Shown one piece after another: positions 1 to 64,000 of a stretch of 64,000 bases of DNA. The stretch spans positions 806,001-870,000 of the forward strand of contig NZ_JACHYH010000001.1 in NCBI RefSeq assembly GCF_014192715.1, in the 5' to 3' direction. Position numbers and translations under genes: made by a program. Numbering within the stretch: the first letter of the stretch is position 1; each line of letters begins with the position of its first letter. Below the pieces are notes generated by a model. The model saw only the letters and a list, made by a program, of their open reading frames with translations. It searched no databases and was not told the DNA's origin. The DNA is from Luteibacter sp. Sphag1AF. GTDB lineage: Bacteria; Pseudomonadota; Gammaproteobacteria; Xanthomonadales; Rhodanobacteraceae.

Positions 1-54
1 ACCATGGCGGTGATCGCGGCACGCGGCGGTATCCCGGCGAGCCTGCGCGCGTGA
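1..54 (+). CDS. 3' end of an upstream gene (partial, unidentified)
   Basis: An open frame enters the window from the left and ends at the TGA at 52-54. The visible C-terminus is about 17 residues rich in Ala, Gly and Arg, too short to identify. The stop overlaps the GTG start of the next gene at 51 (GTGA overlap), which suggests the two genes are co-transcribed and translationally coupled. Confidence 0.45.
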   Translation, partial: TMAVIAARGGIPASLRA

Positions 55-998
55 CGGCGCGGGCGCCCTATGCGGCGCTGTCGCCCGATGTCGTGCTGGC
101 TGCGGTGGAAGCCGCCGGCCCCTGGACAGACGGCCGCCTGCTCACCTTGAACAGCTACGAGAACCGTGTCTTCCAGATTGGCCTGGAAGATGGCGGCTTC
201 CTCGTCGCCAAGTTCTACCGGCCTGATCGCTGGACCGATGAAGCCATCAGCGAGGAACATGCCTTCGCGCTGGAACTGGCCGGCGCGGAACTCCCGATGG
301 TGGCGCCCATGGCTTTCGACGGGCACACGCTGCTGCGTCACGAAGGCTTCCGTTACGCGCTGTATCCGCGTCGCGGGGGGCGCGCGCCATCGCTGGAGTC
401 ACCCGAGCAACTGCAATGGCTCGGCCGCCTGCTGGCCCGCATGCATGGCATCGGCGCGCGCGCCCGCTTCGAGGCGCGCGGCACGCTGGATCGCGCCAGC
501 ATGGTCACGGCCCCCGTGCAGGCCGCCCTGTCATCGTCGTTGCTGCCGCCGCATCTGCATGATGCCTACCGGCGTGCCAGCGAGCGCGCAGGCGATGCGA
601 TTGACGCCCGAATCCATGCCGTGGGCCCGGTGTCCCGCCTGCGGCTGCATGGCGATTGCCATCCGGGCAACGTGCTGTGGACCGACAACGGCCCCCATTT
701 CGTCGATCTGGACGACGCCCGCACCGGCCCGGCCGTGCAGGACCTGTGGATGCTTGCCGGCGACGACGCCGCCATGGATGCACTGCTGGACGGCTACGAG
801 CAATTCCGCGATTTCGACCGCACCGAACTGGCCCTGATTCCCGCCCTGCGCGCGATGCGCCAGGTGCATTACGCGGGCTGGATCGCGCAACGCTGGCATG
901 ATCCGGCCTTCCCCGCCGCGTTTCCCTTCGCCGCTGAAGCGCGCTGGTGGGAGCAACACATCGCCGATCTTCACGACATGGCCGACGACCTCGGCTGA
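51..998 (+). CDS. srkA: SrkA/YihE-type stress response serine/threonine protein kinase
   Basis: A 315-residue cytoplasmic kinase of the SrkA (YihE/RdoA) family, close to the 328 residues of the E. coli protein. The family has a choline-kinase-like (APH) fold. Visible motifs are the catalytic loop LHGDCHPGN, with the catalytic Asp at about residue 202, and the metal-binding FVDLDDA segment at about residues 217-223 (the family DFD equivalent). The family is linked to protection from stress-induced death downstream of toxin-antitoxin and envelope stress. That role is family knowledge and the sequence here does not show it. The GTG start overlaps the preceding stop. Confidence 0.88.
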   Translation: MTARAPYAALSPDVVLAAVEAAGPWTDGRLLTLNSYENRVFQIGLEDGGFLVAKFYRPDRWTDEAISEEHAFALELAGAELPMVAPMAFDGHTLLRHEGFRYALYPRRGGRAPSLESPEQLQWLGRLLARMHGIGARARFEARGTLDRASMVTAPVQAALSSSLLPPHLHDAYRRASERAGDAIDARIHAVGPVSRLRLHGDCHPGNVLWTDNGPHFVDLDDARTGPAVQDLWMLAGDDAAMDALLDGYEQFRDFDRTELALIPALRAMRQVHYAGWIAQRWHDPAFPAAFPFAAEARWWEQHIADLHDMADDLG

Positions 999-1022
999 CG
1001 CCTTACCTGTACTGGAGTGTTC

Positions 1023-1460
1023 ATGCGTTCGCTGCTATTTCGCATCATCGGTGTCTTTCAAATCGCGGGCGGCCTGTTTGGCCTGGTCGCGCTGATCCAT
1101 CGCGTGCTCGGCGCTGGCGGCATCAATGCCGTGATCGCCGTGCTGGGCTTTCTTGCCTTCGTCTTCGTGATGGTGGCCGGCGTGCTTCTGATTGCCGGCG
1201 ATGCGCTGGGCGAGCGGCTGTCTTTCTGGGCACAACTGTTGCAGACGCCCCTGCTCGCCACTCCCATGATCAGCTATGCCTTCAACAGCGGCGCTTTCGC
1301 CAATCTGTTCCTCACGCTGCAGTCCTCACCGCGTGCCGGTTTTGACTGGTCCATAGCCACACACGGCTGGCTGCTGGCGTTCAACGGGCCTTCGGTATCG
1401 CATATCGGCGTGAACCTGCTGGCGCTGGCGTCGGTGTTCATCCTGCGGTTCAGCCGCTAA
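1023..1460 (+). CDS. small four-helix membrane protein, function unknown
   Basis: A 145-residue, strongly hydrophobic protein with about four predicted transmembrane segments (roughly residues 5-27, 33-60, 65-95 and 115-143) and few charged residues. I do not recognise a named family. The ATG at 1023 is preferred over the in-frame GTG at 1017 because GGAG at 1014-1017 lies 5 nt upstream of it. The gene follows srkA by 24 bp and is probably in the same transcript. It may be an inner-membrane protein of the DUF type common in this order, but nothing visible assigns a function. Confidence 0.72.
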   Translation: MRSLLFRIIGVFQIAGGLFGLVALIHRVLGAGGINAVIAVLGFLAFVFVMVAGVLLIAGDALGERLSFWAQLLQTPLLATPMISYAFNSGAFANLFLTLQSSPRAGFDWSIATHGWLLAFNGPSVSHIGVNLLALASVFILRFSR

Positions 1461-1466
1461 GACCGC

Positions 1467-1472
1467 TACAAT
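1467..1472 (+). promoter_or_regulatory. candidate -10 element for rlmI (possible leaderless transcript)
   Basis: TACAAT matches the sigma-70 -10 consensus at 5 of 6 positions and ends exactly 6 nt before the rlmI ATG. Transcription would then start at or within a base or two of the start codon. No Shine-Dalgarno sequence and no good -35 hexamer are visible. Confidence 0.35.
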
Positions 1473-1478
1473 TGCCGG

Positions 1479-2651
1479 ATGAACACGCCTAATTCCCGCC
1501 CCACCATCCGCCTCAAGACCGACCGCGCCCCGGGTCATCCCTGGGTCTGGTCCGCACAGGTCATCAAGCCCGACGACCGTCTGCCGCCCGGCAGCGTTGT
1601 CGACATCGTGCAATCGAAGGGCGGATTCGTCGGTCGCGGTTTCTGGAATGGCCACGCGCGCGTCGCGCTGCGCGTGCTGACCACGTCGCCCGACGAAGCC
1701 ATCGACGACGCCTGGATCGCCGCGCGCATCGCGCGTGCCGTGGACATGCGCCGCACGATGCTGCGCCTGGACGAGCACAGCGACGCATGGCGCGTGGTGC
1801 ACAGCGAGGGTGATGGCCTTTCCGGCCTGGTGGTCGACCGCTACGCCAATCATCTGGTGGTGGAATATTTCGCGGCCGGCATGTGGCGTTTCCGCGAAAC
1901 CATCCACGCCGAACTGCTGCGCCATTTCCCGGGCAGCTCGCTGTACTGGTTCGCTGAGCAGCACGTCCAGCGCCAGGAATCGTTCGACGTACGCTCCGGC
2001 GACGCACCCGATGCCGTGGAAGTCCACGAGCATGGCCTGCGTTTCCACGCGGCACCGGGTCTTGGCCACAAGACTGGCTTCTTTGCCGACCAGCGCGACA
2101 ACCGCCGCCGCTTCGCCGAACTGGCGCGCGGCAAGCGCGTGCTTGACCTGTGCTGCAACGCCGGCGGATTCGCCGTGCACGCCATGGCGGCTGGCGCGCG
2201 CGAAGCCATCGGCGTGGACGCCGACGCGGCCATCCTCGAAGTGGCCCGCGCCAACGCCGCACTGAACAACGTGCAGGCCACGTTTGAACAGGGCGACGTC
2301 TTTGAATGGCTGCGTGCTGCCGTAGCCCGTGGCGAGACCTACGATGCCGTGGTGCTGGACCCGCCCAAGCTCACCCGCGACCGCAACCAGGTCGTTGCTG
2401 CGCTGAAGAAGTATTTCGCCATGAACCGCACCGCGCTGGACGTGGTGGCTCCCGGCGGCATCCTGCTCACCTGCTCGTGCACAGGCCTGGTCAGCGAGGG
2501 CGACTTCGTGGAGATGATCCGCCGCGTGTCGCTCAATGCCGGTCGCGAAATCCAGATCCTGCAAAGCGCCGGCGCCGGCGCCGATCACCCGGTATCGAGC
2601 ACCGTGCCCGAAGGCCGGTACCTCAAGGCGGTGTTCTGCCGCGTCGACTGA
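1479..2651 (+). CDS. rlmI: class I SAM-dependent 23S rRNA methyltransferase, RlmI-like
   Basis: A 390-residue protein of the RlmI/YccW family, which makes m5C at 23S rRNA position 1962 (E. coli RlmI is 396 residues). It has an N-terminal PUA-like RNA-binding domain (about 5-85), a central EEHVQ-type region, and a C-terminal Rossmann methyltransferase domain. That domain shows the SAM motif VLDLCCNAGGFAVHA, the catalytic VLDPPK and the TCSC cysteines at about 332 and 334. No Shine-Dalgarno precedes the ATG; a -10-like hexamer sits only 6 nt upstream, so the mRNA may be leaderless. RlmI and the related RlmK/RlmL-type enzymes share this core, so exact base specificity is inferred. Confidence 0.85.
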   Translation: MNTPNSRPTIRLKTDRAPGHPWVWSAQVIKPDDRLPPGSVVDIVQSKGGFVGRGFWNGHARVALRVLTTSPDEAIDDAWIAARIARAVDMRRTMLRLDEHSDAWRVVHSEGDGLSGLVVDRYANHLVVEYFAAGMWRFRETIHAELLRHFPGSSLYWFAEQHVQRQESFDVRSGDAPDAVEVHEHGLRFHAAPGLGHKTGFFADQRDNRRRFAELARGKRVLDLCCNAGGFAVHAMAAGAREAIGVDADAAILEVARANAALNNVQATFEQGDVFEWLRAAVARGETYDAVVLDPPKLTRDRNQVVAALKKYFAMNRTALDVVAPGGILLTCSCTGLVSEGDFVEMIRRVSLNAGREIQILQSAGAGADHPVSSTVPEGRYLKAVFCRVD

Positions 2652-2677
2652 CGGGTCGTTCACCGGCTCTTGATCGC

Positions 2678-2700
2678 ATGCCGGCACACACTGCCGGCAT
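2678..2700 (+). promoter_or_regulatory. perfect 9-bp inverted repeat spanning the start of topoisomerase IB
   Basis: Arms 2678-2686 and 2692-2700 are perfectly complementary, with a 5-nt CACAC loop. The 5' arm begins with one possible ATG (2678), and the second ATG (2699) straddles the end of the 3' arm. There is no following T-run, so it is a poor intrinsic terminator for rlmI. It could mask the translation start or be a weak rlmI terminator. Confidence 0.5.
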
Positions 2701-3799
2701 GACGAAGAAACCACCCGCCGAGGCGCAGGTCATGGCCAGCGCAGAACAGGCCCACGCGAAAGCGGCGGGCCTGATCTACGTTTGCGATACCGACCAGGGC
2801 ATCACCCGCTGTCGACAGGGGAAGGGATTTTCGTATCGGGATGCCGACGGCAAACGCATCACCGACGACGACGTGCTGACCCGCATCCGCGCACTGGCCA
2901 TTCCGCCAGCTTATACCCGCGTCTGGATCTGCCCCAGCGCACGCGGACATATCCAGGCCACCGGCCGTGATGCCCGCATGCGCAAGCAATACCGCTATCA
3001 CGTGCGCTGGCGCAGTGAGCGCGACCGGGGCAAGTTCGAGCACATTCTGGCGTTTGGTCAGGCACTCCCCGCCCTGCGCCGACGACTGAAACGCGACCTG
3101 GCGCTGCCGGGCCTGCCACGGGACAAAGTGCTCGCACTGATCGTGAGCCTGCTTGAAGAAACGATGATCCGTATCGGCAACGATGCCTACGCCCGCGAGA
3201 ACAACTCCTTCGGCCTGACCACGCTACGCTCGCGCCACGTGGAAGTGCGCCGGGGCCGCATCGAATTCCGCTTCCGTGGCAAAAGCGGCCAATGGCGGGA
3301 AGTGGCGCTGGACGATGCGCGGCTGGTGAAAGCGGTGCGCAAAGTGCAGGACCTGCCCGGCCAGCGCGTCTTCCAGTTCATTGACGATGAAGGACACCGG
3401 CAGCCAGTGGACTCAGGCATGGTCAACGATTACCTGCGCGAGGCCACCACGGGCGAATTCACCGCCAAGGATTTCCGCACCTGGGGCGGTACCGTGCAGG
3501 CAGTGGCCGTACTGGCGCGCACACCGCTTCCCCAGACCGGTGGCGAACGGGCGATCCGTTCGGCGCTGGCTTCGGCCGTTGCGGAGGTCGCGCAGGTCCT
3601 GGGTAATACACCGGCTGTATGTCGGAGGTCGTATATCCATCCGGAAGTGTTTGCCGGATGGTTGGACGGCGATTTGCACAAACGTGTTCCCGAAGACAGC
3701 GCGCGTTACCCGCGCAAGCTGGAACGACTGACACTGGCCTGGCTCAAGAAGCGACTTCGTGCCGGAACAGGCGCACATCGAAAGCGGACCCCGATATAG
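2699..3799 (+). CDS. DNA topoisomerase IB (poxvirus/bacterial type)
   Basis: A 366-residue type IB topoisomerase, which relaxes supercoils through a 3'-phosphotyrosyl intermediate. The N-terminal beta domain includes GFSYRDADGKRI and PPAYTRVWICP. The catalytic domain carries the family residues KDFRTWGGT (Arg and Lys region) and the nucleophile Tyr at about 312 in SYIHPEVF. The size fits bacterial TopIB (about 340-370 residues). In-frame ATGs lie at 2678 and 2699; neither has a clear ribosome site, and 2699 gives the more usual Lys/Pro-rich N-terminus. Starting at 2678 adds seven residues. The enzyme is optional in bacteria and lies here beside unrelated housekeeping genes. Confidence 0.9.
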   Translation: MTKKPPAEAQVMASAEQAHAKAAGLIYVCDTDQGITRCRQGKGFSYRDADGKRITDDDVLTRIRALAIPPAYTRVWICPSARGHIQATGRDARMRKQYRYHVRWRSERDRGKFEHILAFGQALPALRRRLKRDLALPGLPRDKVLALIVSLLEETMIRIGNDAYARENNSFGLTTLRSRHVEVRRGRIEFRFRGKSGQWREVALDDARLVKAVRKVQDLPGQRVFQFIDDEGHRQPVDSGMVNDYLREATTGEFTAKDFRTWGGTVQAVAVLARTPLPQTGGERAIRSALASAVAEVAQVLGNTPAVCRRSYIHPEVFAGWLDGDLHKRVPEDSARYPRKLERLTLAWLKKRLRAGTGAHRKRTPI

Positions 3800-3840
3800 T
3801 GACGGCCAAGGGACAACCGACGACAGCGCAGAGGCGCGGC

Positions 3841-4776
3841 ATGCGGCAATTCATAGCTCGACTGATACTGTGCGGCGCGCTTGGCGTGGCCGGCACAACA
3901 GCCGTGCCTGCACGCGCTCAACAGGAGGCGCCGATCCCGGTGCCGCTGGCGCTTCCCGATGCGTCATCGCACCAGGGCGTGGTCGACGAAAGCTGGATCA
4001 TCGCCCCACGCAACCTCCCTCACGCCACACTTGCCGCCGTCAAGAATTACGCCGACGAAGGCGATCTGGCCGCAGGTGTGTCACTGCGCTATCGCATTCC
4101 GGGCGCGGACTGGATCATCGCCGACGTCTTCATCTACCCAGCCGGTCAGGGCGACACGAAGCGCATGCTGAAGCAGGCGGTGGAAGATTTTCGCGAATCC
4201 ATCGCCTACGCCGAACGCCAGTCGATCTACCGGAACATCTGGTGGGGTCAGGAAGAGGACTATGCCACGCCGCTGACCGGCGGTGACAAGCTGGCAGGGC
4301 GATTCCTGCCGCTGGTGTTCGACGCGCAGAACGACATGCTCACGTCGCGTACGTACCTGTTCTACCGCAAGCTCTATTTCCTGAAAATCCGCCTGACCAC
4401 GACCGTCGATGCCGTGGACTCGCTGTCGGACATGGCCGATGGCTTCATTCGCGACGTGGTCAACGGCGTGGACATCGTCAGCGTGGGTACGTGTGGCCGC
4501 TCGTTCGATCTCCAGGTACTGGCGCCCGGCCAGTCACTTCCCTCGGACATGTCCGATGGCGTCAGCCCGGAAGGTTTCCGCGCGATGCTGAAGACGCAGC
4601 CGGGCTCGGCAAGCTACGCCACCCAGCTGAGCAAGGCACTGGCGCTGGCCGGCAAGCGCCAGCGCGCGCAGGGCTGCACCAGTCTCGACTACCACCCGCC
4701 CGCCGACGACCCGACGCATGCGGTCCTGCATCTGCGCTTCGGGCCGAACGATTGGGGCGCCGCACCGCGCCAGTAA
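3841..4776 (+). CDS. secreted protein of unknown function
   Basis: A 311-residue protein with a clear Sec signal peptide: charged MRQFIAR, a hydrophobic core, and a probable cleavage after ARA near residue 25. The mature part has mixed alpha/beta character, with a long segment around YLFYRKLYFLKIRLTTTVD and two Cys residues that could form a disulfide. I recognise no catalytic motif or named domain. It begins 41 bp after the topoisomerase gene, so co-transcription is possible. The upstream in-frame codons back to 3619 overlap topoisomerase and lack a signal peptide, so the ATG at 3841 is chosen. Confidence 0.7.
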   Translation: MRQFIARLILCGALGVAGTTAVPARAQQEAPIPVPLALPDASSHQGVVDESWIIAPRNLPHATLAAVKNYADEGDLAAGVSLRYRIPGADWIIADVFIYPAGQGDTKRMLKQAVEDFRESIAYAERQSIYRNIWWGQEEDYATPLTGGDKLAGRFLPLVFDAQNDMLTSRTYLFYRKLYFLKIRLTTTVDAVDSLSDMADGFIRDVVNGVDIVSVGTCGRSFDLQVLAPGQSLPSDMSDGVSPEGFRAMLKTQPGSASYATQLSKALALAGKRQRAQGCTSLDYHPPADDPTHAVLHLRFGPNDWGAAPRQ

Positions 4777-4833
4777 TTCTCAGGCCCTGAGAAGCCAGCG
4801 GGTAGACTGTGTGCCTGTCACACGGATCGCCCC

Positions 4834-6297
4834 ATGCCTCTTACCACTGTGCTGCTCATCCTCACTCTCCTGATCGCACTTGCCTGCGTCGGCCTGCTGG
4901 TCATTTTGGTCGGCCGGGGCCGCAACGACGGCGCACTGGTCGAGCGCCTGGAAGCCATGCGAGAAGACAACCGCCGGCTGGAAGCCGCACTGCGCGAAGA
5001 ACAGCGTGCGGGCCGCGGCGAACTGGGCCAGACCTTCGCCCAGTTCCGGGGCCACATGCAGGAACAGCTCACCGCCATGTCGCAGCAGCAGCAGGAGCGC
5101 ATCGAAGGCTTCGGCCGCCGCCTCGACCAGCTGACCGAGCGCACCGACAACGGCCTGCAATCGCTGCGCCTGGGGCTGGCGGACGACTCCCGCAAAACCC
5201 GCGAGGAATCGGCGCTCACCCTCAAGCACTTTGGCGAACTGCTGGACAACCGCTTCACCGCGCTGGGCGCCGAAAACGAAAAGCGCCTGACGGACATGCG
5301 CACCACCATCGAAACGCGCCTCACCGCCATCCAGCAGGACAACGCCAGCAAGCTCGAACAGATGCGGGCCACCGTGGACGAAAAACTCCAGTCCACGCTG
5401 GAAACCCGTCTGGGCCAGTCGTTCAAGCTGGTTTCCGACCGCCTTGAAGCCGTGCAGCGCGGCCTCGGCGAAATGCAGACGCTGGCCGCCGGCGTAGGTG
5501 ACCTCAAGCGTGTGCTGACCAACGTGAAAACGCGCGGCACCTTCGGCGAAGTGCAGCTCGGCGCCCTGCTGGAGCAGATTCTGGTGGCCGAACAATACGC
5601 CGCCAACGTCGCCACCATCCCGGGCTCCGCCGAGCGCGTGGAATACGCCATCCGCCTGCCCGGCACCACCGATGGCGAGCCGGTGTGGCTGCCGATCGAC
5701 GCCAAATATCCCATCGAGGATTACCAGCGCCTGCTCGATGCCCAGGACGCCGCCGATGTTGACGGCGCTCTGGTGGCCGGCAAGGCACTGGAGCTGCGCC
5801 TGCGCGAGGAAGCCAAACGCATTCGCGGCAAATATGTTTCGCCGCCCCACACCACCGACTTCGCGATCCTGTTCCTGCCGACCGAAGGCCTCTACGCCGA
5901 GGCGATCCGCCGACCGGGCCTGTCCGATCAGCTTCAGCGCGACTACCGGGTCACCATCGCCGGCCCCACCACGCTGACCGCCCTGCTCAACAGCCTGCAG
6001 ATGGGCTTCCGGACGCTGGCCATCGAAAAGCGCTCCAGCGAGGTCTGGCAGGTGCTGGCTGCGGTGAAGAGCGAGTTCGGCAAGTTCGGCACGGTGCTGG
6101 AAAAAACCCGCAAGCAACTGGACACCGTGCGCAACAGCATCGACAGCGCGGGCGTCCGCACCCGCCAGATCGAGCGCCGCCTGAAGGGCGTGGAATCGCT
6201 CAGTGCCGACGACAGCCAGGCCGCCCTGGCCCTGCTGCCCGGACTGGACGATGAGGCCAGCCCGGAAGTCCCTGACGATGGCGACGAGTCCAGCTGA
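4834..6297 (+). CDS. rmuC: DNA recombination protein RmuC
   Basis: A 487-residue RmuC homologue. Residues about 4-26 form an N-terminal membrane anchor, and residues about 30-210 form a long charged coiled coil rich in Glu, Arg and Gln. The conserved RmuC nuclease-like domain follows, with the recognisable segments [33 protein letters not shown] and [15 protein letters not shown]. The family limits inversions at short inverted repeats and is related to PD-(D/E)XK nucleases. A TAGACT hexamer at 4803-4808 is a weak -10 candidate. No strong ribosome site is visible, but the N-terminal anchor supports this start. The C-terminus is acidic. Confidence 0.92.
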
Positions 6298-6322
6298 GGG
6301 CCAAAATTCCAGCCACGACAGG

Positions 6323-6328
6323 TACAAT
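6323..6328 (+). promoter_or_regulatory. candidate -10 hexamer upstream of folE
   Basis: TACAAT lies 30 nt upstream of the folE ATG, followed by a GAGGA ribosome site at 6346-6350. There is no convincing -35 at 16-18 nt spacing, so this is a suggestion only. If real, it would also drive the downstream Mks-like genes. Confidence 0.3.
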
Positions 6329-6358
6329 GCCCGTTTATTTTCCCTGAGGATTGCCTCG

Positions 6359-6955
6359 ATGAGCGACGACGCCAAGAAAGGCAGCGTGACCCGCGAGCAG
6401 GCCGAGGAAGCGGTTCGCACCCTGCTGGTATGGGCCGGCGAAGATCCTTCCCGTGAAGGCCTTCTCGATACCCCCAAGCGGGTTGTCAAAGCCTATGGCG
6501 ACTGGTTCGCGGGCTACGCCGTCGACCCGGCCGAGTACCTGCGCCGCACCTTCGAGGAAGTGGCCGGCTACGACGAAATGGTCGTGCTGCGCGACATCGA
6601 ATTTGAAAGCCATTGCGAACACCACATGGCGCCGATCATCGGCCGCGCGCACGTGGGCTACATCCCCACCGACCGCGTCGTGGGCATCAGCAAGCTTGCC
6701 CGCGTGGTCGACGGCTTCGCCCGTCGTTTCCAGGTACAGGAAAAGCTCACCGCTCAGATCGCCCATTGCATAGACGACACCCTGCGTCCCCGTGGCGTCG
6801 GCGTCGTGATTGACGCAAGCCACGAATGCATGACCACCCGCGGCGTGCACAAGCGTGGCGTGTCGATGGTCACCAGCCAGATGCTGGGCAGCTTCCGTGA
6901 AGACCCGCGTACCCGCAGTGAGTTCCTGCGGTTCGTCGGCGTCGATCGTCGCTGA
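6359..6955 (+). CDS. folE: GTP cyclohydrolase I (type IA, zinc enzyme)
   Basis: A 198-residue enzyme that converts GTP to 7,8-dihydroneopterin triphosphate, the first step of tetrahydrofolate and biopterin synthesis. The zinc-site signatures are visible: HCEHHMAP, with Cys at about 86 and His at about 89, and HECMTTRG, with Cys at about 157. [13 protein letters not shown] and the C-terminal FLRFV are also typical. GAGGA sits 8 nt before the ATG. The gene ends 2 bp before the start of the Mks-like operon, an unusual partner that suggests folE heads a four- or five-gene transcript. Confidence 0.96.
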
Positions 6956-6957
6956 CC

Positions 6958-8268
6958 TTGGCCGACGCTACCGACCACTCGCCCACCGACGAACGTCTGC
7001 AGGATCTCTTCCGCGACGGCATCGTCGCTGAAGACCTGCCCAGCGCCTTCCCGCTGCTGCGCGGACGTGCGCTGCTGCGTGCGTTCAGCGCACTGTTCCA
7101 TGGCAGCGAAGCGCAGGTGCTGCTGCGCCTTCTGGTGTTGCGTACGCTGGGCAACCGTTCTCATGCGCCCGAATGGGCACCCCCGGAAATCCGCGAAGCA
7201 CTCGCCTTCGTGGATCCGGTCAAGCTCGACACCGTCGTTCAGCGCCTGAAGGACCACGAACTCCTGGTCTGGGACAGCGAAACCCTGCGCTATCGCCTGG
7301 GTCAACTGGGCCGCAAGGCGCTCGCCGCGCTGGCCACCATGCTGGAATTCGAGCGCGACGATGACGATGGCCTGGGCTATCTCACCGCGCAGCTGGCCGC
7401 CGGTCAGGCCGTGGGTCGCATCTCCGTCGATGAGCTGGGCCATCTGCTATCGCGACTGTCGGAACTGAAAGACGACTTCGACCGCGCGGTGCTTTCCGGC
7501 TCCGAACACCGTATCCGGCGCGCTGCCGAACGGCTGGATTCGGTGTGGACGTGGGTGGAGAAAGGCACCGAAATCGTGTCGCGCATCGGCGAGCAGGAAG
7601 ACATTGATCCTGCCGCTCATCGTCTTGCCCAGGCGGTGGGTCGCGCGCAAAGTGCGCTGCTGCGGCAGGCGGGCACGTTCCAGCGTGAACTCAACAAGAT
7701 CGACCAGCATCGCGTGCACCTGGGTCGCACCGGCCTGTCCTCGTCCGACCTGGTTGGCTGGCTGCGCTCGCTGGATGTGGAAGCGCTGGCGGCACACGCC
7801 GACGGCCAGTCGCTGATGCCGTTGCCCGCGCCATTCATCCACGATCAGATCGCGCTGGACGTTGCCGAGTTCGAACTGCTGGAGCGCGAGCGCGTCGCCG
7901 CTGAAATCACGGCGCTGCCGGATGCGGAGTCCACCCCGGACACCGCCGACCTACCCATGGACGACGAAGACCTGCGTCATCTGGAATCGTGGCATGCCCA
8001 ACTGGCGGCCATCACGGCTCCGGTCACACTGGAATCCACGCTGGTCGGCGACGATTACGCACTGAGTGCGTATCGCCTGTCGCTGCTGGGCCTGCTGGGC
8101 GATCCGGAATCGGCCGCACTGGAAGGTGGCACCGCGGAGCTTGCGCGCCTCCCGCTCGCACTCGACATTGAACCTCATCTCATCGACGTCGATCTCCCCC
8201 GGATCGCGCTGGTCAGCGCCGGACGCCTCGTGCCGCGCGCGCCAAACGGAAAAAAGACCGATGCATGA
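6958..8268 (+). CDS. MksF/JetA-like putative kleisin of an SMC complex
   Basis: A 436-residue acidic, helical protein. The N-terminal ~120 residues look like winged-helix material, with short basic helices and LRYRLGQLGRKALAALA. Amphipathic helices follow (about 130-290), then a more variable tail. No catalytic motif is visible. I infer a kleisin subunit (MukF/MksF/JetA class) mainly from position: first of three overlapping genes whose third encodes an SMC ATPase, in the same order and size series as MksF-MksE-MksB or JetA-JetB-JetC. The start is TTG at 6958, 2 bp after folE stops. No in-frame ATG occurs before about residue 120, so coupling to folE translation is likely. Confidence 0.6.
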   Translation: MADATDHSPTDERLQDLFRDGIVAEDLPSAFPLLRGRALLRAFSALFHGSEAQVLLRLLVLRTLGNRSHAPEWAPPEIREALAFVDPVKLDTVVQRLKDHELLVWDSETLRYRLGQLGRKALAALATMLEFERDDDDGLGYLTAQLAAGQAVGRISVDELGHLLSRLSELKDDFDRAVLSGSEHRIRRAAERLDSVWTWVEKGTEIVSRIGEQEDIDPAAHRLAQAVGRAQSALLRQAGTFQRELNKIDQHRVHLGRTGLSSSDLVGWLRSLDVEALAAHADGQSLMPLPAPFIHDQIALDVAEFELLERERVAAEITALPDAESTPDTADLPMDDEDLRHLESWHAQLAAITAPVTLESTLVGDDYALSAYRLSLLGLLGDPESAALEGGTAELARLPLALDIEPHLIDVDLPRIALVSAGRLVPRAPNGKKTDA

Positions 8269-8980
8269 CGAAACCGCCACCCTGGTGACGCGCCTTCTGG
8301 CGCAGCGCTGGCTGCCGCGCGAAGACGTGCAGGCACGCCGCGCGTTGCTGGACGACACTTTCCGCGAAGAACTGGACCGCCGCCTCGCATCGGTGGGCCT
8401 GGAACTGCGCGAGCACCCCTATGCCGCCTATATCGGCCTGGCCGTTGCGCGCAGCAGCGAACGCGCCGTATTCGGAGGCAGCGACAGCTGGATTTCCAAC
8501 ACGCTGCAACTGGATCGCGATGCCGTCGCGTTGCTGGTGGTGATCTGGGCGTTGATCGTGCTGCCCAAGCGCCAGCGCCAGCTGGAACGCCAGCAGGCAG
8601 AAGCCGACGCATCGCAGACGCAGATGTTCGCTGAAGGCAAACCCATTCCGCGCGATCCGGCCATTGCGCCTGTGATTGCCGAACGCACGCTGCTGGCCGA
8701 TTTCGGCGACAAGCTGGGCGGCAAGATGCGCATCAACGTCAACCTCGGCATGCTGGCGCGCCTGGGCTTTGTGCAGCGGCGCAAGGGCGAAGTGTCCGAA
8801 GGGCCGCTGCTGGACCTGGCCTTCGACTACGACCGCACTGCACGCCGCATTCTGGATGGCGCACTGGGCGATCTGCTGGCCAACACCGTGCCCCGTGACA
8901 CACGGCACGACACCGCCGACGACATGGACGACCTCGACGACCTGACCGAGACGACCGACGAGGAAGTGCACGATGTTTGA
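8261..8980 (+). CDS. MksE/JetB-like putative KITE subunit of an SMC complex
   Basis: A 239-residue protein with the layout of MksE/JetB (DUF4194-like) KITE proteins. The N-terminal helices (TATLVTRLLAQRWL, REELDRRLASVGLEL) lead into a beta segment YAAYIGLAVARSSER, then LDRDAVALLVVIWALIVLPK, and a second winged-helix-like region with LGMLARLGFVQRR. The C-terminus is very acidic. It overlaps the upstream gene by 8 nt and the SMC gene by 8 nt, implying stoichiometric translation. The assignment combines sequence pattern and synteny and has not been confirmed by a profile search. Confidence 0.58.
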   Translation: MHDETATLVTRLLAQRWLPREDVQARRALLDDTFREELDRRLASVGLELREHPYAAYIGLAVARSSERAVFGGSDSWISNTLQLDRDAVALLVVIWALIVLPKRQRQLERQQAEADASQTQMFAEGKPIPRDPAIAPVIAERTLLADFGDKLGGKMRINVNLGMLARLGFVQRRKGEVSEGPLLDLAFDYDRTARRILDGALGDLLANTVPRDTRHDTADDMDDLDDLTETTDEEVHDV

Positions 8981-11780
8981 TATCCGCAGCCTGGAAGTCG
9001 TGCATTGGGACTACTGGCAGCGCTTCAGCCTGCCGCTGGATACCAACATCGTTACCGTGGTCGGCCCCAATGGCTCGGGCAAGACCACGCTGCTCGACGC
9101 GCTGCGCACGCTGCTGACCATCGACTGTGCCGGCAACCGCGACTACAAGAGCTACCTGCGCCACAACGGCAAGCCGTTCGCATGGCTGCGCGCCCGCGTG
9201 GGGAACACGCCGGGCCCCAGCGGTGAGCGTCCGTTCTTCCCGCTGATGGATCGCGAAGTCACCCTCGCCTGCCGCATCCAGAAAAAGGGTGGCGAGTGGC
9301 AACGCCAGTACGCGGTCATGGGTGGCGACGTCAGCATTGATGACATCGAGGCACGTGGCGAATGGCTGGGCCTTCGCGAGTATCGCGTGCGCCTGGAAGG
9401 CGCCGGCCTGTCGCAGGCCATCCGTCGCGTGCTCACGCTGGAACAGGGCGCAACAGACAAACTCTGCCAGATGCCGCCCAAGGCGCTGCTGGATCTGGTC
9501 TTCGACGTGTTTGGCGACAAAGTGGTGCTGGAAGACTACCAGCGCGCGCGCAACGAACAGTTTGAAGCCGACCGCGAACAGCACGACCTCGAACACCAGC
9601 TTTCACTGATTGGCGTCAGCCTGCAGGAAGTGGACGGCCGCACCCGCTCTTTCCAGGAGTGGAACGCACTGAAGCGCGAGCGCGTCGACCTGGTGGCCGA
9701 CGTGTTGCCGCGCACCGAATTCGCCGAACTGCATGGCGGCATCCGTGGCGCGCGTCCGCAACTGATCGGCCTGAAGCGCAAGCGCGACGAGCTGGAGAAG
9801 CGCGACCGCGACATCGAGGCGAAACTGGGCGAACTCGACCTCGCCGAACAGACGCTGCGCAGCGAACAGAACACGGCCGATATCGCCCGTCAGGCCGCTC
9901 GCAAGAGTCTGGACGAAGCTCGCGCATCTCTCACCGAAAACGACCTGCTGCTTCGTCAGGAGACCCGCCTGCGTGAGCAGGTCGCCGCGCAGGGTGGCGC
10001 CGATCACGAGCAGCTGGCCAACGTATTGGTGGAATCGCGCGCAAAGCTCGCGATGCTGCAAACCGACGAAGCCCGGCTGCGCAACGAACTGGCCACGCTG
10101 ACCTCGCAGCTGTCTGCATGGCGCAGTGGCCGCCGCTACACGCCGGAGTTCGAGCAATCGTTCCGCCGTGCGCTGGACGATGCAGGCATCCGCCACAGCA
10201 TGCTCAGCGAGATCGTGGAGATCACCGAGCCGCGCTGGCAGGCTGCGGTCGAAGCCGTGCTGGCGGGCTTCCGCCACGTGGTACTGCTGGACGATCCGCG
10301 TGATCGCGACAAAGCCTGGTCGCTGGGCGAAACCCATCGTTACAAGCATTTCGTCGTCGCCGATCGCGCGCCCGCCACCGGCAAGGTCACGCGCGGCTCG
10401 CTGCTGGAAGTGGTGGACTTCACCGCCGCCGCACCCGAATGGCTGCTGCGCCAGCTTGATCGCATCCAGCGCGTGGACGACGTGGCCGACGGCGCGCGCG
10501 TCGCGAAGGACCAGGACTGGATCACGCCGCAGGGCTACTTCCGCGAACGCCGAGGCGGTCGTCACCTGGGCGTGGACGATGTGTACTTCGGCGCCGCCGC
10601 GCGCGAGCGCCAGTTGGCTGATGGCGAAGCGCGCCTGCAGTCCATCGAAAAGGATCTGCGCGCGTTCGCTGATGCCCGCAAGGAATGGCAGCGAAAAGCC
10701 GGCGATGCCGAAAGCGTGCTGCGCGGCGCCAACGCCAGCGGCCAGCTGGCCGACCGTGCGGACGAGTTTGCCGAAGCTCACGCCCAGCAAGCGGGTCTGC
10801 GTGAAGACATGCAGCGCTGTGCCGACAGCTATGCAGCCGCCGAAGCCCATTACGAAGCCGTGCGCGAACGCCGGGTCAACAACTCGCGGGCGCGCGACAA
10901 CGAAGCGCGCGATCATCGTCAGGTGCAGAACCAGTTGGCCGACAGCGTGCGCATGTACGCCCAGGGCCGCACGGAACAGATCGAACGCCTGAAGGCGATC
11001 CGCGCGCGCCGTGAACACGTGCGCATTGACCAGCGCACGCCCAAGGCCATGGCTGCCCTGCGCGAACGCTATGAATCGCCCGCCGCCGTGCGCCGCGAAA
11101 TCGAACGCATCGAGCGCCGTCTGGAAGAAGGCCATTGGGAAACCGACGCCAGCTGCGTGCCGTTGCGCGACAAGCTCAGCGCCGACCACGAAGGCCTGAA
11201 ACACGATCTGGAGCGTCGCCGCGTGCATCTGGAACGCGCCTCGCGCATCACCAATGAAGCGCGCGGTGCCTACATCCAGGTGCTGCGCAATACCGTGCGC
11301 CGCTATGCCAAGAACCTGAAGGTACTGGCAGAGCTGGCTGGCATCGGCGTGGAAGTGGACCTCCCCGAACTCAGCAACGACGATCTGGCGCTGGCGTCAG
11401 CCGCGCTCAACGTCCGCTTCGAGTTCGACAAGAAAGGCTGGATCGGCATGGATGATGGCGAGGCGTCGGGCGGCCAGCAGGTGATGAAATCATTGCTGCT
11501 GCTCGTGGCGCTGATGCGCGACGAAGATCGTCCCGGCGGTTTCGTGTTCATCGACGAGCCGTTCGCGCATCTGGACATCTTCAACATCGACAAGGTCGGT
11601 GCGTTCCTGAAAACCACCAGCGCGCAGTACATCCTGACGACGCCGGCCACGCATAACGTCAACGTGTTTCAGCCGTCCGAAATTACCCTGGTCACCAGCA
11701 AGCGCCGTCCCGGTGCCACCTGGGCGCAGCCACTGGCCGTGCTGCGCCGCCGCCCGGAAACGGCGGGAGAAACGGCGTGA
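8973..11780 (+). CDS. SMC-family ATPase, MksB/JetC-like
   Basis: A 935-residue SMC-type protein. Walker A is GPNGSGKTT (residues 31-39). Two long charged coiled coils (about 180-395 and 540-770) flank a globular hinge-like region (about 400-540, with ITPQGYFRERRGGRHL). The C-terminal half has the ABC signature SGGQQ (832-836), Walker B FVFIDE (Asp 861, Glu 862) and the D-loop FAHLD. It is much shorter than E. coli MukB (1,486 residues), which fits Mks or Jet SMCs with short arms. It probably works with the two preceding gene products in DNA loop extrusion, chromosome organisation or plasmid restriction. No JetD/MksG nuclease gene follows. Confidence 0.8.
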   Translation: MFDIRSLEVVHWDYWQRFSLPLDTNIVTVVGPNGSGKTTLLDALRTLLTIDCAGNRDYKSYLRHNGKPFAWLRARVGNTPGPSGERPFFPLMDREVTLACRIQKKGGEWQRQYAVMGGDVSIDDIEARGEWLGLREYRVRLEGAGLSQAIRRVLTLEQGATDKLCQMPPKALLDLVFDVFGDKVVLEDYQRARNEQFEADREQHDLEHQLSLIGVSLQEVDGRTRSFQEWNALKRERVDLVADVLPRTEFAELHGGIRGARPQLIGLKRKRDELEKRDRDIEAKLGELDLAEQTLRSEQNTADIARQAARKSLDEARASLTENDLLLRQETRLREQVAAQGGADHEQLANVLVESRAKLAMLQTDEARLRNELATLTSQLSAWRSGRRYTPEFEQSFRRALDDAGIRHSMLSEIVEITEPRWQAAVEAVLAGFRHVVLLDDPRDRDKAWSLGETHRYKHFVVADRAPATGKVTRGSLLEVVDFTAAAPEWLLRQLDRIQRVDDVADGARVAKDQDWITPQGYFRERRGGRHLGVDDVYFGAAARERQLADGEARLQSIEKDLRAFADARKEWQRKAGDAESVLRGANASGQLADRADEFAEAHAQQAGLREDMQRCADSYAAAEAHYEAVRERRVNNSRARDNEARDHRQVQNQLADSVRMYAQGRTEQIERLKAIRARREHVRIDQRTPKAMAALRERYESPAAVRREIERIERRLEEGHWETDASCVPLRDKLSADHEGLKHDLERRRVHLERASRITNEARGAYIQVLRNTVRRYAKNLKVLAELAGIGVEVDLPELSNDDLALASAALNVRFEFDKKGWIGMDDGEASGGQQVMKSLLLLVALMRDEDRPGGFVFIDEPFAHLDIFNIDKVGAFLKTTSAQYILTTPATHNVNVFQPSEITLVTSKRRPGATWAQPLAVLRRRPETAGETA

Positions 11781-12121
11781 TCCGCTCTGCCATCGCCATC
11801 GCCCTGCTGTTTGCGGCGGGCGGCCTGTGCGCCCAGGCACTTCCCGGCAGTCCCGGCGAGTATCTCAAACGCATGGACAGCAACGGCGATGGCAAGGTGA
11901 GCGAGGCGGAATACGTTCAGTACATGAGCGAAGGCTTCCGGCGCATGGACGTCAATGGCGATGGCGTGCTGGACGCCAGCGACGGTCCCATGCGCCCGGG
12001 CGCCCGGCCGGTGCGACTGGAAGACTTCCAGCGCAACCTGATCCGGCAGTTCCATAAGCTGGACCGGAATCATGACGGTTTTCTTAATGCGCGCGAACTT
12101 GTACAACCGCCGCAAGAATAA
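11777..12121 (+). CDS. secreted EF-hand calcium-binding protein
   Basis: A 114-residue protein with an N-terminal signal peptide (hydrophobic residues 2-18, cleavage near AQA) and three EF-hand loops: DSNGDGKVSEAE, DVNGDGVLDASD and DRNHDGFLNARE. The first two have canonical Asp/Asn at positions 1, 3 and 5 and Gly at 6; the third has His at position 4. It probably acts in the periplasm or outside the cell as a calcium sensor or buffer. The GTG start overlaps the SMC stop by 4 nt, so it is in the same operon although its compartment differs from that of the SMC complex. Confidence 0.8.
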   Translation: MIRSAIAIALLFAAGGLCAQALPGSPGEYLKRMDSNGDGKVSEAEYVQYMSEGFRRMDVNGDGVLDASDGPMRPGARPVRLEDFQRNLIRQFHKLDRNHDGFLNARELVQPPQE

Positions 12122-12184
12122 TGCGACCCTGTCGGCATTCTCGTAAGATGTGACTCTTCGCAGGACAACGCGACGGTCGGGGAC

Positions 12185-13543
12185 GTGCGTTTGGACAACC
12201 AGCTCTGGGAAAGCAAATACCACGCGGCGCTTGAGCGCATGGATCGGGAGGCCAGCCAATGGCGCTCGGTCGAAGTGCTGTTGCGTCAGCTGGTGGGCAG
12301 CCTGGGTCAGGTCGCGCGCGGCACCCACGAGGAACTTGAGCCGCATCTGGATGGCGTGGAACATGCCATCCGCGGCATCTACGACGTTTCGATCCTCACT
12401 CCTCTTGTCAGCGGCCTGAGCGACGCGGTTGCTGCCTTGCGGCGCCCCCGGGCCTCCCCTGAAGGATCTTCAGCGGCATCACGCGGTGGCCTCAACGAAA
12501 GCGGCTCCTCCGTCCAGTCGGCCTTGAGCAGGTTGCTGGATCGCCTTCTCGTGGTACCCCGCCTCGCGGAACGCGCTGCCGCTCTGCGCCGGGACGTCGC
12601 CAACGCGGGCAGCCTTGTATCGCTGGCGGCCTGCGGCGAGAAGCTGACTGACCTCATCAACGAACAGCGACTGGCCCTGCAAAAGGAAATCGACGCACTT
12701 CAGTCGATCCTGCGCCACGTCACCGGCCGTCTGGATGAGATGACCCAGTACATGTCCCGGGAGCTGAACGATCAGTCGACAGGGCAATCCCACGGCCATG
12801 CGCTGGAAGCCAGCGTCGCCAATGAACTGCGCCTGCTTGGCGAAGCAGCCGTGGAACTGGAAGACATCGCCGACCTGCGCGTGCAGGTGAACGAGCGGCT
12901 TGATGCCATCGGCGAATGCTTCCGCGAATTTCGCGAACGTGAAGACAACCGCCTCACCGCGTACCGCGAGCGCGCGGAAACGATGCGCCAGCGCATCGAG
13001 CAATTGGAAACCGAACGGGCCACCCTGCAACGTTCACTGGAACGCGAGCACGAACTGGCCCAGACCGACACGATGATTGGCATGCCAAACCGGCTCGCCT
13101 ACGAAAAGCGCATCGAAGCAGCGTTTGAAAACTGGCAGGCAACAGGCCGCAACCTCGCCATTGCCGCCATCGACATCGACCACTTCAAGAGCATCAACGA
13201 CACCTACGGCCACACGGCAGGTGACGCGGTGCTGCGAGTCATCGGCCAGGCGCTGGTAAAGCACGTACGCCCCTGCGATTTCGTAGCGCGCTATGGCGGC
13301 GAAGAATTCATCGTGATCTTCGATGACGCCGATGAAGAAGAGTCGCTGCTGGTCTGCGAGCGACTGCGCGGGAAGATTCAGCACCTGTCCTTCCATGCCA
13401 GCAGGCAGCCCGTGCGGGTCACCGCATCCATCGGTGTGGCGCGTTTCCTGCCCGGCGACAATCCCCGCTCGGTGTTCGAACGCGCCGACCTGGCGCTTTA
13501 CACGGCCAAGAACGGCGGCCGTAACCGTTGCGTGGTGGGCTGA
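12185..13543 (+). CDS. diguanylate cyclase with N-terminal helical region
   Basis: A 452-residue GGDEF protein that makes cyclic-di-GMP. The catalytic motif is GGEEF (371-375). An inhibitory I-site RPCD (362-365) lies exactly five residues upstream, so product feedback inhibition is expected. The substrate-site segments DIDHFKSIND and GHTAGDAVL are intact. The N-terminal ~270 residues are soluble and largely coiled-coil, with no transmembrane segment or recognised sensor domain, so the input signal is unknown. The GTG start at 12185 is preceded by a G-rich stretch; a TTG two codons later is an alternative. TAAGAT at 12144-12149 may be a -10 element. Confidence 0.88.
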   Translation: MRLDNQLWESKYHAALERMDREASQWRSVEVLLRQLVGSLGQVARGTHEELEPHLDGVEHAIRGIYDVSILTPLVSGLSDAVAALRRPRASPEGSSAASRGGLNESGSSVQSALSRLLDRLLVVPRLAERAAALRRDVANAGSLVSLAACGEKLTDLINEQRLALQKEIDALQSILRHVTGRLDEMTQYMSRELNDQSTGQSHGHALEASVANELRLLGEAAVELEDIADLRVQVNERLDAIGECFREFREREDNRLTAYRERAETMRQRIEQLETERATLQRSLEREHELAQTDTMIGMPNRLAYEKRIEAAFENWQATGRNLAIAAIDIDHFKSINDTYGHTAGDAVLRVIGQALVKHVRPCDFVARYGGEEFIVIFDDADEEESLLVCERLRGKIQHLSFHASRQPVRVTASIGVARFLPGDNPRSVFERADLALYTAKNGGRNRCVVG

Positions 13544-13552
13544 CGCCGCCGG

Positions 13553-13804
13553 TCAGCAGAAGCGCTGCCGCTCCACAAACCTGTCGCGATCATGCGCGGG
13601 AGCCTGATCGCTCTGGAAGCTGTGCCCGGCAGCCTCAAGATGAACGCAATCGTCCAGGACGCCTGCGTCGTGTTGATGTACCGGCGCCTTCGCTGCGCGC
13701 AACAGGGCCGCTGAAGGCGCCACGTGTTCGTCCATGCGGGCCATCGACAACGACAGGCCAAAGAACCAGGCCATCACCAGCAGTACGAAATATCGCTGCT
13801 TCAT
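13553..13804 (-). CDS. small exported or membrane-anchored protein, unknown
   Basis: An 83-residue protein with one N-terminal hydrophobic segment (YFVLLVMAWFFGLSLSMA), then a His/Asp/Ala-rich hydrophilic tail of about 60 residues containing two Cys. GAGGAG lies 7 nt upstream of the ATG at 13804, a strong ribosome site that supports a real gene. The tail contains several His (HVAPS, VHQHDAG), so metal binding is conceivable but unproven. It converges on the diguanylate cyclase gene with a 9-bp gap. No family recognised. Confidence 0.5.
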   Translation of the reverse strand: MKQRYFVLLVMAWFFGLSLSMARMDEHVAPSAALLRAAKAPVHQHDAGVLDDCVHLEAAGHSFQSDQAPAHDRDRFVERQRFC

Positions 13805-13826
13805 GTCATTGCTCCTCGCATGCGGG

Positions 13827-13871
13827 CCACTCTCTCCAATGTCGGAGGGCAAGCCATTTTCTTGAGAGTGG
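13827..13871. repeat. 8-bp inverted repeat upstream of the small exported protein gene
   Basis: CCACTCTC (13827-13834) and GAGAGTGG (13864-13871) form perfect arms separated by 29 nt. The site lies about 25 nt upstream of the minus-strand gene that starts at 13804. It could be an operator or an mRNA structure, and nothing else supports either reading. Confidence 0.25.
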
Positions 13872-13958
13872 GCGCAGGCACACCATGAGCTTCGCGCCCT
13901 TTACGCCCTTCCTGTCTCCGCTGCCCGGCGTGGCTGCTCACCTACACAGCCTCACGAT

Positions 13959-14648
13959 TCAGGCCACGCCGAACAGATAACCCACCGCAGAACTGGCTGC
14001 CATGGCCGCCGCCCCCCAGAAGCCGATACGCCAGGCACCCCTGATCATATTCGCACCTCCAAGTTTCGCCGACATGGCACCCAGCCCCAGCAACGCCAGC
14101 AGGGCAACCACAATGACAGCGGCGGCCAGATAAGCCGCAGGTGCAAGCCATGCGGCCAGCAACGGAAGCAGCGCGCCACTGGCAAAACTGAGTGCGGAGG
14201 CGGCCGACGCCTGCAAAGGCCGGGCGGCGGTGCTGTCGTGCATGCCCAGTTCGTCGCGGGCGTGGGCCTGCAAGGCATCGTGCTTCATCAGCTGCTCGGC
14301 TACCTCGTGGGCAAGCTCGCGGGAAAGACCGCGCATCACATAGATTTCGGTCAGTTCCTTGTGCTCTCCCGTCGGATCATTGGCCAGCTCCCAGGACTCA
14401 AGCTCCAGTTCGGCACGTTCACTGTCAGCCTGCGACGACACGGACACATACTCACCGGCCGCCATCGACATGGCACCAGCCACAAGTCCGGCCACACCCG
14501 CCACCAGCACACCGCCCGCTCCCGCTTCAGCCGACGCCACGCCAATCATCAGGCTGGCCGTAGAAAGGATGCCGTCGTTTGCCCCAAGCACAGCTGCGCG
14601 CAACCAGGCCATCCGGCCGGTGCGGTGGTGTTCGTAATGGCGCCTCAT
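13959..14648 (-). CDS. VIT/CCC1-family Fe2+/Mn2+ transporter
   Basis: A 229-residue membrane protein of the vacuolar iron transporter (VIT1/CCC1) family, as found in many proteobacteria. The N-terminal LGANDGILSTASLMIGVASA is the family signature, followed by GAMSMAAGEYVSVSSQAD. A central acidic cytoplasmic region rich in Glu and His (about 75-140) matches the metal-binding domain, and a C-terminal trio of transmembrane helices follows. It probably exports or sequesters Fe2+ or Mn2+. It begins inside the last codons of the upstream FUSC-like gene (4-nt overlap), so the two are co-translated. Confidence 0.85.
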   Translation of the reverse strand: MRRHYEHHRTGRMAWLRAAVLGANDGILSTASLMIGVASAEAGAGGVLVAGVAGLVAGAMSMAAGEYVSVSSQADSERAELELESWELANDPTGEHKELTEIYVMRGLSRELAHEVAEQLMKHDALQAHARDELGMHDSTAARPLQASAASALSFASGALLPLLAAWLAPAAYLAAAVIVVALLALLGLGAMSAKLGGANMIRGAWRIGFWGAAAMAASSAVGYLFGVA

Positions 14649-15253
14649 GCGTCCTCTTCCCGGGTCTGTTGGTCGATGAAGCGTGCCTGCACGCGCGCGG
14701 TCAGCCAGCTCACCGTGAGCGCGCATGCCGTGCCCAGCGCCACCTCGCCCACCCGGACGAAGGCCAGCTGCCAGGCGGGCCCGGTGGAAGGCACGAGGAG
14801 AATGATGGTCGCGGTGATCGCGCCCAGCCGGGCCGAGGCGCCAGCGTTGAGCATCCAGCAGACCACGATGACAAGGAAGACCGCCGCCACGTAGGAATAG
14901 ATCTGCCCGACATCCAGATACAGGCCCAGCAGACCGGCCACGGCGCCCAGCGCCGCGCCAATGCACTGGTCACGGGAAGAAGTGCGCGTATCGGTGTAGT
15001 TGAGCTGGGTGACGGCAATGGCCGTGATGGCAGCCCAGAAGGCCTGATGGGTGTGCAGCAGCAGGCCGATGCCGTAGGCGGTGAGAGACGCCAGCACTGC
15101 CTGAATGCCCATCAGCAGGCCTTTCAGCACCCGATGGCCGATGGGCATGGAGCGGAACAGGTAATCTAGCGCCTGCTCTGCCCGGTCCAGCCGCAGCATC
15201 CTGTAAGCGGCCGCCGAACGGCGGGGGCTGCGGGTGCGCTCGTTGTGTGTCAT
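14645..15253 (-). CDS. FUSC/aromatic acid exporter-like inner-membrane protein
   Basis: A 202-residue membrane protein with about five hydrophobic segments and the FUSC-type pattern around FWAAITAIAVTQLNYTDT and GAALGAVAGLLGLYLDVG. Larger FUSC proteins (YccS, AaeB) have two such bundles plus a cytoplasmic domain. This one is the short single-bundle form. The substrate is not evident. The ATG at 15253 with GAGGA 10 nt upstream is preferred over longer extensions because residues after it begin the basic cytoplasmic leader MTHNERTRSPRR. It is followed by the VIT gene with a 4-nt overlap. Confidence 0.7.
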   Translation of the reverse strand: MTHNERTRSPRRSAAAYRMLRLDRAEQALDYLFRSMPIGHRVLKGLLMGIQAVLASLTAYGIGLLLHTHQAFWAAITAIAVTQLNYTDTRTSSRDQCIGAALGAVAGLLGLYLDVGQIYSYVAAVFLVIVVCWMLNAGASARLGAITATIILLVPSTGPAWQLAFVRVGEVALGTACALTVSWLTARVQARFIDQQTREEDA

Positions 15254-15395
15254 CGAAAGATGATCCTCAACCACTCCTCCCGGAGTAATGCCCCATGGTA
15301 TCGCGCTGATTCCCCGACAGGCCGACTGGCCGCACAATAGCGGGAGTTCAGCGCCCGGCAACGGCCCGCTTCCCACCCCACCAGTGAGATCTTCG

Positions 15396-15902
15396 ATGTC
15401 CATCACGATGTATCACGCCACAGTGCCCGGCCTTGTCCGCGCGCTCAACGCCCTTTCCGCCGTTCTGAAAAAAGGCGAAACCCACGCCACGGATCGCAAG
15501 ATCGCGCCGGAAGTACTGCTCAATACGCGCATCACGCCGGACATGTTCCCGCTGATCCGCCAGGTGCAGATCGCCACCGACATGGCCAAGGGTGCCGTGG
15601 CGCGTCTTGCCGGCGTCGAGCCGATCCGCCTTGACGACAACGAAACCACGTTCGCCGAGCTGTACGCGCGCATCGACACCGTGGTTGCACTGCTTCAGAG
15701 CTTCACGCCCGAGCAGATCGACGGCAGTGAAGACCGCGACATCGTCCTGAACATGCGCACCGGCGACATGCACTTCAAGGGACAGGATTACCTGCTGGGC
15801 TTCGTGCTGCCCAACGTGTACTTCCACTGCACCACCGCGTACGCCATCCTGCGTGGCGTCGGCGTGGTGCTCGGCAAGTCCGACTTCATCGGCAAGCCGT
15901 AA
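15396..15902 (+). CDS. DUF1993 family protein
   Basis: A 168-residue soluble protein matching the DUF1993 pattern: N-terminal YHATVPGLVRALNALSAVLKK, then LNTRITPDMFPLIRQVQ, and a C-terminal FVLPNVYFHCTTAYAILRG. The fold resembles the DinB-like four-helix bundle. His residues at the helix ends (YHAT, FHCTTAY) are positioned like DinB metal ligands, which is inference. The function is unknown. It is transcribed away from the FUSC/VIT pair, and a perfect 12-bp hairpin follows its stop codon. Confidence 0.8.
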   Translation: MSITMYHATVPGLVRALNALSAVLKKGETHATDRKIAPEVLLNTRITPDMFPLIRQVQIATDMAKGAVARLAGVEPIRLDDNETTFAELYARIDTVVALLQSFTPEQIDGSEDRDIVLNMRTGDMHFKGQDYLLGFVLPNVYFHCTTAYAILRGVGVVLGKSDFIGKP

Positions 15903-15912
15903 GCACGCAAAG

Positions 15913-15941
15913 AAAGGGAGGTGGATGACCCACCTCCCTTT
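15913..15941. terminator. bidirectional terminator-like hairpin between convergent genes
   Basis: Perfect 12-bp arms (15913-15924 and 15930-15941) with a 5-nt ATGAC loop lie between the DUF1993 stop at 15902 and the ABC permease stop at 15947. The stem ends in AAA/TTT, giving a short T-run on both strands. Confidence 0.7.
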
Positions 15942-15946
15942 CAGCA

Positions 15947-16708
15947 TCAGGCTTTCAGTTTCCAGCCCGTGCGGAAGATCCACCACACCGCAATCAGGCA
16001 CAGCGCCATGAAGCCCAGTGTCATGCCGGCACTGACCACCACATCCACGTCGGCCTTGCCGTAGAAGCTCCAGCGGAAGCCCGAGACCAGATAGACCACC
16101 GGGTTGAACAGCGTGATCTTCTGCCAGATGGGCGGCAGCATGCTGATCGAATAGAAGCTGCCACCCAGGAAGGTAAGCGGCGTCATGATCATCAACGGCA
16201 CCACCTGAAGCTTCTGGAAGTCGTCAGCCCACAGACCGATGATGAAGCCGAACAGGCTGAACGTGACGGCGGTAAGCACCAGAAAGCCGATCATCCAGAA
16301 CGGATGTTCGATGTGATATGCCACGAAGAAACGTGCGGTCACCAGAATCAGCAGACCGAGCACGATCGACTTGGTCGCGGCGGCACCCACATAGCCGATG
16401 ACCACTTCCACATACGACACGGGCGCCGACAGAAGCTCGTAGATCGTGCCCGCCCACTTGGGCATGTAGATGCCGAAGGCCGCGTTGGAGATGCTCTCGT
16501 TGAGCAACGACAGCATGATGAGGCCGGGAATGATGAACGCGCCGTACGACACACCATCCACTTCGCCCATGCGCGAGCCGATGGCGGCACCGAACACCAC
16601 GAAATACAGCGAGGTGGAAAGCACCGGGGAGGCGATGCTCTGCATCAGCGTGCGGAAGGTGCGCGCCATTTCAAAACGGTAGATGGCCCTGATCGCGTGG
16701 ATGTTCAT
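15947..16708 (-). CDS. ABC-2 type transporter permease
   Basis: A 253-residue integral membrane protein with six predicted helices and the ABC-2 (DrrB/YadH/NodJ-like) pattern. [20 protein letters not shown] and the C-terminal [17 protein letters not shown] followed by [13 protein letters not shown] are diagnostic of the YadH/NodJ group. It forms an exporter with the ATPase encoded immediately upstream; the two genes overlap by 4 nt (ATGA). The substrate is unknown; E. coli YadGH, the closest pattern, is also uncharacterised. Confidence 0.9.
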
Positions 16709-17670
16709 GCGCGCGACCTCACGAGGCTGACGAAAATGTCTTCGAGTGAACTCTCACTGGAATGCAGATCCTTGAAGTCGATGCCCAGTTCGCTCAGGCG
16801 ACGCAGCAACGGAGCGATACCGGTTTCTTCCGTCTGGGTATCAAAGGTGTACACCAGCTGCTGGCCATCAGCAGACAGCTCCAGGGGCAAATCGGCCAGG
16901 TCGGCCGGAATGGCGCTCAGGGGCGACTGCAATTGCAGTGAGAGCTGCTTCTTGCCCAGCTTACGCATGAGCGTGGTTTTTTCTTCCACCACGATCAGCT
17001 CGCCACGGCTGATGACACCGATGCGATCAGCCATCTCCTCCGCTTCTTCGATGTAGTGCGTGGTCAGGATGATAGTGACACCGGCCTCGCGAAGCTTGTG
17101 CACCATCTGCCACATGTCGTGCCGAAGCTCCACGTCCACACCTGCGGTGGGCTCGTCGAGGAACAGCACGCGCGGCTCGTGCGCCAGCGCCTTGGCGATC
17201 AGTACACGGCGTTTCATGCCACCGGACAGCGTCATGATTTTCGCATCACGCTTTTCCCAGAGCGACAGGTCGCGCAACACGCGCTCCAGATACGCCGGGT
17301 CCGGCGCGCGGCCAAACAGGCCGCGACTGAACTTCACCGTGGCCCACACGCTTTCAAAAGCATCGGTGGACAGTTCCTGCGGCACCAGACCGATGAGGCT
17401 TCGCGCCGAACGGAAGTCGTGCGCGATGTCATGACCGTCCACCAGCACATTGCCTTCGCTGCCGGTGACGATGCCGCATACGATGCTGATCAGCGTGGTC
17501 TTGCCTGCGCCGTTGGGGCCCAGCAGCGCAAAAATTTCGCCGCGACGAATATCCAGATCAACGCGCTTCAGCGCCTGGAATCCACTCTTGTAGGTTTTGG
17601 ACACGCCACGTATGGAAACGATGGCTTCGGCGGATGGCGCAGCATCCGGCCGTGATTCGATCACTGGCAT
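16705..17670 (-). CDS. ABC transporter ATP-binding protein (YadG/DrrA-like)
   Basis: A 321-residue ATPase with Walker [10 protein letters not shown] (about 53-61), Q-loop VPQELS, signature LSGGMKRR, Walker [13 protein letters not shown] and switch His in TTHY. The extra ~80-residue C-terminal domain is typical of DrrA/YadG exporters. It pairs with the permease that follows. The ATG at 17670 has AAGGA about 11 nt upstream; codons further upstream run into the intergenic region shared with the divergent tag gene and are less likely. Confidence 0.93.
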
Positions 17671-17811
17671 GGGGAAACCGGTCCTTGGGGAATTCAGCTG
17701 TGGGCGATGGTAGACCCACCTGACGCCCTCTGTCGCGGGATGCACCTGAAGCCTTGCCGCAGGGCCATCGGCGCCACTAGCCTTGGAACGATCACACCGA
17801 GGAATACCCGC

Positions 17812-18396
17812 ATGACGCAGGCCCATGACCCAGGTACGCCGCGCGTGAAGCGTTGCGCATGGTGCGATACCGACGACACCATGCGTGCGTACCACGATGA
17901 GGAATGGGGTGTGCCTGAATACGATGGCCGCGCGCTTTGGGAAAAGCTCATTCTCGACGGATTCCAGGCTGGCCTGTCCTGGCGCACCATCCTGCTGCGC
18001 CGCGAGGGCTTTCGCCGCGCATTCAAAGGCTTCGATCCGGTGAAGATCGCCGCCTTCACGGCAAAGGACGTGGAACGCCTCATGGGCGACGCGGGCATCA
18101 TCCGCTCCCGCTCCAAAATCGAGGCCACCATTGGCAACGCCCGCGCCTACCTGGCCATGCAGGCGGCCGGACAGGACTTCAGTAAGTTCTGCTGGAGTTT
18201 CGTCAACGGCAAGCCGGTGCAGACGCGGGGCCCGCGCCCCACCCAGACCGAGGCCTCCGTCGCCATGTCCAAGGCACTGAAAAAACTCGGATTCAAGTTC
18301 GTAGGGCCGGTCATCGTCTACGCGTGGATGCAGGCAACCGGCCTGGTGAACGACCACGAGAACACCTGTTTCCGTCGTCGCGAAGTGGCGCCGTGA
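17812..18396 (+). CDS. tag: DNA-3-methyladenine glycosylase I
   Basis: A 194-residue Tag enzyme that excises 3-methyladenine from alkylated DNA. The zinc-snap ligands are visible as RCAWC (Cys 15), a His at about 28 in AYHDEEWG and the C-terminal HENTC pair. [20 protein letters not shown] and the helix-hairpin region are characteristic. GAGGA sits about 8 nt before the ATG. It is constitutive in E. coli, and no Ada-type operator was recognised here. It diverges from the ABC exporter across a 141-bp gap. Confidence 0.95.
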
Positions 18397-18468
18397 CCGG
18401 TTAACGATTTTCTACCCGACCCGGGCGTAGCGTGGGTCCTCACAGGGCACATCAAGAGCGAGGACGTC

Positions 18469-18756
18469 ATGGCTTCGAGCTCCGCACAGCTTTTCATTCC
18501 CCACTGCGACGCCACGCAAGGGCCATGGATTGTCCAGCGCGCCTCGATGCCCCTCGGTCGCTATTCGTCTCAGGCCCAGGCTATCGAAGCTGCGGAAGCC
18601 CTCGCGCCTCCGCTATCGGCAAGCCTGGGCCGTCCTGTCAAAATCCACGTGCAACAGGCGGATGGCGCGTGGCTGGAACACACGTTCGTGGCTGCCGGGC
18701 TGGTTAATCAGGCCAGCCCGCCCTTGCCGGGCAACCATCACGGCGCGGCGCGCTGA
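18469..18756 (+). CDS. conserved small protein, unknown function
   Basis: A 95-residue soluble protein with an N-terminal HCDATQGPWIVQRASMPLGR followed by an Ala-rich helix (SQAQAIEAAEALA) and a beta-like VKIHVQQADGAWLEHTF. That layout resembles DUF2188-type proteins (short beta, helix, beta units), but the match is weak. The ATG at 18469 has GAGGA upstream (GCGAGGACGTC). It lies between tag and dinG on the same strand and could share a transcript with either. Confidence 0.6.
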   Translation: MASSSAQLFIPHCDATQGPWIVQRASMPLGRYSSQAQAIEAAEALAPPLSASLGRPVKIHVQQADGAWLEHTFVAAGLVNQASPPLPGNHHGAAR

Positions 18757-18831
18757 CCTCAGCTTCATGAACGGGCCCGGGGTCCGGAGACCGGTTTCAG
18801 CTACCCTTACAGGGTTGCCGTACCGATCTGA

Positions 18832-20934
18832 ATGCCCATGCTCACCGAAGACACCAAGACCGCGATCCGGGCCTCCTACGGACGGCTGAAGGACGGCCTG
18901 ACGGGCTTTCGTGGGCGCACGTCCCAGCTTCGCATGATTGCCGAAGTGGCCCGCGCGCTGGCCGAACCGGCGGGCGCCGCCGTTATCGAGGCGCCGACCG
19001 GCACCGGCAAATCCATGGCCTATCTCATCGCCGGGCTGGAGGTGGCGCGGTCGCAGAAGAAAAAGCTGCTGATTGCCACGGCCACCGTGGCATTGCAGGA
19101 ACAGCTGGTTCAGCGCGACATTCCCCAGTACCTGTCGTTGTGCGGCGTCGAGGCAAAAATCGCGCTGGCCAAGGGCCGGCAGCGCTACCTGTGCCCGCGC
19201 AATCTGGCCATGGCCCGCGCCGAGCCCGCCGCTCAGGCGGGCTTCGGTTTTGACGCCGAACTGGCCATCTGGGCGAAGCCCCCTGCCGCACGCGACACCC
19301 AGGCCATCGACAAACTGACCGAGGCGTTTCAGTCCCACGCGTGGAATGGCGACATAGACACCAGCCCGGAGCCTCTTTCTGATCTGGTGCGGGGCATGGT
19401 CACCACCAGCGCGGGCGGCTGCACCGGGCGCAAGTGCGGTTCATTTGCCGTGTGTCCGTTCTTTACCGCACGCCGCGCCATCGGCGAGGCAGACATTGTG
19501 GTGGCCAACCAGGATCTGGTGCTGGCCGACCTCACCATGCCGCGTGACGAAGACACCTTCGGCGGCGTGATCCTGCCCAAGCCGGAAGACACTCTCTATA
19601 TTTTCGACGAAGCGCATCACGTGCCGTCCAAGGCGATTGACCGGGGCGCGTCGGATGTTCATCTGGCCGTGGCCGTGCGCCGCATCGGTCGCCTGCAAAA
19701 CCAGGTGCATGCCGCCTATTCGCTGACCGACAAGGAAAGCATCGGCAACCTGTCGCTGGATGCTGGTGACGAGAAGCTGGCAGAACTGTCCGCGTCGCTG
19801 GAAGAAATCGAACGCGAAATCCGCATGAGCTGGACGCCCTCGTCCAACGAGCTGGAGCCGGTATTCCGCGCCTCGCTGGGGCAGCTTCCGGACAACTGGA
19901 AAATTCACGCACAAAGCCTGCATCTGCTTACCCGCGACATCCAGCGCTGGCTGCGCACCGTGCGCCGCACTGTCGTGGAGATGGAAGCGGGTGGCCCCAC
20001 GCAGGATGCGCTGTCACGCGAGCTGGGCATCGCGCTGGAGCGCATGGAGCGCCAGGTGCGCACCTGGTACGCCTGGTCTGCCGACGACCGCGAGAACAGC
20101 CCGCCGCTGGCCCGCTGGGTCACGCTCACGCCGGAGCAACAACTGGTCTGCCACGCCTCTGCCGTGTCTGCGGGCGGCCTGCTGCGCAACGTGTTGTGGG
20201 ACAACGCATCGGCGGTAGTGATGACCTCGGCCACCCTCAGCGCGGGCGGCAATTTCCGCGGTTTCGCAGATTCCGTGGGCCTGCCCAATGAGGCGGTCAC
20301 CGTCAGCCTGCCATCGCCGTTTGATCTGGAGAAGCAGGCCACGCTGGCCGTTCCCGCGATGAACACCATGCCGGACGACCGCGAAGGTCATGCGCGCGAA
20401 GTGTCCGAATGGCTGGCCGCAAATCTGGACTGGGCGGCGGGCAATCTGGTGCTGTTCACCTCGCGCGCGAAACTCGACCGCGTGTTGCAGGTGTTGCCCA
20501 TCGAACACGTGCGCAAAGTCCGTGCGCAGGGATCACTGTCGAAGGCTCAGCTCATTGCGGAACACCGCGAAGACATCGAGGCCGGCAAGGGCAGCACCCT
20601 GTTTGGTCTGGCCTCGTTCGGCGAAGGTCTCGACCTCCCCGGCAAGCTGTGCGAAACCGTTGTCGTCACCCAACTGCCCTTCGCGGTGCCTACCGATCCG
20701 GTGGGTGCCACCTATGCCGAATGGCTGGAGTCACGCGGCCGCAATCCGTTCATCGAAGTGAGCATCCCCGACGCCACGCGCCTGCTGACGCAGTACTGCG
20801 GTCGCCTCATCCGAACCGAAACCGACACAGGACGCATCGTGCTGCTTGACCGCCGCGTCATCGTCAAACGTTACGGGCCGGGCATCCTCCGCGCCCTACC
20901 GCCCTTCGCCCGTGACATCGAGCGTGCCGCATGA
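18832..20934 (+). CDS. dinG: ATP-dependent DNA helicase DinG
   Basis: A 700-residue XPD-like superfamily 2 helicase (5' to 3') that resolves R-loops and G-quadruplexes. Walker A APTGTGKS spans residues 54-61, and the DEAH box lies at 259-262. Four Fe-S cysteines are at 121, 197, 202 and 208, matching the spacing of E. coli DinG (120, 194, 199, 205). The C-terminal helicase motifs SFGEGLDLPG and QYCGRLIRTETD are intact. No LexA box was recognised upstream, so SOS control cannot be claimed. The stop overlaps the next gene by 4 nt. Confidence 0.95.
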   Translation: MPMLTEDTKTAIRASYGRLKDGLTGFRGRTSQLRMIAEVARALAEPAGAAVIEAPTGTGKSMAYLIAGLEVARSQKKKLLIATATVALQEQLVQRDIPQYLSLCGVEAKIALAKGRQRYLCPRNLAMARAEPAAQAGFGFDAELAIWAKPPAARDTQAIDKLTEAFQSHAWNGDIDTSPEPLSDLVRGMVTTSAGGCTGRKCGSFAVCPFFTARRAIGEADIVVANQDLVLADLTMPRDEDTFGGVILPKPEDTLYIFDEAHHVPSKAIDRGASDVHLAVAVRRIGRLQNQVHAAYSLTDKESIGNLSLDAGDEKLAELSASLEEIEREIRMSWTPSSNELEPVFRASLGQLPDNWKIHAQSLHLLTRDIQRWLRTVRRTVVEMEAGGPTQDALSRELGIALERMERQVRTWYAWSADDRENSPPLARWVTLTPEQQLVCHASAVSAGGLLRNVLWDNASAVVMTSATLSAGGNFRGFADSVGLPNEAVTVSLPSPFDLEKQATLAVPAMNTMPDDREGHAREVSEWLAANLDWAAGNLVLFTSRAKLDRVLQVLPIEHVRKVRAQGSLSKAQLIAEHREDIEAGKGSTLFGLASFGEGLDLPGKLCETVVVTQLPFAVPTDPVGATYAEWLESRGRNPFIEVSIPDATRLLTQYCGRLIRTETDTGRIVLLDRRVIVKRYGPGILRALPPFARDIERAA

Positions 20935-21476
20935 CCATCATCCGTGCCGAATCCCTGGTCAGCGTGCCGTGGAAAAACGGCGGCGGTACCACGCGCGTCA
21001 TTGCCACCGACCGCGAGAACGCCACGCTGGATGACTTCCACTGGCGGGTCAGCATTGCCCAGGTCGATACGGCCTCGCCGTTCTCGGTGTTCCCCGGTAT
21101 TGATCGCACCATCGTGCTGCTCAATGGCGCGGGCTTTCACATGACGCTGGATGGCAAGGAGCGCCATGCACTGACCACGCCTTACGAGCCCTTCGAGTTC
21201 GCGGGCGAATCACGCGTGGACATCGAACTGGCCGGCGGTCCCACACAGGACTTCAACCTGATGACGCGCCGCCCCCACGCACGCGGCTTTGTCGCCGTGT
21301 GCGCAGGCAACGTGACGCTGTCCGCCAGCGATTCCATCGCGCTGGCCTATCTTGTCGTCGGGGAAGCCCACGTCGACGGCGTGCTGCTCCAGCCGGGCGA
21401 CTCATGGCGCCCCACCACCGAAGCGGCCATCCGCCTGGGCGAGGGTGCTCTCGCCATCGTCGCGCACGTGGCTTGA
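20931..21476 (+). CDS. hutD: HutD/Ves family cupin protein
   Basis: A 181-residue HutD/Ves-like cupin. The N-terminal VPWKNGGGTTRVIA signature is diagnostic, followed by WRVSIAQVDTASPFSVFPGIDR and a second cupin barrel half. In pseudomonads HutD is associated with histidine utilisation and is proposed to bind formylglutamate or urocanate. Here no hut genes are nearby, so the role is open; E. coli Ves is a stand-alone relative. The ATG overlaps the dinG stop (ATGA). Confidence 0.85.
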   Translation: MTIIRAESLVSVPWKNGGGTTRVIATDRENATLDDFHWRVSIAQVDTASPFSVFPGIDRTIVLLNGAGFHMTLDGKERHALTTPYEPFEFAGESRVDIELAGGPTQDFNLMTRRPHARGFVAVCAGNVTLSASDSIALAYLVVGEAHVDGVLLQPGDSWRPTTEAAIRLGEGALAIVAHVA

Positions 21477-21490
21477 CGCGCGATTCACGC

Positions 21491-21527
21491 GCTCCGGGCG
21501 TTGATGGCAGGCCTCACCACCCGGAGC
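21491..21527 (+). promoter_or_regulatory. hairpin that can sequester the ribosome site of the lipocalin gene
   Basis: GCTCCGGG (21491-21498) pairs perfectly with CCCGGAGC (21520-21527) across a 21-nt loop. The 3' arm contains the only Shine-Dalgarno-like sequence (GGAG, 21523-21526) before the lipocalin ATG at 21535. Folding would block initiation; whether it is regulated is unknown. Confidence 0.45.
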
Positions 21528-21534
21528 GTTACTC

Positions 21535-22068
21535 ATGCGACTTGCTGCTGCCATGGTCAGCCTGATGGCCATCACTGTATCCCATGCTGGCACGGTCACC
21601 GCCGTGCCCCACGTGGATCTGGCCCGTTACGCCGGACAATGGCATGAGATAGCGCGCCTGCCGATGTACTTCCAGCGTCAGTGCGACCGCAACGTCACGG
21701 CCACCTATACACCTCATGCGGATGGCACCATCGGGGTGCACAACGCCTGCGTAAAGAAAGATGGCAGTTCCATCGCCTCCGATGGGGTGGCGCGCCTGGC
21801 CGATCCCAAAGGACCGTCCTCACGGCTTCAGGTGCGCTTCGCACCCCGCTGGCTCAGCTGGCTCCCGTTCGTGTGGGCTGACTACTGGGTAATCGCCCTT
21901 GACGATCACTACCGCTGGGCCATGGTCGGCCAGCCGGGGCAGAAATACCTGTGGATACTGTCGCGTGAACCGTCGCTCGACCGCGCCACATTCGACACAT
22001 TGAAAACCCGGGCAGTAGGGATGGGCTACGATCTCACCCCTCTTATCATCTCGGGCACCGTCGAGTGA
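21535..22068 (+). CDS. lipocalin family protein (Blc-like), secreted
   Basis: A 177-residue lipocalin. The signature YAGQWHEIARLP (about 33-44) with the invariant GxW, and the second motif DDHYRWAMVGQP, are clear. E. coli Blc is an outer-membrane lipoprotein, but here the N-terminus is a plain signal peptide (cleavage near SHA, residue 18) with no lipobox Cys, so the product is probably periplasmic. The family binds lysophospholipids or fatty acids. A predicted hairpin covers its ribosome site. Its stop overlaps the next gene's GTG. Confidence 0.88.
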   Translation: MRLAAAMVSLMAITVSHAGTVTAVPHVDLARYAGQWHEIARLPMYFQRQCDRNVTATYTPHADGTIGVHNACVKKDGSSIASDGVARLADPKGPSSRLQVRFAPRWLSWLPFVWADYWVIALDDHYRWAMVGQPGQKYLWILSREPSLDRATFDTLKTRAVGMGYDLTPLIISGTVE

Positions 22069-22451
22069 CTGCCAGCACCTGTCCCTGCGGTTCCGGAAAA
22101 ACCTTCGCCGCATGCTGCGCGCCACTGCATGAAGGCATAGCGGCAGCCACTGCCGAAGCGTTGATGCGCTCGCGCTATAGCGCCTATGTACTGGGCAACG
22201 AGCCTTATCTGCTGGCAACGTGGCATGCAGATACACGCCCCGCGTCACTCGACCTTGCCATCCAGTCACCGAAACCCACCTGGCTAGGACTGGACGTCAA
22301 ACGCCACACTGTCACAGGCACGGACTCGGCTGTCGTCGAGTTCGTTGCACGCTTGCGCCACGGTGGTGGTCGCGCCGAACGACTGCATGAAACCAGTCGT
22401 TTCGTGCGCGAGAACGGACAGTGGTTCTATGTGGACGGGGATATCGCTTAA
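22065..22451 (+). CDS. YchJ-family SEC-C zinc-motif protein
   Basis: A 128-residue protein of the UPF0225/YchJ family. The N-terminal zinc-binding SEC-C motif CPCGSGKTFAACC (residues 6-18) is followed by LMRSRYSAYVLGNEPYL and the NTF2-like WLGLDV and HETSRFVRENGQWFYVDG. The family function is unknown, with a proposed role in protein or RNA quality control from the SEC-C motif. The GTG start overlaps the lipocalin stop. It converges on the SDR gene with a 14-bp gap. Confidence 0.9.
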   Translation: MTASTCPCGSGKTFAACCAPLHEGIAAATAEALMRSRYSAYVLGNEPYLLATWHADTRPASLDLAIQSPKPTWLGLDVKRHTVTGTDSAVVEFVARLRHGGGRAERLHETSRFVRENGQWFYVDGDIA

Positions 22452-22465
22452 GGCGAGCATGACGG

Positions 22466-23260
22466 TTACACGATGGAGCGGACCACACCCCCGTCCACGC
22501 GCACCGCAGCACCCGTGGTGGCAGACGCCTGTTCCGACGCCAGATACACCGACATGTTCGCCACCTCATCCACGGTGGCCAGCCGCTTGATGAGGGACGA
22601 CGGCCGATGGTCGGCGATGAAGTCTTTCTCCACCTGCTCCAGCGACACGCCCTTCTCCACGGCAATCTTTCCGAAGAAGTCGCCCACGCCTTCGGAGCGA
22701 GTGGGGCCGGGCAGGATCGCGTTGACGGTGACGCCTGTGCCAGCCAGCGTCTCCGCAAGGCCACGTGACACACCCAGCTGCGCCGTCTTCGTCACACCGT
22801 AATGCACCATCTCCGCCGGGATCTGGACACCTGACTCGCTGGAGATGAACTGGATGCGACCCCAGCCGCGCTCGGCCATGCCACGGGCGTAGTGGCGCGA
22901 CAGACGCACGCCGGAAAGTACGTTGACGTCGAAGTAGTGCAGCCACTCGTCGTCGGAAATGTCCGCAAATGCCTTGGGCTCGAAGATGCCCAGATTGTTG
23001 ACCAGGATGTCCGCGTCACGCACTTGAGCAATCAGGTGCTCCGCGCCCTCGCGGGTACCCAGATCGCCGGCAACACCGATAAGGCGGGCCTGGGCCACAT
23101 CGCTGCGGATGTGCGCGATGGCGGCATCCACGCGGGCCTGGGTGCGTCCGGTTACCACGACCTCCGCGCCAGCGCGTGCCAGCCCCTGAGCGATGGCCAG
23201 TCCGATACCAGCGGTGGAACCGGTAACGATGGCGCGACGTGATGCGAGATTGATATGCAT
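22466..23260 (-). CDS. short-chain dehydrogenase/reductase (SDR)
   Basis: A 264-residue classical SDR oxidoreductase. The NAD(P) motif TGSTAGIG spans about residues 13-20, NNLG is at about 88-91, and the catalytic Ser 141, Tyr 154 and Lys 158 lie in SSESGV and YGVTK. ILPGPTRSEGVGDFF is the usual substrate-loop start. The Arg-containing VVVTGRTQARVD after beta-2 suggests NADP preference. The substrate is unknown. The ATG at 23260 is preferred to the more distal one because the conserved beta-1 strand begins only eight residues later. Confidence 0.9.
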   Translation of the reverse strand: MHINLASRRAIVTGSTAGIGLAIAQGLARAGAEVVVTGRTQARVDAAIAHIRSDVAQARLIGVAGDLGTREGAEHLIAQVRDADILVNNLGIFEPKAFADISDDEWLHYFDVNVLSGVRLSRHYARGMAERGWGRIQFISSESGVQIPAEMVHYGVTKTAQLGVSRGLAETLAGTGVTVNAILPGPTRSEGVGDFFGKIAVEKGVSLEQVEKDFIADHRPSSLIKRLATVDEVANMSVYLASEQASATTGAAVRVDGGVVRSIV

Positions 23261-23343
23261 GACAGGTCCGGAATGAGTGAACAACGGGAACTCATAGCGT
23301 CGGGGCGTTGCACAGGTGAATCAATGGCGACAAACGCAAAGAA

Positions 23344-23363
23344 CCTTTTCCTCCAGGGAAAGG
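23344..23363 (-). terminator. probable intrinsic terminator after the NRDE gene
   Basis: CCTTTTCC (23344-23351) and GGGAAAGG (23356-23363) pair (one G-U) around a 4-nt loop, directly after the NRDE stop at 23365. On the minus strand the stem is followed by a T-rich stretch (TTCTTTGCGTTT). Confidence 0.5.
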
Positions 23364-23364
23364 A

Positions 23365-24138
23365 TCAGGCGACATCGTCGGCGGTATCGACCCGCGTCTG
23401 TCCGAGGAAAACGCCATCAGGCCCGAAGCGGCGTTCGATGATGGTGGCGTTGTCCTCGTAGTCGATCATGATGATCGTGCTGGCACGTGTGCCGTAGCTC
23501 TCACCGGCGATGAATGCGCTGGACAGGAAGCGCTCGCGCTCCACGCCGATACCGGTATCGGGAAGCAAACCATCCGGCCAGCGCTGCCGGTCGGACAGCA
23601 TGTCGAACAACGCCTCCGTCTCATCGACGCCGCCCTTCTCGATCCACAGCGAAAGACGCTCAGTCAGCGCATGCGTTTTGGGCCACGGAGCATTGAAGTC
23701 AGCGTTGGAAAGGCCGTGAATGCCATCGGGAACCGCCTGGACGCGCGTGTCCGGATGGTTGCCCATGAAGAACGCGTCGTTCGCGTCAAACGTCAGAAAG
23801 TTGAAAGGCCGGTACCGATGGGCCGTGGCTCCGAGTTCCTGCGCGTGATCGCGCGCGGGAATCGACGCGTCCAGATAATCTGCCGCCAGCAATCCGCGGG
23901 ACAGCCCACTGTGGTCGGCCGCCGGATCGCGTACGTTGGTGATGACGCATGCGCGACCGTGATCGGCCACACCCATCCACGTACCACCGGCTTCAAGATC
24001 GCGCCCGGCCACAATGGCCGGAGCCTCGTCCCATCGCGCAAGTGGCGCGGTCGGACGCACGTGAAACTCGTCGCGATTGCCAAGCATCAACAGCCGCCAG
24101 CGCGGATGCGCCTTCCAGGCGAATGCGATCAGGCACAT
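23365..24138 (-). CDS. NRDE family protein (TANGO2-like)
   Basis: A 257-residue protein of the NRDE/Ser-Thr-rich T10 (TANGO2) family. The MCLIAFAW N-terminus and GNRDEFHVRPTAPLARW motif are diagnostic, as is GGTWMGVADHGRACVITN. The N-terminal Cys 2 is positioned like an Ntn-hydrolase nucleophile. Eukaryotic and bacterial TANGO2-like proteins have been linked to heme handling and membrane metabolism. The role here is inferred only from family. It is read leftwards, separated from the SDR by a terminator-like hairpin. Confidence 0.88.
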   Translation of the reverse strand: MCLIAFAWKAHPRWRLLMLGNRDEFHVRPTAPLARWDEAPAIVAGRDLEAGGTWMGVADHGRACVITNVRDPAADHSGLSRGLLAADYLDASIPARDHAQELGATAHRYRPFNFLTFDANDAFFMGNHPDTRVQAVPDGIHGLSNADFNAPWPKTHALTERLSLWIEKGGVDETEALFDMLSDRQRWPDGLLPDTGIGVERERFLSSAFIAGESYGTRASTIIMIDYEDNATIIERRFGPDGVFLGQTRVDTADDVA

Positions 24139-24213
24139 GGATGCCGCCGTTTTTGTAACGAAGCCATTGCGCCATTGTGCGCCCAAGCCACGCACTCGGC
24201 CAGTCTCGGCGCG

Positions 24214-24242
24214 TGAAGAGGCGGCTCGGACCCGCCTCTTCA
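24214..24242 (-). terminator. strong hairpin just after gltD
   Basis: Perfect 11-bp arms (24214-24224 and 24232-24242) with a 7-nt loop start 3 nt after the gltD stop. No T-run follows on the minus strand, so it may act in mRNA stabilisation or Rho-assisted ending instead of classical intrinsic termination. Confidence 0.55.
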
Positions 24243-24244
24243 CC

Positions 24245-30129
<5,885 letters not shown>

Positions 30130-30230
30130 CCGCCTCCTCCTGGCATTAGGTTTTGCTGGGCGTCCGGAGCGCAGCTTCCCCGCGCGGCGAAAGTTCCGCC
30201 ACACTGTGAAGCGATCCGGACATGCGCCTC

Positions 30231-30260
30231 ACTTTACGCACATTTGCCGCGGCGCGTCAA
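30231..30260 (-). promoter_or_regulatory. candidate sigma-70 promoter for gltBD
   Basis: On the minus strand, TTGACG (30260-30255) is followed after 18 nt by TAAAGT (30236-30231). The predicted start near 30224 gives a leader of about 95 nt before the gltB ATG. Confidence 0.4.
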
Positions 30261-30262
30261 AA

Positions 30263-30280
30263 CGTCTGGACGTCCAAACG
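30263..30280. promoter_or_regulatory. 18-bp imperfect palindrome next to the gltB -35
   Basis: CGTCTGGACGTCCAAACG pairs at 8 of 9 positions, with a perfect TGGACGTCCA core (30267-30276). It ends 3 nt upstream of the candidate -35, a typical activator or repressor position. The factor is unknown. Confidence 0.4.
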
Positions 30281-30448
30281 TGATGGCAACACGAAGCCAA
30301 CGAAATTCTTACCCGCCGTCCGCGCAGACCACTGGCCAGGAGTGGCGTCACGACGTGGGCCGCGGGACATACCAGCGCACAGGCGGCGCGGTCGTCATCG
30401 GCGGCCAGGAACGCCGGATATCCCCACCCCAGGCCCTGCCGCATGGGT

Positions 30449-30454
30449 AATAAT
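30449..30454 (+). promoter_or_regulatory. candidate -10 element for envC (possible leaderless transcript)
   Basis: AATAAT (within TAATAAT) matches the -10 consensus at 5 of 6 positions and ends exactly 6 nt before the envC ATG, the same geometry as at rlmI. There is no Shine-Dalgarno sequence in the 15 nt before the ATG. Confidence 0.33.
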
Positions 30455-30460
30455 CCCCGG

Positions 30461-31624
30461 ATGCACCCACGCACCCGATTCCTCGTCCTTTGCCTCGCCA
30501 TGACTTTCGCCACCGCCCTCCCCGCCGCCGCGCAGGAGGCCAAGGCGCGCTCGGAGCAGGCTGAGACCCGGCAAAAGCTGGACGACGTTCGCAAGAACAT
30601 CGACGCCCTGACCCGCGAACAGCGCGACACCGCCAATGCGCGCGACAGCGCCAACGCCGAACTGGCCCGCCAGGCCGAGCAGGTGTCCGCTGCGGCAAAG
30701 GCCGTAAGGGACACCGACGCCCAGCTGGCCGCCCACCGCCAGGACCTTCAACAGCTGGGCCAGCAGCGTGACGGCCTGCAATCGGGGCTGGACAAACAGA
30801 AGGGAGCGCTCAACGACCTGCTTCGCGCGACCTATACGCTGGGCCGAAGTTCTGACCTCCAACTGCTTCTGGGCGACGAAGACATCGCAAGAATTTCCCG
30901 TGCGCTGGCTTATTCGCGCTACTTCCAGGAAAACCGCGTAGCGCGCATTCGTTCGCTGCTGGCGGATCTTTCCCGGCTTGAAGAGGTCGAAGCTGCCATC
31001 GTGGCAGAGCAGGATGCGCTGCAGGCGACTCTGGCGGAACGGGAAAAGCGCGCGCGCGATCTCGAAGTCCAGCGGTCGAAGCAGCAGAAGGCAGTGGCAG
31101 ACGCAGATTCCAGATATAAAGACCAGGGCCAGCGCCTTGCCGCACTGAAGCAGGACGCCGAGGCGATGAATGCGCTGGTGGCCAAGCTCCAGAAGGTGAT
31201 CGACGAGGCGCCCAGGGCCGCCGCGCCCAGCGCCCCGAAGGGGGAGCCCGCCGGCACGCCCACCGCCAACCTGCGCGGCGACCTTCCCTGGCCGGCATCA
31301 GGCCCCGTGCACGCATTCGGTGCCGGCGTGCTCATCGGCGCCCCGCGCGGCGAGCAGGTGCACGCCGTGTCGCGCGGCCGCGTGGTTTTCGCCAACTTTC
31401 TGCGTGGCTACGGCATGATGATCATCGTGAACCACGGCAATGGCTGGATGAGCCTTTACGGCAACAATGAAACACTGCTGCACAACGTTGGCGACATGGT
31501 GGAAGCGGGTGAATCGGTAGGTACCGCCGCCCCGTCAGCAGGCACCAACAGCGGCGTGTATTTTGAGCTGAGACAAAACGGCAAGCCGGTCGATCCCAAA
31601 GCCTGGCTGAGCCGTCGCAAGTAA
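30461..31624 (+). CDS. envC: murein hydrolase activator EnvC (degenerate LytM protein)
   Basis: A 387-residue periplasmic protein. It has a signal peptide with cleavage near AAA-Q at about residue 25, a long coiled coil (about 26-250, two segments rich in Gln, Ala, Asp and Arg) and a C-terminal LytM domain (about 280-385). The LytM zinc residues are not conserved: the usual HxGxD is replaced by GVLIGAPRG, and HxH by YFELRQN. That fits EnvC-type activators of division amidases, not endopeptidases. The ATG at 30461 gives a clean signal peptide; an in-frame ATG six codons upstream overlaps the -10-like sequence. The CTP protease gene follows by 41 bp, as in many gammaproteobacteria. Confidence 0.88.
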   Translation: MHPRTRFLVLCLAMTFATALPAAAQEAKARSEQAETRQKLDDVRKNIDALTREQRDTANARDSANAELARQAEQVSAAAKAVRDTDAQLAAHRQDLQQLGQQRDGLQSGLDKQKGALNDLLRATYTLGRSSDLQLLLGDEDIARISRALAYSRYFQENRVARIRSLLADLSRLEEVEAAIVAEQDALQATLAEREKRARDLEVQRSKQQKAVADADSRYKDQGQRLAALKQDAEAMNALVAKLQKVIDEAPRAAAPSAPKGEPAGTPTANLRGDLPWPASGPVHAFGAGVLIGAPRGEQVHAVSRGRVVFANFLRGYGMMIIVNHGNGWMSLYGNNETLLHNVGDMVEAGESVGTAAPSAGTNSGVYFELRQNGKPVDPKAWLSRRK

Positions 31625-31665
31625 CGCGGATACCCACACCCCACAAGGCAGTACCGGAGACTGGC

Positions 31666-33024
31666 ATGCGTCCTAACCCCTTGAGCACGGCACTTTGCAC
31701 GGCAATCGCCCTCGGGCTGGTTGCCACCAGCCTGCCCTCGCATGCCCAGGCGCTGAAGCAGCCTGACGCACCCGCTGCATCGGCGACCACGGCGGCCGCG
31801 ATAGCCAGCAAGGCCGACGAACCGGTCAGCCTCGACGACATTCGCAACTTCACGCGCGTTTACCAGATCGTACGGCAGGCGTACGTCGAGAAACTCGACA
31901 ACAAGACCATCATGAAAGCGGCCATCAGCGGCATGCTTTCGGGCCTGGACCCGCACAGCGAGTACCTGGACAAGGAAGGTCTGGACGAGTTGGACGAAGA
32001 CACCACGGGCCAGTACGGCGGCCTGGGTATCGAAGTGCTGCAGGTCGACGGGCTGCTGAAAATCGTGTCGCCCATCGACGACACGCCCGCCTCCCGCGCC
32101 GGCATCAAGCCGGGCGACACGATCCTGAAAATCGACGGCAAGCTGATTGATGCGCAAAACATCGACGAGTCGTTCAAGAAGCTGCGCGGCGAGCCGGGCA
32201 GCAAGATCACGCTGACCATCCTTCACGAGAAAACCGACAAGCCCGTGGACATGCCATTGGTGCGCGAGCGCATCGCCATCACCAGTGTGAAAGTGCGCGA
32301 ACTGGTTCCGGGTTTTGCATACATCCGCATCAGCCAGTTCCAGGAAGACACCACCAGCGATCTGGACAAGAAGCTTGGTGAGCTCATCGCGAAGAACGGT
32401 GCACAGAAGGGCGCAGTGCTCGACCTGCGTTCCAATCCCGGCGGCCTGCTGACGGCAGCGGTGGGCGTCAGTGATGCGTTCCTGGACTCCGGCAACATCG
32501 TCACGACGAAGGGCCGCCTCCCCGACGCGAACCTGCGCTTCGATGCCCATCCTGGCGATCTGCTGCACGGCGCGCCGATGATCATCCTCACCGACAACGG
32601 CACGGCATCGGCTGCGGAAATCGTGTCTGGCGCACTGAAAGACAACCACCGCGCGCTCACCATGGGTCGTCGCACGTTCGGCAAGGGCGTTGTGCAAACG
32701 GTGCTTCCGCTGGACGACGAGCATGCGGTGAAGATCACCACGGCGCGCTACTACACGCCCAACGGCACGTCGATTCAGGCCGAGGGCATCAAGCCGGACA
32801 TTCCGCTGGCCGACCTTGCCGTGAACAAGGCAGACACGCCGCCGCAGCTCATCGGTTCGGAAGCCGACCTGCCCAATCATCTGGTCAACGAGAAAGCCAC
32901 GGTCGATGAGCAATCCACCGGTGACGATGAGGGCAAGCTTGCGATGGAAGACTATGCCCTCTCGCAGGCGCTGAATGTGCTTCGCGGCATGGCGCTGAAC
33001 CGCCCCACCACAGCCGCGAAGTAA
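31666..33024 (+). CDS. carboxy-terminal processing protease, S41 family
   Basis: A 452-residue exported serine protease of the CtpA/Prc type. It has a signal peptide (cleavage near SHAQA, residue 27), a PDZ domain (about 110-190, GLGIEVLQVDGLLKIVSP) and the S41 catalytic core. Catalytic Ser 315 lies in NGTASAAEI and Lys 340 in FGKGVVQT, spaced 25 residues as expected. It sits directly after envC. In other bacteria CtpA-type proteases with LytM partners degrade or regulate murein hydrolases, a plausible but inferred link. CGGAGA precedes the ATG. Confidence 0.93.
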   Translation: MRPNPLSTALCTAIALGLVATSLPSHAQALKQPDAPAASATTAAAIASKADEPVSLDDIRNFTRVYQIVRQAYVEKLDNKTIMKAAISGMLSGLDPHSEYLDKEGLDELDEDTTGQYGGLGIEVLQVDGLLKIVSPIDDTPASRAGIKPGDTILKIDGKLIDAQNIDESFKKLRGEPGSKITLTILHEKTDKPVDMPLVRERIAITSVKVRELVPGFAYIRISQFQEDTTSDLDKKLGELIAKNGAQKGAVLDLRSNPGGLLTAAVGVSDAFLDSGNIVTTKGRLPDANLRFDAHPGDLLHGAPMIILTDNGTASAAEIVSGALKDNHRALTMGRRTFGKGVVQTVLPLDDEHAVKITTARYYTPNGTSIQAEGIKPDIPLADLAVNKADTPPQLIGSEADLPNHLVNEKATVDEQSTGDDEGKLAMEDYALSQALNVLRGMALNRPTTAAK

Positions 33025-33195
33025 CAAACGCATACCGCCTTGATCCCGGCACGTTCGCGACGCAATTTTCAAGCCATGGAAATGGACGCTACCTACAACC
33101 GATGCCTGATGGCACCGGGATGGTGTGGATAGCAGGATGGTCGCGCGATCCGCTTGAGCGGATCGCTGCCCCCATCTCACCACAGGAAGAAAGCC

Positions 33196-33444
33196 ATGGC
33201 CAAGCAGACCAAAGCACAGATTCTCAGCCAGATTTTCAAACTGGGAGACGCGGTTCAGCGAAGCGAGAAATGCCGCGACCTGAAGCCGGAAACGGAGATC
33301 GACTACATCTCTGAGTCCGGTTCGCTCGACTCCGTGGTGACGAAGGTGGAAGGCATCTACGGCGTGAAACTGGACATGAAATCATTCGCCACGATTGATG
33401 ACGCCGCCAGCTATATCGAGAAGAACCAGACCAAAGGCGGCTGA
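33196..33444 (+). CDS. small tandem-duplicated protein, copy 1 (acyl-carrier-like pattern)
   Basis: An 82-residue soluble, Lys-rich protein with no signal peptide. AGGAAG lies 5-8 nt before the ATG. The second half, SGSLDSVVTKVEGIYGV followed by SFATIDDAASYIEKN, resembles the acyl-carrier-protein pattern (DSLD-x-V-x-x-x-x-E-x-x-x-G, then T-x-x-D-A-x-x-Y-I). Ser 43 would be the phosphopantetheine Ser, but the preceding Asp is Gly. Length matches an ACP (about 78). This is my inference; a stand-alone novel family is equally possible. Its paralogue lies 510 bp downstream with 11 substitutions in the first 78 residues, nearly all after residue 34. Confidence 0.75.
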   Translation: MAKQTKAQILSQIFKLGDAVQRSEKCRDLKPETEIDYISESGSLDSVVTKVEGIYGVKLDMKSFATIDDAASYIEKNQTKGG

Positions 33445-33490
33445 CTGGCTCGTGGCATCTGCGCGTGCCGTTGAAGCCGTGTTTGCAGGT

Positions 33491-33523
33491 GCGATCATCA
33501 GCCAGCCCATGGCGGATGATCGC
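33491..33523 (+). terminator. hairpin after small gene copy 1
   Basis: GCGATCATC (33491-33499) pairs with GATGATCGC (33515-33523), extended inward by GCCA/TGGC after one mismatch. A second small hairpin (33527-33540) follows. No T-run is present. Both hairpins are preserved in copy 2. Confidence 0.5.
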
Positions 33524-33705
33524 ACTGCGCTGGACAGCGCGCGGCGCACCCGCACGCACGCGCGCAACGCAAGTTTCAAGCCATGGAAATGCACACTGCC
33601 TACAACCGATGCCTGATGGCACCGAAGTGTTGTGGATAGCAGGATGGCCGCGCGATCCGCTTGAGTGGATCGTCGCACCCACCCTCTCACCACAGGAAGA
33701 AAGCC

Positions 33706-33951
33706 ATGGCCAAGCAGACCAAAGCACAGATTCTCAGCCAGATTTTCAAGCTGGGAGACACGGTTCAGCGAAGCGAGAAATGCCGCGACCTGAAGCCTGA
33801 AACGGAAGTCCGAATCATCGAAGAGTCCGGTTCGCTCGACTCTGTGGTGAAGAAGCTGGAAGGCATCTACGGCGTGACATTGAACGTGAAGTCATTCGCC
33901 ACGATTGACGACGCCGCCGGCTACATCGAGAAGAACCAGAAAGACGGCTGA
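33706..33951 (+). CDS. small tandem-duplicated protein, copy 2
   Basis: An 81-residue paralogue of the preceding gene. The first 34 residues are identical except A19T. The segment before the GSLD motif differs most (EIDYISE in copy 1, EVRIIEE here), followed by T49K, V51L, K58T, D60N, M61V and S72G. The GSLDSVV motif and SFATIDDAA are kept. The same AGGAAG ribosome site precedes the ATG. Sparing of the leader and N-terminus, with changes clustered in the middle, suggests a recent duplication that is diversifying, or partial gene conversion. Confidence 0.75.
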   Translation: MAKQTKAQILSQIFKLGDTVQRSEKCRDLKPETEVRIIEESGSLDSVVKKLEGIYGVTLNVKSFATIDDAAGYIEKNQKDG

Positions 33952-33996
33952 CTGGCTCATGGCATCTGCCGGTGCCAGTGAAGCCCTGTTGCAGAT

Positions 33997-34048
33997 GCGA
34001 TCATCGGCCAGCCCATGGTGGATGATCGCACTGCGCTGCAAAGCGCAG
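33997..34048 (+). terminator. two hairpins after small gene copy 2
   Basis: GCGATCATC (33997-34005) pairs with GATGATCGC (34021-34029); a G-C pair of copy 1 is a G-U pair here, so the stem is kept. A perfect 7-bp stem with a GCAA (GNRA-type) tetraloop follows at 34031-34048. It lies between convergent small gene and tatC, 10 bp from the tatC stop. Confidence 0.55.
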
Positions 34049-34058
34049 CACGCGTGGG

Positions 34059-34829
34059 TCAGGGAACCAGATCAGTGGCAGGTGTTGGCTTGAGCAGGAA
34101 GCGCACGGCCAGCAGGCCAACCTCGTAAAGCAGGCACATCGGAATGGCCAGCATCACCATGGACAGGAGGTCAGGCGGCGTGATGAAGGCGGAAATCGCA
34201 AACGCGCCCACGATGGCGTAAGGGCGCCCCTTGCTGAGCTTGGCCGCATCGACCACACCTACCGCCGCGAGAATCACCACAGCCACGGGCACCTCAAAAC
34301 ACAGCCCGAACGCAAAGAACATCAACGTGACGAAGTCGAGGTAGTGCGTGATGTCGGTCATCATCTGCACACCCTGCGGTGTCACGGCTGTCAGGAATTT
34401 GAAGGCCGCGGGCATCACCACGTAGTACGCGAATGCGCAGCCCGCGTAGAACAGAAAGAGCGCAGCCACCAGTAGCGGGCGCGCGAGCCGCTTCTCGTGC
34501 CGGTACAGGCCGGGACTGACGAACGCCCACAGCTGATACAGAATCATCGGCATGCTTATGAACAGTGCCACATAGAACGCCAGTTTCAGCGGCGTGACGA
34601 AAGGACTGGCCACCTCGGTCGCAATCAGATGCGCGCCGGCTGGCATCTTCTCCACCAGCGGCAGCGCCAGCTCGGCGTACAGCCAGTTGGCAACAGGCAC
34701 CAGCGCCAGCAACACAAGCAACAGGGTGACAATCGCGCGCAGCAGGCGGGAGCGCAGCTCGATCAGGTGGGAAAACAGTCCTTCCTCAAGCACGTCCTGA
34801 GGCGACGGATCGGGATCAGCCACGGTCAT
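34059..34829 (-). CDS. tatC: Sec-independent protein translocase subunit TatC
   Basis: A 256-residue inner-membrane protein with six transmembrane helices, the twin-arginine signal-peptide receptor of the Tat system. Characteristic segments are the N-terminal [12 protein letters not shown], the loop [12 protein letters not shown] (containing the conserved Pro and Glu), the EVP motif of the fourth helix (CFEVPVAVV) and [10 protein letters not shown]. The ATG at 34829 lies inside the end of tatB and has AGGA about 10 nt upstream; an alternative ATG at 34847 adds six residues. It is the last gene of tatABC. Confidence 0.96.
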
Positions 34830-35268
34830 GCGTTGAATTCCTGACATCCGTTTCGGGTTCGGGCGCCGCATCCACCGGCGTGGGGACCTTGTTCAGCGGC
34901 AACATGTGCTCGTTCGGGTCGGGCGCTGGCTGGGGCGTCGAGGTAATGCGCGCGTCGGCGATCACCTCACGAACGCTGTCGTGGGCCGATTTGACCTCAC
35001 CCTGCCACTGTTCCGCCGTACCCCGGATGCCGTCGCGGACACTGTCCTGGGCCTGGCGTGCCGTCTCTGCCGTCTCCCGCAGCGTTCGGCGGATTTCCTC
35101 AGCCTGGATTTCGCGCTCCACTTCCGCACGAACGCTGTCCCAGCCGTTGCGCATGCGACGTATCAGGGCGCCAGCCGTGCGTGCGGCCCCGGGAAGTTTC
35201 TCGGGGCCCAGCACCACCAGAGCCACAATCGCCAGCAGCAGCAGTTTGCCGAAGCTGATCTCGATCAT
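34816..35268 (-). CDS. tatB: Sec-independent protein translocase subunit TatB
   Basis: A 150-residue TatB. The N-terminal transmembrane helix has the conserved Glu at position 3 and the GPEKLP hinge ([20 protein letters not shown], then GPEKLP). A long amphipathic helix follows (about 30-100), then a Pro-rich, acidic tail. It partners with TatC in recognising twin-arginine precursors. Its 3' end overlaps tatC by 14 nt, and it follows tatA by 12 bp. Confidence 0.94.
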
Positions 35269-35280
35269 GAGCGGGGTGGA

Positions 35281-35538
35281 TCAGTTGCCGCGGTCGCGCG
35301 GCGTAGCGTTGTTGTCGGCGCTGGACGGAGGAACGGGATTGACCGGCGGCGGGTCGGCGCGCAGGTGCTCGGCATCCTGACGCTCACGCTCGCCCTTTGC
35401 CTCTTCGTCGCCGCCATCCATGCCCTTCTTGAAGTCGCGCATGGCGCCGCCAAGGTCAGATCCGATGTTGCGCAGCTTCTTCGTACCAAAAATGAGTACG
35501 ACGACGAGTAACAGAAGAACGATATGGGTGATGCTCAT
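35281..35538 (-). CDS. tatA: Sec-independent protein translocase subunit TatA
   Basis: An 85-residue TatA, the pore- or membrane-thinning subunit of the Tat translocase. Visible are the N-terminal helix [20 protein letters not shown], the [14 protein letters not shown] hinge and amphipathic helix, and a highly charged Pro-rich tail. The ATG at 35538 gives the canonical short N-terminus; an upstream ATG at 35565 adds nine residues before it and is unlikely. First gene of tatABC, 63 bp after the SYLF gene. Confidence 0.95.
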
Positions 35539-35601
35539 AGGGGCCTCGATGCGCTCGCCCGGCAAAATCGCTTTACCGGGCTACCGCAGGATTGGACGGT
35601 G

Positions 35602-36291
35602 TTACCGCTGAGTGTACTCCTCCAGGCGGTCGCGGAAGTCGACGACCTGGCTCGGCACGTTCTGGACGCCACCTTCAAAGATACGCCGGGGCGTCACGCC
35701 GCTGCCATAGATGGCCTCGTTGGCGTCGTTGTCGATGCGCAGGGAGGCGCCGTCCAGCGCAATGCCCGCAAACAGGCCCTTGGAGCGCGAATAGGAGTAA
35801 ATCTCAGCCTTCAGCTGGCCATCGGTGGACGCGGTGGCCGTGCGGCCCACGGGACCGGCGGCGGCCGAGGCATCGGCACCAAGGGTGAATTTTCCGTTGA
35901 CGATCGAATCCACACCCCGTTCGGTGCGGAACACCAGAATCAGGTCGGTGGACGAAATGCCGATCTGGAAGCCCACGCTGGCGCCCGTGATGCTCATGAA
36001 GCTGGGGTTGGACCAGGTGCCGTCCGGCCCCTTCACCGAAATGAGGCCCTCACCCCGGCGGCCGCCGAAGACAAAGCTGGCCTTGACCATATCCGGCACC
36101 ACGGCAATGGCACGGGCGTTTTTCAGCAGGTCGCTGGGGATGGCCTTGTCCGGCGCATCGTTGACCATGTCGTTCAACACCTGCACCGCGTTTTTCGCGC
36201 GCACAAGCGGCGGGTCTTCGGCGTGGGCCGCCATGGCGGGCACGAAAGCGAGCAGGCCAAGAATCAGCAGGCGATGCAGGCGATAGGTCAT
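35602..36291 (-). CDS. exported SYLF-domain (YSC84-like) lipid-binding protein
   Basis: A 229-residue protein with a signal peptide (cleavage after AHA, residue 24) and a SYLF domain covering nearly the whole mature chain. Segments typical of the family are ILKNARAIAVVPDMVKASFV-like, FGGRRGEGLISVK, GASVGFQIGISSTDLILVF and SRSKGLFAGIALDGA. Eukaryotic SYLF domains bind phosphoinositides; the bacterial role is unknown but envelope-associated. It precedes tatABC in the same direction and may share its transcript. Confidence 0.88.
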   Translation of the reverse strand: MTYRLHRLLILGLLAFVPAMAAHAEDPPLVRAKNAVQVLNDMVNDAPDKAIPSDLLKNARAIAVVPDMVKASFVFGGRRGEGLISVKGPDGTWSNPSFMSITGASVGFQIGISSTDLILVFRTERGVDSIVNGKFTLGADASAAAGPVGRTATASTDGQLKAEIYSYSRSKGLFAGIALDGASLRIDNDANEAIYGSGVTPRRIFEGGVQNVPSQVVDFRDRLEEYTQR

Positions 36292-36337
36292 CGAAGAAGC
36301 TCCTTGAGTTTCAGGTTCGTTGGCGACTGCGGCATCG

Positions 36338-36351
36338 CCACCACATGGTGG
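36338..36351. promoter_or_regulatory. CCACCA/TGGTGG palindrome between SYLF and hemH
   Basis: A perfect 6-bp inverted repeat with a 2-nt spacer lies in the 113-bp divergent promoter region. It could be an operator for either gene. No known motif was matched. Confidence 0.25.
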
Positions 36352-36404
36352 GGCTGCAGCCTTGTGGCAGACTCTTAAGCTTCAGACCGCTTGTGAAGTC
36401 GAAA

Positions 36405-37526
36405 ATGCCAGGTACCCCGAACTATACCGGCCTTGCCGGGTATTCCCATGACGTGCCGGCGCAGGCAGCCGTCCTGCTGGTTAATCTTGGTACACCTGAG
36501 GCACCTACCGCCGCCGCCGTGCGCCCGTACCTCGCGCAGTTCCTGGGCGATCCGCGGGTGATCGAGTATCCGCGCTGGCTGTGGAAGCTGATTCTGCACG
36601 GCATCATCCTGCGCGTCCGGCCGGCCCGCTCGGCGCACGCCTATTCGCGGGTATGGACACCGGAAGGCTCGCCGCTGCGCGTCGGCAGCGAAGCGCTGGC
36701 CGCGGGTTTGCAGGCCGAGCTCGGCCGCCGTCGATCCGGCCCGATTCGCGTGGCGCTGGCCATGCGCTATGGCCGTCCGGCCATCGCCGACACGATCCGC
36801 CAGTTGCAGAACGAAGGCGTGCGACGCCTGCTGGTGCTGCCGCTGTACCCGCAGTACTCGGCAACGTCCACCGGCACCGTGCTGGACGCCGTGGCTGACA
36901 CGATCAAGACGATGCGCTGGCCGCCCGAACTGCGCACGATCAACGATTATCACGACGAACCGGCCTACATCACCGCGCTGGCCGACAGCATCCGCGCGCA
37001 CTGGGCCACGCATGGCCGCGGCGAAAAACTGCTGATGAGCTTCCACGGCATCCCCGAACGCTACGTGCGCGCGGGTGATCCTTATTTCTGCCACTGCCAC
37101 GCCACGGCACGCCTGTTGCGCGAAGCGCTGGGGCTCAGCGAAGCGGAAGCGCTTTTCAGCTTCCAGTCGCGCGTGGGTCGCGAGCGGTGGCTGCACCCGT
37201 ACACCGACGAAACCGTGCGCGAACTGGGCGCGGCAGGTGTTCGCCGGATTGACGTGGTGAGCCCCGGATTTGCCGTTGACTGCCTGGAAACCCTGGAAGA
37301 AATCGCGATGCAGAACGCCGAATTCTTCCGCGAGGCCGGCGGCGAAACGCTCAGCTACATCCCCTGCCTCAATGCCGGTGCCGCCCACGTCAATGTGCTT
37401 GGCGACCTGGTACTGCGCCACACCCAGGGCTGGCCGGAGTTCGCCCAGGACTACGACAACGCTGCGGTTGCTACCCGGCTGGCAGCCTCGCGCCAGTGCG
37501 CCCGCGAGGTGCAGAGCCGTGCGTGA
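36405..37526 (+). CDS. hemH: ferrochelatase
   Basis: A 373-residue ferrochelatase, which inserts Fe2+ into protoporphyrin IX as the last step of protoheme synthesis. The signature SFHGIPERYVRAGDPY with the metal-ligand His is intact, as are the N-terminal AAVLLVNLGTPEAP and the C-terminal VSPGFAVDCLETLEEI with the conserved Glu. Cys residues in YFCHCHATA are noted, but an Fe-S site cannot be concluded. The ATG at 36405 is chosen because it precedes the conserved core by about 20 residues and has GAAG upstream. It overlaps the next gene by 8 nt. It supplies heme for the oxidase genes nearby. Confidence 0.95.
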   Translation: MPGTPNYTGLAGYSHDVPAQAAVLLVNLGTPEAPTAAAVRPYLAQFLGDPRVIEYPRWLWKLILHGIILRVRPARSAHAYSRVWTPEGSPLRVGSEALAAGLQAELGRRRSGPIRVALAMRYGRPAIADTIRQLQNEGVRRLLVLPLYPQYSATSTGTVLDAVADTIKTMRWPPELRTINDYHDEPAYITALADSIRAHWATHGRGEKLLMSFHGIPERYVRAGDPYFCHCHATARLLREALGLSEAEALFSFQSRVGRERWLHPYTDETVRELGAAGVRRIDVVSPGFAVDCLETLEEIAMQNAEFFREAGGETLSYIPCLNAGAAHVNVLGDLVLRHTQGWPEFAQDYDNAAVATRLAASRQCAREVQSRA

Positions 37527-38355
37527 CCTGACCATCAAGACCCCGTTCCTGACCCTCGGCGCACGCGAATGGGGCAACCCGGATGGCGAGCCGCTGGTGA
37601 TGCTGCATGGCTGGCTCGACAACGCGTCCAGCTTCGACCTGCTGGCGCCCTTGCTGGCAACGCGCTTTCGCGTCATTGCGCTGGATCTCCCCGGCCACGG
37701 CCATTCGGACCATCTGCCAGCAGGTGTGGACTACCACTACATCGACTACGTACGTGGCGCGCTCGCGGCTGTCGACGCGCTGGGTCTTCCGCGCTTTCAT
37801 CTGCTGGGGCATTCGCTGGGCGCGGGTGTGGCCACGCTGCTGGCCGTGGCCGCTCCCGAACGGGTGCGACGCCTGCTGCTGATCGAAGGCCTGGGGCCAC
37901 TTGGCGATGATGGCTCGCGCACGCTGGACCGCTTCCGCGACGCGCTGTCCGCACCACCGCGCCAGGACCGCAACCTGCGCGTCTTCCCGGACATCGACAC
38001 TGCCGTCGCGGCGCGCGTCGCCGTCGGAGGTCTTGCAGAACATCTGGCCCGCCTCATTGTGGAACGCGGCCTGCGCGAGGTGCCCGGCGGCTTCAGCTGG
38101 CGAAGCGATCCGCGCCTGTCCGGGCAGACCGTGATCCGCTTTGCGGAAACACAGGTGATGGCGCTGCTGCTTGGTCTTGCCGCGCCCACTGCCCTGCTGC
38201 TGGCGCGGCCGCATGCGCCGTACCTGGAACCGGAAGCCATGCAGGTGCGCATCGACTGCGTCGAAGACATCCGCGTCCAGACCATGGACGGCGGACATCA
38301 CCTGCACCTGGAGCACCCGGACGCTGTCGCTGCCTGGGCGCTGGCATTCGCCTGA
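37519..38355 (+). CDS. alpha/beta hydrolase
   Basis: A 278-residue alpha/beta-hydrolase fold enzyme. The nucleophile elbow GHSLG places Ser at residue 99, the oxyanion region is MLHGWLDNASSFD, and the C-terminal catalytic His lies in DGGHHLHLEHP. The substrate is unknown; it resembles the MEST/epoxide-hydrolase-like group. The GTG start lies inside the end of hemH (8-nt overlap), so the two are coupled. It converges on ctaB with only 2 bp between the stops. Confidence 0.88.
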   Translation: MRDLTIKTPFLTLGAREWGNPDGEPLVMLHGWLDNASSFDLLAPLLATRFRVIALDLPGHGHSDHLPAGVDYHYIDYVRGALAAVDALGLPRFHLLGHSLGAGVATLLAVAAPERVRRLLLIEGLGPLGDDGSRTLDRFRDALSAPPRQDRNLRVFPDIDTAVAARVAVGGLAEHLARLIVERGLREVPGGFSWRSDPRLSGQTVIRFAETQVMALLLGLAAPTALLLARPHAPYLEPEAMQVRIDCVEDIRVQTMDGGHHLHLEHPDAVAAWALAFA

Positions 38356-38357
38356 GG

Positions 38358-39275
38358 TCAGACCACCGGGTCGAGACTGAAAGCCGGATGGATCACTGGC
38401 TGCACCAGCCAGTGATCCGCCAGCAGGAACGCGAACAACACCATCAGGTACACGATGGAATAGTTGAACGCCTTCATTGCAAACAGTTCGTCCGGCGGGT
38501 TGAACAGGCGGATGGCGTAGTAGAGAAAACCAACGCCCAGCACCACGGCACCAAACAGGTAAATGAGCCCGCTCATGCCTGTGAAGTACGGCAGCAGCGT
38601 CACCAGGAAAAGCAGCACGGTGTAAAACAGGATGTGCCAGCGCGTGTACACGACGCCATGGGTCACCGGCAGCATCGGCACCTGGGCACGTGCGTAATCG
38701 TCACGGCGGAAAATGGCCAGCGCCCAGAAGTGCGGCGGCGTCCACACGAAGATGATGAGCAGCAGCTGCAATGCGTACGGATGCAGCGAATTGGTGACCG
38801 CGACCCATCCCAGCACGGGCGGCGCGGCACCGGCAAGGCCACCGATCACGATGTTCTGTGGCGTGGCACGCTTCAGGTAAGCCGTATAGATCACGGCATA
38901 GCCGATCAGCGAGAAGAACGTGAGCACCGCGGTCAGCATGTTCACCAGGAACACCAGCACCAGCATGGCGAGGATGCCCAGCGACATCGCAAACACGAAC
39001 ACCTGGCGCGACGTCAGATTGCCGGTGGCCAGCGGACGGTGCGCCGTACGCGCCATGACCTTGTCGATGCGCTGATCAATCAGGTGATTGAATGCCGCTG
39101 CCGAAGCCGATGCCATCCAGATGCCGATGGTGCCAAACAGCGCGGCATGCCATGTGGGCAGCACACGCACGCCGTTGGAATCCACGGCGAGAAACATGCC
39201 GATGACCGCGCAGAACACCAGCAGCGCCACCACGCGCGGCTTGGTCAGTTCCATGTATTCCTTGAACTTGCTCAT
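38358..39275 (-). CDS. ctaB: protoheme IX farnesyltransferase (heme O synthase)
   Basis: A 305-residue UbiA-family membrane prenyltransferase with nine predicted helices. It converts protoheme to heme O. The first Asp-rich motif is [20 protein letters not shown], and the conserved second-loop segment [20 protein letters not shown] is present. It lies directly downstream of ctaA (2-bp gap) in the heme A synthesis cluster. Its last coding bases contain a 12-bp perfect inverted repeat. Confidence 0.96.
38391..38417. terminator. 12-bp perfect hairpin inside the 3' end of ctaB
   Basis: Arms 38391-38402 and 38406-38417 are perfectly complementary with a 3-nt loop. It lies 36 nt beyond the hydrolase stop on the plus strand and encodes part of the CtaB C-terminus on the minus strand. 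No T-run on either side. Confidence 0.5.
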
Positions 39276-39277
39276 CG

Positions 39278-40441
39278 TCAGCGTCCCGCCGTCAAGGCAA
39301 GTTGTAGGGATGGCAGCCGCTGCACACGCGCAAGCGCGGCCAGCAGCGTGAACAGCAACAGCGCGGCCACACCGTTGTGTGCCGTTGCCACCGGCAGCGG
39401 AAGCCCCAGGTGAACGTTGCCGATGCCGAGCACGATCTGCGCCACGAGCACCACGCCCACCGCGATGCCCAGCTTGCGCAGCCCCGCCCGCGCGAGGCGG
39501 TGCGACAGCCAGCCGAGGTAGCAAAAGACCACCAGCGCGCCGATGCGGTGGGTGATCTGGATCGCACTGCGCGCACTCATGTCCAGCACGCCGCCTTCGT
39601 AATTCACGCCCACGCCGCGCCACAGAATGAACGCTTCATGGAAATCCGTATCAGGCCACCAAGCGCCCAGACACTTCGGGAAATCCGTACCGCAAGCCAG
39701 CGCCGCGTAGTTGGAACTGGTCCAGCCGCCCAGCGCAATCTGGATCACCAGCACCACGATGCCCACAGCGATGGGCGCACGGAGCGCGCGCAGCGCGTCG
39801 TCACGCGTACCGACACCCGCGTAACGCAACGCGGCCCACGCAAGCAGCCCGAACGTGGCCAGACCACCCAGCAGATGCCCCATCACCACGATGGGCTTGA
39901 GCAGCAGCGTGACCGTCCACATGCCAAGCATGGCTTGAAAAATGATGACCGCCAGCGCAACCACGCTGACCTTCCACGCGCCCGGACGATCCAGCCGCGC
40001 TGCCACAATCAGCGGCAACGCGATGGCGAGCGCGGACAACGCAGAGGAAATCATGTGCTCGCCCCGCATGTACATGACCACACCCACGGCGGCGAACACC
40101 GCAGCAGCCGCCAGCGTGGCCACCGCCCAACGGCGGCGCCATGCGGCGATCAGCGCCATGGCCAGCGTCATCATGCCGAGGCCACCGGCAAGGAAACGGT
40201 GCACCTGCTCGCGCCATGCCTTGTGGTTTTCGTACGGGCGATCCGGGAAGGCCTCGTTGGCCTGCGCGATGTCCTGCGCATGCCCCGGCCACGTGGCCTT
40301 GCCGTAGCAGGTGGGCCAGTCCGGACACGACAGTCCGGCGTTGGACAGGCGCACGAACGCGCCGAACATCACAATGCAAAAAGCAAACACCGCCGCCAGC
40401 AAACCCAGCGTGCGAAGAATTTTCAGCGTACGTGCCGACAT
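39278..40441 (-). CDS. ctaA: heme A synthase (COX15/CtaA family)
   Basis: A 387-residue membrane protein with eight predicted helices that oxidises heme O to heme A. Conserved features are [22 protein letters not shown] near the N-terminus, with the heme-ligand His residues in [14 protein letters not shown] and, in the second bundle, [12 protein letters not shown] and [11 protein letters not shown]. The extra internal region around 120-150 is Ala-rich. The start overlaps the stop of the SCO-like gene by 1 nt. Confidence 0.94.
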
Positions 40442-41007
40442 CAGCGGATCACCTTCTGCATGTCCTTGCGCAGGCCCGAAGGATCGAAGCCCGCCGGGTA
40501 CAACGACAATGCGGTGGTATTGGATTCCACCAACACGGCCGACACGGTATCTGGCTGCGTGGGGCGGAAGGTCTCCAGCTTGCCGGCAACGTCCGCACCC
40601 ACGGTCCAGTCGTTCATCACCACTGGCTGGGTGGCGGGCGGCTTGCCGACGTAGAGCAGTCGCAGGCGATCCGCGTTGCGATTGAGCGTGATGCGTGCGT
40701 TGCGCATCAGCTCCAGTGTGCTGATGCACGACGTGCTGCAATCCGGGCCCGGAAGCGCCACCAGCGTGAGGCGTGGCTCGCTGTCGCGCCACGCGTACGT
40801 GCCGCCCTTCGCAAGATCAATGCGCACATCAGCAAAGCTTCGCTGCGGCTGGATGGGCTGACCATTGCCCTTGCCCGTGGGCTGCCAGCCGCTGAGCGTC
40901 AGCACGCCCGCCGCGACAATGGGTGCCAGGAAAACCAGCATGATGAGGATGAGCTTCAGCCGGCCACGGGAGGCGGGCGCGGGCTGCGAGACGTTCGGTT
41001 CGGTCAT
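40441..41007 (-). CDS. membrane-anchored SCO-like cytochrome oxidase assembly protein
   Basis: A 188-residue protein with one N-terminal transmembrane anchor (about 17-40) and a periplasmic domain carrying CSTSC (Cys 90 and 94), the CxxxC motif of copper-binding or thiol-active SCO1/SenC proteins. The rest of the domain is shorter than classical SCO1, and the distal His ligand is not obvious. A role in copper delivery to the oxidase is inferred from the motif and from its place between SURF1 and ctaA. It overlaps SURF1 by 4 nt. Confidence 0.7.
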   Translation of the reverse strand: MTEPNVSQPAPASRGRLKLILIMLVFLAPIVAAGVLTLSGWQPTGKGNGQPIQPQRSFADVRIDLAKGGTYAWRDSEPRLTLVALPGPDCSTSCISTLELMRNARITLNRNADRLRLLYVGKPPATQPVVMNDWTVGADVAGKLETFRPTQPDTVSAVLVESNTTALSLYPAGFDPSGLRKDMQKVIR

Positions 41008-41735
41008 GGTGATGAGGGCCGTGTCGGGCGTCGTTTGCGATGCAGGAGAACGAAGATCACCACGGCCGCGAGGGCAAAGGTGAACCACTGAAAGGCGTAA
41101 GCGCGGTGACGGGCCGGAGGCATGACGCCCGGGGTCCATTCGCGCGTGTAGATGCTGGCCGGATCGGCGTCCAGCAACAGCACGCGAGGATACAGCGTGT
41201 GGCCGAAGTCGGAACCGATCTCGTCGAGGTCCACGTAGACCACGGTCTTGCTGGCCCCCGTCTGGCGCAGCAGCGCGTCGCCACCCATGCGAATGCCGAC
41301 GCCGGGCGACGGCACATAAAGACCATGGATCGACTGCATGCCTTCCGCCAAAGGCGGCAACGCCGGCATGGCGCCACTGCCTTTCGGCAGGAAACCCAGA
41401 TCCACCAGCAGCGCCTTCTCCGAATGTTCCGGAAGAAAGGGCACATAAACGTGGATTCCGACCTGACCCGCGTGGGTCTGATCGTCCAGGATATACACCC
41501 GGTTACGGACGAACTCGCCCGTGACAGCAAGGCGGGGATAGCGGTCAGCGGGCGCCCCACCCTCCACCGAGGACAGCGGTTCCTGCGGCGCATTGACCGA
41601 TGTGGCATACCGCCGCAGAAGCGCTTCCTTTTCGTCCGCGCGATGGAGCTGCCAGACGCCCAACCCCACGAATGCCAAGGCTCCGGCGACCGTCAACAGC
41701 ACGGCAAAGGGTGTGGGACGACGTAGCCAGCTCAC
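41004..41735 (-). CDS. SURF1 family cytochrome oxidase biogenesis protein
   Basis: A 243-residue SURF1 protein with one transmembrane helix at each end (about 8-28 and 215-235) and a periplasmic domain. Family markers are GVWQLHRADEKEALL at the N-terminus and the C-terminal HRAYAFQWFTFALAAVVIF. It is implicated in heme A insertion into subunit I. The GTG at 41735 is chosen because conserved sequence starts there; an ATG at 41777 would run across the divergent promoter and start. It is followed by the SCO-like gene (4-nt overlap), then ctaA and ctaB. Confidence 0.9.
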   Translation of the reverse strand: MSWLRRPTPFAVLLTVAGALAFVGLGVWQLHRADEKEALLRRYATSVNAPQEPLSSVEGGAPADRYPRLAVTGEFVRNRVYILDDQTHAGQVGIHVYVPFLPEHSEKALLVDLGFLPKGSGAMPALPPLAEGMQSIHGLYVPSPGVGIRMGGDALLRQTGASKTVVYVDLDEIGSDFGHTLYPRVLLLDADPASIYTREWTPGVMPPARHRAYAFQWFTFALAAVVIFVLLHRKRRPTRPSSP

Positions 41736-41758
41736 GCCAGACACCGGGGATCGGCCGC

Positions 41759-41764
41759 TATACT
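41759..41764 (+). promoter_or_regulatory. candidate -10 hexamer for the DUF2909 gene
   Basis: TATACT (5 of 6 match) lies 6 nt before an ATG at 41771 and 30 nt before the GTG at 41795, which has a strong GGGAGGG ribosome site at 41779-41785. No -35 is evident. Confidence 0.4.
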
Positions 41765-41794
41765 CCGGCCATGCCATTGGGAGGGAACGATCAC

Positions 41795-42013
41795 GTGGAA
41801 ACCATCTACAAGTGGGCGCTGGTGATATTGCTGCTGGTCGTTCTGTTCAATCTCGGCCAGGCGCTGTTCTTCATGATGACCGACAAGGGCCAGAGCAAAC
41901 GCACCGTCTGGGCGTTGACCCGTCGCATCGGCCTGTCGTTGCTGCTCATTGCCATGGTGGCGCTGGGCATCTTCATGGGCTGGCTGCACCCTCACGGCGT
42001 GGGCCAATTCTAA
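41795..42013 (+). CDS. DUF2909 twin-transmembrane protein
   Basis: A 72-residue protein with two hydrophobic helices (about 6-26 and 46-66) separated by a short basic loop (MTDKGQSKRTVWALTRR). This is the DUF2909 pattern found beside SURF1 and oxidase genes in many proteobacteria. I start it at the GTG at 41795 because GGGAGGG sits 9 nt upstream and the length matches the family. An in-frame ATG at 41771 would add eight residues without a ribosome site. It is divergent from SURF1. Confidence 0.78.
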   Translation: METIYKWALVILLLVVLFNLGQALFFMMTDKGQSKRTVWALTRRIGLSLLLIAMVALGIFMGWLHPHGVGQF

Positions 42014-42106
42014 CCCGCGCCGCCCGCCACGGCGGGACCTGCGGCAGGTTGTCACGGAATGCCCCGTCCGCCCCCGTGCCATAGGGCATGGCCGAAGCGC
42101 GACGCA

Positions 42107-43360
42107 TCACGGTCGTGGGGCATCGGCGCACTGCCCACCTTCGCGGAACGCGCGGAAGCCCTGCTCCACGCCGCTCATGGCCGCTGCCTGAAACAACGGA
42201 TCGTGCGCTGCAGCAACGTCATCGGCGTTGCTGAGGGAGCCGACCGAAATGGTGACCGATGGCATGTTCGCCAGCCGGTTCTCGGTGCGATTCACAGCCA
42301 TGGAATGGCGTGCCACCGGATACGACCGATACGTTGCTGACGATGCAGCAATCTGCTTCTGCATGTGGCGAAGCACACAGTCACCAAGCATTTCGTCCGC
42401 ATCGCGCCCAACCTGGTGGTACACACGAATACCACGCGTCGAGGTATCGGCATGTGTGTCCGCATGAAGATGAAAAGCGACCACCGCGCCAATGTGATTC
42501 GCCACCAGCGGACGGCTGCGCGCATCCTCACGCCGCTCCCTGTCCGGCGCGGTCGATCCGGGTAGAGAGTTCCACACCTCAGGTGCATCCGGGTGCTCAA
42601 GCTGAAGCCAGTAGCGCGCGGCAATCTTCCACCACGGCTTTCCGCTTGCCGCGTGCACATTTCCCTCGCCGCCCGGCTTCAACGAGCGAGCCAGATGTAC
42701 GAACACGAGGCTTTCGGAACGAAGGAGCGCATCCAGTTCGCTGGCAAAGTCCTGGGTGATGTCGTCTTCAATCGCACCGGAATGTGCGTTGCCCTGTTGC
42801 CGCCAGGCGCCAGATCCGTGGTCGAAATAGAAACCATGCGCTGCCGATACCAGGGCCGTTTCAAAAGCGCCGGATGACGACACAGGCTCCGGCCCGCGCT
42901 CTTCAGGGAACCAGTGGTATAGCTCCTTGCCGCCGTAGAGGAAGTCGACGCCGCCGACTCCCGGCGTCTGTTGTATCCAATCGAATATGGCGTTTTCCAG
43001 ATCCGACTGGACACGTTCCATCTCCAATTCCAGGGCTTTCGGCCCGTAGACCTCGCCCAGATCGACTACAACCAACCCCCGAGTGAGGTCCACCTTCGCC
43101 GTCACCTCAATGGGCCCGATCTGATCCGGAAAATATCGATATCTGTTTAGATCCGCGTTGAGAAGCAACGTGAGCTTCGCGTCCAGTGACGCGCGCTCTT
43201 CCAGGCCAAGCGTGCTGATATCGCGGGTGCCCAGATAGTCCTTATAGTCGGGCTGATCCTGTGCACTCACTGCGCAAGCGATTCCCATAAGCACGGTGAG
43301 CGCCAGTGCTCGCACACGCCCCCGACGCACCGGGCGGAAACCTGCTGTGGTGACCTTCAT
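42107..43360 (-). CDS. exported amidase_3-like protein with altered catalytic Glu
   Basis: A 417-residue exported protein with a signal peptide (cleavage near VSA, residue 33). Residues 35-160 match no domain I know. The C-terminal ~250 residues follow the N-acetylmuramoyl-L-alanine amidase pattern: SAAHGF (His 175), IEDDITQDFASELDALL (Glu 198), VAFHLHADTH (His 299), GIRVYH, and MPSVTISVGSLSNADD. The three zinc ligands appear kept. The last motif normally reads V-E-x-G-F-L-S-N, and here the catalytic Glu position is Ser 372. It is probably inactive or altered. GGGAG precedes the ATG at 43360 by about 8 nt. Confidence 0.6.
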   Translation of the reverse strand: MKVTTAGFRPVRRGRVRALALTVLMGIACAVSAQDQPDYKDYLGTRDISTLGLEERASLDAKLTLLLNADLNRYRYFPDQIGPIEVTAKVDLTRGLVVVDLGEVYGPKALELEMERVQSDLENAIFDWIQQTPGVGGVDFLYGGKELYHWFPEERGPEPVSSSGAFETALVSAAHGFYFDHGSGAWRQQGNAHSGAIEDDITQDFASELDALLRSESLVFVHLARSLKPGGEGNVHAASGKPWWKIAARYWLQLEHPDAPEVWNSLPGSTAPDRERREDARSRPLVANHIGAVVAFHLHADTHADTSTRGIRVYHQVGRDADEMLGDCVLRHMQKQIAASSATYRSYPVARHSMAVNRTENRLANMPSVTISVGSLSNADDVAAAHDPLFQAAAMSGVEQGFRAFREGGQCADAPRP

Positions 43361-43701
43361 GACACGCTCCCTCAATGTTTGCCCTATCGGCTTTGGGAAT
43401 GTGCCTTCGACGCGTCACCCCTGCTGTCCTCGTGAGGTGGCGCGACGTAAAGCGATCAGCGCGGCGCAAGTTGGGCTCGTCCACTCGTGGGGCGCAGCTT
43501 ATCTGACACTCGTCCATGCATCTGGCGCGCGCGAGCAATGCACAAAACTCCTTACGCATTCCCGGGAACAACCGCCAGCCTTCCGGCCATACACGACCAA
43601 CAACAAAAAAGCCCAGCCCCGGCAACGACCGGAACTGGGCTTGAGGTTGTCCTGGCGCGCGTGATATCGCGTGGCGATATCTGCGCAGCTGGGTTACTTC
43701 C
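43361..43701. other. 341-bp intergenic region upstream of the amidase-like gene
   Basis: It contains the intrinsic terminator of the DUF2628 gene (43605-43642) and, to its left, the presumed promoter region of the amidase-like gene, where I see no convincing hexamer pair. No credible gene was found here. Confidence 0.55.
43605..43642 (-). terminator. intrinsic terminator after the DUF2628 gene
   Basis: On the minus strand an AAGCCCAG stem (43642-43635) pairs with CTGGGCTT (43616-43609), with an internal CCGG-rich hairpin in the loop. It is followed by a T6 run (43610-43605). It lies about 60 bp after the stop of the DUF2628 gene. Confidence 0.85.
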
Positions 43702-44106
43702 TCACAAGCGCATGCCTTCAAACGGGTTCCAGCCGTCCTGGCCCTTCACCTTCTTGAGGTACACCGCGTAGTTCGTGCAGATGGCACACAGGAAATTGAA
43801 GCCTACGCCCAGTCCACGCGATGCGGCCGGCGGCGCACCGACTACGGCCAGCACGATGCTCACCGCAATGATGATGCCGAGCAGCGACAGCGCCTTGCGC
43901 CACGGGCCCATGATGGCAATGGCAAGCGGGCCGAAGAAAAACGACCAGACGTTTGCGTTGATCAGGATCTTTTCACCGAACGGCAGCTTCTTCAGCTCGT
44001 CCTTGTATGCGGGGGCATTCGGCGCGCCGTACTGGTCGAAAAACGCGAAACGCTTCTTCCACTTCTCGCTGATGCCCGGGTCCGAGCGGTAGTCCACAGT
44101 AGCCAT
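43702..44106 (-). CDS. DUF2628 domain membrane protein
   Basis: A 134-residue protein of the DUF2628 type. It has a cytoplasmic N-terminus (WKKRFAFFDQYGAPNAPAYK), a hydrophobic stretch NVWSFFFGPLAIAIMGPWRKAL, then two more membrane segments and a short basic tail. The family function is unknown; members often have the W-x-FFFGP motif seen here. GAGGAG sits about 5 nt before the ATG at 44106. It is bounded by an intrinsic terminator downstream and an AT-rich region upstream. Confidence 0.82.
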   Translation of the reverse strand: MATVDYRSDPGISEKWKKRFAFFDQYGAPNAPAYKDELKKLPFGEKILINANVWSFFFGPLAIAIMGPWRKALSLLGIIIAVSIVLAVVGAPPAASRGLGVGFNFLCAICTNYAVYLKKVKGQDGWNPFEGMRL

Positions 44107-44391
44107 TACAACTCCTCGTTAGCCGTTACGTAGATCGCACGTCAAAGGTGCGACCGACCGATGCTACGCACGTAACGCGTTTTCATCACCGTGCACACTC
44201 GTGGTTTCTATAAGTAAATTCGGTGCATTACCGTTACGGCTTACGCATTGATATTCGGTATTCGAAGCAATCAACTTCGACGTGCCCATAATCAATGAAT
44301 AAAAAAACCGCTTTATCCGCGTGTATCAAAACCTTTCAAAGGCGTTTGACACAGGCTGATAAAGCGGTTTTTTTAGAAGGACTAATTGAAC
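44107..44391. other. AT-rich intergenic island between ctaE and the DUF2628 gene
   Basis: This 285-bp stretch is strikingly AT-rich for the window (GC falls well below its surroundings from about 44190 to 44400). It contains the promoter region of the DUF2628 gene, an internal inverted repeat CGAAG/CTTCG (44265-44281) and a very long terminator-like structure (44301-44374). No Shine-Dalgarno-supported gene is seen. Confidence 0.6.
44301..44374. terminator. bidirectional terminator with 17-bp arms and nested stem
   Basis: Perfect 17-bp arms (44301-44317 and 44358-44374), with A7 at the left edge and T7 at the right, serve both strands. The 40-nt loop refolds: TCAAA/TTTGA (44326-44330, 44345-44349) and CCTTT/AAAGG (44332-44336, 44338-44342). 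It lies 18 bp after the ctaE stop and so ends the oxidase operon on the minus strand. Confidence 0.85.
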
Positions 44392-45279
44392 TTAAAGCAC
44401 GTATACAAACAGGAACAGCGCCAGCCATACCACGTCCACGAAGTGCCAGTACCACGCCACGGCCTCAAAGCCGAAGTGGTTGTCCTTCGTGAAGTGGCCC
44501 TTTGCGCAACGGAACCAGATCACCGCCAGCATGATCGTGCCCAGCGTCACGTGCATGCCGTGGAAGCCGGTGAGCATGAAGAACGTGGCACCGTAAACGC
44601 CGCTGCGCAGCGTCAGGTTGAAGTGGGTATAGGCCTCCATGTACTCATGGGCCTGGAACCACAGGAACAGGCTGCCCAGCACCACGGTGGCACCCAGGCC
44701 AACCAGCAGGCGCGCACGATGGCCCGATTTCAGGGCGTGATGCGCGATGGTGATCGTGACGCCCGACGACAGCAGGATCAGCGTATTGAGAAGCGGCAGG
44801 CCCCAGGCCGGAATCGTCTGGAAGAAACCGCCGATCTTCTGTGGACCACCGCCACCGCTGGCACCCCAGGATGCGGTGTAGCTGTCCCACACAAACTGAT
44901 GGGTCAACACACCGTGACCTTCGCCGCCCAGCCAGGGAATGGCGAACATGCGTGCGTAGAACAGCGCACCGAAGAAGGCACCGAAGAACATCACTTCGGA
45001 GAAGATGAACCACATCATGCCCATGCGGAACGAGCGATCCACCTGGTCGTTGTAGCTGCCCGCCAGCGATTCGCGGATGACCGAGCGGAACCACCCGAAG
45101 AACATGCCCAGGATCATCGCAATGCCCACGTAGAACAGGCTCTTGCCGAACAGGGCTTGCCCCGGCTGTGCATTCAGCCAGTGCGCGGCACCGAATACGG
45201 TGACGAACATGGAGACGGCGGCAATGATCGGCCACTGGCTCTTGCTCGGTACGAAGTAAGCGTCTTGCTGGTGACCCAT
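44392..45279 (-). CDS. ctaE: cytochrome c oxidase subunit III
   Basis: A 295-residue subunit III with seven predicted transmembrane helices. Recognisable segments are the N-terminal GHQQDAYFVPSKSQWPII, WFIFSEVMFFGAFFGALFY (with the carboxylate-bearing helix), FHGMHVTLGTIML and the C-terminal FEAVAWYWHFVDVVWLALF. The insert GASGGGGPQK in the second loop is typical of proteobacterial forms. The ATG at 45279 gives the standard N-terminus. It follows the 42-residue protein by 40 bp, where ctaG is usually found. Confidence 0.96.
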   Translation of the reverse strand: MGHQQDAYFVPSKSQWPIIAAVSMFVTVFGAAHWLNAQPGQALFGKSLFYVGIAMILGMFFGWFRSVIRESLAGSYNDQVDRSFRMGMMWFIFSEVMFFGAFFGALFYARMFAIPWLGGEGHGVLTHQFVWDSYTASWGASGGGGPQKIGGFFQTIPAWGLPLLNTLILLSSGVTITIAHHALKSGHRARLLVGLGATVVLGSLFLWFQAHEYMEAYTHFNLTLRSGVYGATFFMLTGFHGMHVTLGTIMLAVIWFRCAKGHFTKDNHFGFEAVAWYWHFVDVVWLALFLFVYVL

Positions 45280-45319
45280 GGTGACGTTCCCGTGGATGTC
45301 TTGTTTCTGTTGCCCGGAA

Positions 45320-45448
45320 TCAGACGTGGAGCATCTGCACGATGGACAGTACGAAAATCGCAATGGCGACGCATGCCATGATGAGCGCGGTACGGCGGGC
45401 GCGCTTCTTGCGCGCCGCCATGTCCTGATCCTGCAGCGTCTGACTCAT
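45320..45448 (-). CDS. 42-residue single-helix protein, likely oxidase small assembly protein
   Basis: A very short protein: a charged N-terminus (MSQTLQDQDMAARKKRARR), then one transmembrane helix (TALIMACVAIAIFVLSIVQ) and a short tail ending in HV. Such proteins occur between ctaD and ctaG/ctaE in many beta- and gammaproteobacteria and are annotated as oxidase small assembly proteins. Position and hydrophobic profile support the call; there is no experimental evidence here. It lies 8 bp after the ctaD stop, so co-translation is likely. Confidence 0.75.
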   Translation of the reverse strand: MSQTLQDQDMAARKKRARRTALIMACVAIAIFVLSIVQMLHV

Positions 45449-45456
45449 GTGCACGC

Positions 45457-47070
45457 TCAGTGGTCCGTGTGGCCGTGAGCCAGCTCGTCGTCATGAATGA
45501 CGGGCGGCACATCGAACGTGTGGTGCGGAGCCGGCGACGGCACCGTCCACTCCAGCCCCTTTGCGCCTTCCCACGAACGGTCAGCTGCCTTCTTCTTCGC
45601 GAAGTACACGCAGTGGATGATCACGCCGAGGAAGATGAGCTGCGAGGCACCGAACCAGAAGCCGCCGATCGAGCTGATCATGTTGAAGTTGGCGAAGGCC
45701 ACGTTGTAATCCGGGATGCGGCGCGGCATGCCGGCCAGACCCAGGAAGTGCTGCGGGAAGAACAGCACGTTGACCGAAATGACACTGGACCAGAAATGGA
45801 TCTTGCCCCAGGTCTCGCTGTACATGTTGCCTGACCACTTCGGCAGCCAGTAATACGCTGCGGCCATGATCGAGAACGCCGCACCGGTTACCAGCACGTA
45901 GTGGAAGTGCGCCACCACGAAGTACGTGTCGTGGTACTGGAAGTCAGCCGGAGCCAGCGCCAGCATCAGGCCGGAGAAGCCGCCGATGGTGAACAGGATG
46001 ACGAACGCGATGGAGAACAGCATCGGCGTTTCGAAGGTCATCGAGCCGCCCCACATCGTGGACACCCAGTTGAACACCTTCACGCCAGTGGGCACCGCGA
46101 TCAGCATCGTGGCGTACATGAAGAACATCTCGGCACCCATCGGCAGACCCACCGCGAACATGTGGTGAGCCCAGACGATGAACGAGAGGAAGGCGATGGA
46201 AGCAATGGCGAACACCATCGCGCGGTAACCGAAGATCGGCTTGCGCGAGAAGGTGGGGATGATTTCCGAGATGATCCCGAACGCGGGCAGGATCATGATG
46301 TAGACCTCGGGATGCCCGAAGAACCAGAAGATGTGCTGGTAAAGCACCGGGTCGCCGCCGCCAGCGGCATTGAAGAAGTTTGTGCCGAAGTACTTGTCGG
46401 TCAGCAGCATGGTCACGGCGCCTGCCAGCACCGGCATCACTGCAATCAGCAGGAAGGCGGTGATCAGCCAGCTCCACACGAACACCGGCATCTTCAGCAG
46501 GTCCATGCCCGGGGCACGCATGTTGAGGATGGTGGCGATGATGTTGATCGCACCCATGATCGAACTGATGCCCATCAGGTGGATCGCGAAGATCACATAG
46601 GCAACCGACTCACCCTGTAGCGAGAGCGGCGGATACATCGTCCAGCCACCGGCAGGACCACCGCCGGGCATGAACAATGTGGACAGCAGCATGATGAAGG
46701 CGAACGGGAGAATCCAGAACGACAGGTTGTTCATGCGCGGCAACGCCATGTCCGGCGCCCCCACCATCAACGGAACCATCCAGTTGGCCAGGCCGACGAA
46801 CGCCGGCATGATCGCGCCGAAGATCATCACCAGCGCGTGCATGGTGGTCATTTCGTTGAAGAAATACGGCTGCACGAGCTGCATGCCGGGCTTGAACAGT
46901 TCCGCCCGGATAACCATGGCGAACGCGCCGCCAATGAAGAACATCGTGAGCGAGAAGATCAGATAAAGCGTGCCGATGTCCTTGTGGTTCGTGGACAGGA
47001 GCCAGCGCTGAATGAAGCTTTGTGGGGCTCCATGGTGATCGTGATGGTCGTGGGTGGCTGCGTGCGCCAT
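45457..47070 (-). CDS. ctaD: cytochrome c oxidase subunit I (aa3 type)
   Basis: A 537-residue subunit I with twelve predicted transmembrane helices, the catalytic core holding heme a, heme a3 and CuB. The HIFWFFGHPEVYIMILPAFG signature includes the His-Tyr crosslink pair, and DTYFVVAHFHYVL contains the heme ligands. The N-terminus is His-rich (ATHDHHDHHG). Oxygen is reduced to water with proton pumping. It follows ctaC by 33 bp and precedes the small 42-residue protein. Confidence 0.98.
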   Translation of the reverse strand: MAHAATHDHHDHHGAPQSFIQRWLLSTNHKDIGTLYLIFSLTMFFIGGAFAMVIRAELFKPGMQLVQPYFFNEMTTMHALVMIFGAIMPAFVGLANWMVPLMVGAPDMALPRMNNLSFWILPFAFIMLLSTLFMPGGGPAGGWTMYPPLSLQGESVAYVIFAIHLMGISSIMGAINIIATILNMRAPGMDLLKMPVFVWSWLITAFLLIAVMPVLAGAVTMLLTDKYFGTNFFNAAGGGDPVLYQHIFWFFGHPEVYIMILPAFGIISEIIPTFSRKPIFGYRAMVFAIASIAFLSFIVWAHHMFAVGLPMGAEMFFMYATMLIAVPTGVKVFNWVSTMWGGSMTFETPMLFSIAFVILFTIGGFSGLMLALAPADFQYHDTYFVVAHFHYVLVTGAAFSIMAAAYYWLPKWSGNMYSETWGKIHFWSSVISVNVLFFPQHFLGLAGMPRRIPDYNVAFANFNMISSIGGFWFGASQLIFLGVIIHCVYFAKKKAADRSWEGAKGLEWTVPSPAPHHTFDVPPVIHDDELAHGHTDH

Positions 47071-47103
47071 AGCCTTGAACCTCTGCCTGCGATACGTGTT
47101 CGG

Positions 47104-48003
47104 TTAGCCCTGGTTGGCCGGGGCGGGAGCGGTCTGCGCGGTCTGCTGAGCCTTGGCGGCCTTCGCTTCTTCCTGCTGGGTGGCCAGCCATTGCTCGAAT
47201 TCCGCCTTGGGCACGGCCTTGACCACAATCGGCATGAAGCCGTGGTCCTGTCCGCACAGCTCAGCGCACTGCCCTCGGTAGACGCCGGGCTCCTTGATAT
47301 TCGTCCACGCCGCATTGGCGATGCCGGGGATGGCGTCCATCTTCCAGCCCAGTGCAGGCACCCACCAGGAGTGGATGACGTCACCGCCGACGATCACGAA
47401 ACGGATCTTGGTGTGGATGGGCACGACGAGCGGCTTGTCCACATCGAGAAGATAGGTGTTGTAGCCGTCGACCTTGATCTTTTCCGGGTCGAGGTTCGAC
47501 TTCAGCTGACGGGTGCGGTCGCTGGATTCTTCCAGCCTCGACACAAAGCCCACCTGCTCAACGGCTTTGCCCTTGTAGTCGACATAGTCGTAGCGCCATT
47601 TCCACTGGTAGCCGGTGACCTTGATGGTCATTTCCGAGCCGGTGGTATCGGCGAACGACGTGAGGCCGCCGGTCGCAAGGCGTGCCAGCACGATGAGAAT
47701 GATGACGGGGACGACCGTCCAGACGATTTCCAGCTTCGTGGAGTGCGTCCACTTCTCGGCGACAGCGCCGCGGGACTTGCGGAAGCGGAACATGGCGATG
47801 AACATCGCGCCAAAAACGAGGATGCCGATAGCGACGCAGACCCAGAGGCCAACCATATGCAACGCATAAGGAGACCACTCACTGACGCCCTTGGTCATGT
47901 TCAGCTGGTTTGGCTCGGGATTGCCCCATGCCGCCGTACCGAACGTCGCAAAGGCGACTGCCGCCCATGCCGTAACCGATCGCCTGATGACGCCAGATGT
48001 CAT
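47104..48003 (-). CDS. ctaC: cytochrome c oxidase subunit II
   Basis: A 299-residue subunit II with a signal peptide (cleavage near AWG, residue 27), two transmembrane helices (about 47-72 and 90-112) and a periplasmic cupredoxin domain. The CuA ligands are visible as His 211 and the CAELCGQDHGFM motif (Cys 246, Cys 250, His 254, Met 257). The electron-entry aromatic stretch GYQWKWRYDY lies at 131-140. There is no C-terminal cytochrome c domain. The Ala/Gln-rich tail is unusual but common in this order. The ATG at 48003 with AAAAGG 8 nt upstream is preferred to a GTG at 48012. Confidence 0.96.
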   Translation of the reverse strand: MTSGVIRRSVTAWAAVAFATFGTAAWGNPEPNQLNMTKGVSEWSPYALHMVGLWVCVAIGILVFGAMFIAMFRFRKSRGAVAEKWTHSTKLEIVWTVVPVIILIVLARLATGGLTSFADTTGSEMTIKVTGYQWKWRYDYVDYKGKAVEQVGFVSRLEESSDRTRQLKSNLDPEKIKVDGYNTYLLDVDKPLVVPIHTKIRFVIVGGDVIHSWWVPALGWKMDAIPGIANAAWTNIKEPGVYRGQCAELCGQDHGFMPIVVKAVPKAEFEQWLATQQEEAKAAKAQQTAQTAPAPANQG

Positions 48004-48023
48004 GTCTTGCACCTTTTATGAAC

Positions 48024-48506
48024 CTACCTGCGCGTCTGGCCCTTTGCATCTGCCAGCAGCACCATGAGTTTCTTTGACAGCTCGACCCTTTCCTCTTCAC
48101 CGAGAAACGCGCCGATTTCCAGCTCGTTCCCGTGCGACGTGAGCAGCAGGCGGTGACGCCCATTGCCCGGTGCGAGCATGACCCGCACCCAGTGTGACTG
48201 GAACCGTCGCGTCCGGTGACCTGGAAGCGTGCGGACCTCTAACGTATCCGGGCCGATGACAAGACGCTCGCCCCGGCCGCCAGCCCGCCAGGCTGCGCCA
48301 AGAGCAAACGCCACCAGAAAGCACTCAACGAGCGCAAACACGGGAGCAAATACATTCCCCTGCCACGCCCCAAGCCCTGCCGTGGTCAACGCCATCGCAG
48401 CAAGCCCCCCAACGAGTCGACGAAGGCCGCGCCGGCTGAGCGCGCGATTGGGCCGGAGCCACATCACGCGCGGATGACCCGCGACGGTCGGTCGAAGCAC
48501 GATCAC
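48024..48506 (-). CDS. DUF2244 domain membrane protein
   Basis: A 160-residue protein with the DUF2244 features: WLRPNRALSRRGLRR, then two transmembrane helices (about 35-52 and 58-78), followed by a soluble domain ending in LGEEERVELSKKLMVLLADA. The family is found beside subunit II genes in many proteobacteria, and a link to oxidase assembly is inferred from that location. The GTG at 48506 gives the usual ~12-residue lead before the WLRPN motif; an ATG at 48464 is possible. It begins the leftward ctaCDE cluster. Confidence 0.78.
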   Translation of the reverse strand: MIVLRPTVAGHPRVMWLRPNRALSRRGLRRLVGGLAAMALTTAGLGAWQGNVFAPVFALVECFLVAFALGAAWRAGGRGERLVIGPDTLEVRTLPGHRTRRFQSHWVRVMLAPGNGRHRLLLTSHGNELEIGAFLGEEERVELSKKLMVLLADAKGQTRR

Positions 48507-48619
48507 TGGGAGTCCCGCGTGCCTGGAACACCCGGATGATAGGGGTGACCGGAGGAACGGGCAAGGACAGGCATGACAGGTTGTCGCAGGCACCCCACCC
48601 CCGGCTCCCGTCCCTCACG

Positions 48620-48625
48620 TACAAT
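48620..48625 (+). promoter_or_regulatory. candidate -10 hexamer for putA
   Basis: TACAAT lies 33 nt before the putA GTG start in the 152-bp divergent region between the DUF2244 and putA genes. A -35 match at proper spacing was not found. Confidence 0.35.
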
Positions 48626-48658
48626 TATCCATTCCCCCAGGTCCACCCGAGCCCCACC

Positions 48659-51600
48659 GTGAACCCAAGCATCCTCAGTCCCGAACTCCCGACCGGCAGC
48701 GAGCCGGCGCGGGCACGCATCACATCCGCGTGGCTGCGCGACGAAACCGAAGCCGTCAACGATCTGCTGGCGCAGGCCACCCTGCCCCCCACCGAGCGCG
48801 AACATGTGATCGACGTGGCTGCGGGCCTGGTCTCGCGTGTACGCGTGCGCGCCAAGGATCAGAGCGCGGTGGAGTCCTTCATGCGCCAGTACGATCTTTC
48901 CAGCGAGGAAGGCGTGCTGCTCATGTGCGTGGCCGAAGCGCTGCTGCGCATTCCCGACAAGGTCACGGCCGACAAGCTCATCCGCGACAAGCTGGGTGAA
49001 GCGGACTGGAAAAAGCACCTGGGCCAGAGCGAGTCGCTCTTCGTCAATGCATCCACCTGGGGCCTGATGCTCACCGGTCACCTGGTGAACCTTGCCGAAG
49101 AAACCCGCCACGACTTCGCCAGCGCGCTGCGTCGCCTGGTGGGTCGCGCGGGTGAGCCGGTGGTGCGTCTGGCCGTACGTCAGGCCATGCGCATCATGGG
49201 CCACCAGTTCGTGATGGGGCGCACCATCAAGGAAGCGCTGGATCGTTCCGCCGAAAAAGAGCACGCGGTCTATCGCTATTCGTACGACATGCTGGGCGAA
49301 TCGGCGCTCACCCAGGAAACCGCCGAGCGTTACCAGCAGGACTACCGCGACGCCATCAACGCGCTGGGTGCGCGTGGTCCGTTCGCCAATAATCTGGACG
49401 CACCGTCCATCTCGGTGAAGCTCTCGGCGCTGCATCCGCGCTATGAAGTAGCCAACCGCGCACGTGCGCGCGCCGAGCTGGGCGCCAAGCTGCTTGAACT
49501 GTCGCAGCTGGCCATGAAGAACGGCATTGCGCTGTCTGTCGATGCCGAAGAAGCCGACCGCCTGGAACTGTCGCTGGACATCATCGGTGATGTGTTCGCG
49601 CACCCGTCGCTGGAAGGCTGGAACGGCCTGGGCATCGTCATTCAGGCGTACCAGAAGCGTGCTCCGTTCGTCATCGACTGGGTAACCGAGAAGGCACGCG
49701 AAACCGGCCGTCGCTGGTACGTGCGCCTGGTCAAGGGCGCCTACTGGGATGCCGAGGTCAAGCGCGCGCAGGAAAACGGTCTGCCCGGCTACCCGGTGTA
49801 CACGCGCAAGCCGAATACCGACGTGTCCTACCTCGCCTGTGCGCGTCGCCTGTTTGCGGCCGGTGCGGATGCGGTGTATCCGCAGTTCGCCACGCACAAC
49901 GCGCACACCATCGCCGCGATCAACCACATCGCACAGGGCCGCGCATACGAGAACCAGCGCCTGCACGGCATGGGTGCCGATCTTTACGCCGAGGTCATCG
50001 GCAAAGACAAGCTCAATGTGCCGTGCCGCGTGTATGCACCGGTCGGCAGCCATGAAGACCTGCTGCCGTACCTCGTGCGTCGCCTGCTGGAAAACGGCGC
50101 GAACACCAGCTTCGTCAATCGCGTGGTCGATGAAAGCGTGCCGGTGCGCGACCTCGTCGCCGACCCGTGCGAAACCGTCCGCGCCTTTGCTTCGATCCCC
50201 CACCCCCGTATCCCCCTGCCGGTCAATCTCTACGGCGAACTTCGGAAGAATTCCATGGGTATGAACTTTGCCAACGACAACGAACTGCGCGAGCTCGCGG
50301 AGTCCGTCAACCGTCACAGCGGCCCGTGGCACGCCGCTCCCCTCGTCGCTGGTGCGTCCAGCGCCGGTACGAAGGTGGAAGTGACCGATCCGTCCGACCG
50401 TCGCCGCGTCGTCGGCACGGTGGAGCTGGCCGACCCGTCGCTGGTGGAGCGCGCGCTCGCCAACGGCGTGGCCGCCCAGCCCGCCTGGGATCGCCTGCCG
50501 GCCGCCAGCCGCGCCGCCATCCTTGAGCACGCCGCTGAGCAGCTTGAGCACAACCGCGCTGAATTCATCGCCATGTGCGTGCGTGAAGCGGGCAAGAGCC
50601 TGCCGGACGCCATCGCTGAAATCCGCGAAGCAGCCGATTTCCTGCGTTACTACGCCACCATGGCGCGCCGCCACTTCGCACAGCCGGAGCAGCTTCCGGG
50701 GCCGACCGGCGAAAGCAACCAGCTGTTCCTCAACGGCCGTGGTGTCTTTGTCTGCATCAGCCCGTGGAACTTCCCGCTGGCCATCTTCCTCGGCCAGGTC
50801 GCCGCTGCACTGGCAGCGGGCAACGCCGTGGTCGCCAAGCCCGCCGAGCAGACCTCGCTGATCGGCTTCGCCGCCGTGAAGCTGCTGCACACCGCTGGTG
50901 TGCCCGCCGACGTGCTGCAGTACCTGCCGGGCGATGGTGCCACGGTAGGCGCCGCGCTCACCCGCGATCCGCGCGTGGCCGGCGTGGCCTTCACCGGCTC
51001 CACTGAAACGGCATGGGCGATCAACCGCGCCCTGGCGGCCCGTAACGCTCCCATCGCCGCACTGATCGCCGAAACCGGTGGCCAGAACGCGATGATCGCC
51101 GACTCCTCCGCGCTGCCCGAGCAGATCGTGAAGGACGTCGTGGCGTCCGCCTTCCAGTCGGCCGGCCAGCGCTGCTCGGCAGCACGCGTGCTGTTCGTGC
51201 AGGAAGACATCGCCGACAAGGTCGTGTCGATGCTTGCCGGTGCCATGGCCGAACTGAAAGTCGGCGATCCGGGCCTGCTGTCCACCGACGTGGGTCCGGT
51301 CATTGATGAAGACGCCCGCCAGATCCTGGTGGACCACGCCGCACGCATGGACCGCGAAGCGAAGAAGATCGGCGAAGTGAAGCTCACCGACGAAACCGCT
51401 CACGGCACGTTCTTCGCGCCGCGCGCCTACGAAATCCCGGGCCTGTCCACGCTGACCCGCGAAATCTTCGGCCCCGTGCTGCATGTGATCCGCTGGAAGG
51501 CCGACGAGCTGGACAAGGTGATCAACGAGATCAACGCCACCGGTTACGGCCTGACGCTCGGCATCCACAGCCGCATCGACGACACCATCGAGCACATCCA

Positions 51601-51811
51601 GAGCCGCGCGCGCGTGGGCAACTGCTACGTCAACCGCAACCAGATTGGCGCGGTCGTCGGTGTGCAGCCGTTCGGCGGCGAAGGCCTGTCCGGCACCGGC
51701 CCGAAGGCTGGCGGCCCGCACTACCTGTTCCGCTTTGCCGGCGAACGCACGCTCACGATCAACACCACGGCAGCCGGCGGCAACGCCTCGCTGCTGACGA
51801 TCGGCGAGTAA
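48659..51811 (+). CDS. putA: bifunctional proline dehydrogenase / P5C dehydrogenase PutA
   Basis: A 1,050-residue flavoenzyme that oxidises proline to glutamate. The N-terminal helical arm (about 15-130) leads into the FAD-binding proline dehydrogenase barrel (about 140-460, with VSLVKGAYWDAE-like VRLVKGAYWDAEVKRAQ). The NAD-dependent aldehyde dehydrogenase domain (about 530-1010) has Glu 805 (AETGGQNAM) and catalytic Cys 839 (SAGQRCSA). E. coli PutA (1,320 residues) also has a DNA-binding ribbon-helix-helix N-terminus. Nothing like it is present here, so this is the non-regulatory short form. The GTG at 48659 is the first plausible start. An intrinsic terminator follows. Confidence 0.96.
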   Translation: MNPSILSPELPTGSEPARARITSAWLRDETEAVNDLLAQATLPPTEREHVIDVAAGLVSRVRVRAKDQSAVESFMRQYDLSSEEGVLLMCVAEALLRIPDKVTADKLIRDKLGEADWKKHLGQSESLFVNASTWGLMLTGHLVNLAEETRHDFASALRRLVGRAGEPVVRLAVRQAMRIMGHQFVMGRTIKEALDRSAEKEHAVYRYSYDMLGESALTQETAERYQQDYRDAINALGARGPFANNLDAPSISVKLSALHPRYEVANRARARAELGAKLLELSQLAMKNGIALSVDAEEADRLELSLDIIGDVFAHPSLEGWNGLGIVIQAYQKRAPFVIDWVTEKARETGRRWYVRLVKGAYWDAEVKRAQENGLPGYPVYTRKPNTDVSYLACARRLFAAGADAVYPQFATHNAHTIAAINHIAQGRAYENQRLHGMGADLYAEVIGKDKLNVPCRVYAPVGSHEDLLPYLVRRLLENGANTSFVNRVVDESVPVRDLVADPCETVRAFASIPHPRIPLPVNLYGELRKNSMGMNFANDNELRELAESVNRHSGPWHAAPLVAGASSAGTKVEVTDPSDRRRVVGTVELADPSLVERALANGVAAQPAWDRLPAASRAAILEHAAEQLEHNRAEFIAMCVREAGKSLPDAIAEIREAADFLRYYATMARRHFAQPEQLPGPTGESNQLFLNGRGVFVCISPWNFPLAIFLGQVAAALAAGNAVVAKPAEQTSLIGFAAVKLLHTAGVPADVLQYLPGDGATVGAALTRDPRVAGVAFTGSTETAWAINRALAARNAPIAALIAETGGQNAMIADSSALPEQIVKDVVASAFQSAGQRCSAARVLFVQEDIADKVVSMLAGAMAELKVGDPGLLSTDVGPVIDEDARQILVDHAARMDREAKKIGEVKLTDETAHGTFFAPRAYEIPGLSTLTREIFGPVLHVIRWKADELDKVINEINATGYGLTLGIHSRIDDTIEHIQSRARVGNCYVNRNQIGAVVGVQPFGGEGLSGTGPKAGGPHYLFRFAGERTLTINTTAAGGNASLLTIGE

Positions 51812-51834
51812 TACCGCGTCAGGGCAACCTCCAG

Positions 51835-51865
51835 AGCCGCGCTCCGCAAGGGGCGCGGCTTTTTT
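51835..51865 (+). terminator. intrinsic terminator after putA
   Basis: AGCCGCGC (51835-51842) pairs with GCGCGGCT (51853-51860) around a 10-nt loop and runs into T5. It lies 23 bp after the putA stop. Confidence 0.88.
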
Positions 51866-51930
51866 ACGCCGCCGCTTCCTGCGGTATCGCTGCGCGCAGG
51901 CTCCTGACGCATCCGCGACGGCGCTCGCGC

Positions 51931-51936
51931 TAGGAT
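51931..51936 (+). promoter_or_regulatory. candidate -10 hexamer for the aldehyde dehydrogenase gene
   Basis: TAGGAT (4 of 6 match) ends 7 nt before the ATG at 51944. There is no Shine-Dalgarno sequence. It is weaker than the sites at rlmI and envC. Confidence 0.25.
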
Positions 51937-51943
51937 GCGGCTC

Positions 51944-53326
51944 ATGACCGATCTCATGAGCCTTCTCCAGCGTCAGCGCGCCGCTGCACTCGCCGAACCC
52001 CTCCCGCACTGGGTGACCCGGCAGCGCCGGCTTCGTCAGTTGCGCGCCCTGCTGATAGAGAACCGCGATGCCATCGGAGCGGCCATCGACGCCGACTTCG
52101 CAGGTCGTCCACGTGAGGAAACGGATCTGCTGGAGATCTTCCCCAGCCTTTCCGGCATCGACTATGCCCTGAAGCACACCCGTCGCTGGATGAAACCAAA
52201 GCGGCAATGGGCCAACCTCATGTTCCTGCCAGCGCGCACCACACTGACGCCGCAGCCTGTGGGCGTGGTGGGCGTGATTGTGCCGTGGAACTATCCGCTG
52301 TATCTGGCGGTGGGGCCGCTGACCGACGCGCTGGCGGCGGGCAACCGCGTGATGCTGAAGATGTCCGAGCTTACGCCCGCGTTCTCCGCGCGCTTCGCCG
52401 AACTGGTATCACGCTATTTCGCCGACGATGAAGTCGCGGTCGTGCAAGGCGACGCCGAGGTGGGCAAGGCGTTCTCTGCCCTGCCTTTCGATCATTTGCT
52501 GTTTACCGGCTCGACCGCCGTGGGACGGGAAGTGATGCGGGCGGCAGCAGAGCACCTGACCCCCGTCACGCTGGAACTGGGCGGCAAGTCGCCTGCCATC
52601 GTCGGGCCGGGCGCCCGCTTCGACAACGCCGTTCAACGCATCGTGTATGGGAAGCTGGTGAACGCTGGCCAGACCTGCATTGCACCAGACTACGCGCTGG
52701 TACCACGTGAGCGGGTGGATGAATTCGTGCAGCAAGCCACCGCTGCCATTACCGCGTCGTATCCCGACCTGCGCAACAACTCGCAGTACGCGAGCATCAT
52801 TTCATCACGACACCGCGAGCGCCTGGCAGCCGTACTGGATGACGCGAAACAACAGGGCGCCACCATCCACACCGTGGCAACGGTGCGAGATGCCGCATTT
52901 GCCCCCACGCTGGTAACCGGCGTGAGTGACAGCATGCGCATCATGCGCGAGGAACTGTTCGGGCCACTTCTTCCTGTGGTGGCCTATGACACGCTGGATG
53001 AAGCCATTGCATATATCAACCGGCATGATCGCCCGCTGGCGCTGTATGTTTTTGACGACAACGACACCAACGTGCGCAACGTGCTGGAGCGCACGCATGC
53101 CGGCGGCGTGACCGTCAACGACACGCTGTTCCACATCGCGCAGCATCATTTGCCGTTTGGTGGCATCGGGCCGTCGGGCATGGGGAGCTATCACGGCGAG
53201 GCCGGGTTTCAGCGGTTTTCTCACAGGAAGCCGGTACTACGCCAGGCGCGGCTCAATGGAGCAAAGATGCTGGCGCCGCCATATGGACGTCTATTCAAGA
53301 ATCTGGCGTCCCGGCTTTTGCGCTAG
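51944..53326 (+). CDS. aldehyde dehydrogenase, coniferyl-aldehyde dehydrogenase-like
   Basis: A 460-residue NAD(P)-dependent aldehyde dehydrogenase of the class-3-like, membrane-tethered or coniferyl aldehyde dehydrogenase (CalB) group. The catalytic Glu 211 lies in LELGGKSPAIVG and Cys 245 in NAGQTCIAPDYAL. VGVVGVIVPWNYPLYL and EELFGPLLPVV are conserved. The basic C-terminus (RLFKNLASRLLR) could associate with the membrane. The substrate is predicted from family only. In-frame ATGs at 51935, 51944 and 51956 are possible; 51944 gives a normal N-terminus. It is independent of putA because a terminator separates them. Confidence 0.88.
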   Translation: MTDLMSLLQRQRAAALAEPLPHWVTRQRRLRQLRALLIENRDAIGAAIDADFAGRPREETDLLEIFPSLSGIDYALKHTRRWMKPKRQWANLMFLPARTTLTPQPVGVVGVIVPWNYPLYLAVGPLTDALAAGNRVMLKMSELTPAFSARFAELVSRYFADDEVAVVQGDAEVGKAFSALPFDHLLFTGSTAVGREVMRAAAEHLTPVTLELGGKSPAIVGPGARFDNAVQRIVYGKLVNAGQTCIAPDYALVPRERVDEFVQQATAAITASYPDLRNNSQYASIISSRHRERLAAVLDDAKQQGATIHTVATVRDAAFAPTLVTGVSDSMRIMREELFGPLLPVVAYDTLDEAIAYINRHDRPLALYVFDDNDTNVRNVLERTHAGGVTVNDTLFHIAQHHLPFGGIGPSGMGSYHGEAGFQRFSHRKPVLRQARLNGAKMLAPPYGRLFKNLASRLLR

Positions 53327-53362
53327 GAAAGCACCGCGAGCAAGATCCCTCTTGCCAGAACG

Positions 53363-53386
53363 AAAAAAGCCGCCCGAGGGCGGCTT
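53363..53386 (-). terminator. intrinsic terminator after the M3 peptidase gene
   Basis: AAGCCGCCC/GGGCGGCTT (53367-53375, 53378-53386) forms a tight stem. On the minus strand it runs into T6 (53368-53363). It lies between two convergent genes and may also weakly stop the aldehyde dehydrogenase transcript. Confidence 0.82.
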
Positions 53387-53409
53387 CTCTCTAGGCATCA
53401 ACAACTGCC

Positions 53410-55599
53410 TTACTTCAACCCACGATCCTTGAGCATCGGCTCGATGCTCGGCTCCTTGCCGCGGAAGTCGCGGTACAGCTTGCCCAGTTCGACCGTGTTG
53501 CCACGCGACAGGATCTTGTCGCGGAAGATCTGGCCGTTCTCGCGGGTCAGGCCGCCGTGCTCGGTGAACCACTGGAACGCATCTGCATCGAGCATCTGCG
53601 TCCACAGGTAAGCGTAGTAGCCAGCGGCGTAGCCGTTACCCCAGATGTGCTGGAAGTAGCTGCTGCGGTAGCGCGGCGGAACCTGCGCCATCGTGAAGCC
53701 GGCCTTCTTCAGTGCCTGGGTTTCAAACGCGTCGACGTCCTGCTTCGGAGCGCCGGCGGGCAGCATGTGCCACTGCATGTCGAGCAGTGCCGCCGAGATG
53801 AGCTCGCTCATCGCATAGCCCTGGTTGAAGCTGCCAGCCTTCTTGATCTTCTCGACCAGTTCGGCAGGCATCGGCTCGCCCGTCTTGTAGTGCTTCGCGT
53901 AGTTGGCGAACACCTTCGGATCGGAAGCCCAGTGCTCGTTGAACTGGGACGGGAATTCCACGAAGTCGCGCGCCGTACTGGTGCCCGACAGGATCGGGTA
54001 CTGCTGGTTCGCGAAGATGCCGTGCAGGCCGTGGCCAAACTCATGGAACATCGTGACCACGTCGTCGAACGACAGCAGCGCAGGCTGTCCATCAGCCGGC
54101 TTGGTGAAGTTGGCCACGTTGTAGATGACCGGCTTGGTGCCGAACAGCTTCGACTGTTGCACGAAGTTGCTCATCCATGCACCGCCGCCCTTGTTGTCAC
54201 GCTTGAAGTAGTCAGCGTAGAACAGCGCCATGGACGTGCCGTCCTTGTCGAACACTTCAAACACGCGGACGTCCGGCTGATAGACCGGGATATCCTTGCG
54301 CTCCTTGAAGGTCAGGCCGTAGAGCTGGTTGGCGGCGAAGAACACGCCGTTCTGCAGCACACTGTCCAGCTCGAAGTACGGCTTGATCTGCGCTTCGTCG
54401 AGGTCATAGCGGGCCTTGCGGACCTTCTCCGCATAGTGATCCCAATCCCATGCCTCGGCCTTGAAGCCACCCTTTTCCTTGTCGATCACGCTCTGGATGT
54501 CTTTCGCTTCCACCGTGGCGCGGGCGACAGCGGCGGGCACCAGACGCTCCATGAACTTCTCGGCCGTCTGCGGCGTCTTGGCCATCTGGTCGTCCAGCTT
54601 CCATGCGGCGTAGCTCGGGAAGCCAAGCAGCTTGGCCTGGTCAGCGCGAAGCTGGGCGATGCGCGACACCAGCTCGCGCGTGTCGTTGGCATCGCCATGT
54701 TCAGCGCGATCCCACGAGGCCTTGAACAGCTTCTCGCGGGTGTCACGGTCGTTCAGATCTTTCAGGGCCGGCTGCTGCGTGGTGTTCTGCAGCGTGATGA
54801 CGTACTTGCCGTCCAGCTTGCGATCGGCAGCGGCCTTGACGGCTGCATTGATATCGCCATCGGAGAGGCCGTCGAGCTTCGCCTTGTCGTCCACCAACAG
54901 CGCACCACTCTTCGTGGCAGCAAGCAGGCGGTTGGTGAACTGGGTGCTGAGCGCCGACTCTTCCTTGTTGAGCTCTTTCAGCTTCGTCTTGTCTGCATCG
55001 GACAGACGCGCGCCAGCGTGCACGAAATCGTTGTAGTAGTACTCAAGCAGACGCTCCGATTCCGGATCGAGCTTCAGCGTGGCGCGCTCGTTGTAGAGCG
55101 TTTCGATGCGCTTGAAGAGCTTGTCGTTGAGGCGAATGGCATCGCTGTGTTCGGTGAGGCGCGGCGACTCTTCCTCTTCCACCTTCTGCAGCGTGTCGTT
55201 GGTGTTGGCAGCGGTTACGGCGCTGAAGGCCAGCACCACGCGCGTCAGCAGCGCGCCGGACTTCTCCAGGGCGACCAGCGTGTTCTCGAACGTGGGCGCT
55301 TCGGTCTGGTTGGCGATGGCCTCGACTTCCACCAGATGCTGCTTCATGCCTTCTTCCAGCGCGGGCTGGTAGTCGGCATCGTGGATCTTGTCGAAAGGCG
55401 GTGCCTGGAACGGCAGCGTGCTCTGGGCGAAGAACGGGTTCTCGGACATCGGTTTCGCTGCCGTGGTGGCGGCCGACGCAGGCGCTGCGGGTGCAGTGCT
55501 GGCCGGTGCGGGAGCGGCCTTGTCGGCAGGTTCAGAGGACTGAGAGCATGCGCCCAGCGCAAGCGAAGAGGCGATCACGAGAGTACGGATCCGGAGCAT
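53410..55599 (-). CDS. exported M3-family zinc metallopeptidase (Dcp/oligopeptidase type)
   Basis: A 729-residue peptidase of the thimet oligopeptidase/Dcp family. The N-terminus has a lipoprotein signal (SSLALGAC, Cys at about 18), followed by an Ala/Pro-rich linker of about 30 residues, so it is probably a periplasm-facing lipoprotein. The zinc motif is HEFGHGLHG, with the third Glu ligand in the following SGTSTARDFVEFPSQFNEHW region. The C-terminal YRSSYFQHIWGNGYAAGYYAY is typical of Dcp. The ATG at 55599 is chosen with AGGGA about 10 nt upstream; an ATG at 55608 is close behind. An intrinsic terminator follows. Confidence 0.93.
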   Translation of the reverse strand: MLRIRTLVIASSLALGACSQSSEPADKAAPAPASTAPAAPASAATTAAKPMSENPFFAQSTLPFQAPPFDKIHDADYQPALEEGMKQHLVEVEAIANQTEAPTFENTLVALEKSGALLTRVVLAFSAVTAANTNDTLQKVEEEESPRLTEHSDAIRLNDKLFKRIETLYNERATLKLDPESERLLEYYYNDFVHAGARLSDADKTKLKELNKEESALSTQFTNRLLAATKSGALLVDDKAKLDGLSDGDINAAVKAAADRKLDGKYVITLQNTTQQPALKDLNDRDTREKLFKASWDRAEHGDANDTRELVSRIAQLRADQAKLLGFPSYAAWKLDDQMAKTPQTAEKFMERLVPAAVARATVEAKDIQSVIDKEKGGFKAEAWDWDHYAEKVRKARYDLDEAQIKPYFELDSVLQNGVFFAANQLYGLTFKERKDIPVYQPDVRVFEVFDKDGTSMALFYADYFKRDNKGGGAWMSNFVQQSKLFGTKPVIYNVANFTKPADGQPALLSFDDVVTMFHEFGHGLHGIFANQQYPILSGTSTARDFVEFPSQFNEHWASDPKVFANYAKHYKTGEPMPAELVEKIKKAGSFNQGYAMSELISAALLDMQWHMLPAGAPKQDVDAFETQALKKAGFTMAQVPPRYRSSYFQHIWGNGYAAGYYAYLWTQMLDADAFQWFTEHGGLTRENGQIFRDKILSRGNTVELGKLYRDFRGKEPSIEPMLKDRGLK

Positions 55600-55698
55600 G
55601 TGGCGCATTTCCCTGTTCGGACGGCAAAGCGACGACTCTAGCGTCGCCCGGCCGCGCCAACAACCGCCGTCGGTCATGCCCCCGGCGGTGCTCCGGGC

Positions 55699-56043
55699 TC
55701 AGCGCATGTCGCGAAGCTGCCAGTTCGGCCCGATCAGCCAGGTCAGCCGCTGCCTGACGATGCTCATCGGCAGCGTGGTAACCAGTTCGATATCGGCGCG
55801 ATCACTGCCCTGCTTGCCGGTAGCGCTGGCAGACGGGTCGGTGACACCCAGTGCCGGACTCACTTCGTCCGGGTCTGGCTGCATCGCCTTCCAGCGCTGG
55901 AACAGCGCGTCGTTGCGGAGTGCATCGGCGAGATCGGCGGCCAGCTTTTCCGGGCCAATGCCCTCGAAGGCCAGTGACGGCTCGCTGCCGCGTGCGCCGG
56001 GCAGATCGGCGACGGAAAGGTAGTAACGGTGAGTGGTAGCCAT
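55699..56043 (-). CDS. conserved hypothetical protein
   Basis: A 114-residue soluble, acidic protein, MATTHRYYLSVADLPGARG followed by a helix (KLAADLADALRNDALFQRWKAM), a Ser/Ala-rich linker and a C-terminal ELVTTLPMSIVRQRLTWLIG. No domain is recognised. Codon usage and the absence of competing frames support a real gene, but no good Shine-Dalgarno is seen. It lies between bioD and the M3 peptidase on the same strand. Confidence 0.6.
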   Translation of the reverse strand: MATTHRYYLSVADLPGARGSEPSLAFEGIGPEKLAADLADALRNDALFQRWKAMQPDPDEVSPALGVTDPSASATGKQGSDRADIELVTTLPMSIVRQRLTWLIGPNWQLRDMR

Positions 56044-56084
56044 TGGATGAGCTTAGCCAGTGGACGTTGTGGGAGCGTGAATCG

Positions 56085-56756
56085 TCAGGCGAACACGGAC
56101 ACGTCGATCAACGACGCCGCCTCTTTCGACGACATGCCATGCGGGACGATGCCCAGGCACGGCGCAGGCAGCAGCTCCCGAAGGGTCTGAATGTTGTCCT
56201 CGCGCAGCGCCATGTCCGGGTCGATGGCGTTGCCGATCCATCCGACCAGTGGGCAGCCGTCCGCCAGGATGGCACGCGCCGTCAATTGCGCATGACTGAT
56301 GCAACCCAGCCGCAAGCCGACCACCAGCACCACCGGCAAGCCCCATGCACGCGGAATGTCGCTGGCGCACAGGGTGGGCGACAACGGCACCATCCAGCCG
56401 CCTACGCCCTCCACTACCACGCGGTCGTAGCGGGCAGACAGGCCATCGAAGGCGGGCATCAGGGACGGCAGGTCGATGACCACGCCCGCCTGACGGGCAG
56501 CCAGGTGCGGCGCCACGGCTGGCTCCAGCGCCAGCGGATTCACCAGCGCGTAGTCCGGATGCGGATGGCTGGCGGCTTGCAGCGCCAGCGCATCTTCGTT
56601 GCGCAGCCCGTCCGGCGTGAGCTCGCAGCCACTGGCCACCGGCTTCATGCCGGTGACGCGCTGCCCCCGCGCTGCGAGGGCGTGAATCAGGGCACACGCG
56701 ACGTGGGTCTTACCGATGCCGGTATCGGTGCCGGCGACAAAAAGACTGGAATTCAT
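56085..56756 (-). CDS. bioD: dethiobiotin synthetase
   Basis: A 223-residue ATP-dependent carboxylase that closes the ureido ring of dethiobiotin. The P-loop GTDTGIGKT (residues 9-17) is intact, as are MKPVASGC and VEGVGGWMVPLSPTLCASD. Other biotin genes are not in the window, so bioD is separate from a bioBFHC-type cluster here. The ATG at 56756 gives the typical N-terminus right before the P-loop. It is divergent from the sulfoxide reductase gene across 72 bp. Confidence 0.94.
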   Translation of the reverse strand: MNSSLFVAGTDTGIGKTHVACALIHALAARGQRVTGMKPVASGCELTPDGLRNEDALALQAASHPHPDYALVNPLALEPAVAPHLAARQAGVVIDLPSLMPAFDGLSARYDRVVVEGVGGWMVPLSPTLCASDIPRAWGLPVVLVVGLRLGCISHAQLTARAILADGCPLVGWIGNAIDPDMALREDNIQTLRELLPAPCLGIVPHGMSSKEAASLIDVSVFA

Positions 56757-56828
56757 GGGACTCCGGGCTTGCACAATGGATAGGAAACCACCATAGAGGT
56801 GGCCTCACCCGACAACCTGCAGTGTCCC

Positions 56829-57317
56829 ATGTTCGAGACGACCACGATCCGCACCGACGACAAAGCCACGCTCTACAAGGAGTTGGCACAGCAGGCTTCC
56901 GGCATTCTTGCCGGCGAAACGAATCTGGTGGCCAATGCCGCCAACTTCGCCGCCCTGGTGTTCAACGCGCTGCCGGACATCAACTGGTCGGGCTTCTACC
57001 TGTTCGACGGCACGGAGCTGGTGGTCGGCCCGTTCCAGGGCAAACCCGCCTGCGTGCGCATCGCACTGGGTCGCGGGGTATGTGGCGCGGCCGCCAGCAC
57101 CCGTGAAACCCAGCTGGTGGTCGACGTCCACCAGTTCGAGGGTCACATCGCCTGCGACGCGGCTTCGCAGTCGGAAATCGTGGTGCCGCTGGTCAGGGCC
57201 GACGGCACGCTGCTGGGCGTCTGGGACGTGGACAGCCCGTCGGTGGGTCGCTTCGACGATGAAGACCGCGCTGGCATGGAAGAACTCTGCCGCGTGTTCA
57301 TGACCAGCGTGGCCTGA
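56829..57317 (+). CDS. msrC: free methionine-(R)-sulfoxide reductase (GAF domain)
   Basis: A 162-residue GAF-fold fRMsr (YebR/MsrC). It has the conserved NWSGFYLFDG segment and three Cys (KPACVRIALG, GRGVCGAA and GHIACDAAS, at about 76, 86 and 110) that form the resolving and catalytic set. VVPLVRADGTLLGVWDVDSP is also typical. It reduces free Met-R-sulfoxide with thioredoxin. The ATG at 56829 starts 10 codons inside the open frame and is the family-like start. It converges on engB. Confidence 0.93.
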   Translation: MFETTTIRTDDKATLYKELAQQASGILAGETNLVANAANFAALVFNALPDINWSGFYLFDGTELVVGPFQGKPACVRIALGRGVCGAAASTRETQLVVDVHQFEGHIACDAASQSEIVVPLVRADGTLLGVWDVDSPSVGRFDDEDRAGMEELCRVFMTSVA

Positions 57318-57333
57318 TCGGCGCGGCGCGCCC

Positions 57334-57987
57334 TTACAGTTCGTGAGCGCGCGGAGTCTTCAGTAGCTCGATGATGCGGGCGCGGGCTTCGTCCACGCCC
57401 GTTTTCGCCGACGAAGAGAACACCTGCGCCGTACCGGGGACGCCATCGGTGCGCATCTGCTTGCGCAGTGCTTCCAGGGCGGCGGATGCCTGGCCGCGGG
57501 AAATCTTGTCCGCCTTGGTCAGCAGCACGTGGCAGGGCAATTCGGTGTCGGCGCAGAACCCGAGCATCATCCGGTCGAAATCCTTGAGCGGATGGCGGAT
57601 GTCCACGATCAACACCACACCACGCAGGCTGCGGCGCATTTTCAGGTAGGCGTCGATCTCACCACGCCAGTGCATGCGCATGGCCTCAGGCACCTTCGCG
57701 TAGCCATAGCCCGGAAGGTCGATCAGGCGCGCCACCAGCGGCGCCGTGCCCTCCTCGCCCTTCAGCGGCGGCAGATCAAACACCACCATCTGCTGGGTGC
57801 GACCCGGCGTCTTGGACGTGCGCGCCAGACCGTTGTGTCCCGTCAACGCATTGAGCGCGCTGGATTTACCGGCGTTGGAGCGGCCGGCAAATGCCACTTC
57901 GGCGCCCGCGTCGTAGGGGAGCTGGGTGATCTCGTGGGCGGCCAGCACAAAGGTGGCGCCATTCAATACGTTATGGATCGGAGGCAT
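57334..57987 (-). CDS. engB: ribosome biogenesis GTP-binding protein EngB (YsxC/YihA)
   Basis: A 217-residue essential GTPase for 50S assembly. The G1 loop GRSNAGKSS (35-43), G3 DLPGYGYAKVP, G4 LTKADK and G5 FSSSAKTG are all present. The ATG at 57987 is the family-typical start; the open frame continues about 120 codons upstream, but that part is Gly/Ala low-complexity antisense to the cytochrome gene. Divergent from the cytochrome c4 gene, an arrangement common in this order. Confidence 0.95.
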   Translation of the reverse strand: MPPIHNVLNGATFVLAAHEITQLPYDAGAEVAFAGRSNAGKSSALNALTGHNGLARTSKTPGRTQQMVVFDLPPLKGEEGTAPLVARLIDLPGYGYAKVPEAMRMHWRGEIDAYLKMRRSLRGVVLIVDIRHPLKDFDRMMLGFCADTELPCHVLLTKADKISRGQASAALEALRKQMRTDGVPGTAQVFSSSAKTGVDEARARIIELLKTPRAHEL

Positions 57988-58165
57988 AAGAGGCACATGC
58001 GTCAGCCGAAGACGGCGACGGAAAGCTTGAGGATGGGCGGGCAGTGTATGCGATGCTGCCCCCGGCGTGCGTTTGACCGCCCCCTGTGTGAAAAGGAATA
58101 ATTCTTCGGTTGCGACGTGTGTGCGCACACGGTCGATCCAGCAGCACCCCCTTTGGAGAGAGTGT

Positions 58166-58936
58166 ATGAAGTTTCGGCACGCCGCCGCTGCCATAACCGT
58201 TGTACTCGTCATGATGAGTACCGCTGCTGCACAGACCGCCACACCCGCCAAGGCAGGCACAGCTCCTGCCGCCGCGACCAGCGCCGCCAAACCAGGTGCC
58301 AATCCGGCCGCCGATCCGGCCACTCCGGGGATGCCCACCGCTCCCGCCACCGCTCATGACGCCACCGCCGCAGTGAAGCCGGGCGATGCCGCGCAGGGAC
58401 AAGGCAAAGCTGCCGTCTGCGGCGCCTGCCACGGGATGGATGGCAACTCCACCGATCCGCAGTACCCGAAACTTGCCGGCCAGAGCGAGGCCTACATCGT
58501 TCGCCAGCTCACCGACTTCAAGGCGGGCACCCGCTCCAACCCGATCATGGCGGGCTTCGCCGCTCCGCTCAGTCCGCAGGACATGCACGACATCGGCGCC
58601 TACTTCGCCACGAAGAAGCCGTTGCCCGGCGTCGCCGACCAGGCGCTGGTCGAGCAGGGCCAGACGCTCTTCCGCTCAGGCGATGTCGCCCGCGGCATTC
58701 CCGCATGCATGGCCTGCCACGGCCCCGATGGACGCGGCAATCCGGGCGCGATGTATCCGCAACTCACCAGCCAGCACGCCAACTACATCCAGGCCACGCT
58801 CAAGGCCTGGCACGACGGCGGCGCATGGGGCACCGATGCCCACGCCAAAATCATGCCGCCCATCGCCCAGAAACTGGATGACAAGGACATCGCGGCGCTC
58901 GCCAGCTACATTGAAGGGCTGCATTCCGCCGAGTAA
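58166..58936 (+). CDS. diheme cytochrome c4
   Basis: A 256-residue periplasmic cytochrome with a signal peptide (cleavage near AAA-Q, residue 22), a ~45-residue Ala/Pro-rich linker and two class I heme domains. Heme sites are CGACH (85-89) and CMACH (181-185), with axial Met candidates in NPIMAGFA and AKIMPPIA. Cytochrome c4 carries electrons to terminal oxidases, here probably to the CtaCDE oxidase in this window. GGAGAGAG sits before the ATG. A perfect 8-bp hairpin follows the stop, then a dsbA-like gene. Confidence 0.93.
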   Translation: MKFRHAAAAITVVLVMMSTAAAQTATPAKAGTAPAAATSAAKPGANPAADPATPGMPTAPATAHDATAAVKPGDAAQGQGKAAVCGACHGMDGNSTDPQYPKLAGQSEAYIVRQLTDFKAGTRSNPIMAGFAAPLSPQDMHDIGAYFATKKPLPGVADQALVEQGQTLFRSGDVARGIPACMACHGPDGRGNPGAMYPQLTSQHANYIQATLKAWHDGGAWGTDAHAKIMPPIAQKLDDKDIAALASYIEGLHSAE

Positions 58937-58941
58937 TACCG

Positions 58942-58962
58942 AACGGGCCCCAGTGGCCCGTT
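58942..58962 (+). terminator. 8-bp hairpin between cytochrome c4 and dsbA-like genes
   Basis: AACGGGCC (58942-58949) pairs with GGCCCGTT (58955-58962) around a 5-nt loop. There is no T-run, so it may attenuate more than terminate. Confidence 0.5.
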
Positions 58963-58988
58963 CCTGTTAAAGGACCACAGGACTCCCC

Positions 58989-59870
58989 ATGCTCAAGCAT
59001 CTGCCGTTACTTTGCGTTTCCCTGCTCGCCCTCGCGGCGTGCTCAGGCCAGTCCGATTCGTCGTCTTCGGCAACCACGCCGACGCCCGCCGCGTCTGCCC
59101 CGGCACCCGCACCTGCCGCCACGGCTCCGGCAGCACCGGCAACCGCCGCCGCGCCGGCCACCGCTGGCACCGCCGCCGCCGCAACGCAGGCCCCGGCAGC
59201 GCCAGAGCCCACTCCCGCAGCGCCGAAGGTGGCCGCCGCCCCGTTCGTGGACAACGGCAAGTGGGAGGAAGGCAAGCACTACTTCCGCATCGAGCCGTCG
59301 CAGCCCACCAGCACGCCGGGCAAGATCGAAGTCACCGAAGTCTTCTCCTACGGTTGCCCTGCCTGCTTCCAGTTCCACGGCATCGTTGATGAAATGGCGA
59401 AGAATCTGCCTGACGGCGCGGTCATGACCTACACGCCGGCCTCGTTCCGCCCTGACGAAAACTGGCCGCTGCTGCAGCGCGCCTACGTCACCGCGCAGGC
59501 TTTTGGCGTGGCCGACAAGGCACACGACGCCATGTTCGATGCCGTGTTCACCAGCGGCGAACTGGGCATGATGGACACCAAGACCAGCAAGCCGAAGCCG
59601 CAGTCGGCATGGCCCACCATCAACGACGTGGCGAAGTTCTACGCAAAGTACGGCGTGAACGCGGATGAATTCGTGGCCACGGCCAACTCGTTCACGATCA
59701 ACACGAAGATGAAGCGCGCGGATGAACTGATTCGCGCCTACGGAGTCGAAAGCACGCCGACCATCGTTGTGAACGGCAAATACCGTCTCACTCCCATTAC
59801 CGCTGGTGGCTATCCGCAGGCGGTCGAGCTCACGCAGTGGCTCGTCAGCAAGGAAGCCGCGGGCAAGTAA
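58989..59870 (+). CDS. DsbA-like thiol:disulfide oxidoreductase, tethered lipoprotein
   Basis: A 293-residue thioredoxin-fold protein with a lipoprotein signal (lipobox LAAC, Cys 18). A ~65-residue Ala/Pro/Thr low-complexity tether (about 20-85) leads to the DsbA domain. The active site is CPAC (123-126), in place of the E. coli CPHC; the cis-Pro loop is GVESTPTIVV. It should oxidise or isomerise Cys pairs in exported proteins. The membrane tether is a feature of xanthomonad-type DsbA. A second dsbA-like gene follows 32 bp downstream. Confidence 0.88.
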   Translation: MLKHLPLLCVSLLALAACSGQSDSSSSATTPTPAASAPAPAPAATAPAAPATAAAPATAGTAAAATQAPAAPEPTPAAPKVAAAPFVDNGKWEEGKHYFRIEPSQPTSTPGKIEVTEVFSYGCPACFQFHGIVDEMAKNLPDGAVMTYTPASFRPDENWPLLQRAYVTAQAFGVADKAHDAMFDAVFTSGELGMMDTKTSKPKPQSAWPTINDVAKFYAKYGVNADEFVATANSFTINTKMKRADELIRAYGVESTPTIVVNGKYRLTPITAGGYPQAVELTQWLVSKEAAGK

Positions 59871-59902
59871 CCCGCCTTACATCCGTTTTTCCTGGAGATC
59901 CC

Positions 59903-60556
59903 ATGTTCCAACGTCTCGCACTACTCGTCTGCGGCGCCCTGCTCGCCACGGCCTGCACCGCCGGCCCGGCCGACAACTCCGGCGCAGCTGCAGCGGCTTA
60001 CGCCCAGGACACCAACTACGTAGCCATCAAGGCTCCAGAGCGTGCTGGCAAGCAGGGCAAGGTTGAAGTCGTGGAAGTGTTTTCCTACGGCTGCATCCAT
60101 TGCGCCCACTATGAACAGAGCGCTGAAGCGCTGCAGAAGAGCCTGCCCGCTGGCGTGACCTTCCGCGCCATCCCGGCTGCCTTCAACGACGCATGGCTGC
60201 CGTACGCTCAGGCGTTCTATGCCGCCAAGAAGCTCGGCGTGCTCGAAAAGACCCACGCTGCGCTGTTCAAGGCGAAATTCAACGACAACTACCCGCTGCA
60301 CACGCTGGAAGAACTCGCTGCCTGGTATCACACCCAGGCGGGCGTCGATCAGGCCGCGTTCCTGCGCGAAGCCAACAGCGACGCCACCAAGGCACAGATT
60401 CTGGCGGACACCCGCCTGATCCAGGCCTGGGGCGTCGATGGCACCCCGTCCATCGTGGTTGACGGCAAGTACCGCGCCACCAACTTCAAGGACTGGGACG
60501 ACCTGAATGCCCTGACCCTCTTCCTCGTGAAGAAGGAACTGGCGGGCGGCAAGTAA
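59903..60556 (+). CDS. second DsbA-like thiol:disulfide oxidoreductase
   Basis: A 217-residue DsbA-fold lipoprotein (lipobox LLATAC, Cys 18) without the long tether of its neighbour. Its active site is CIHC (64-67), a more unusual dipeptide that would alter redox potential; the cis-Pro loop is GVDGTPSIVV. TGGAGA precedes the ATG. The pair probably arose by tandem duplication and then diverged in motif and tether. A strong 9-bp GC hairpin follows. Confidence 0.88.
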   Translation: MFQRLALLVCGALLATACTAGPADNSGAAAAAYAQDTNYVAIKAPERAGKQGKVEVVEVFSYGCIHCAHYEQSAEALQKSLPAGVTFRAIPAAFNDAWLPYAQAFYAAKKLGVLEKTHAALFKAKFNDNYPLHTLEELAAWYHTQAGVDQAAFLREANSDATKAQILADTRLIQAWGVDGTPSIVVDGKYRATNFKDWDDLNALTLFLVKKELAGGK

Positions 60557-60563
60557 GCTCGAA

Positions 60564-60592
60564 GGCCCGCGCTGGCACACGCCGCGCGGGCC
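60564..60592 (+). terminator. 9-bp GC hairpin after the second dsbA-like gene
   Basis: GGCCCGCGC (60564-60572) and GCGCGGGCC (60584-60592) are perfectly complementary with an 11-nt loop. No T-run follows. It starts 8 nt after the stop codon. Confidence 0.6.
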
Positions 60593-60668
60593 CTCGCCGG
60601 ATGCCCGTCGTTCACACGGCGCCCGGCATGCTCGTCACCCAAGGCCCGTCCGCATTGTCAGTCACGCC

Positions 60669-61505
60669 ATGAATCGCCCCGAGACGCCCCGCCCCGCCGC
60701 TGTCTCCCATGCCGCTCCCGAGCGCACGCTGAGACTGCTGAGCTGCAACATCCTCGCGGGCGCCAGCGTGCAGCGTTACAGCGACTACGTCACCCGCAGC
60801 GTCAACGCCGTGCTGCCGGGTCGCAGCAAGCTGGACAACCTCGACTCCCTGGCCAGCCTGCTCCACGAATTTGACGTCGTGGGCTTGCAGGAAGCCGACG
60901 CCGGCAGCCTTCGCTCCGGTTTTCTCAACCAGACCCGCTACCTGGCAGAAGCCGCCGGCATGCCGTTCTGGAGCCACCAGCCCAACCGGCCCATGGCCCG
61001 CGTTGCGCATTCGGCCAATGGCCTCATCAGCCGCATCGAGCCCACCGAAGTCATCGACTATCCGCTGCCGGGCCGTATCCGCGGTCGTGGCGCGTTGTTC
61101 GTGCGCTTTGGCGAGGGCCCGGCCTCACTCGTGGTCGTCATCGCCCATCTGTCGCTGGGCGCCGCCGCCCGCGTGGGCCAGCTGGCGTTTATTGCCGAGC
61201 TGCTGGCCAATCATCCGCACGCCGTGCTGATGGGCGACCTCAACACCGTGCCGGAAAGTCCGGAAATGCAGCGATTGTTCGAAAAAACGTCGTTGCAGAT
61301 GCCTGCCGTGCACACGCCCACGTTTCCCAGCTGGAAGCCCAAGCGCGCGCTTGACCACATTCTGACCTCGGCCGACATCAAGCTGGATCGCACGTGGACA
61401 TTGCCCCGCGCATTCTCCGATCATCTGCCGATTGCTGCTGAAATCCGTCTTCCAGCCATGCTGGCGGAGGCCGCTGCGTCCCCGAAAGGAAACACCCGCT
61501 CATGA
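60669..61505 (+). CDS. endonuclease/exonuclease/phosphatase (EEP) family protein
   Basis: A 278-residue EEP-fold enzyme. Family motifs are LRLLSCNILAG, VVGLQEAD (metal-binding Glu), VVIAHLSLG, MGDLNTVPESP (Asp and Asn) and FSDHLPIAAEI (His pair). It has no signal peptide, so it is probably cytoplasmic; nuclease and phosphodiesterase activities cannot be distinguished from sequence. The first ~20 residues are Pro/Ala-rich and may be dispensable. The stop overlaps the next ATG by 4 nt. The order engB, cytochrome c4, dsbA-dsbA, EEP is common in xanthomonads. Confidence 0.9.
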   Translation: MNRPETPRPAAVSHAAPERTLRLLSCNILAGASVQRYSDYVTRSVNAVLPGRSKLDNLDSLASLLHEFDVVGLQEADAGSLRSGFLNQTRYLAEAAGMPFWSHQPNRPMARVAHSANGLISRIEPTEVIDYPLPGRIRGRGALFVRFGEGPASLVVVIAHLSLGAAARVGQLAFIAELLANHPHAVLMGDLNTVPESPEMQRLFEKTSLQMPAVHTPTFPSWKPKRALDHILTSADIKLDRTWTLPRAFSDHLPIAAEIRLPAMLAEAAASPKGNTRS

Positions 61506-61885
61506 AGACCCGCCTGCGCCTTGCGGCGCCCTGGATCGCCGCCATCGTCATCGGGGCCATTGGCGTCGTCCTGCGCTTCTACGTGGTGGAGCCGCAGTAC
61601 ATGCAGCACGCGTGCGAGGAAGGCGTGGCGATGTGGTGGTGTTCGTACCGCCAGGCGGTTGTCGTGGGCTTTCTGACCAATGGCTACGGCTACGCCGCTG
61701 TCGCAGCCGCGCTGTTGTCACTGGTGTGGCGCCATCCGTTCCCGGCCGCGCTGGCCGCTGGCCTGGGCCTGCTGGCGCTTCAGCTTTACTGCTTTGAAGC
61801 GGGCGCCCTCGCCCTTCTGATTGGCGCCCTGCGCCTTGTACGCGTGCAGTCGCAACCGGCTAGCGCGGCACCCGCCGCAGCCTGA
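61502..61885 (+). CDS. small membrane protein, unknown function
   Basis: A 127-residue protein with three predicted transmembrane helices (about 8-28, 48-72 and 78-108) and an Ala/Pro-rich tail. Three Cys residues (HACEEG, WWCSYR and LYCFEA) are on or between the helices. It overlaps the EEP gene by 4 nt and is probably co-expressed with it. No named family recognised. Confidence 0.65.
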   Translation: MKTRLRLAAPWIAAIVIGAIGVVLRFYVVEPQYMQHACEEGVAMWWCSYRQAVVVGFLTNGYGYAAVAAALLSLVWRHPFPAALAAGLGLLALQLYCFEAGALALLIGALRLVRVQSQPASAAPAAA

Positions 61886-62001
61886 CGCTCCGCCAGCCCG
61901 GCGCTCCTCTTGGGGAGTGAGCCCGCTAACGCCCGGGCACTCGCCCGATGCCTGCATCCCGGCCCTTCACCTGAAGCGCTCGCCGGATCACTTCCGCAAG
62001 G

Positions 62002-63660
62002 TCAAACCCTGGCCGGCTCGGATGCCGCCGCACGCCGCCCCAGCCACCAGGCCCGCAGCACCGGCAATGCCAGCGCAAGGTTCAACACGAGCCACGTCCA
62101 GCTGACCAGATTGACGCCCATCTCCTGCACCACCATCGACGCGCCCAGCACCGGAATCCAGACAGCCATCAGGCGCTCTTCCACCAACGGAAGACTGCGA
62201 TCCATGGATGTGCGCAGCAGCCCCAGCAACGCGAAACCCATGCACGGCACGGCGAAAAGGCCAATGGGAAAGTCGCGGTAGCGGCCGCTGAACACCAGCA
62301 GCAACCCGTACAGCGTCAGCACAAACATCCAGAAGAAGCGCTGCGTGGTGAATACATCCACCGTCCAGCGACGGGCCGTGACCGTCGCTGCGGTGACCTG
62401 CATGGCGCTTTCCACGATGCGCACGCTTGCCAGACGGGTGGCAATCGCACGGGCCAGCGTCAGCGCCGTCAGCAGGGCGATCGCGCCCGCAGCGATACCG
62501 ACGAGCCACTCCGTGTTGTTGCGGCACGCATACGACAGCAAGCGCACATGCGCAGCCAGCGCCGTGCCCGTCGCAAAGCCGGCCAGCAGCAGCGCCAGCG
62601 CCCCCGCTGCACCACGCCAGCGACGGCGCACGCAGCCCGCGGCCAGGAACAGCAGCGAGCCGACACCGCCCGCACCCATCGCCCACAGCCAGCGCGGCTC
62701 TTCCACCACCGGGCCCTGCATGGGGAACTTGGGTTTCGCATCTACATCGAAAATGCCCCAGTAGCCACCTACCGTGCCTTCCAGGTCGCGCTTCCACGGT
62801 TGATCGAACGCTTCGATCACGTTGTAAGGCATGTGCACGGAGGCGGCGTAAGCCAGGAACTCACGCAGATAGCGCGCTTCGTTGACCAGGCTCGCGCTGG
62901 CGTACTGACGGGTACGCCCCTGACTGGGCCAGCCGGTTTCGCCAATCATGATTTCCCTGCCGGGGAATTGCGCCTGCATATGCGCATACACGCCAGCCAC
63001 ATGGGCCACGGCGCGCTCCGGCGCCACCGGCTCGTCTTCCCAGTAAGGAAGGATGTGGATCGTGAGGTAGTCCACCGCCTTGGCAACCTGCGGATTGCGC
63101 AGCCAGAACTCCCACACGTCGGCGTAGGTGACAGGGACGCTGGTGTGCGAGCGCACCCGCTCGATATACCCCATCAGCTGACGCGGCGTCAGTTCGCCAC
63201 GCAGCAGTACCTCGTTGCCCACAATGATGCCGCGCAGATTGGCGTGCTGGCGCTTGGCCACTTCCAGGCCGTGAGCAATTTCGCTTTCGTTGACGGCCGG
63301 ATCGCGCGCAAGCCAGATGCCCATCAGCACTTTCATGCCATAGCGGCCGGCGATTTCCGGAACGACGTCCAGACCATGCCCCATCGAGTAAGTGCGAACG
63401 CAATCAAAACGGGCGGAGAGCGCCTTGAGATCAGCGTCGATCCGCTCCGGCGGAATCACTGCGTACACATCGAACGGTGTCTCGCCCTTTAGCCGGAACG
63501 GTGCATAGGACACGCAGGCGATGCGCGACGTGGGCGCTTCGGGAAGGTCTACCGGACGGCCGAGTGCCCACCAATAAGCGGCGCCAGCCAGCGCGCACAG
63601 TACAAGCACAATCCATGCGAGCGGTCGCGCGAGACGCGCAAGAGGGGTGTGGGGCGACAT
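62002..63660 (-). CDS. GH17-type beta-1,3-glucanase/glucosyltransferase fused to a membrane domain
   Basis: A 552-residue protein with an N-terminal transmembrane anchor (about 14-32). A glycoside hydrolase family 17-like TIM-barrel domain follows (about 40-330), with candidate acid/base Glu 150 in IIVGNEVLLRGE and nucleophile Glu 241 in MIGETGWPSQG. The C-terminal half (about 335-540) is eight or so hydrophobic helices. Proteobacterial GH17 proteins of this form act on cyclic or osmoregulated beta-glucans. No glucan synthase gene is visible in the window. The ATG at 63660 is chosen; an ATG at 63690 adds ten residues before the anchor. Confidence 0.8.
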   Translation of the reverse strand: MSPHTPLARLARPLAWIVLVLCALAGAAYWWALGRPVDLPEAPTSRIACVSYAPFRLKGETPFDVYAVIPPERIDADLKALSARFDCVRTYSMGHGLDVVPEIAGRYGMKVLMGIWLARDPAVNESEIAHGLEVAKRQHANLRGIIVGNEVLLRGELTPRQLMGYIERVRSHTSVPVTYADVWEFWLRNPQVAKAVDYLTIHILPYWEDEPVAPERAVAHVAGVYAHMQAQFPGREIMIGETGWPSQGRTRQYASASLVNEARYLREFLAYAASVHMPYNVIEAFDQPWKRDLEGTVGGYWGIFDVDAKPKFPMQGPVVEEPRWLWAMGAGGVGSLLFLAAGCVRRRWRGAAGALALLLAGFATGTALAAHVRLLSYACRNNTEWLVGIAAGAIALLTALTLARAIATRLASVRIVESAMQVTAATVTARRWTVDVFTTQRFFWMFVLTLYGLLLVFSGRYRDFPIGLFAVPCMGFALLGLLRTSMDRSLPLVEERLMAVWIPVLGASMVVQEMGVNLVSWTWLVLNLALALPVLRAWWLGRRAAASEPARV

Positions 63661-63756
63661 GCGGGTCCTGGTAAACGATAAGCCCGGCAAGCTTAGCGGC
63701 AGGAGGGCGCGTGGCGAAGCCCCGCAGATTCATCCGGTCTGCGCGGACTCATGAAC

Positions 63757-63762
63757 TACAAT
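63757..63762 (+). promoter_or_regulatory. candidate -10 hexamer for the transglycosylase gene
   Basis: TACAAT lies 36 nt before the ATG at 63799, which has GAAGGAAAGG as a ribosome site. No -35 at normal spacing was found. Confidence 0.35.
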
Positions 63763-63798
63763 CGGACGGGACCCCGAAAGCTATCGAAGGAAAGGCAC

Positions 63799-64000
63799 AT
63801 GCCCGCACACCCGGCATCGCGACGCCCAGTCTCCCCACTGCGCCGCCTCGGCCGTCACGCCATGCTGTTTGTGGGCGCCTGCCTGCTCGCCGCCCAGGCG
63901 CAGGCTGTCGGCACTGACTCGCAGCGAGCCCGCTTTCGTCAGGCCTATGCCGCCGCCCAACAAGGGGGCGACGCCTGGCGTGCGCAAGCTCAAGGCCTGG
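63799..64000 (+). CDS. 5' part of a soluble lytic murein transglycosylase-like gene (partial)
   Basis: The frame runs off the right edge. The visible 67 residues hold a signal peptide (basic start, MLFVGACLLAAQAQA core, cleavage near residue 37) and then DSQRARFRQAYAAAQQGGDAW. That matches the start of the helical superhelix of Slt-type transglycosylases. The catalytic domain is outside the window, so this is a tentative call. GAAGGAAAGG precedes the ATG. Confidence 0.55.
   Translation, partial: MPAHPASRRPVSPLRRLGRHAMLFVGACLLAAQAQAVGTDSQRARFRQAYAAAQQGGDAWRAQAQGL

Follow-up and report, generated by a model that had tools for sequence, protein, structure and literature searches.

What does a plasmid-defence SMC complex become when its nuclease is gone? 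This question is raised by an operon from Luteibacter sp. Sphag1AF, located in a window of 64,000 nt, i.e. the whole stretch of DNA that was analysed. In this Luteibacter, a soil bacterium, and in many of its relatives, the cutting gene has disappeared and the motor is almost unchanged, which provides a natural test of a defence machine becoming something else. The locus displays the following features (positions in the window):

6353..6955, + strand: folE, GTP cyclohydrolase I (Pfam PF01227, E 9.9e-74)
6958..8268, + strand: jetA/mksF-like gene with a TTG start, putative kleisin of 436 aa (weak fold match to MukF-type chains)
8261..8980, + strand: jetB/mksE-like gene, predicted KITE protein of 239 aa (Foldseek; DUF4194 below cut-off)
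8973..11780, + strand: jetC/mksB-like gene, SMC ATPase of 935 aa (SMC_N E 1.8e-15; PADLOC JetC1 E 6e-20)
9063..9086, + strand: Walker A, SMC residues 31-38 (GPNGSGKT), invariant in 10 aligned sequences including the window
10197..10493, + strand: hinge, SMC residues 409-507, mid-protein (PF06470 E 0.017, below cut-off)
11466..11480, + strand: ABC signature SGGQQ, SMC residues 832-836, invariant in the same 10 sequences
11541..11561, + strand: Walker B with the catalytic Glu, SMC residues 857-863 (D861-E862), invariant in the same 10 sequences
11777..11783, + strand: jetD start site of those near relatives that have this gene; in the window, the next gene comes directly and no jetD remnant was found
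11777..12121, + strand: EF-hand protein of 114 aa with an apparent signal peptide (Pfam EF-hand E 1.4e-15; translation)

An earlier, sequence-only reading had described three genes of 436, 239 and 935 codons overlapping by 8 nt behind folE, and ORF calling places these overlaps at 8261-8268 and 8973-8980. The trio is not a chance set, since the SMC gene is found in 23 of 23 same-genus genomes (the G007 copy being a fragment) and the gene order is kept in relatives, namely in 18 of 20 flanking stretches from related genomes and 76 of 80 named loci, the exceptions being two cut contigs of G036 and four loci that begin too close to the SMC gene, respectively. As only 2 nt separate the end of folE (6955) from the start of jetA, jetABC are probably read on the folE transcript; at all examined Luteibacter and Dyella loci whose upstream sequence is long enough, folE directly precedes the operon. 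Dyella and L. rhizovicinus also have the EF-hand gene at the SMC stop or some 90 nt away at most, and its product is regarded as a neighbour rather than as a part of the SMC complex.

The SMC protein carries the complete Walker A, signature and Walker B motifs announced by that reading, together with a weakly matched hinge, and its best PADLOC match is JetC1. It is distinct from MukB, whose length is near 1,480 aa; indeed, PF04310 stays under its cut-off (E 0.019). It is also distinct from the SMC of SMC-ScpAB, since its score of 99.7 bits with the SMC_prok_B profile falls far below the cut-off of 567, and genes for a canonical SMC and ScpA are present elsewhere in the source genome.

The 239-aa protein is predicted to be a JetB-like KITE from a clear fold match: the best Foldseek matches of its model are JetABC chains of strain PA14 (8dk1_E) and of the E. 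coli Wadjet (8as8_C), with E about 1e-5 and probability 1.00. Further matches of the model are Nse1/MAGE-type chains of Smc5/6 (5hvq, 7dg2). At the sequence level, DUF4194 reaches E 0.005 in the window protein, below cut-off, and is detected at E ≤ 0.1 in 18 of 50 aligned KITE members, window included. The IFDR motif named in the available portion of PMC10586767 is absent from all 15 JetB starts viewed, JetD-bearing and JetD-less alike. The 436-aa protein is probably a MukF-like kleisin: its model (pLDDT 77, pTM 0.42) has as its ten best Foldseek matches chains of MukF, MukEF or MukBEF structures, the best at E 1.7e-3, none reaching 0.001 and all with low TM. It has no match in Pfam, NCBIfam or the PADLOC JetA models and no meaningful PDB sequence match. 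PADLOC returns just scattered unrelated families with the kleisin, and profile searches of the PDB with the kleisin, KITE and JetD alignments gave no meaningful match.

Globally, these data support the proposed kinship with MksFEB/JetABC, through the KITE fold, the MukF-type kleisin matches (short of E 0.001) and JetC1. The Jet family profiles recognise the SMC protein and miss JetA (0 of 50 kleisin members), JetB being barely recognised (JetB1 in 2 of 50 and JetB3 in 6 of 50, at E ≤ 0.1). The trio thus belongs to a divergent Jet/Mks (Wadjet) branch whose JetA, and nearly always JetB, escape the profiles of the defence library. Like Wadjet type I (JetABCD; E. coli, P. aeruginosa PA14), this branch displays the KITE fold, a JetC1 protein, the order A-B-C-(D) and, where present, a JetD1 nuclease; unlike it, it has JetA and JetB proteins that PADLOC misses or almost misses, and the window operon is devoid of JetD.

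In relatives, JetD is a Toprim nuclease (405-420 aa in near relatives) that matches PADLOC JetD1 with E down to 1e-18. A JetD1 model is matched by each of the 26 JetDs in the scan, from which L077 and the cut L113 were omitted, and the Toprim motifs ENRTSFE and DPDPAG, identical in four relatives, are also the consensus of the 26. In L039, L040, L042, L046 and L154, the first 1-4 nt of jetD are shared with the 3' end of the SMC gene. The claim that the locus lacks a nuclease can therefore be sharpened: relatives carry jetD directly behind the SMC gene and it is absent here, the best E being 0.43 when the whole window was searched by tblastn with the JetDs of three relatives. The operon thus shows the kleisin-KITE-SMC order of MksBEF without nuclease, the kleisin being assigned by a weak fold match.

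The earlier reading had also considered a nuclease encoded elsewhere, and the complex might still cut plasmids by borrowing one. The source genome contains no match to the relatives' JetD subfamily and no Pfam JetD_C match. As JetD_C does not detect this subfamily (it also misses the JetD-bearing G001, G002 and G035), the subfamily search is the one that counts, and it rules out this JetD acting in trans. A foreign partner is conceivable, as the nuclease MksG attaches to the kleisin according to the part of PMC10123090 consulted, and 4 of the 23 Luteibacter genomes encode a JetD_C-family protein at some locus. However, the seven strong JetD matches in 233 genomes of the source family all adjoin jetC, none standing alone, and no single gene replaces jetD in all loci viewed, so that borrowing appears very unlikely. 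A common replacement effector was also sought behind jetC and rejected: the product encoded next varies between loci (EF-hand protein, alcohol dehydrogenase, fructosamine kinase and others), the clustering of ORFs there being too noisy to decide by itself.

JetD directly follows jetC in 28 of 80 named loci, with a very uneven distribution: 21 of 24 in a betaproteobacterial clade (one of the other three is cut off) vs 7 of 56 in Lysobacterales (L062 being too short behind jetC to tell). In Luteibacter, jetC occurs in 23 of 23 genomes and jetD in 4; in Dyella (g13), none of 19 jetC-bearing genomes has JetD. Clean deletions of jetD separate the related pairs L082/L081, L100/L102, G002/G022 (L154/L032) and G001/G003 (L046/L036). 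More broadly, jetC was found in 53 of 233 genomes of the source family. A class-wide search, in which two candidates were scored per genome, found it in at least 2 of 369 genomes at E ≤ 1e-60, both from that same family, and a single-protein query matched none of 24 genomes from other families of the order. Named jetC loci of Lysobacter, Luteimonas and Pseudoxanthomonas do exist.

On a quick SMC tree of 93 rows (60 without JetD, 31 with it, two not assignable), whose long branches meet in the outgroup, JetD status changes at least ten times, eight of these changes being forced by well-supported branches. The tree leaves out the G007 and G036 fragments, G251 and G256 and merges 12 same-genome duplicates; L062 and L132 are uncounted for short downstream sequence, and L096 and L126 (1.1-1.2 kb downstream) are counted as JetD-less. 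Such a pattern could also be read in the opposite direction, JetD being an add-on acquired on several occasions by a condensin that originally had no nuclease. Strict losses would indeed take 22 events, the core evolves more slowly than JetD, and the JetD tree disagrees with the SMC tree in one place within Luteibacter, where the JetD of G002 groups with G004 and its SMC with L058; JetD gains by recombination may thus have occurred. Nevertheless, JetD stands directly behind jetC wherever found, the two trees agree in their main groups, and the nuclease is present in most loci (the 21 of 24 above) of the outgroup clade, which makes repeated gain as the general explanation rather improbable.

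The descent of the operon looks vertical in Luteibacter and Dyella (Dyella G034: JetC 80% and canonical SMC 81% identical to those of the window). However, vertical descent is not general, since the two identities are discordant in G028 (JetC 75%, canonical SMC 57%), G035 (53% vs 70%) and G036 (51-69%, in two pieces, vs 79%), which indicates that the operon also moved between lineages.

The core is under strong purifying selection and is not decaying. Between the window and L. rhizovicinus, dN/dS is 0.049 for jetC, 0.080 for jetA and 0.088 for jetB; the values for comparison are 0.139 (rmuC), 0.125 (GGDEF gene), 0.148 (gene at 15288) and 0.039 (folE). JetC of the nearest relative is 94% identical to that of the window (canonical SMC 95%), and that of the other full-length genus matches 76-82% (85-88%). 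Over 11 close JetD-less pairs, jetC dN/dS ranges from 0.026 to 0.085; values of 0.3-0.4 occur in some distant JetD-less pairs, and jetA and jetB reach 0.23-0.24 in L083/L092. The median jetC dN/dS is lower in JetD-less pairs (0.078, 28 pairs) than in JetD-bearing ones (0.141, 14 pairs, L113 and L119 being set by hand as JetD-bearing; p 0.013). Taxonomy and dS saturation, distant pairs being included, confound this contrast, which is not seen for jetA or jetB.

These values bear on whether the core is an inactive leftover of defence, as was written of a JetD-less Wadjet I of Stenotrophomonas maltophilia. An excerpt of PMC11680222 states that jetD loss inactivates Wadjet, and a TAG codon interrupts jetC in one relative, the metagenome bin L063/G017. 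A decaying relic is rejected by the low dN/dS; furthermore, the catalytic motifs of the SMC are invariant and JetD-less clades such as Dyella are old enough to span a genus. An inactive leftover is thus hardly credible, and the inference 'JetD absent, hence inactive' may be a wrong reading. The conserved JetD-less Wadjet I of Stenotrophomonas has already been published and, set beside the window by its description in that excerpt, it likewise consists of conserved jetABC without jetD in Lysobacterales. It differs in being recognised as Wadjet I, in being judged probably inactive and in lying in an island with RecBCD; no RecBCD part was found among ten neighbour proteins scanned from six loci of the window's branch.

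Nor did a scan of JetA, JetB and JetC columns find a JetD-docking signature lost in JetD-less rows: no position is kept with JetD and relaxed without it, except one conservative I/V/L position of JetB. As no column pattern is tied to JetD status, there is no sign of a new function in the core.

Taken together, we consider it reasonably probable that this is the core of a plasmid-defence SMC complex, retained for a different task after the loss of its nuclease, most likely the organisation of the chromosome, as for MksBEF of Pseudomonas. The ancestor would have been a divergent Jet/Mks complex with the plasmid-cutting nuclease JetD; JetD would have been deleted, repeatedly in Lysobacterales, and the kleisin-KITE-SMC core kept. 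Most likely, this core can still form dimers, bind ATP and work as a motor that extrudes or compacts DNA, ATP-driven loop extrusion being expected from its family. It would act as a second, non-cutting condensin beside SMC-ScpAB, a chromosomal rather than a plasmid job being suggested less firmly and indirectly, by a constraint on the core near that on the canonical SMC. The locus stands behind folE throughout the genus, and among 72,556 plasmid records just two carry a partial match, at about 40% identity (E ≤ 1e-20). As described in the portion of PMC7485682 available, MksBEF of P. aeruginosa is likewise a nuclease-free kleisin-KITE-SMC complex in a genome that also has SMC-ScpAB; the present branch differs in that JetD-bearing and JetD-less members coexist in one genus. 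MksBEFG of Corynebacterium glutamicum has the same kinds of subunits (PMC10123090, in part) but keeps the nuclease MksG and restricts plasmids.

Alternatively, the core could still act on plasmids without cutting them, by reeling in and compacting small circles and thus hindering their expression or segregation. Accessible passages of PMC10586767 report such a proposal for Smc5/6 and extrachromosomal DNA, namely the compaction of circular viral DNA, and the KITE model matches Smc5/6 chains. As the core shows no consistent sequence difference by JetD status, it may have kept a preference for small circles. Against this, jetC is present throughout the genus with an SMC-like constraint, vs the patchy JetD_C family (4 of 23 genomes), and plasmid restriction in B. 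subtilis required all four Jet subunits, according to the same passages. Non-cutting action on plasmids thus seems unlikely, although less so than the other alternatives.

The preferred reading, a core kept for chromosome organisation, also invites a wider and more tentative proposal: plasmid-defence SMC complexes could be a recurrent source of chromosomal condensins. The review part cited above proposes a defence origin for MksBEF and perhaps for MukBEF. The Lysobacterales branch would have shed its nuclease many times under a motor constraint near that of the housekeeping SMC, and the switch from defence to chromosome would need the deletion of one gene only, the motor being unchanged. In these environmental genera, the proposed step can be followed from one species to a close relative, deletion junctions included, and the motor is devoid of consistent sequence change, so that the role of a Wadjet motor without nuclease is directly testable by comparing related species.

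The three overlapping genes behind folE, proposed from the sequence alone, are real, as reading frames, overlaps and SMC motifs indicate, and the small gene that follows them shares 4 nt with the end of the SMC gene:

6958-8268, + strand: jetA, kleisin-like gene behind folE, 436 aa
8261-8980, + strand: jetB, KITE-like gene, 239 aa
8973-11780, + strand: jetC, SMC ATPase gene, 935 aa
11777-12121: EF-hand gene, its small product having an apparent signal peptide

Both jetA/jetB and jetB/jetC overlap by 8 nt. The 935-aa jetC product is an SMC ATPase displaying the full set of motifs, and its best match in the defence-system profile library PADLOC is JetC1, in part via the coiled coil. The KITE assignment of the 239-aa jetB product also stands, with a weak DUF4194 match in profile search and a model (pLDDT 71) that resembles chains from two JetABC complexes of known structure (E ~1e-5). 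For the 436-aa jetA product, sequence searches gave no meaningful match, and the top ten fold matches of its model (pLDDT 77, pTM 0.42) are all MukF, MukEF or MukBEF chains with a best E of 1.7e-3, which makes its identity as a kleisin likely but not firm. Globally, the finding of the sequence-only reading is real and its interpretation sound.

The genome (18 contigs, 4.18 Mb in all) also encodes a canonical SMC and ScpA; therefore, jetABC corresponds to an extra complex. Specialised roles in chromosome packing and segregation are attributed to SMC-ScpAB and MksBEF in PMC7485682. The folE stop and the jetA start are separated by 2 nt, the folE-jetABC order is conserved wherever a Luteibacter or Dyella locus extends far enough upstream, and no promoter-like site was found within 6100-12300 (chance expectation 0.6). 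The ten neighbour proteins scanned at six other loci comprise metabolic enzymes together with one LysR regulator, one OmpA-like protein, one GTPase of the EF-G family and one protein kinase, and a plasmid search gave a partial match (~40% identical) in just 2 of 72,556. An EF-hand gene also lies at or near the jetC end in Dyella and Luteibacter rhizovicinus, and 1.5-4.1 kb further in the other Luteibacter stretches read.

The claim that the nuclease is missing at the locus was borne out: relatives carry JetD behind the SMC gene and the window holds no trace of jetD. In four related loci (L039, L040, L042 and L046), a gene encoding 405-420 aa overlaps the jetC end by 1-4 nt. PADLOC JetD1 matches this protein, with E values as low as 7e-18 among the first three members tested and a best E of 1.3e-18 in a wider alignment whose 26 members all match; a Pfam search with these proteins returned no family at a significant level. 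ENRTSFE and DPDPAG, identical in the four loci and consensus across the 26 sequences, are likely the Toprim motifs; the first Glu and first Asp are kept in at least 90%, the second Asp not being among the columns that well kept. A nuclease encoded elsewhere in the genome, as the same reading had suggested, found no support, a genome-wide search with this branch's JetD having detected no copy.

Among 61 related genomes, 27 carry jetC, that is all 23 of the genus, 4/14 in the rest of the family and 0/24 in other families of the order. Several genomes of this genus, taken as Luteibacter, share their SMC with named Luteibacter records. Family-wide, it occurs in 53/233 genomes and 6/26 genera (Luteibacter 23, Dyella 19, g14 8, and g7, g15 and g44 one each). 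With JetD of this branch as query, 11 of the 233 genomes match at E<=0.001, including 7 strong matches (Luteibacter 4, g14 2, g44 1, Dyella 0) that all adjoin jetC, the remainder being weak (7e-9 to 2e-4) and restricted to the C-terminal part. In the named-locus scan, in which the best 80 of 326 loci were retained, JetD is present in 28/80, namely 21/24 loci of a betaproteobacterial clade (L132 being cut off) and 7/56 of Lysobacterales (L062 being too short to tell), the latter including Luteibacter, Dyella, Aquimonas, Lysobacter, Luteimonas and Pseudoxanthomonas. Pfam JetD_C matches 11/61 relatives (4/23 in the genus) and is absent from the window's genome. It gives no match in the JetD-bearing genomes G001, G002 and G035; thus it misses this branch, and its counts report on other Wadjets, whose spread among relatives is patchy. 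Two Rhodocyclaceae loci (L118, L126) lack JetD within an otherwise JetD-bearing clade; their jetB-jetC gaps are wider, and L126 has just 1.2 kb downstream.

On the SMC tree (93 proteins), JetD status changes at least 10 times, 8 changes being forced by well-supported branches, and strict loss would require 22 events. The main groups of the JetD and SMC trees agree (Luteibacter together, Lysobacteraceae largely together). Since G002 is placed differently on the JetD tree and L077 is unplaced, some re-gain by recombination is possible. Behind the SMC stop, alignments resume at 1253 vs 38 nt (L082 vs L081, where they run up to the stop), 1206 vs 48 nt (the SMC-tree neighbours G002 and G022) and 1239 vs 100 nt (G001 vs G003). 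As judged from these alignments, related pairs display jetD deletions. A search of 67 JetD-less downstream regions, some of which come in two copies from one genome, detected no remnant at E<=0.01. The window's lineage underwent a wider rearrangement downstream of jetC, the EF-hand gene coming directly next, much like in Dyella. Identity comparisons show operon transfer between lineages in G028, G035 and G036. In G028 (C1:3225416-3228199), jetC shares 75% identity with the window's copy and the folE ahead of it 80%, although the canonical SMC shares just 57%, which suggests transfer of the folE-jetABC block. In L093, L096, L098 and L101, a fructosamine-kinase-family gene occupies jetD's place in L090 (by Pfam for L101, by a similar reading frame seen by eye for the others). 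Beside the site behind jetD or jetC, G001 (L046) and G003 (L036) carry a minus-strand two-gene module (231-234 and 136 aa), which may encode a regulator and a PIN-like partner.

Wadjet I is reported in 82% of Stenotrophomonas maltophilia strains, with jetD mostly absent and jetABC >95% alike, and the jetD-less variant is judged probably inactive, in passages of PMC11680222; extracts of two other papers state that MksG binds the kleisin (PMC10123090) and that most Xylella strains carry JetA-D (PMC9148166). Searches of a mostly open-access library found no paper on Wadjet in Lysobacter, MksB in Xanthomonas or condensin in Luteibacter. The present analysis adds evidence of jetD deletion, the lack of a copy elsewhere in the genome and the selective constraint under which the motor has stayed.

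Between the window and L. rhizovicinus LP_13_YM, the closest named relative (jetC 94% identical), dN/dS is 0.049 for jetC, 0.080 for jetA and 0.088 for jetB, the neighbours giving 0.139 (rmuC), 0.125 (GGDEF gene), 0.148 (gene at 15288) and 0.039 (folE). Over 11 close JetD-less pairs, jetC ranges from 0.026 to 0.085; jetA and jetB reach 0.23-0.24 in one Lysobacter pair. Full-length same-genus matches are 76-94% identical to the window's jetC and 85-95% to its canonical SMC. From these ratios and identities, jetC behaves nearly like a housekeeping gene, under constraint somewhat below that of the canonical SMC. dN/dS tends to be lower among JetD-less than among JetD-bearing pairs, but this difference is confounded and was given no weight. 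JetD-bearing and JetD-less cores could not be distinguished column by column: either the core would always have had a task independent of JetD, or a switch of task would have required no change of the core. One Luteibacter metagenome bin (G017; L063, 6001-8793) displays a single in-frame TAG near jetC codon 613, reflecting either a pseudogene or an assembly error.
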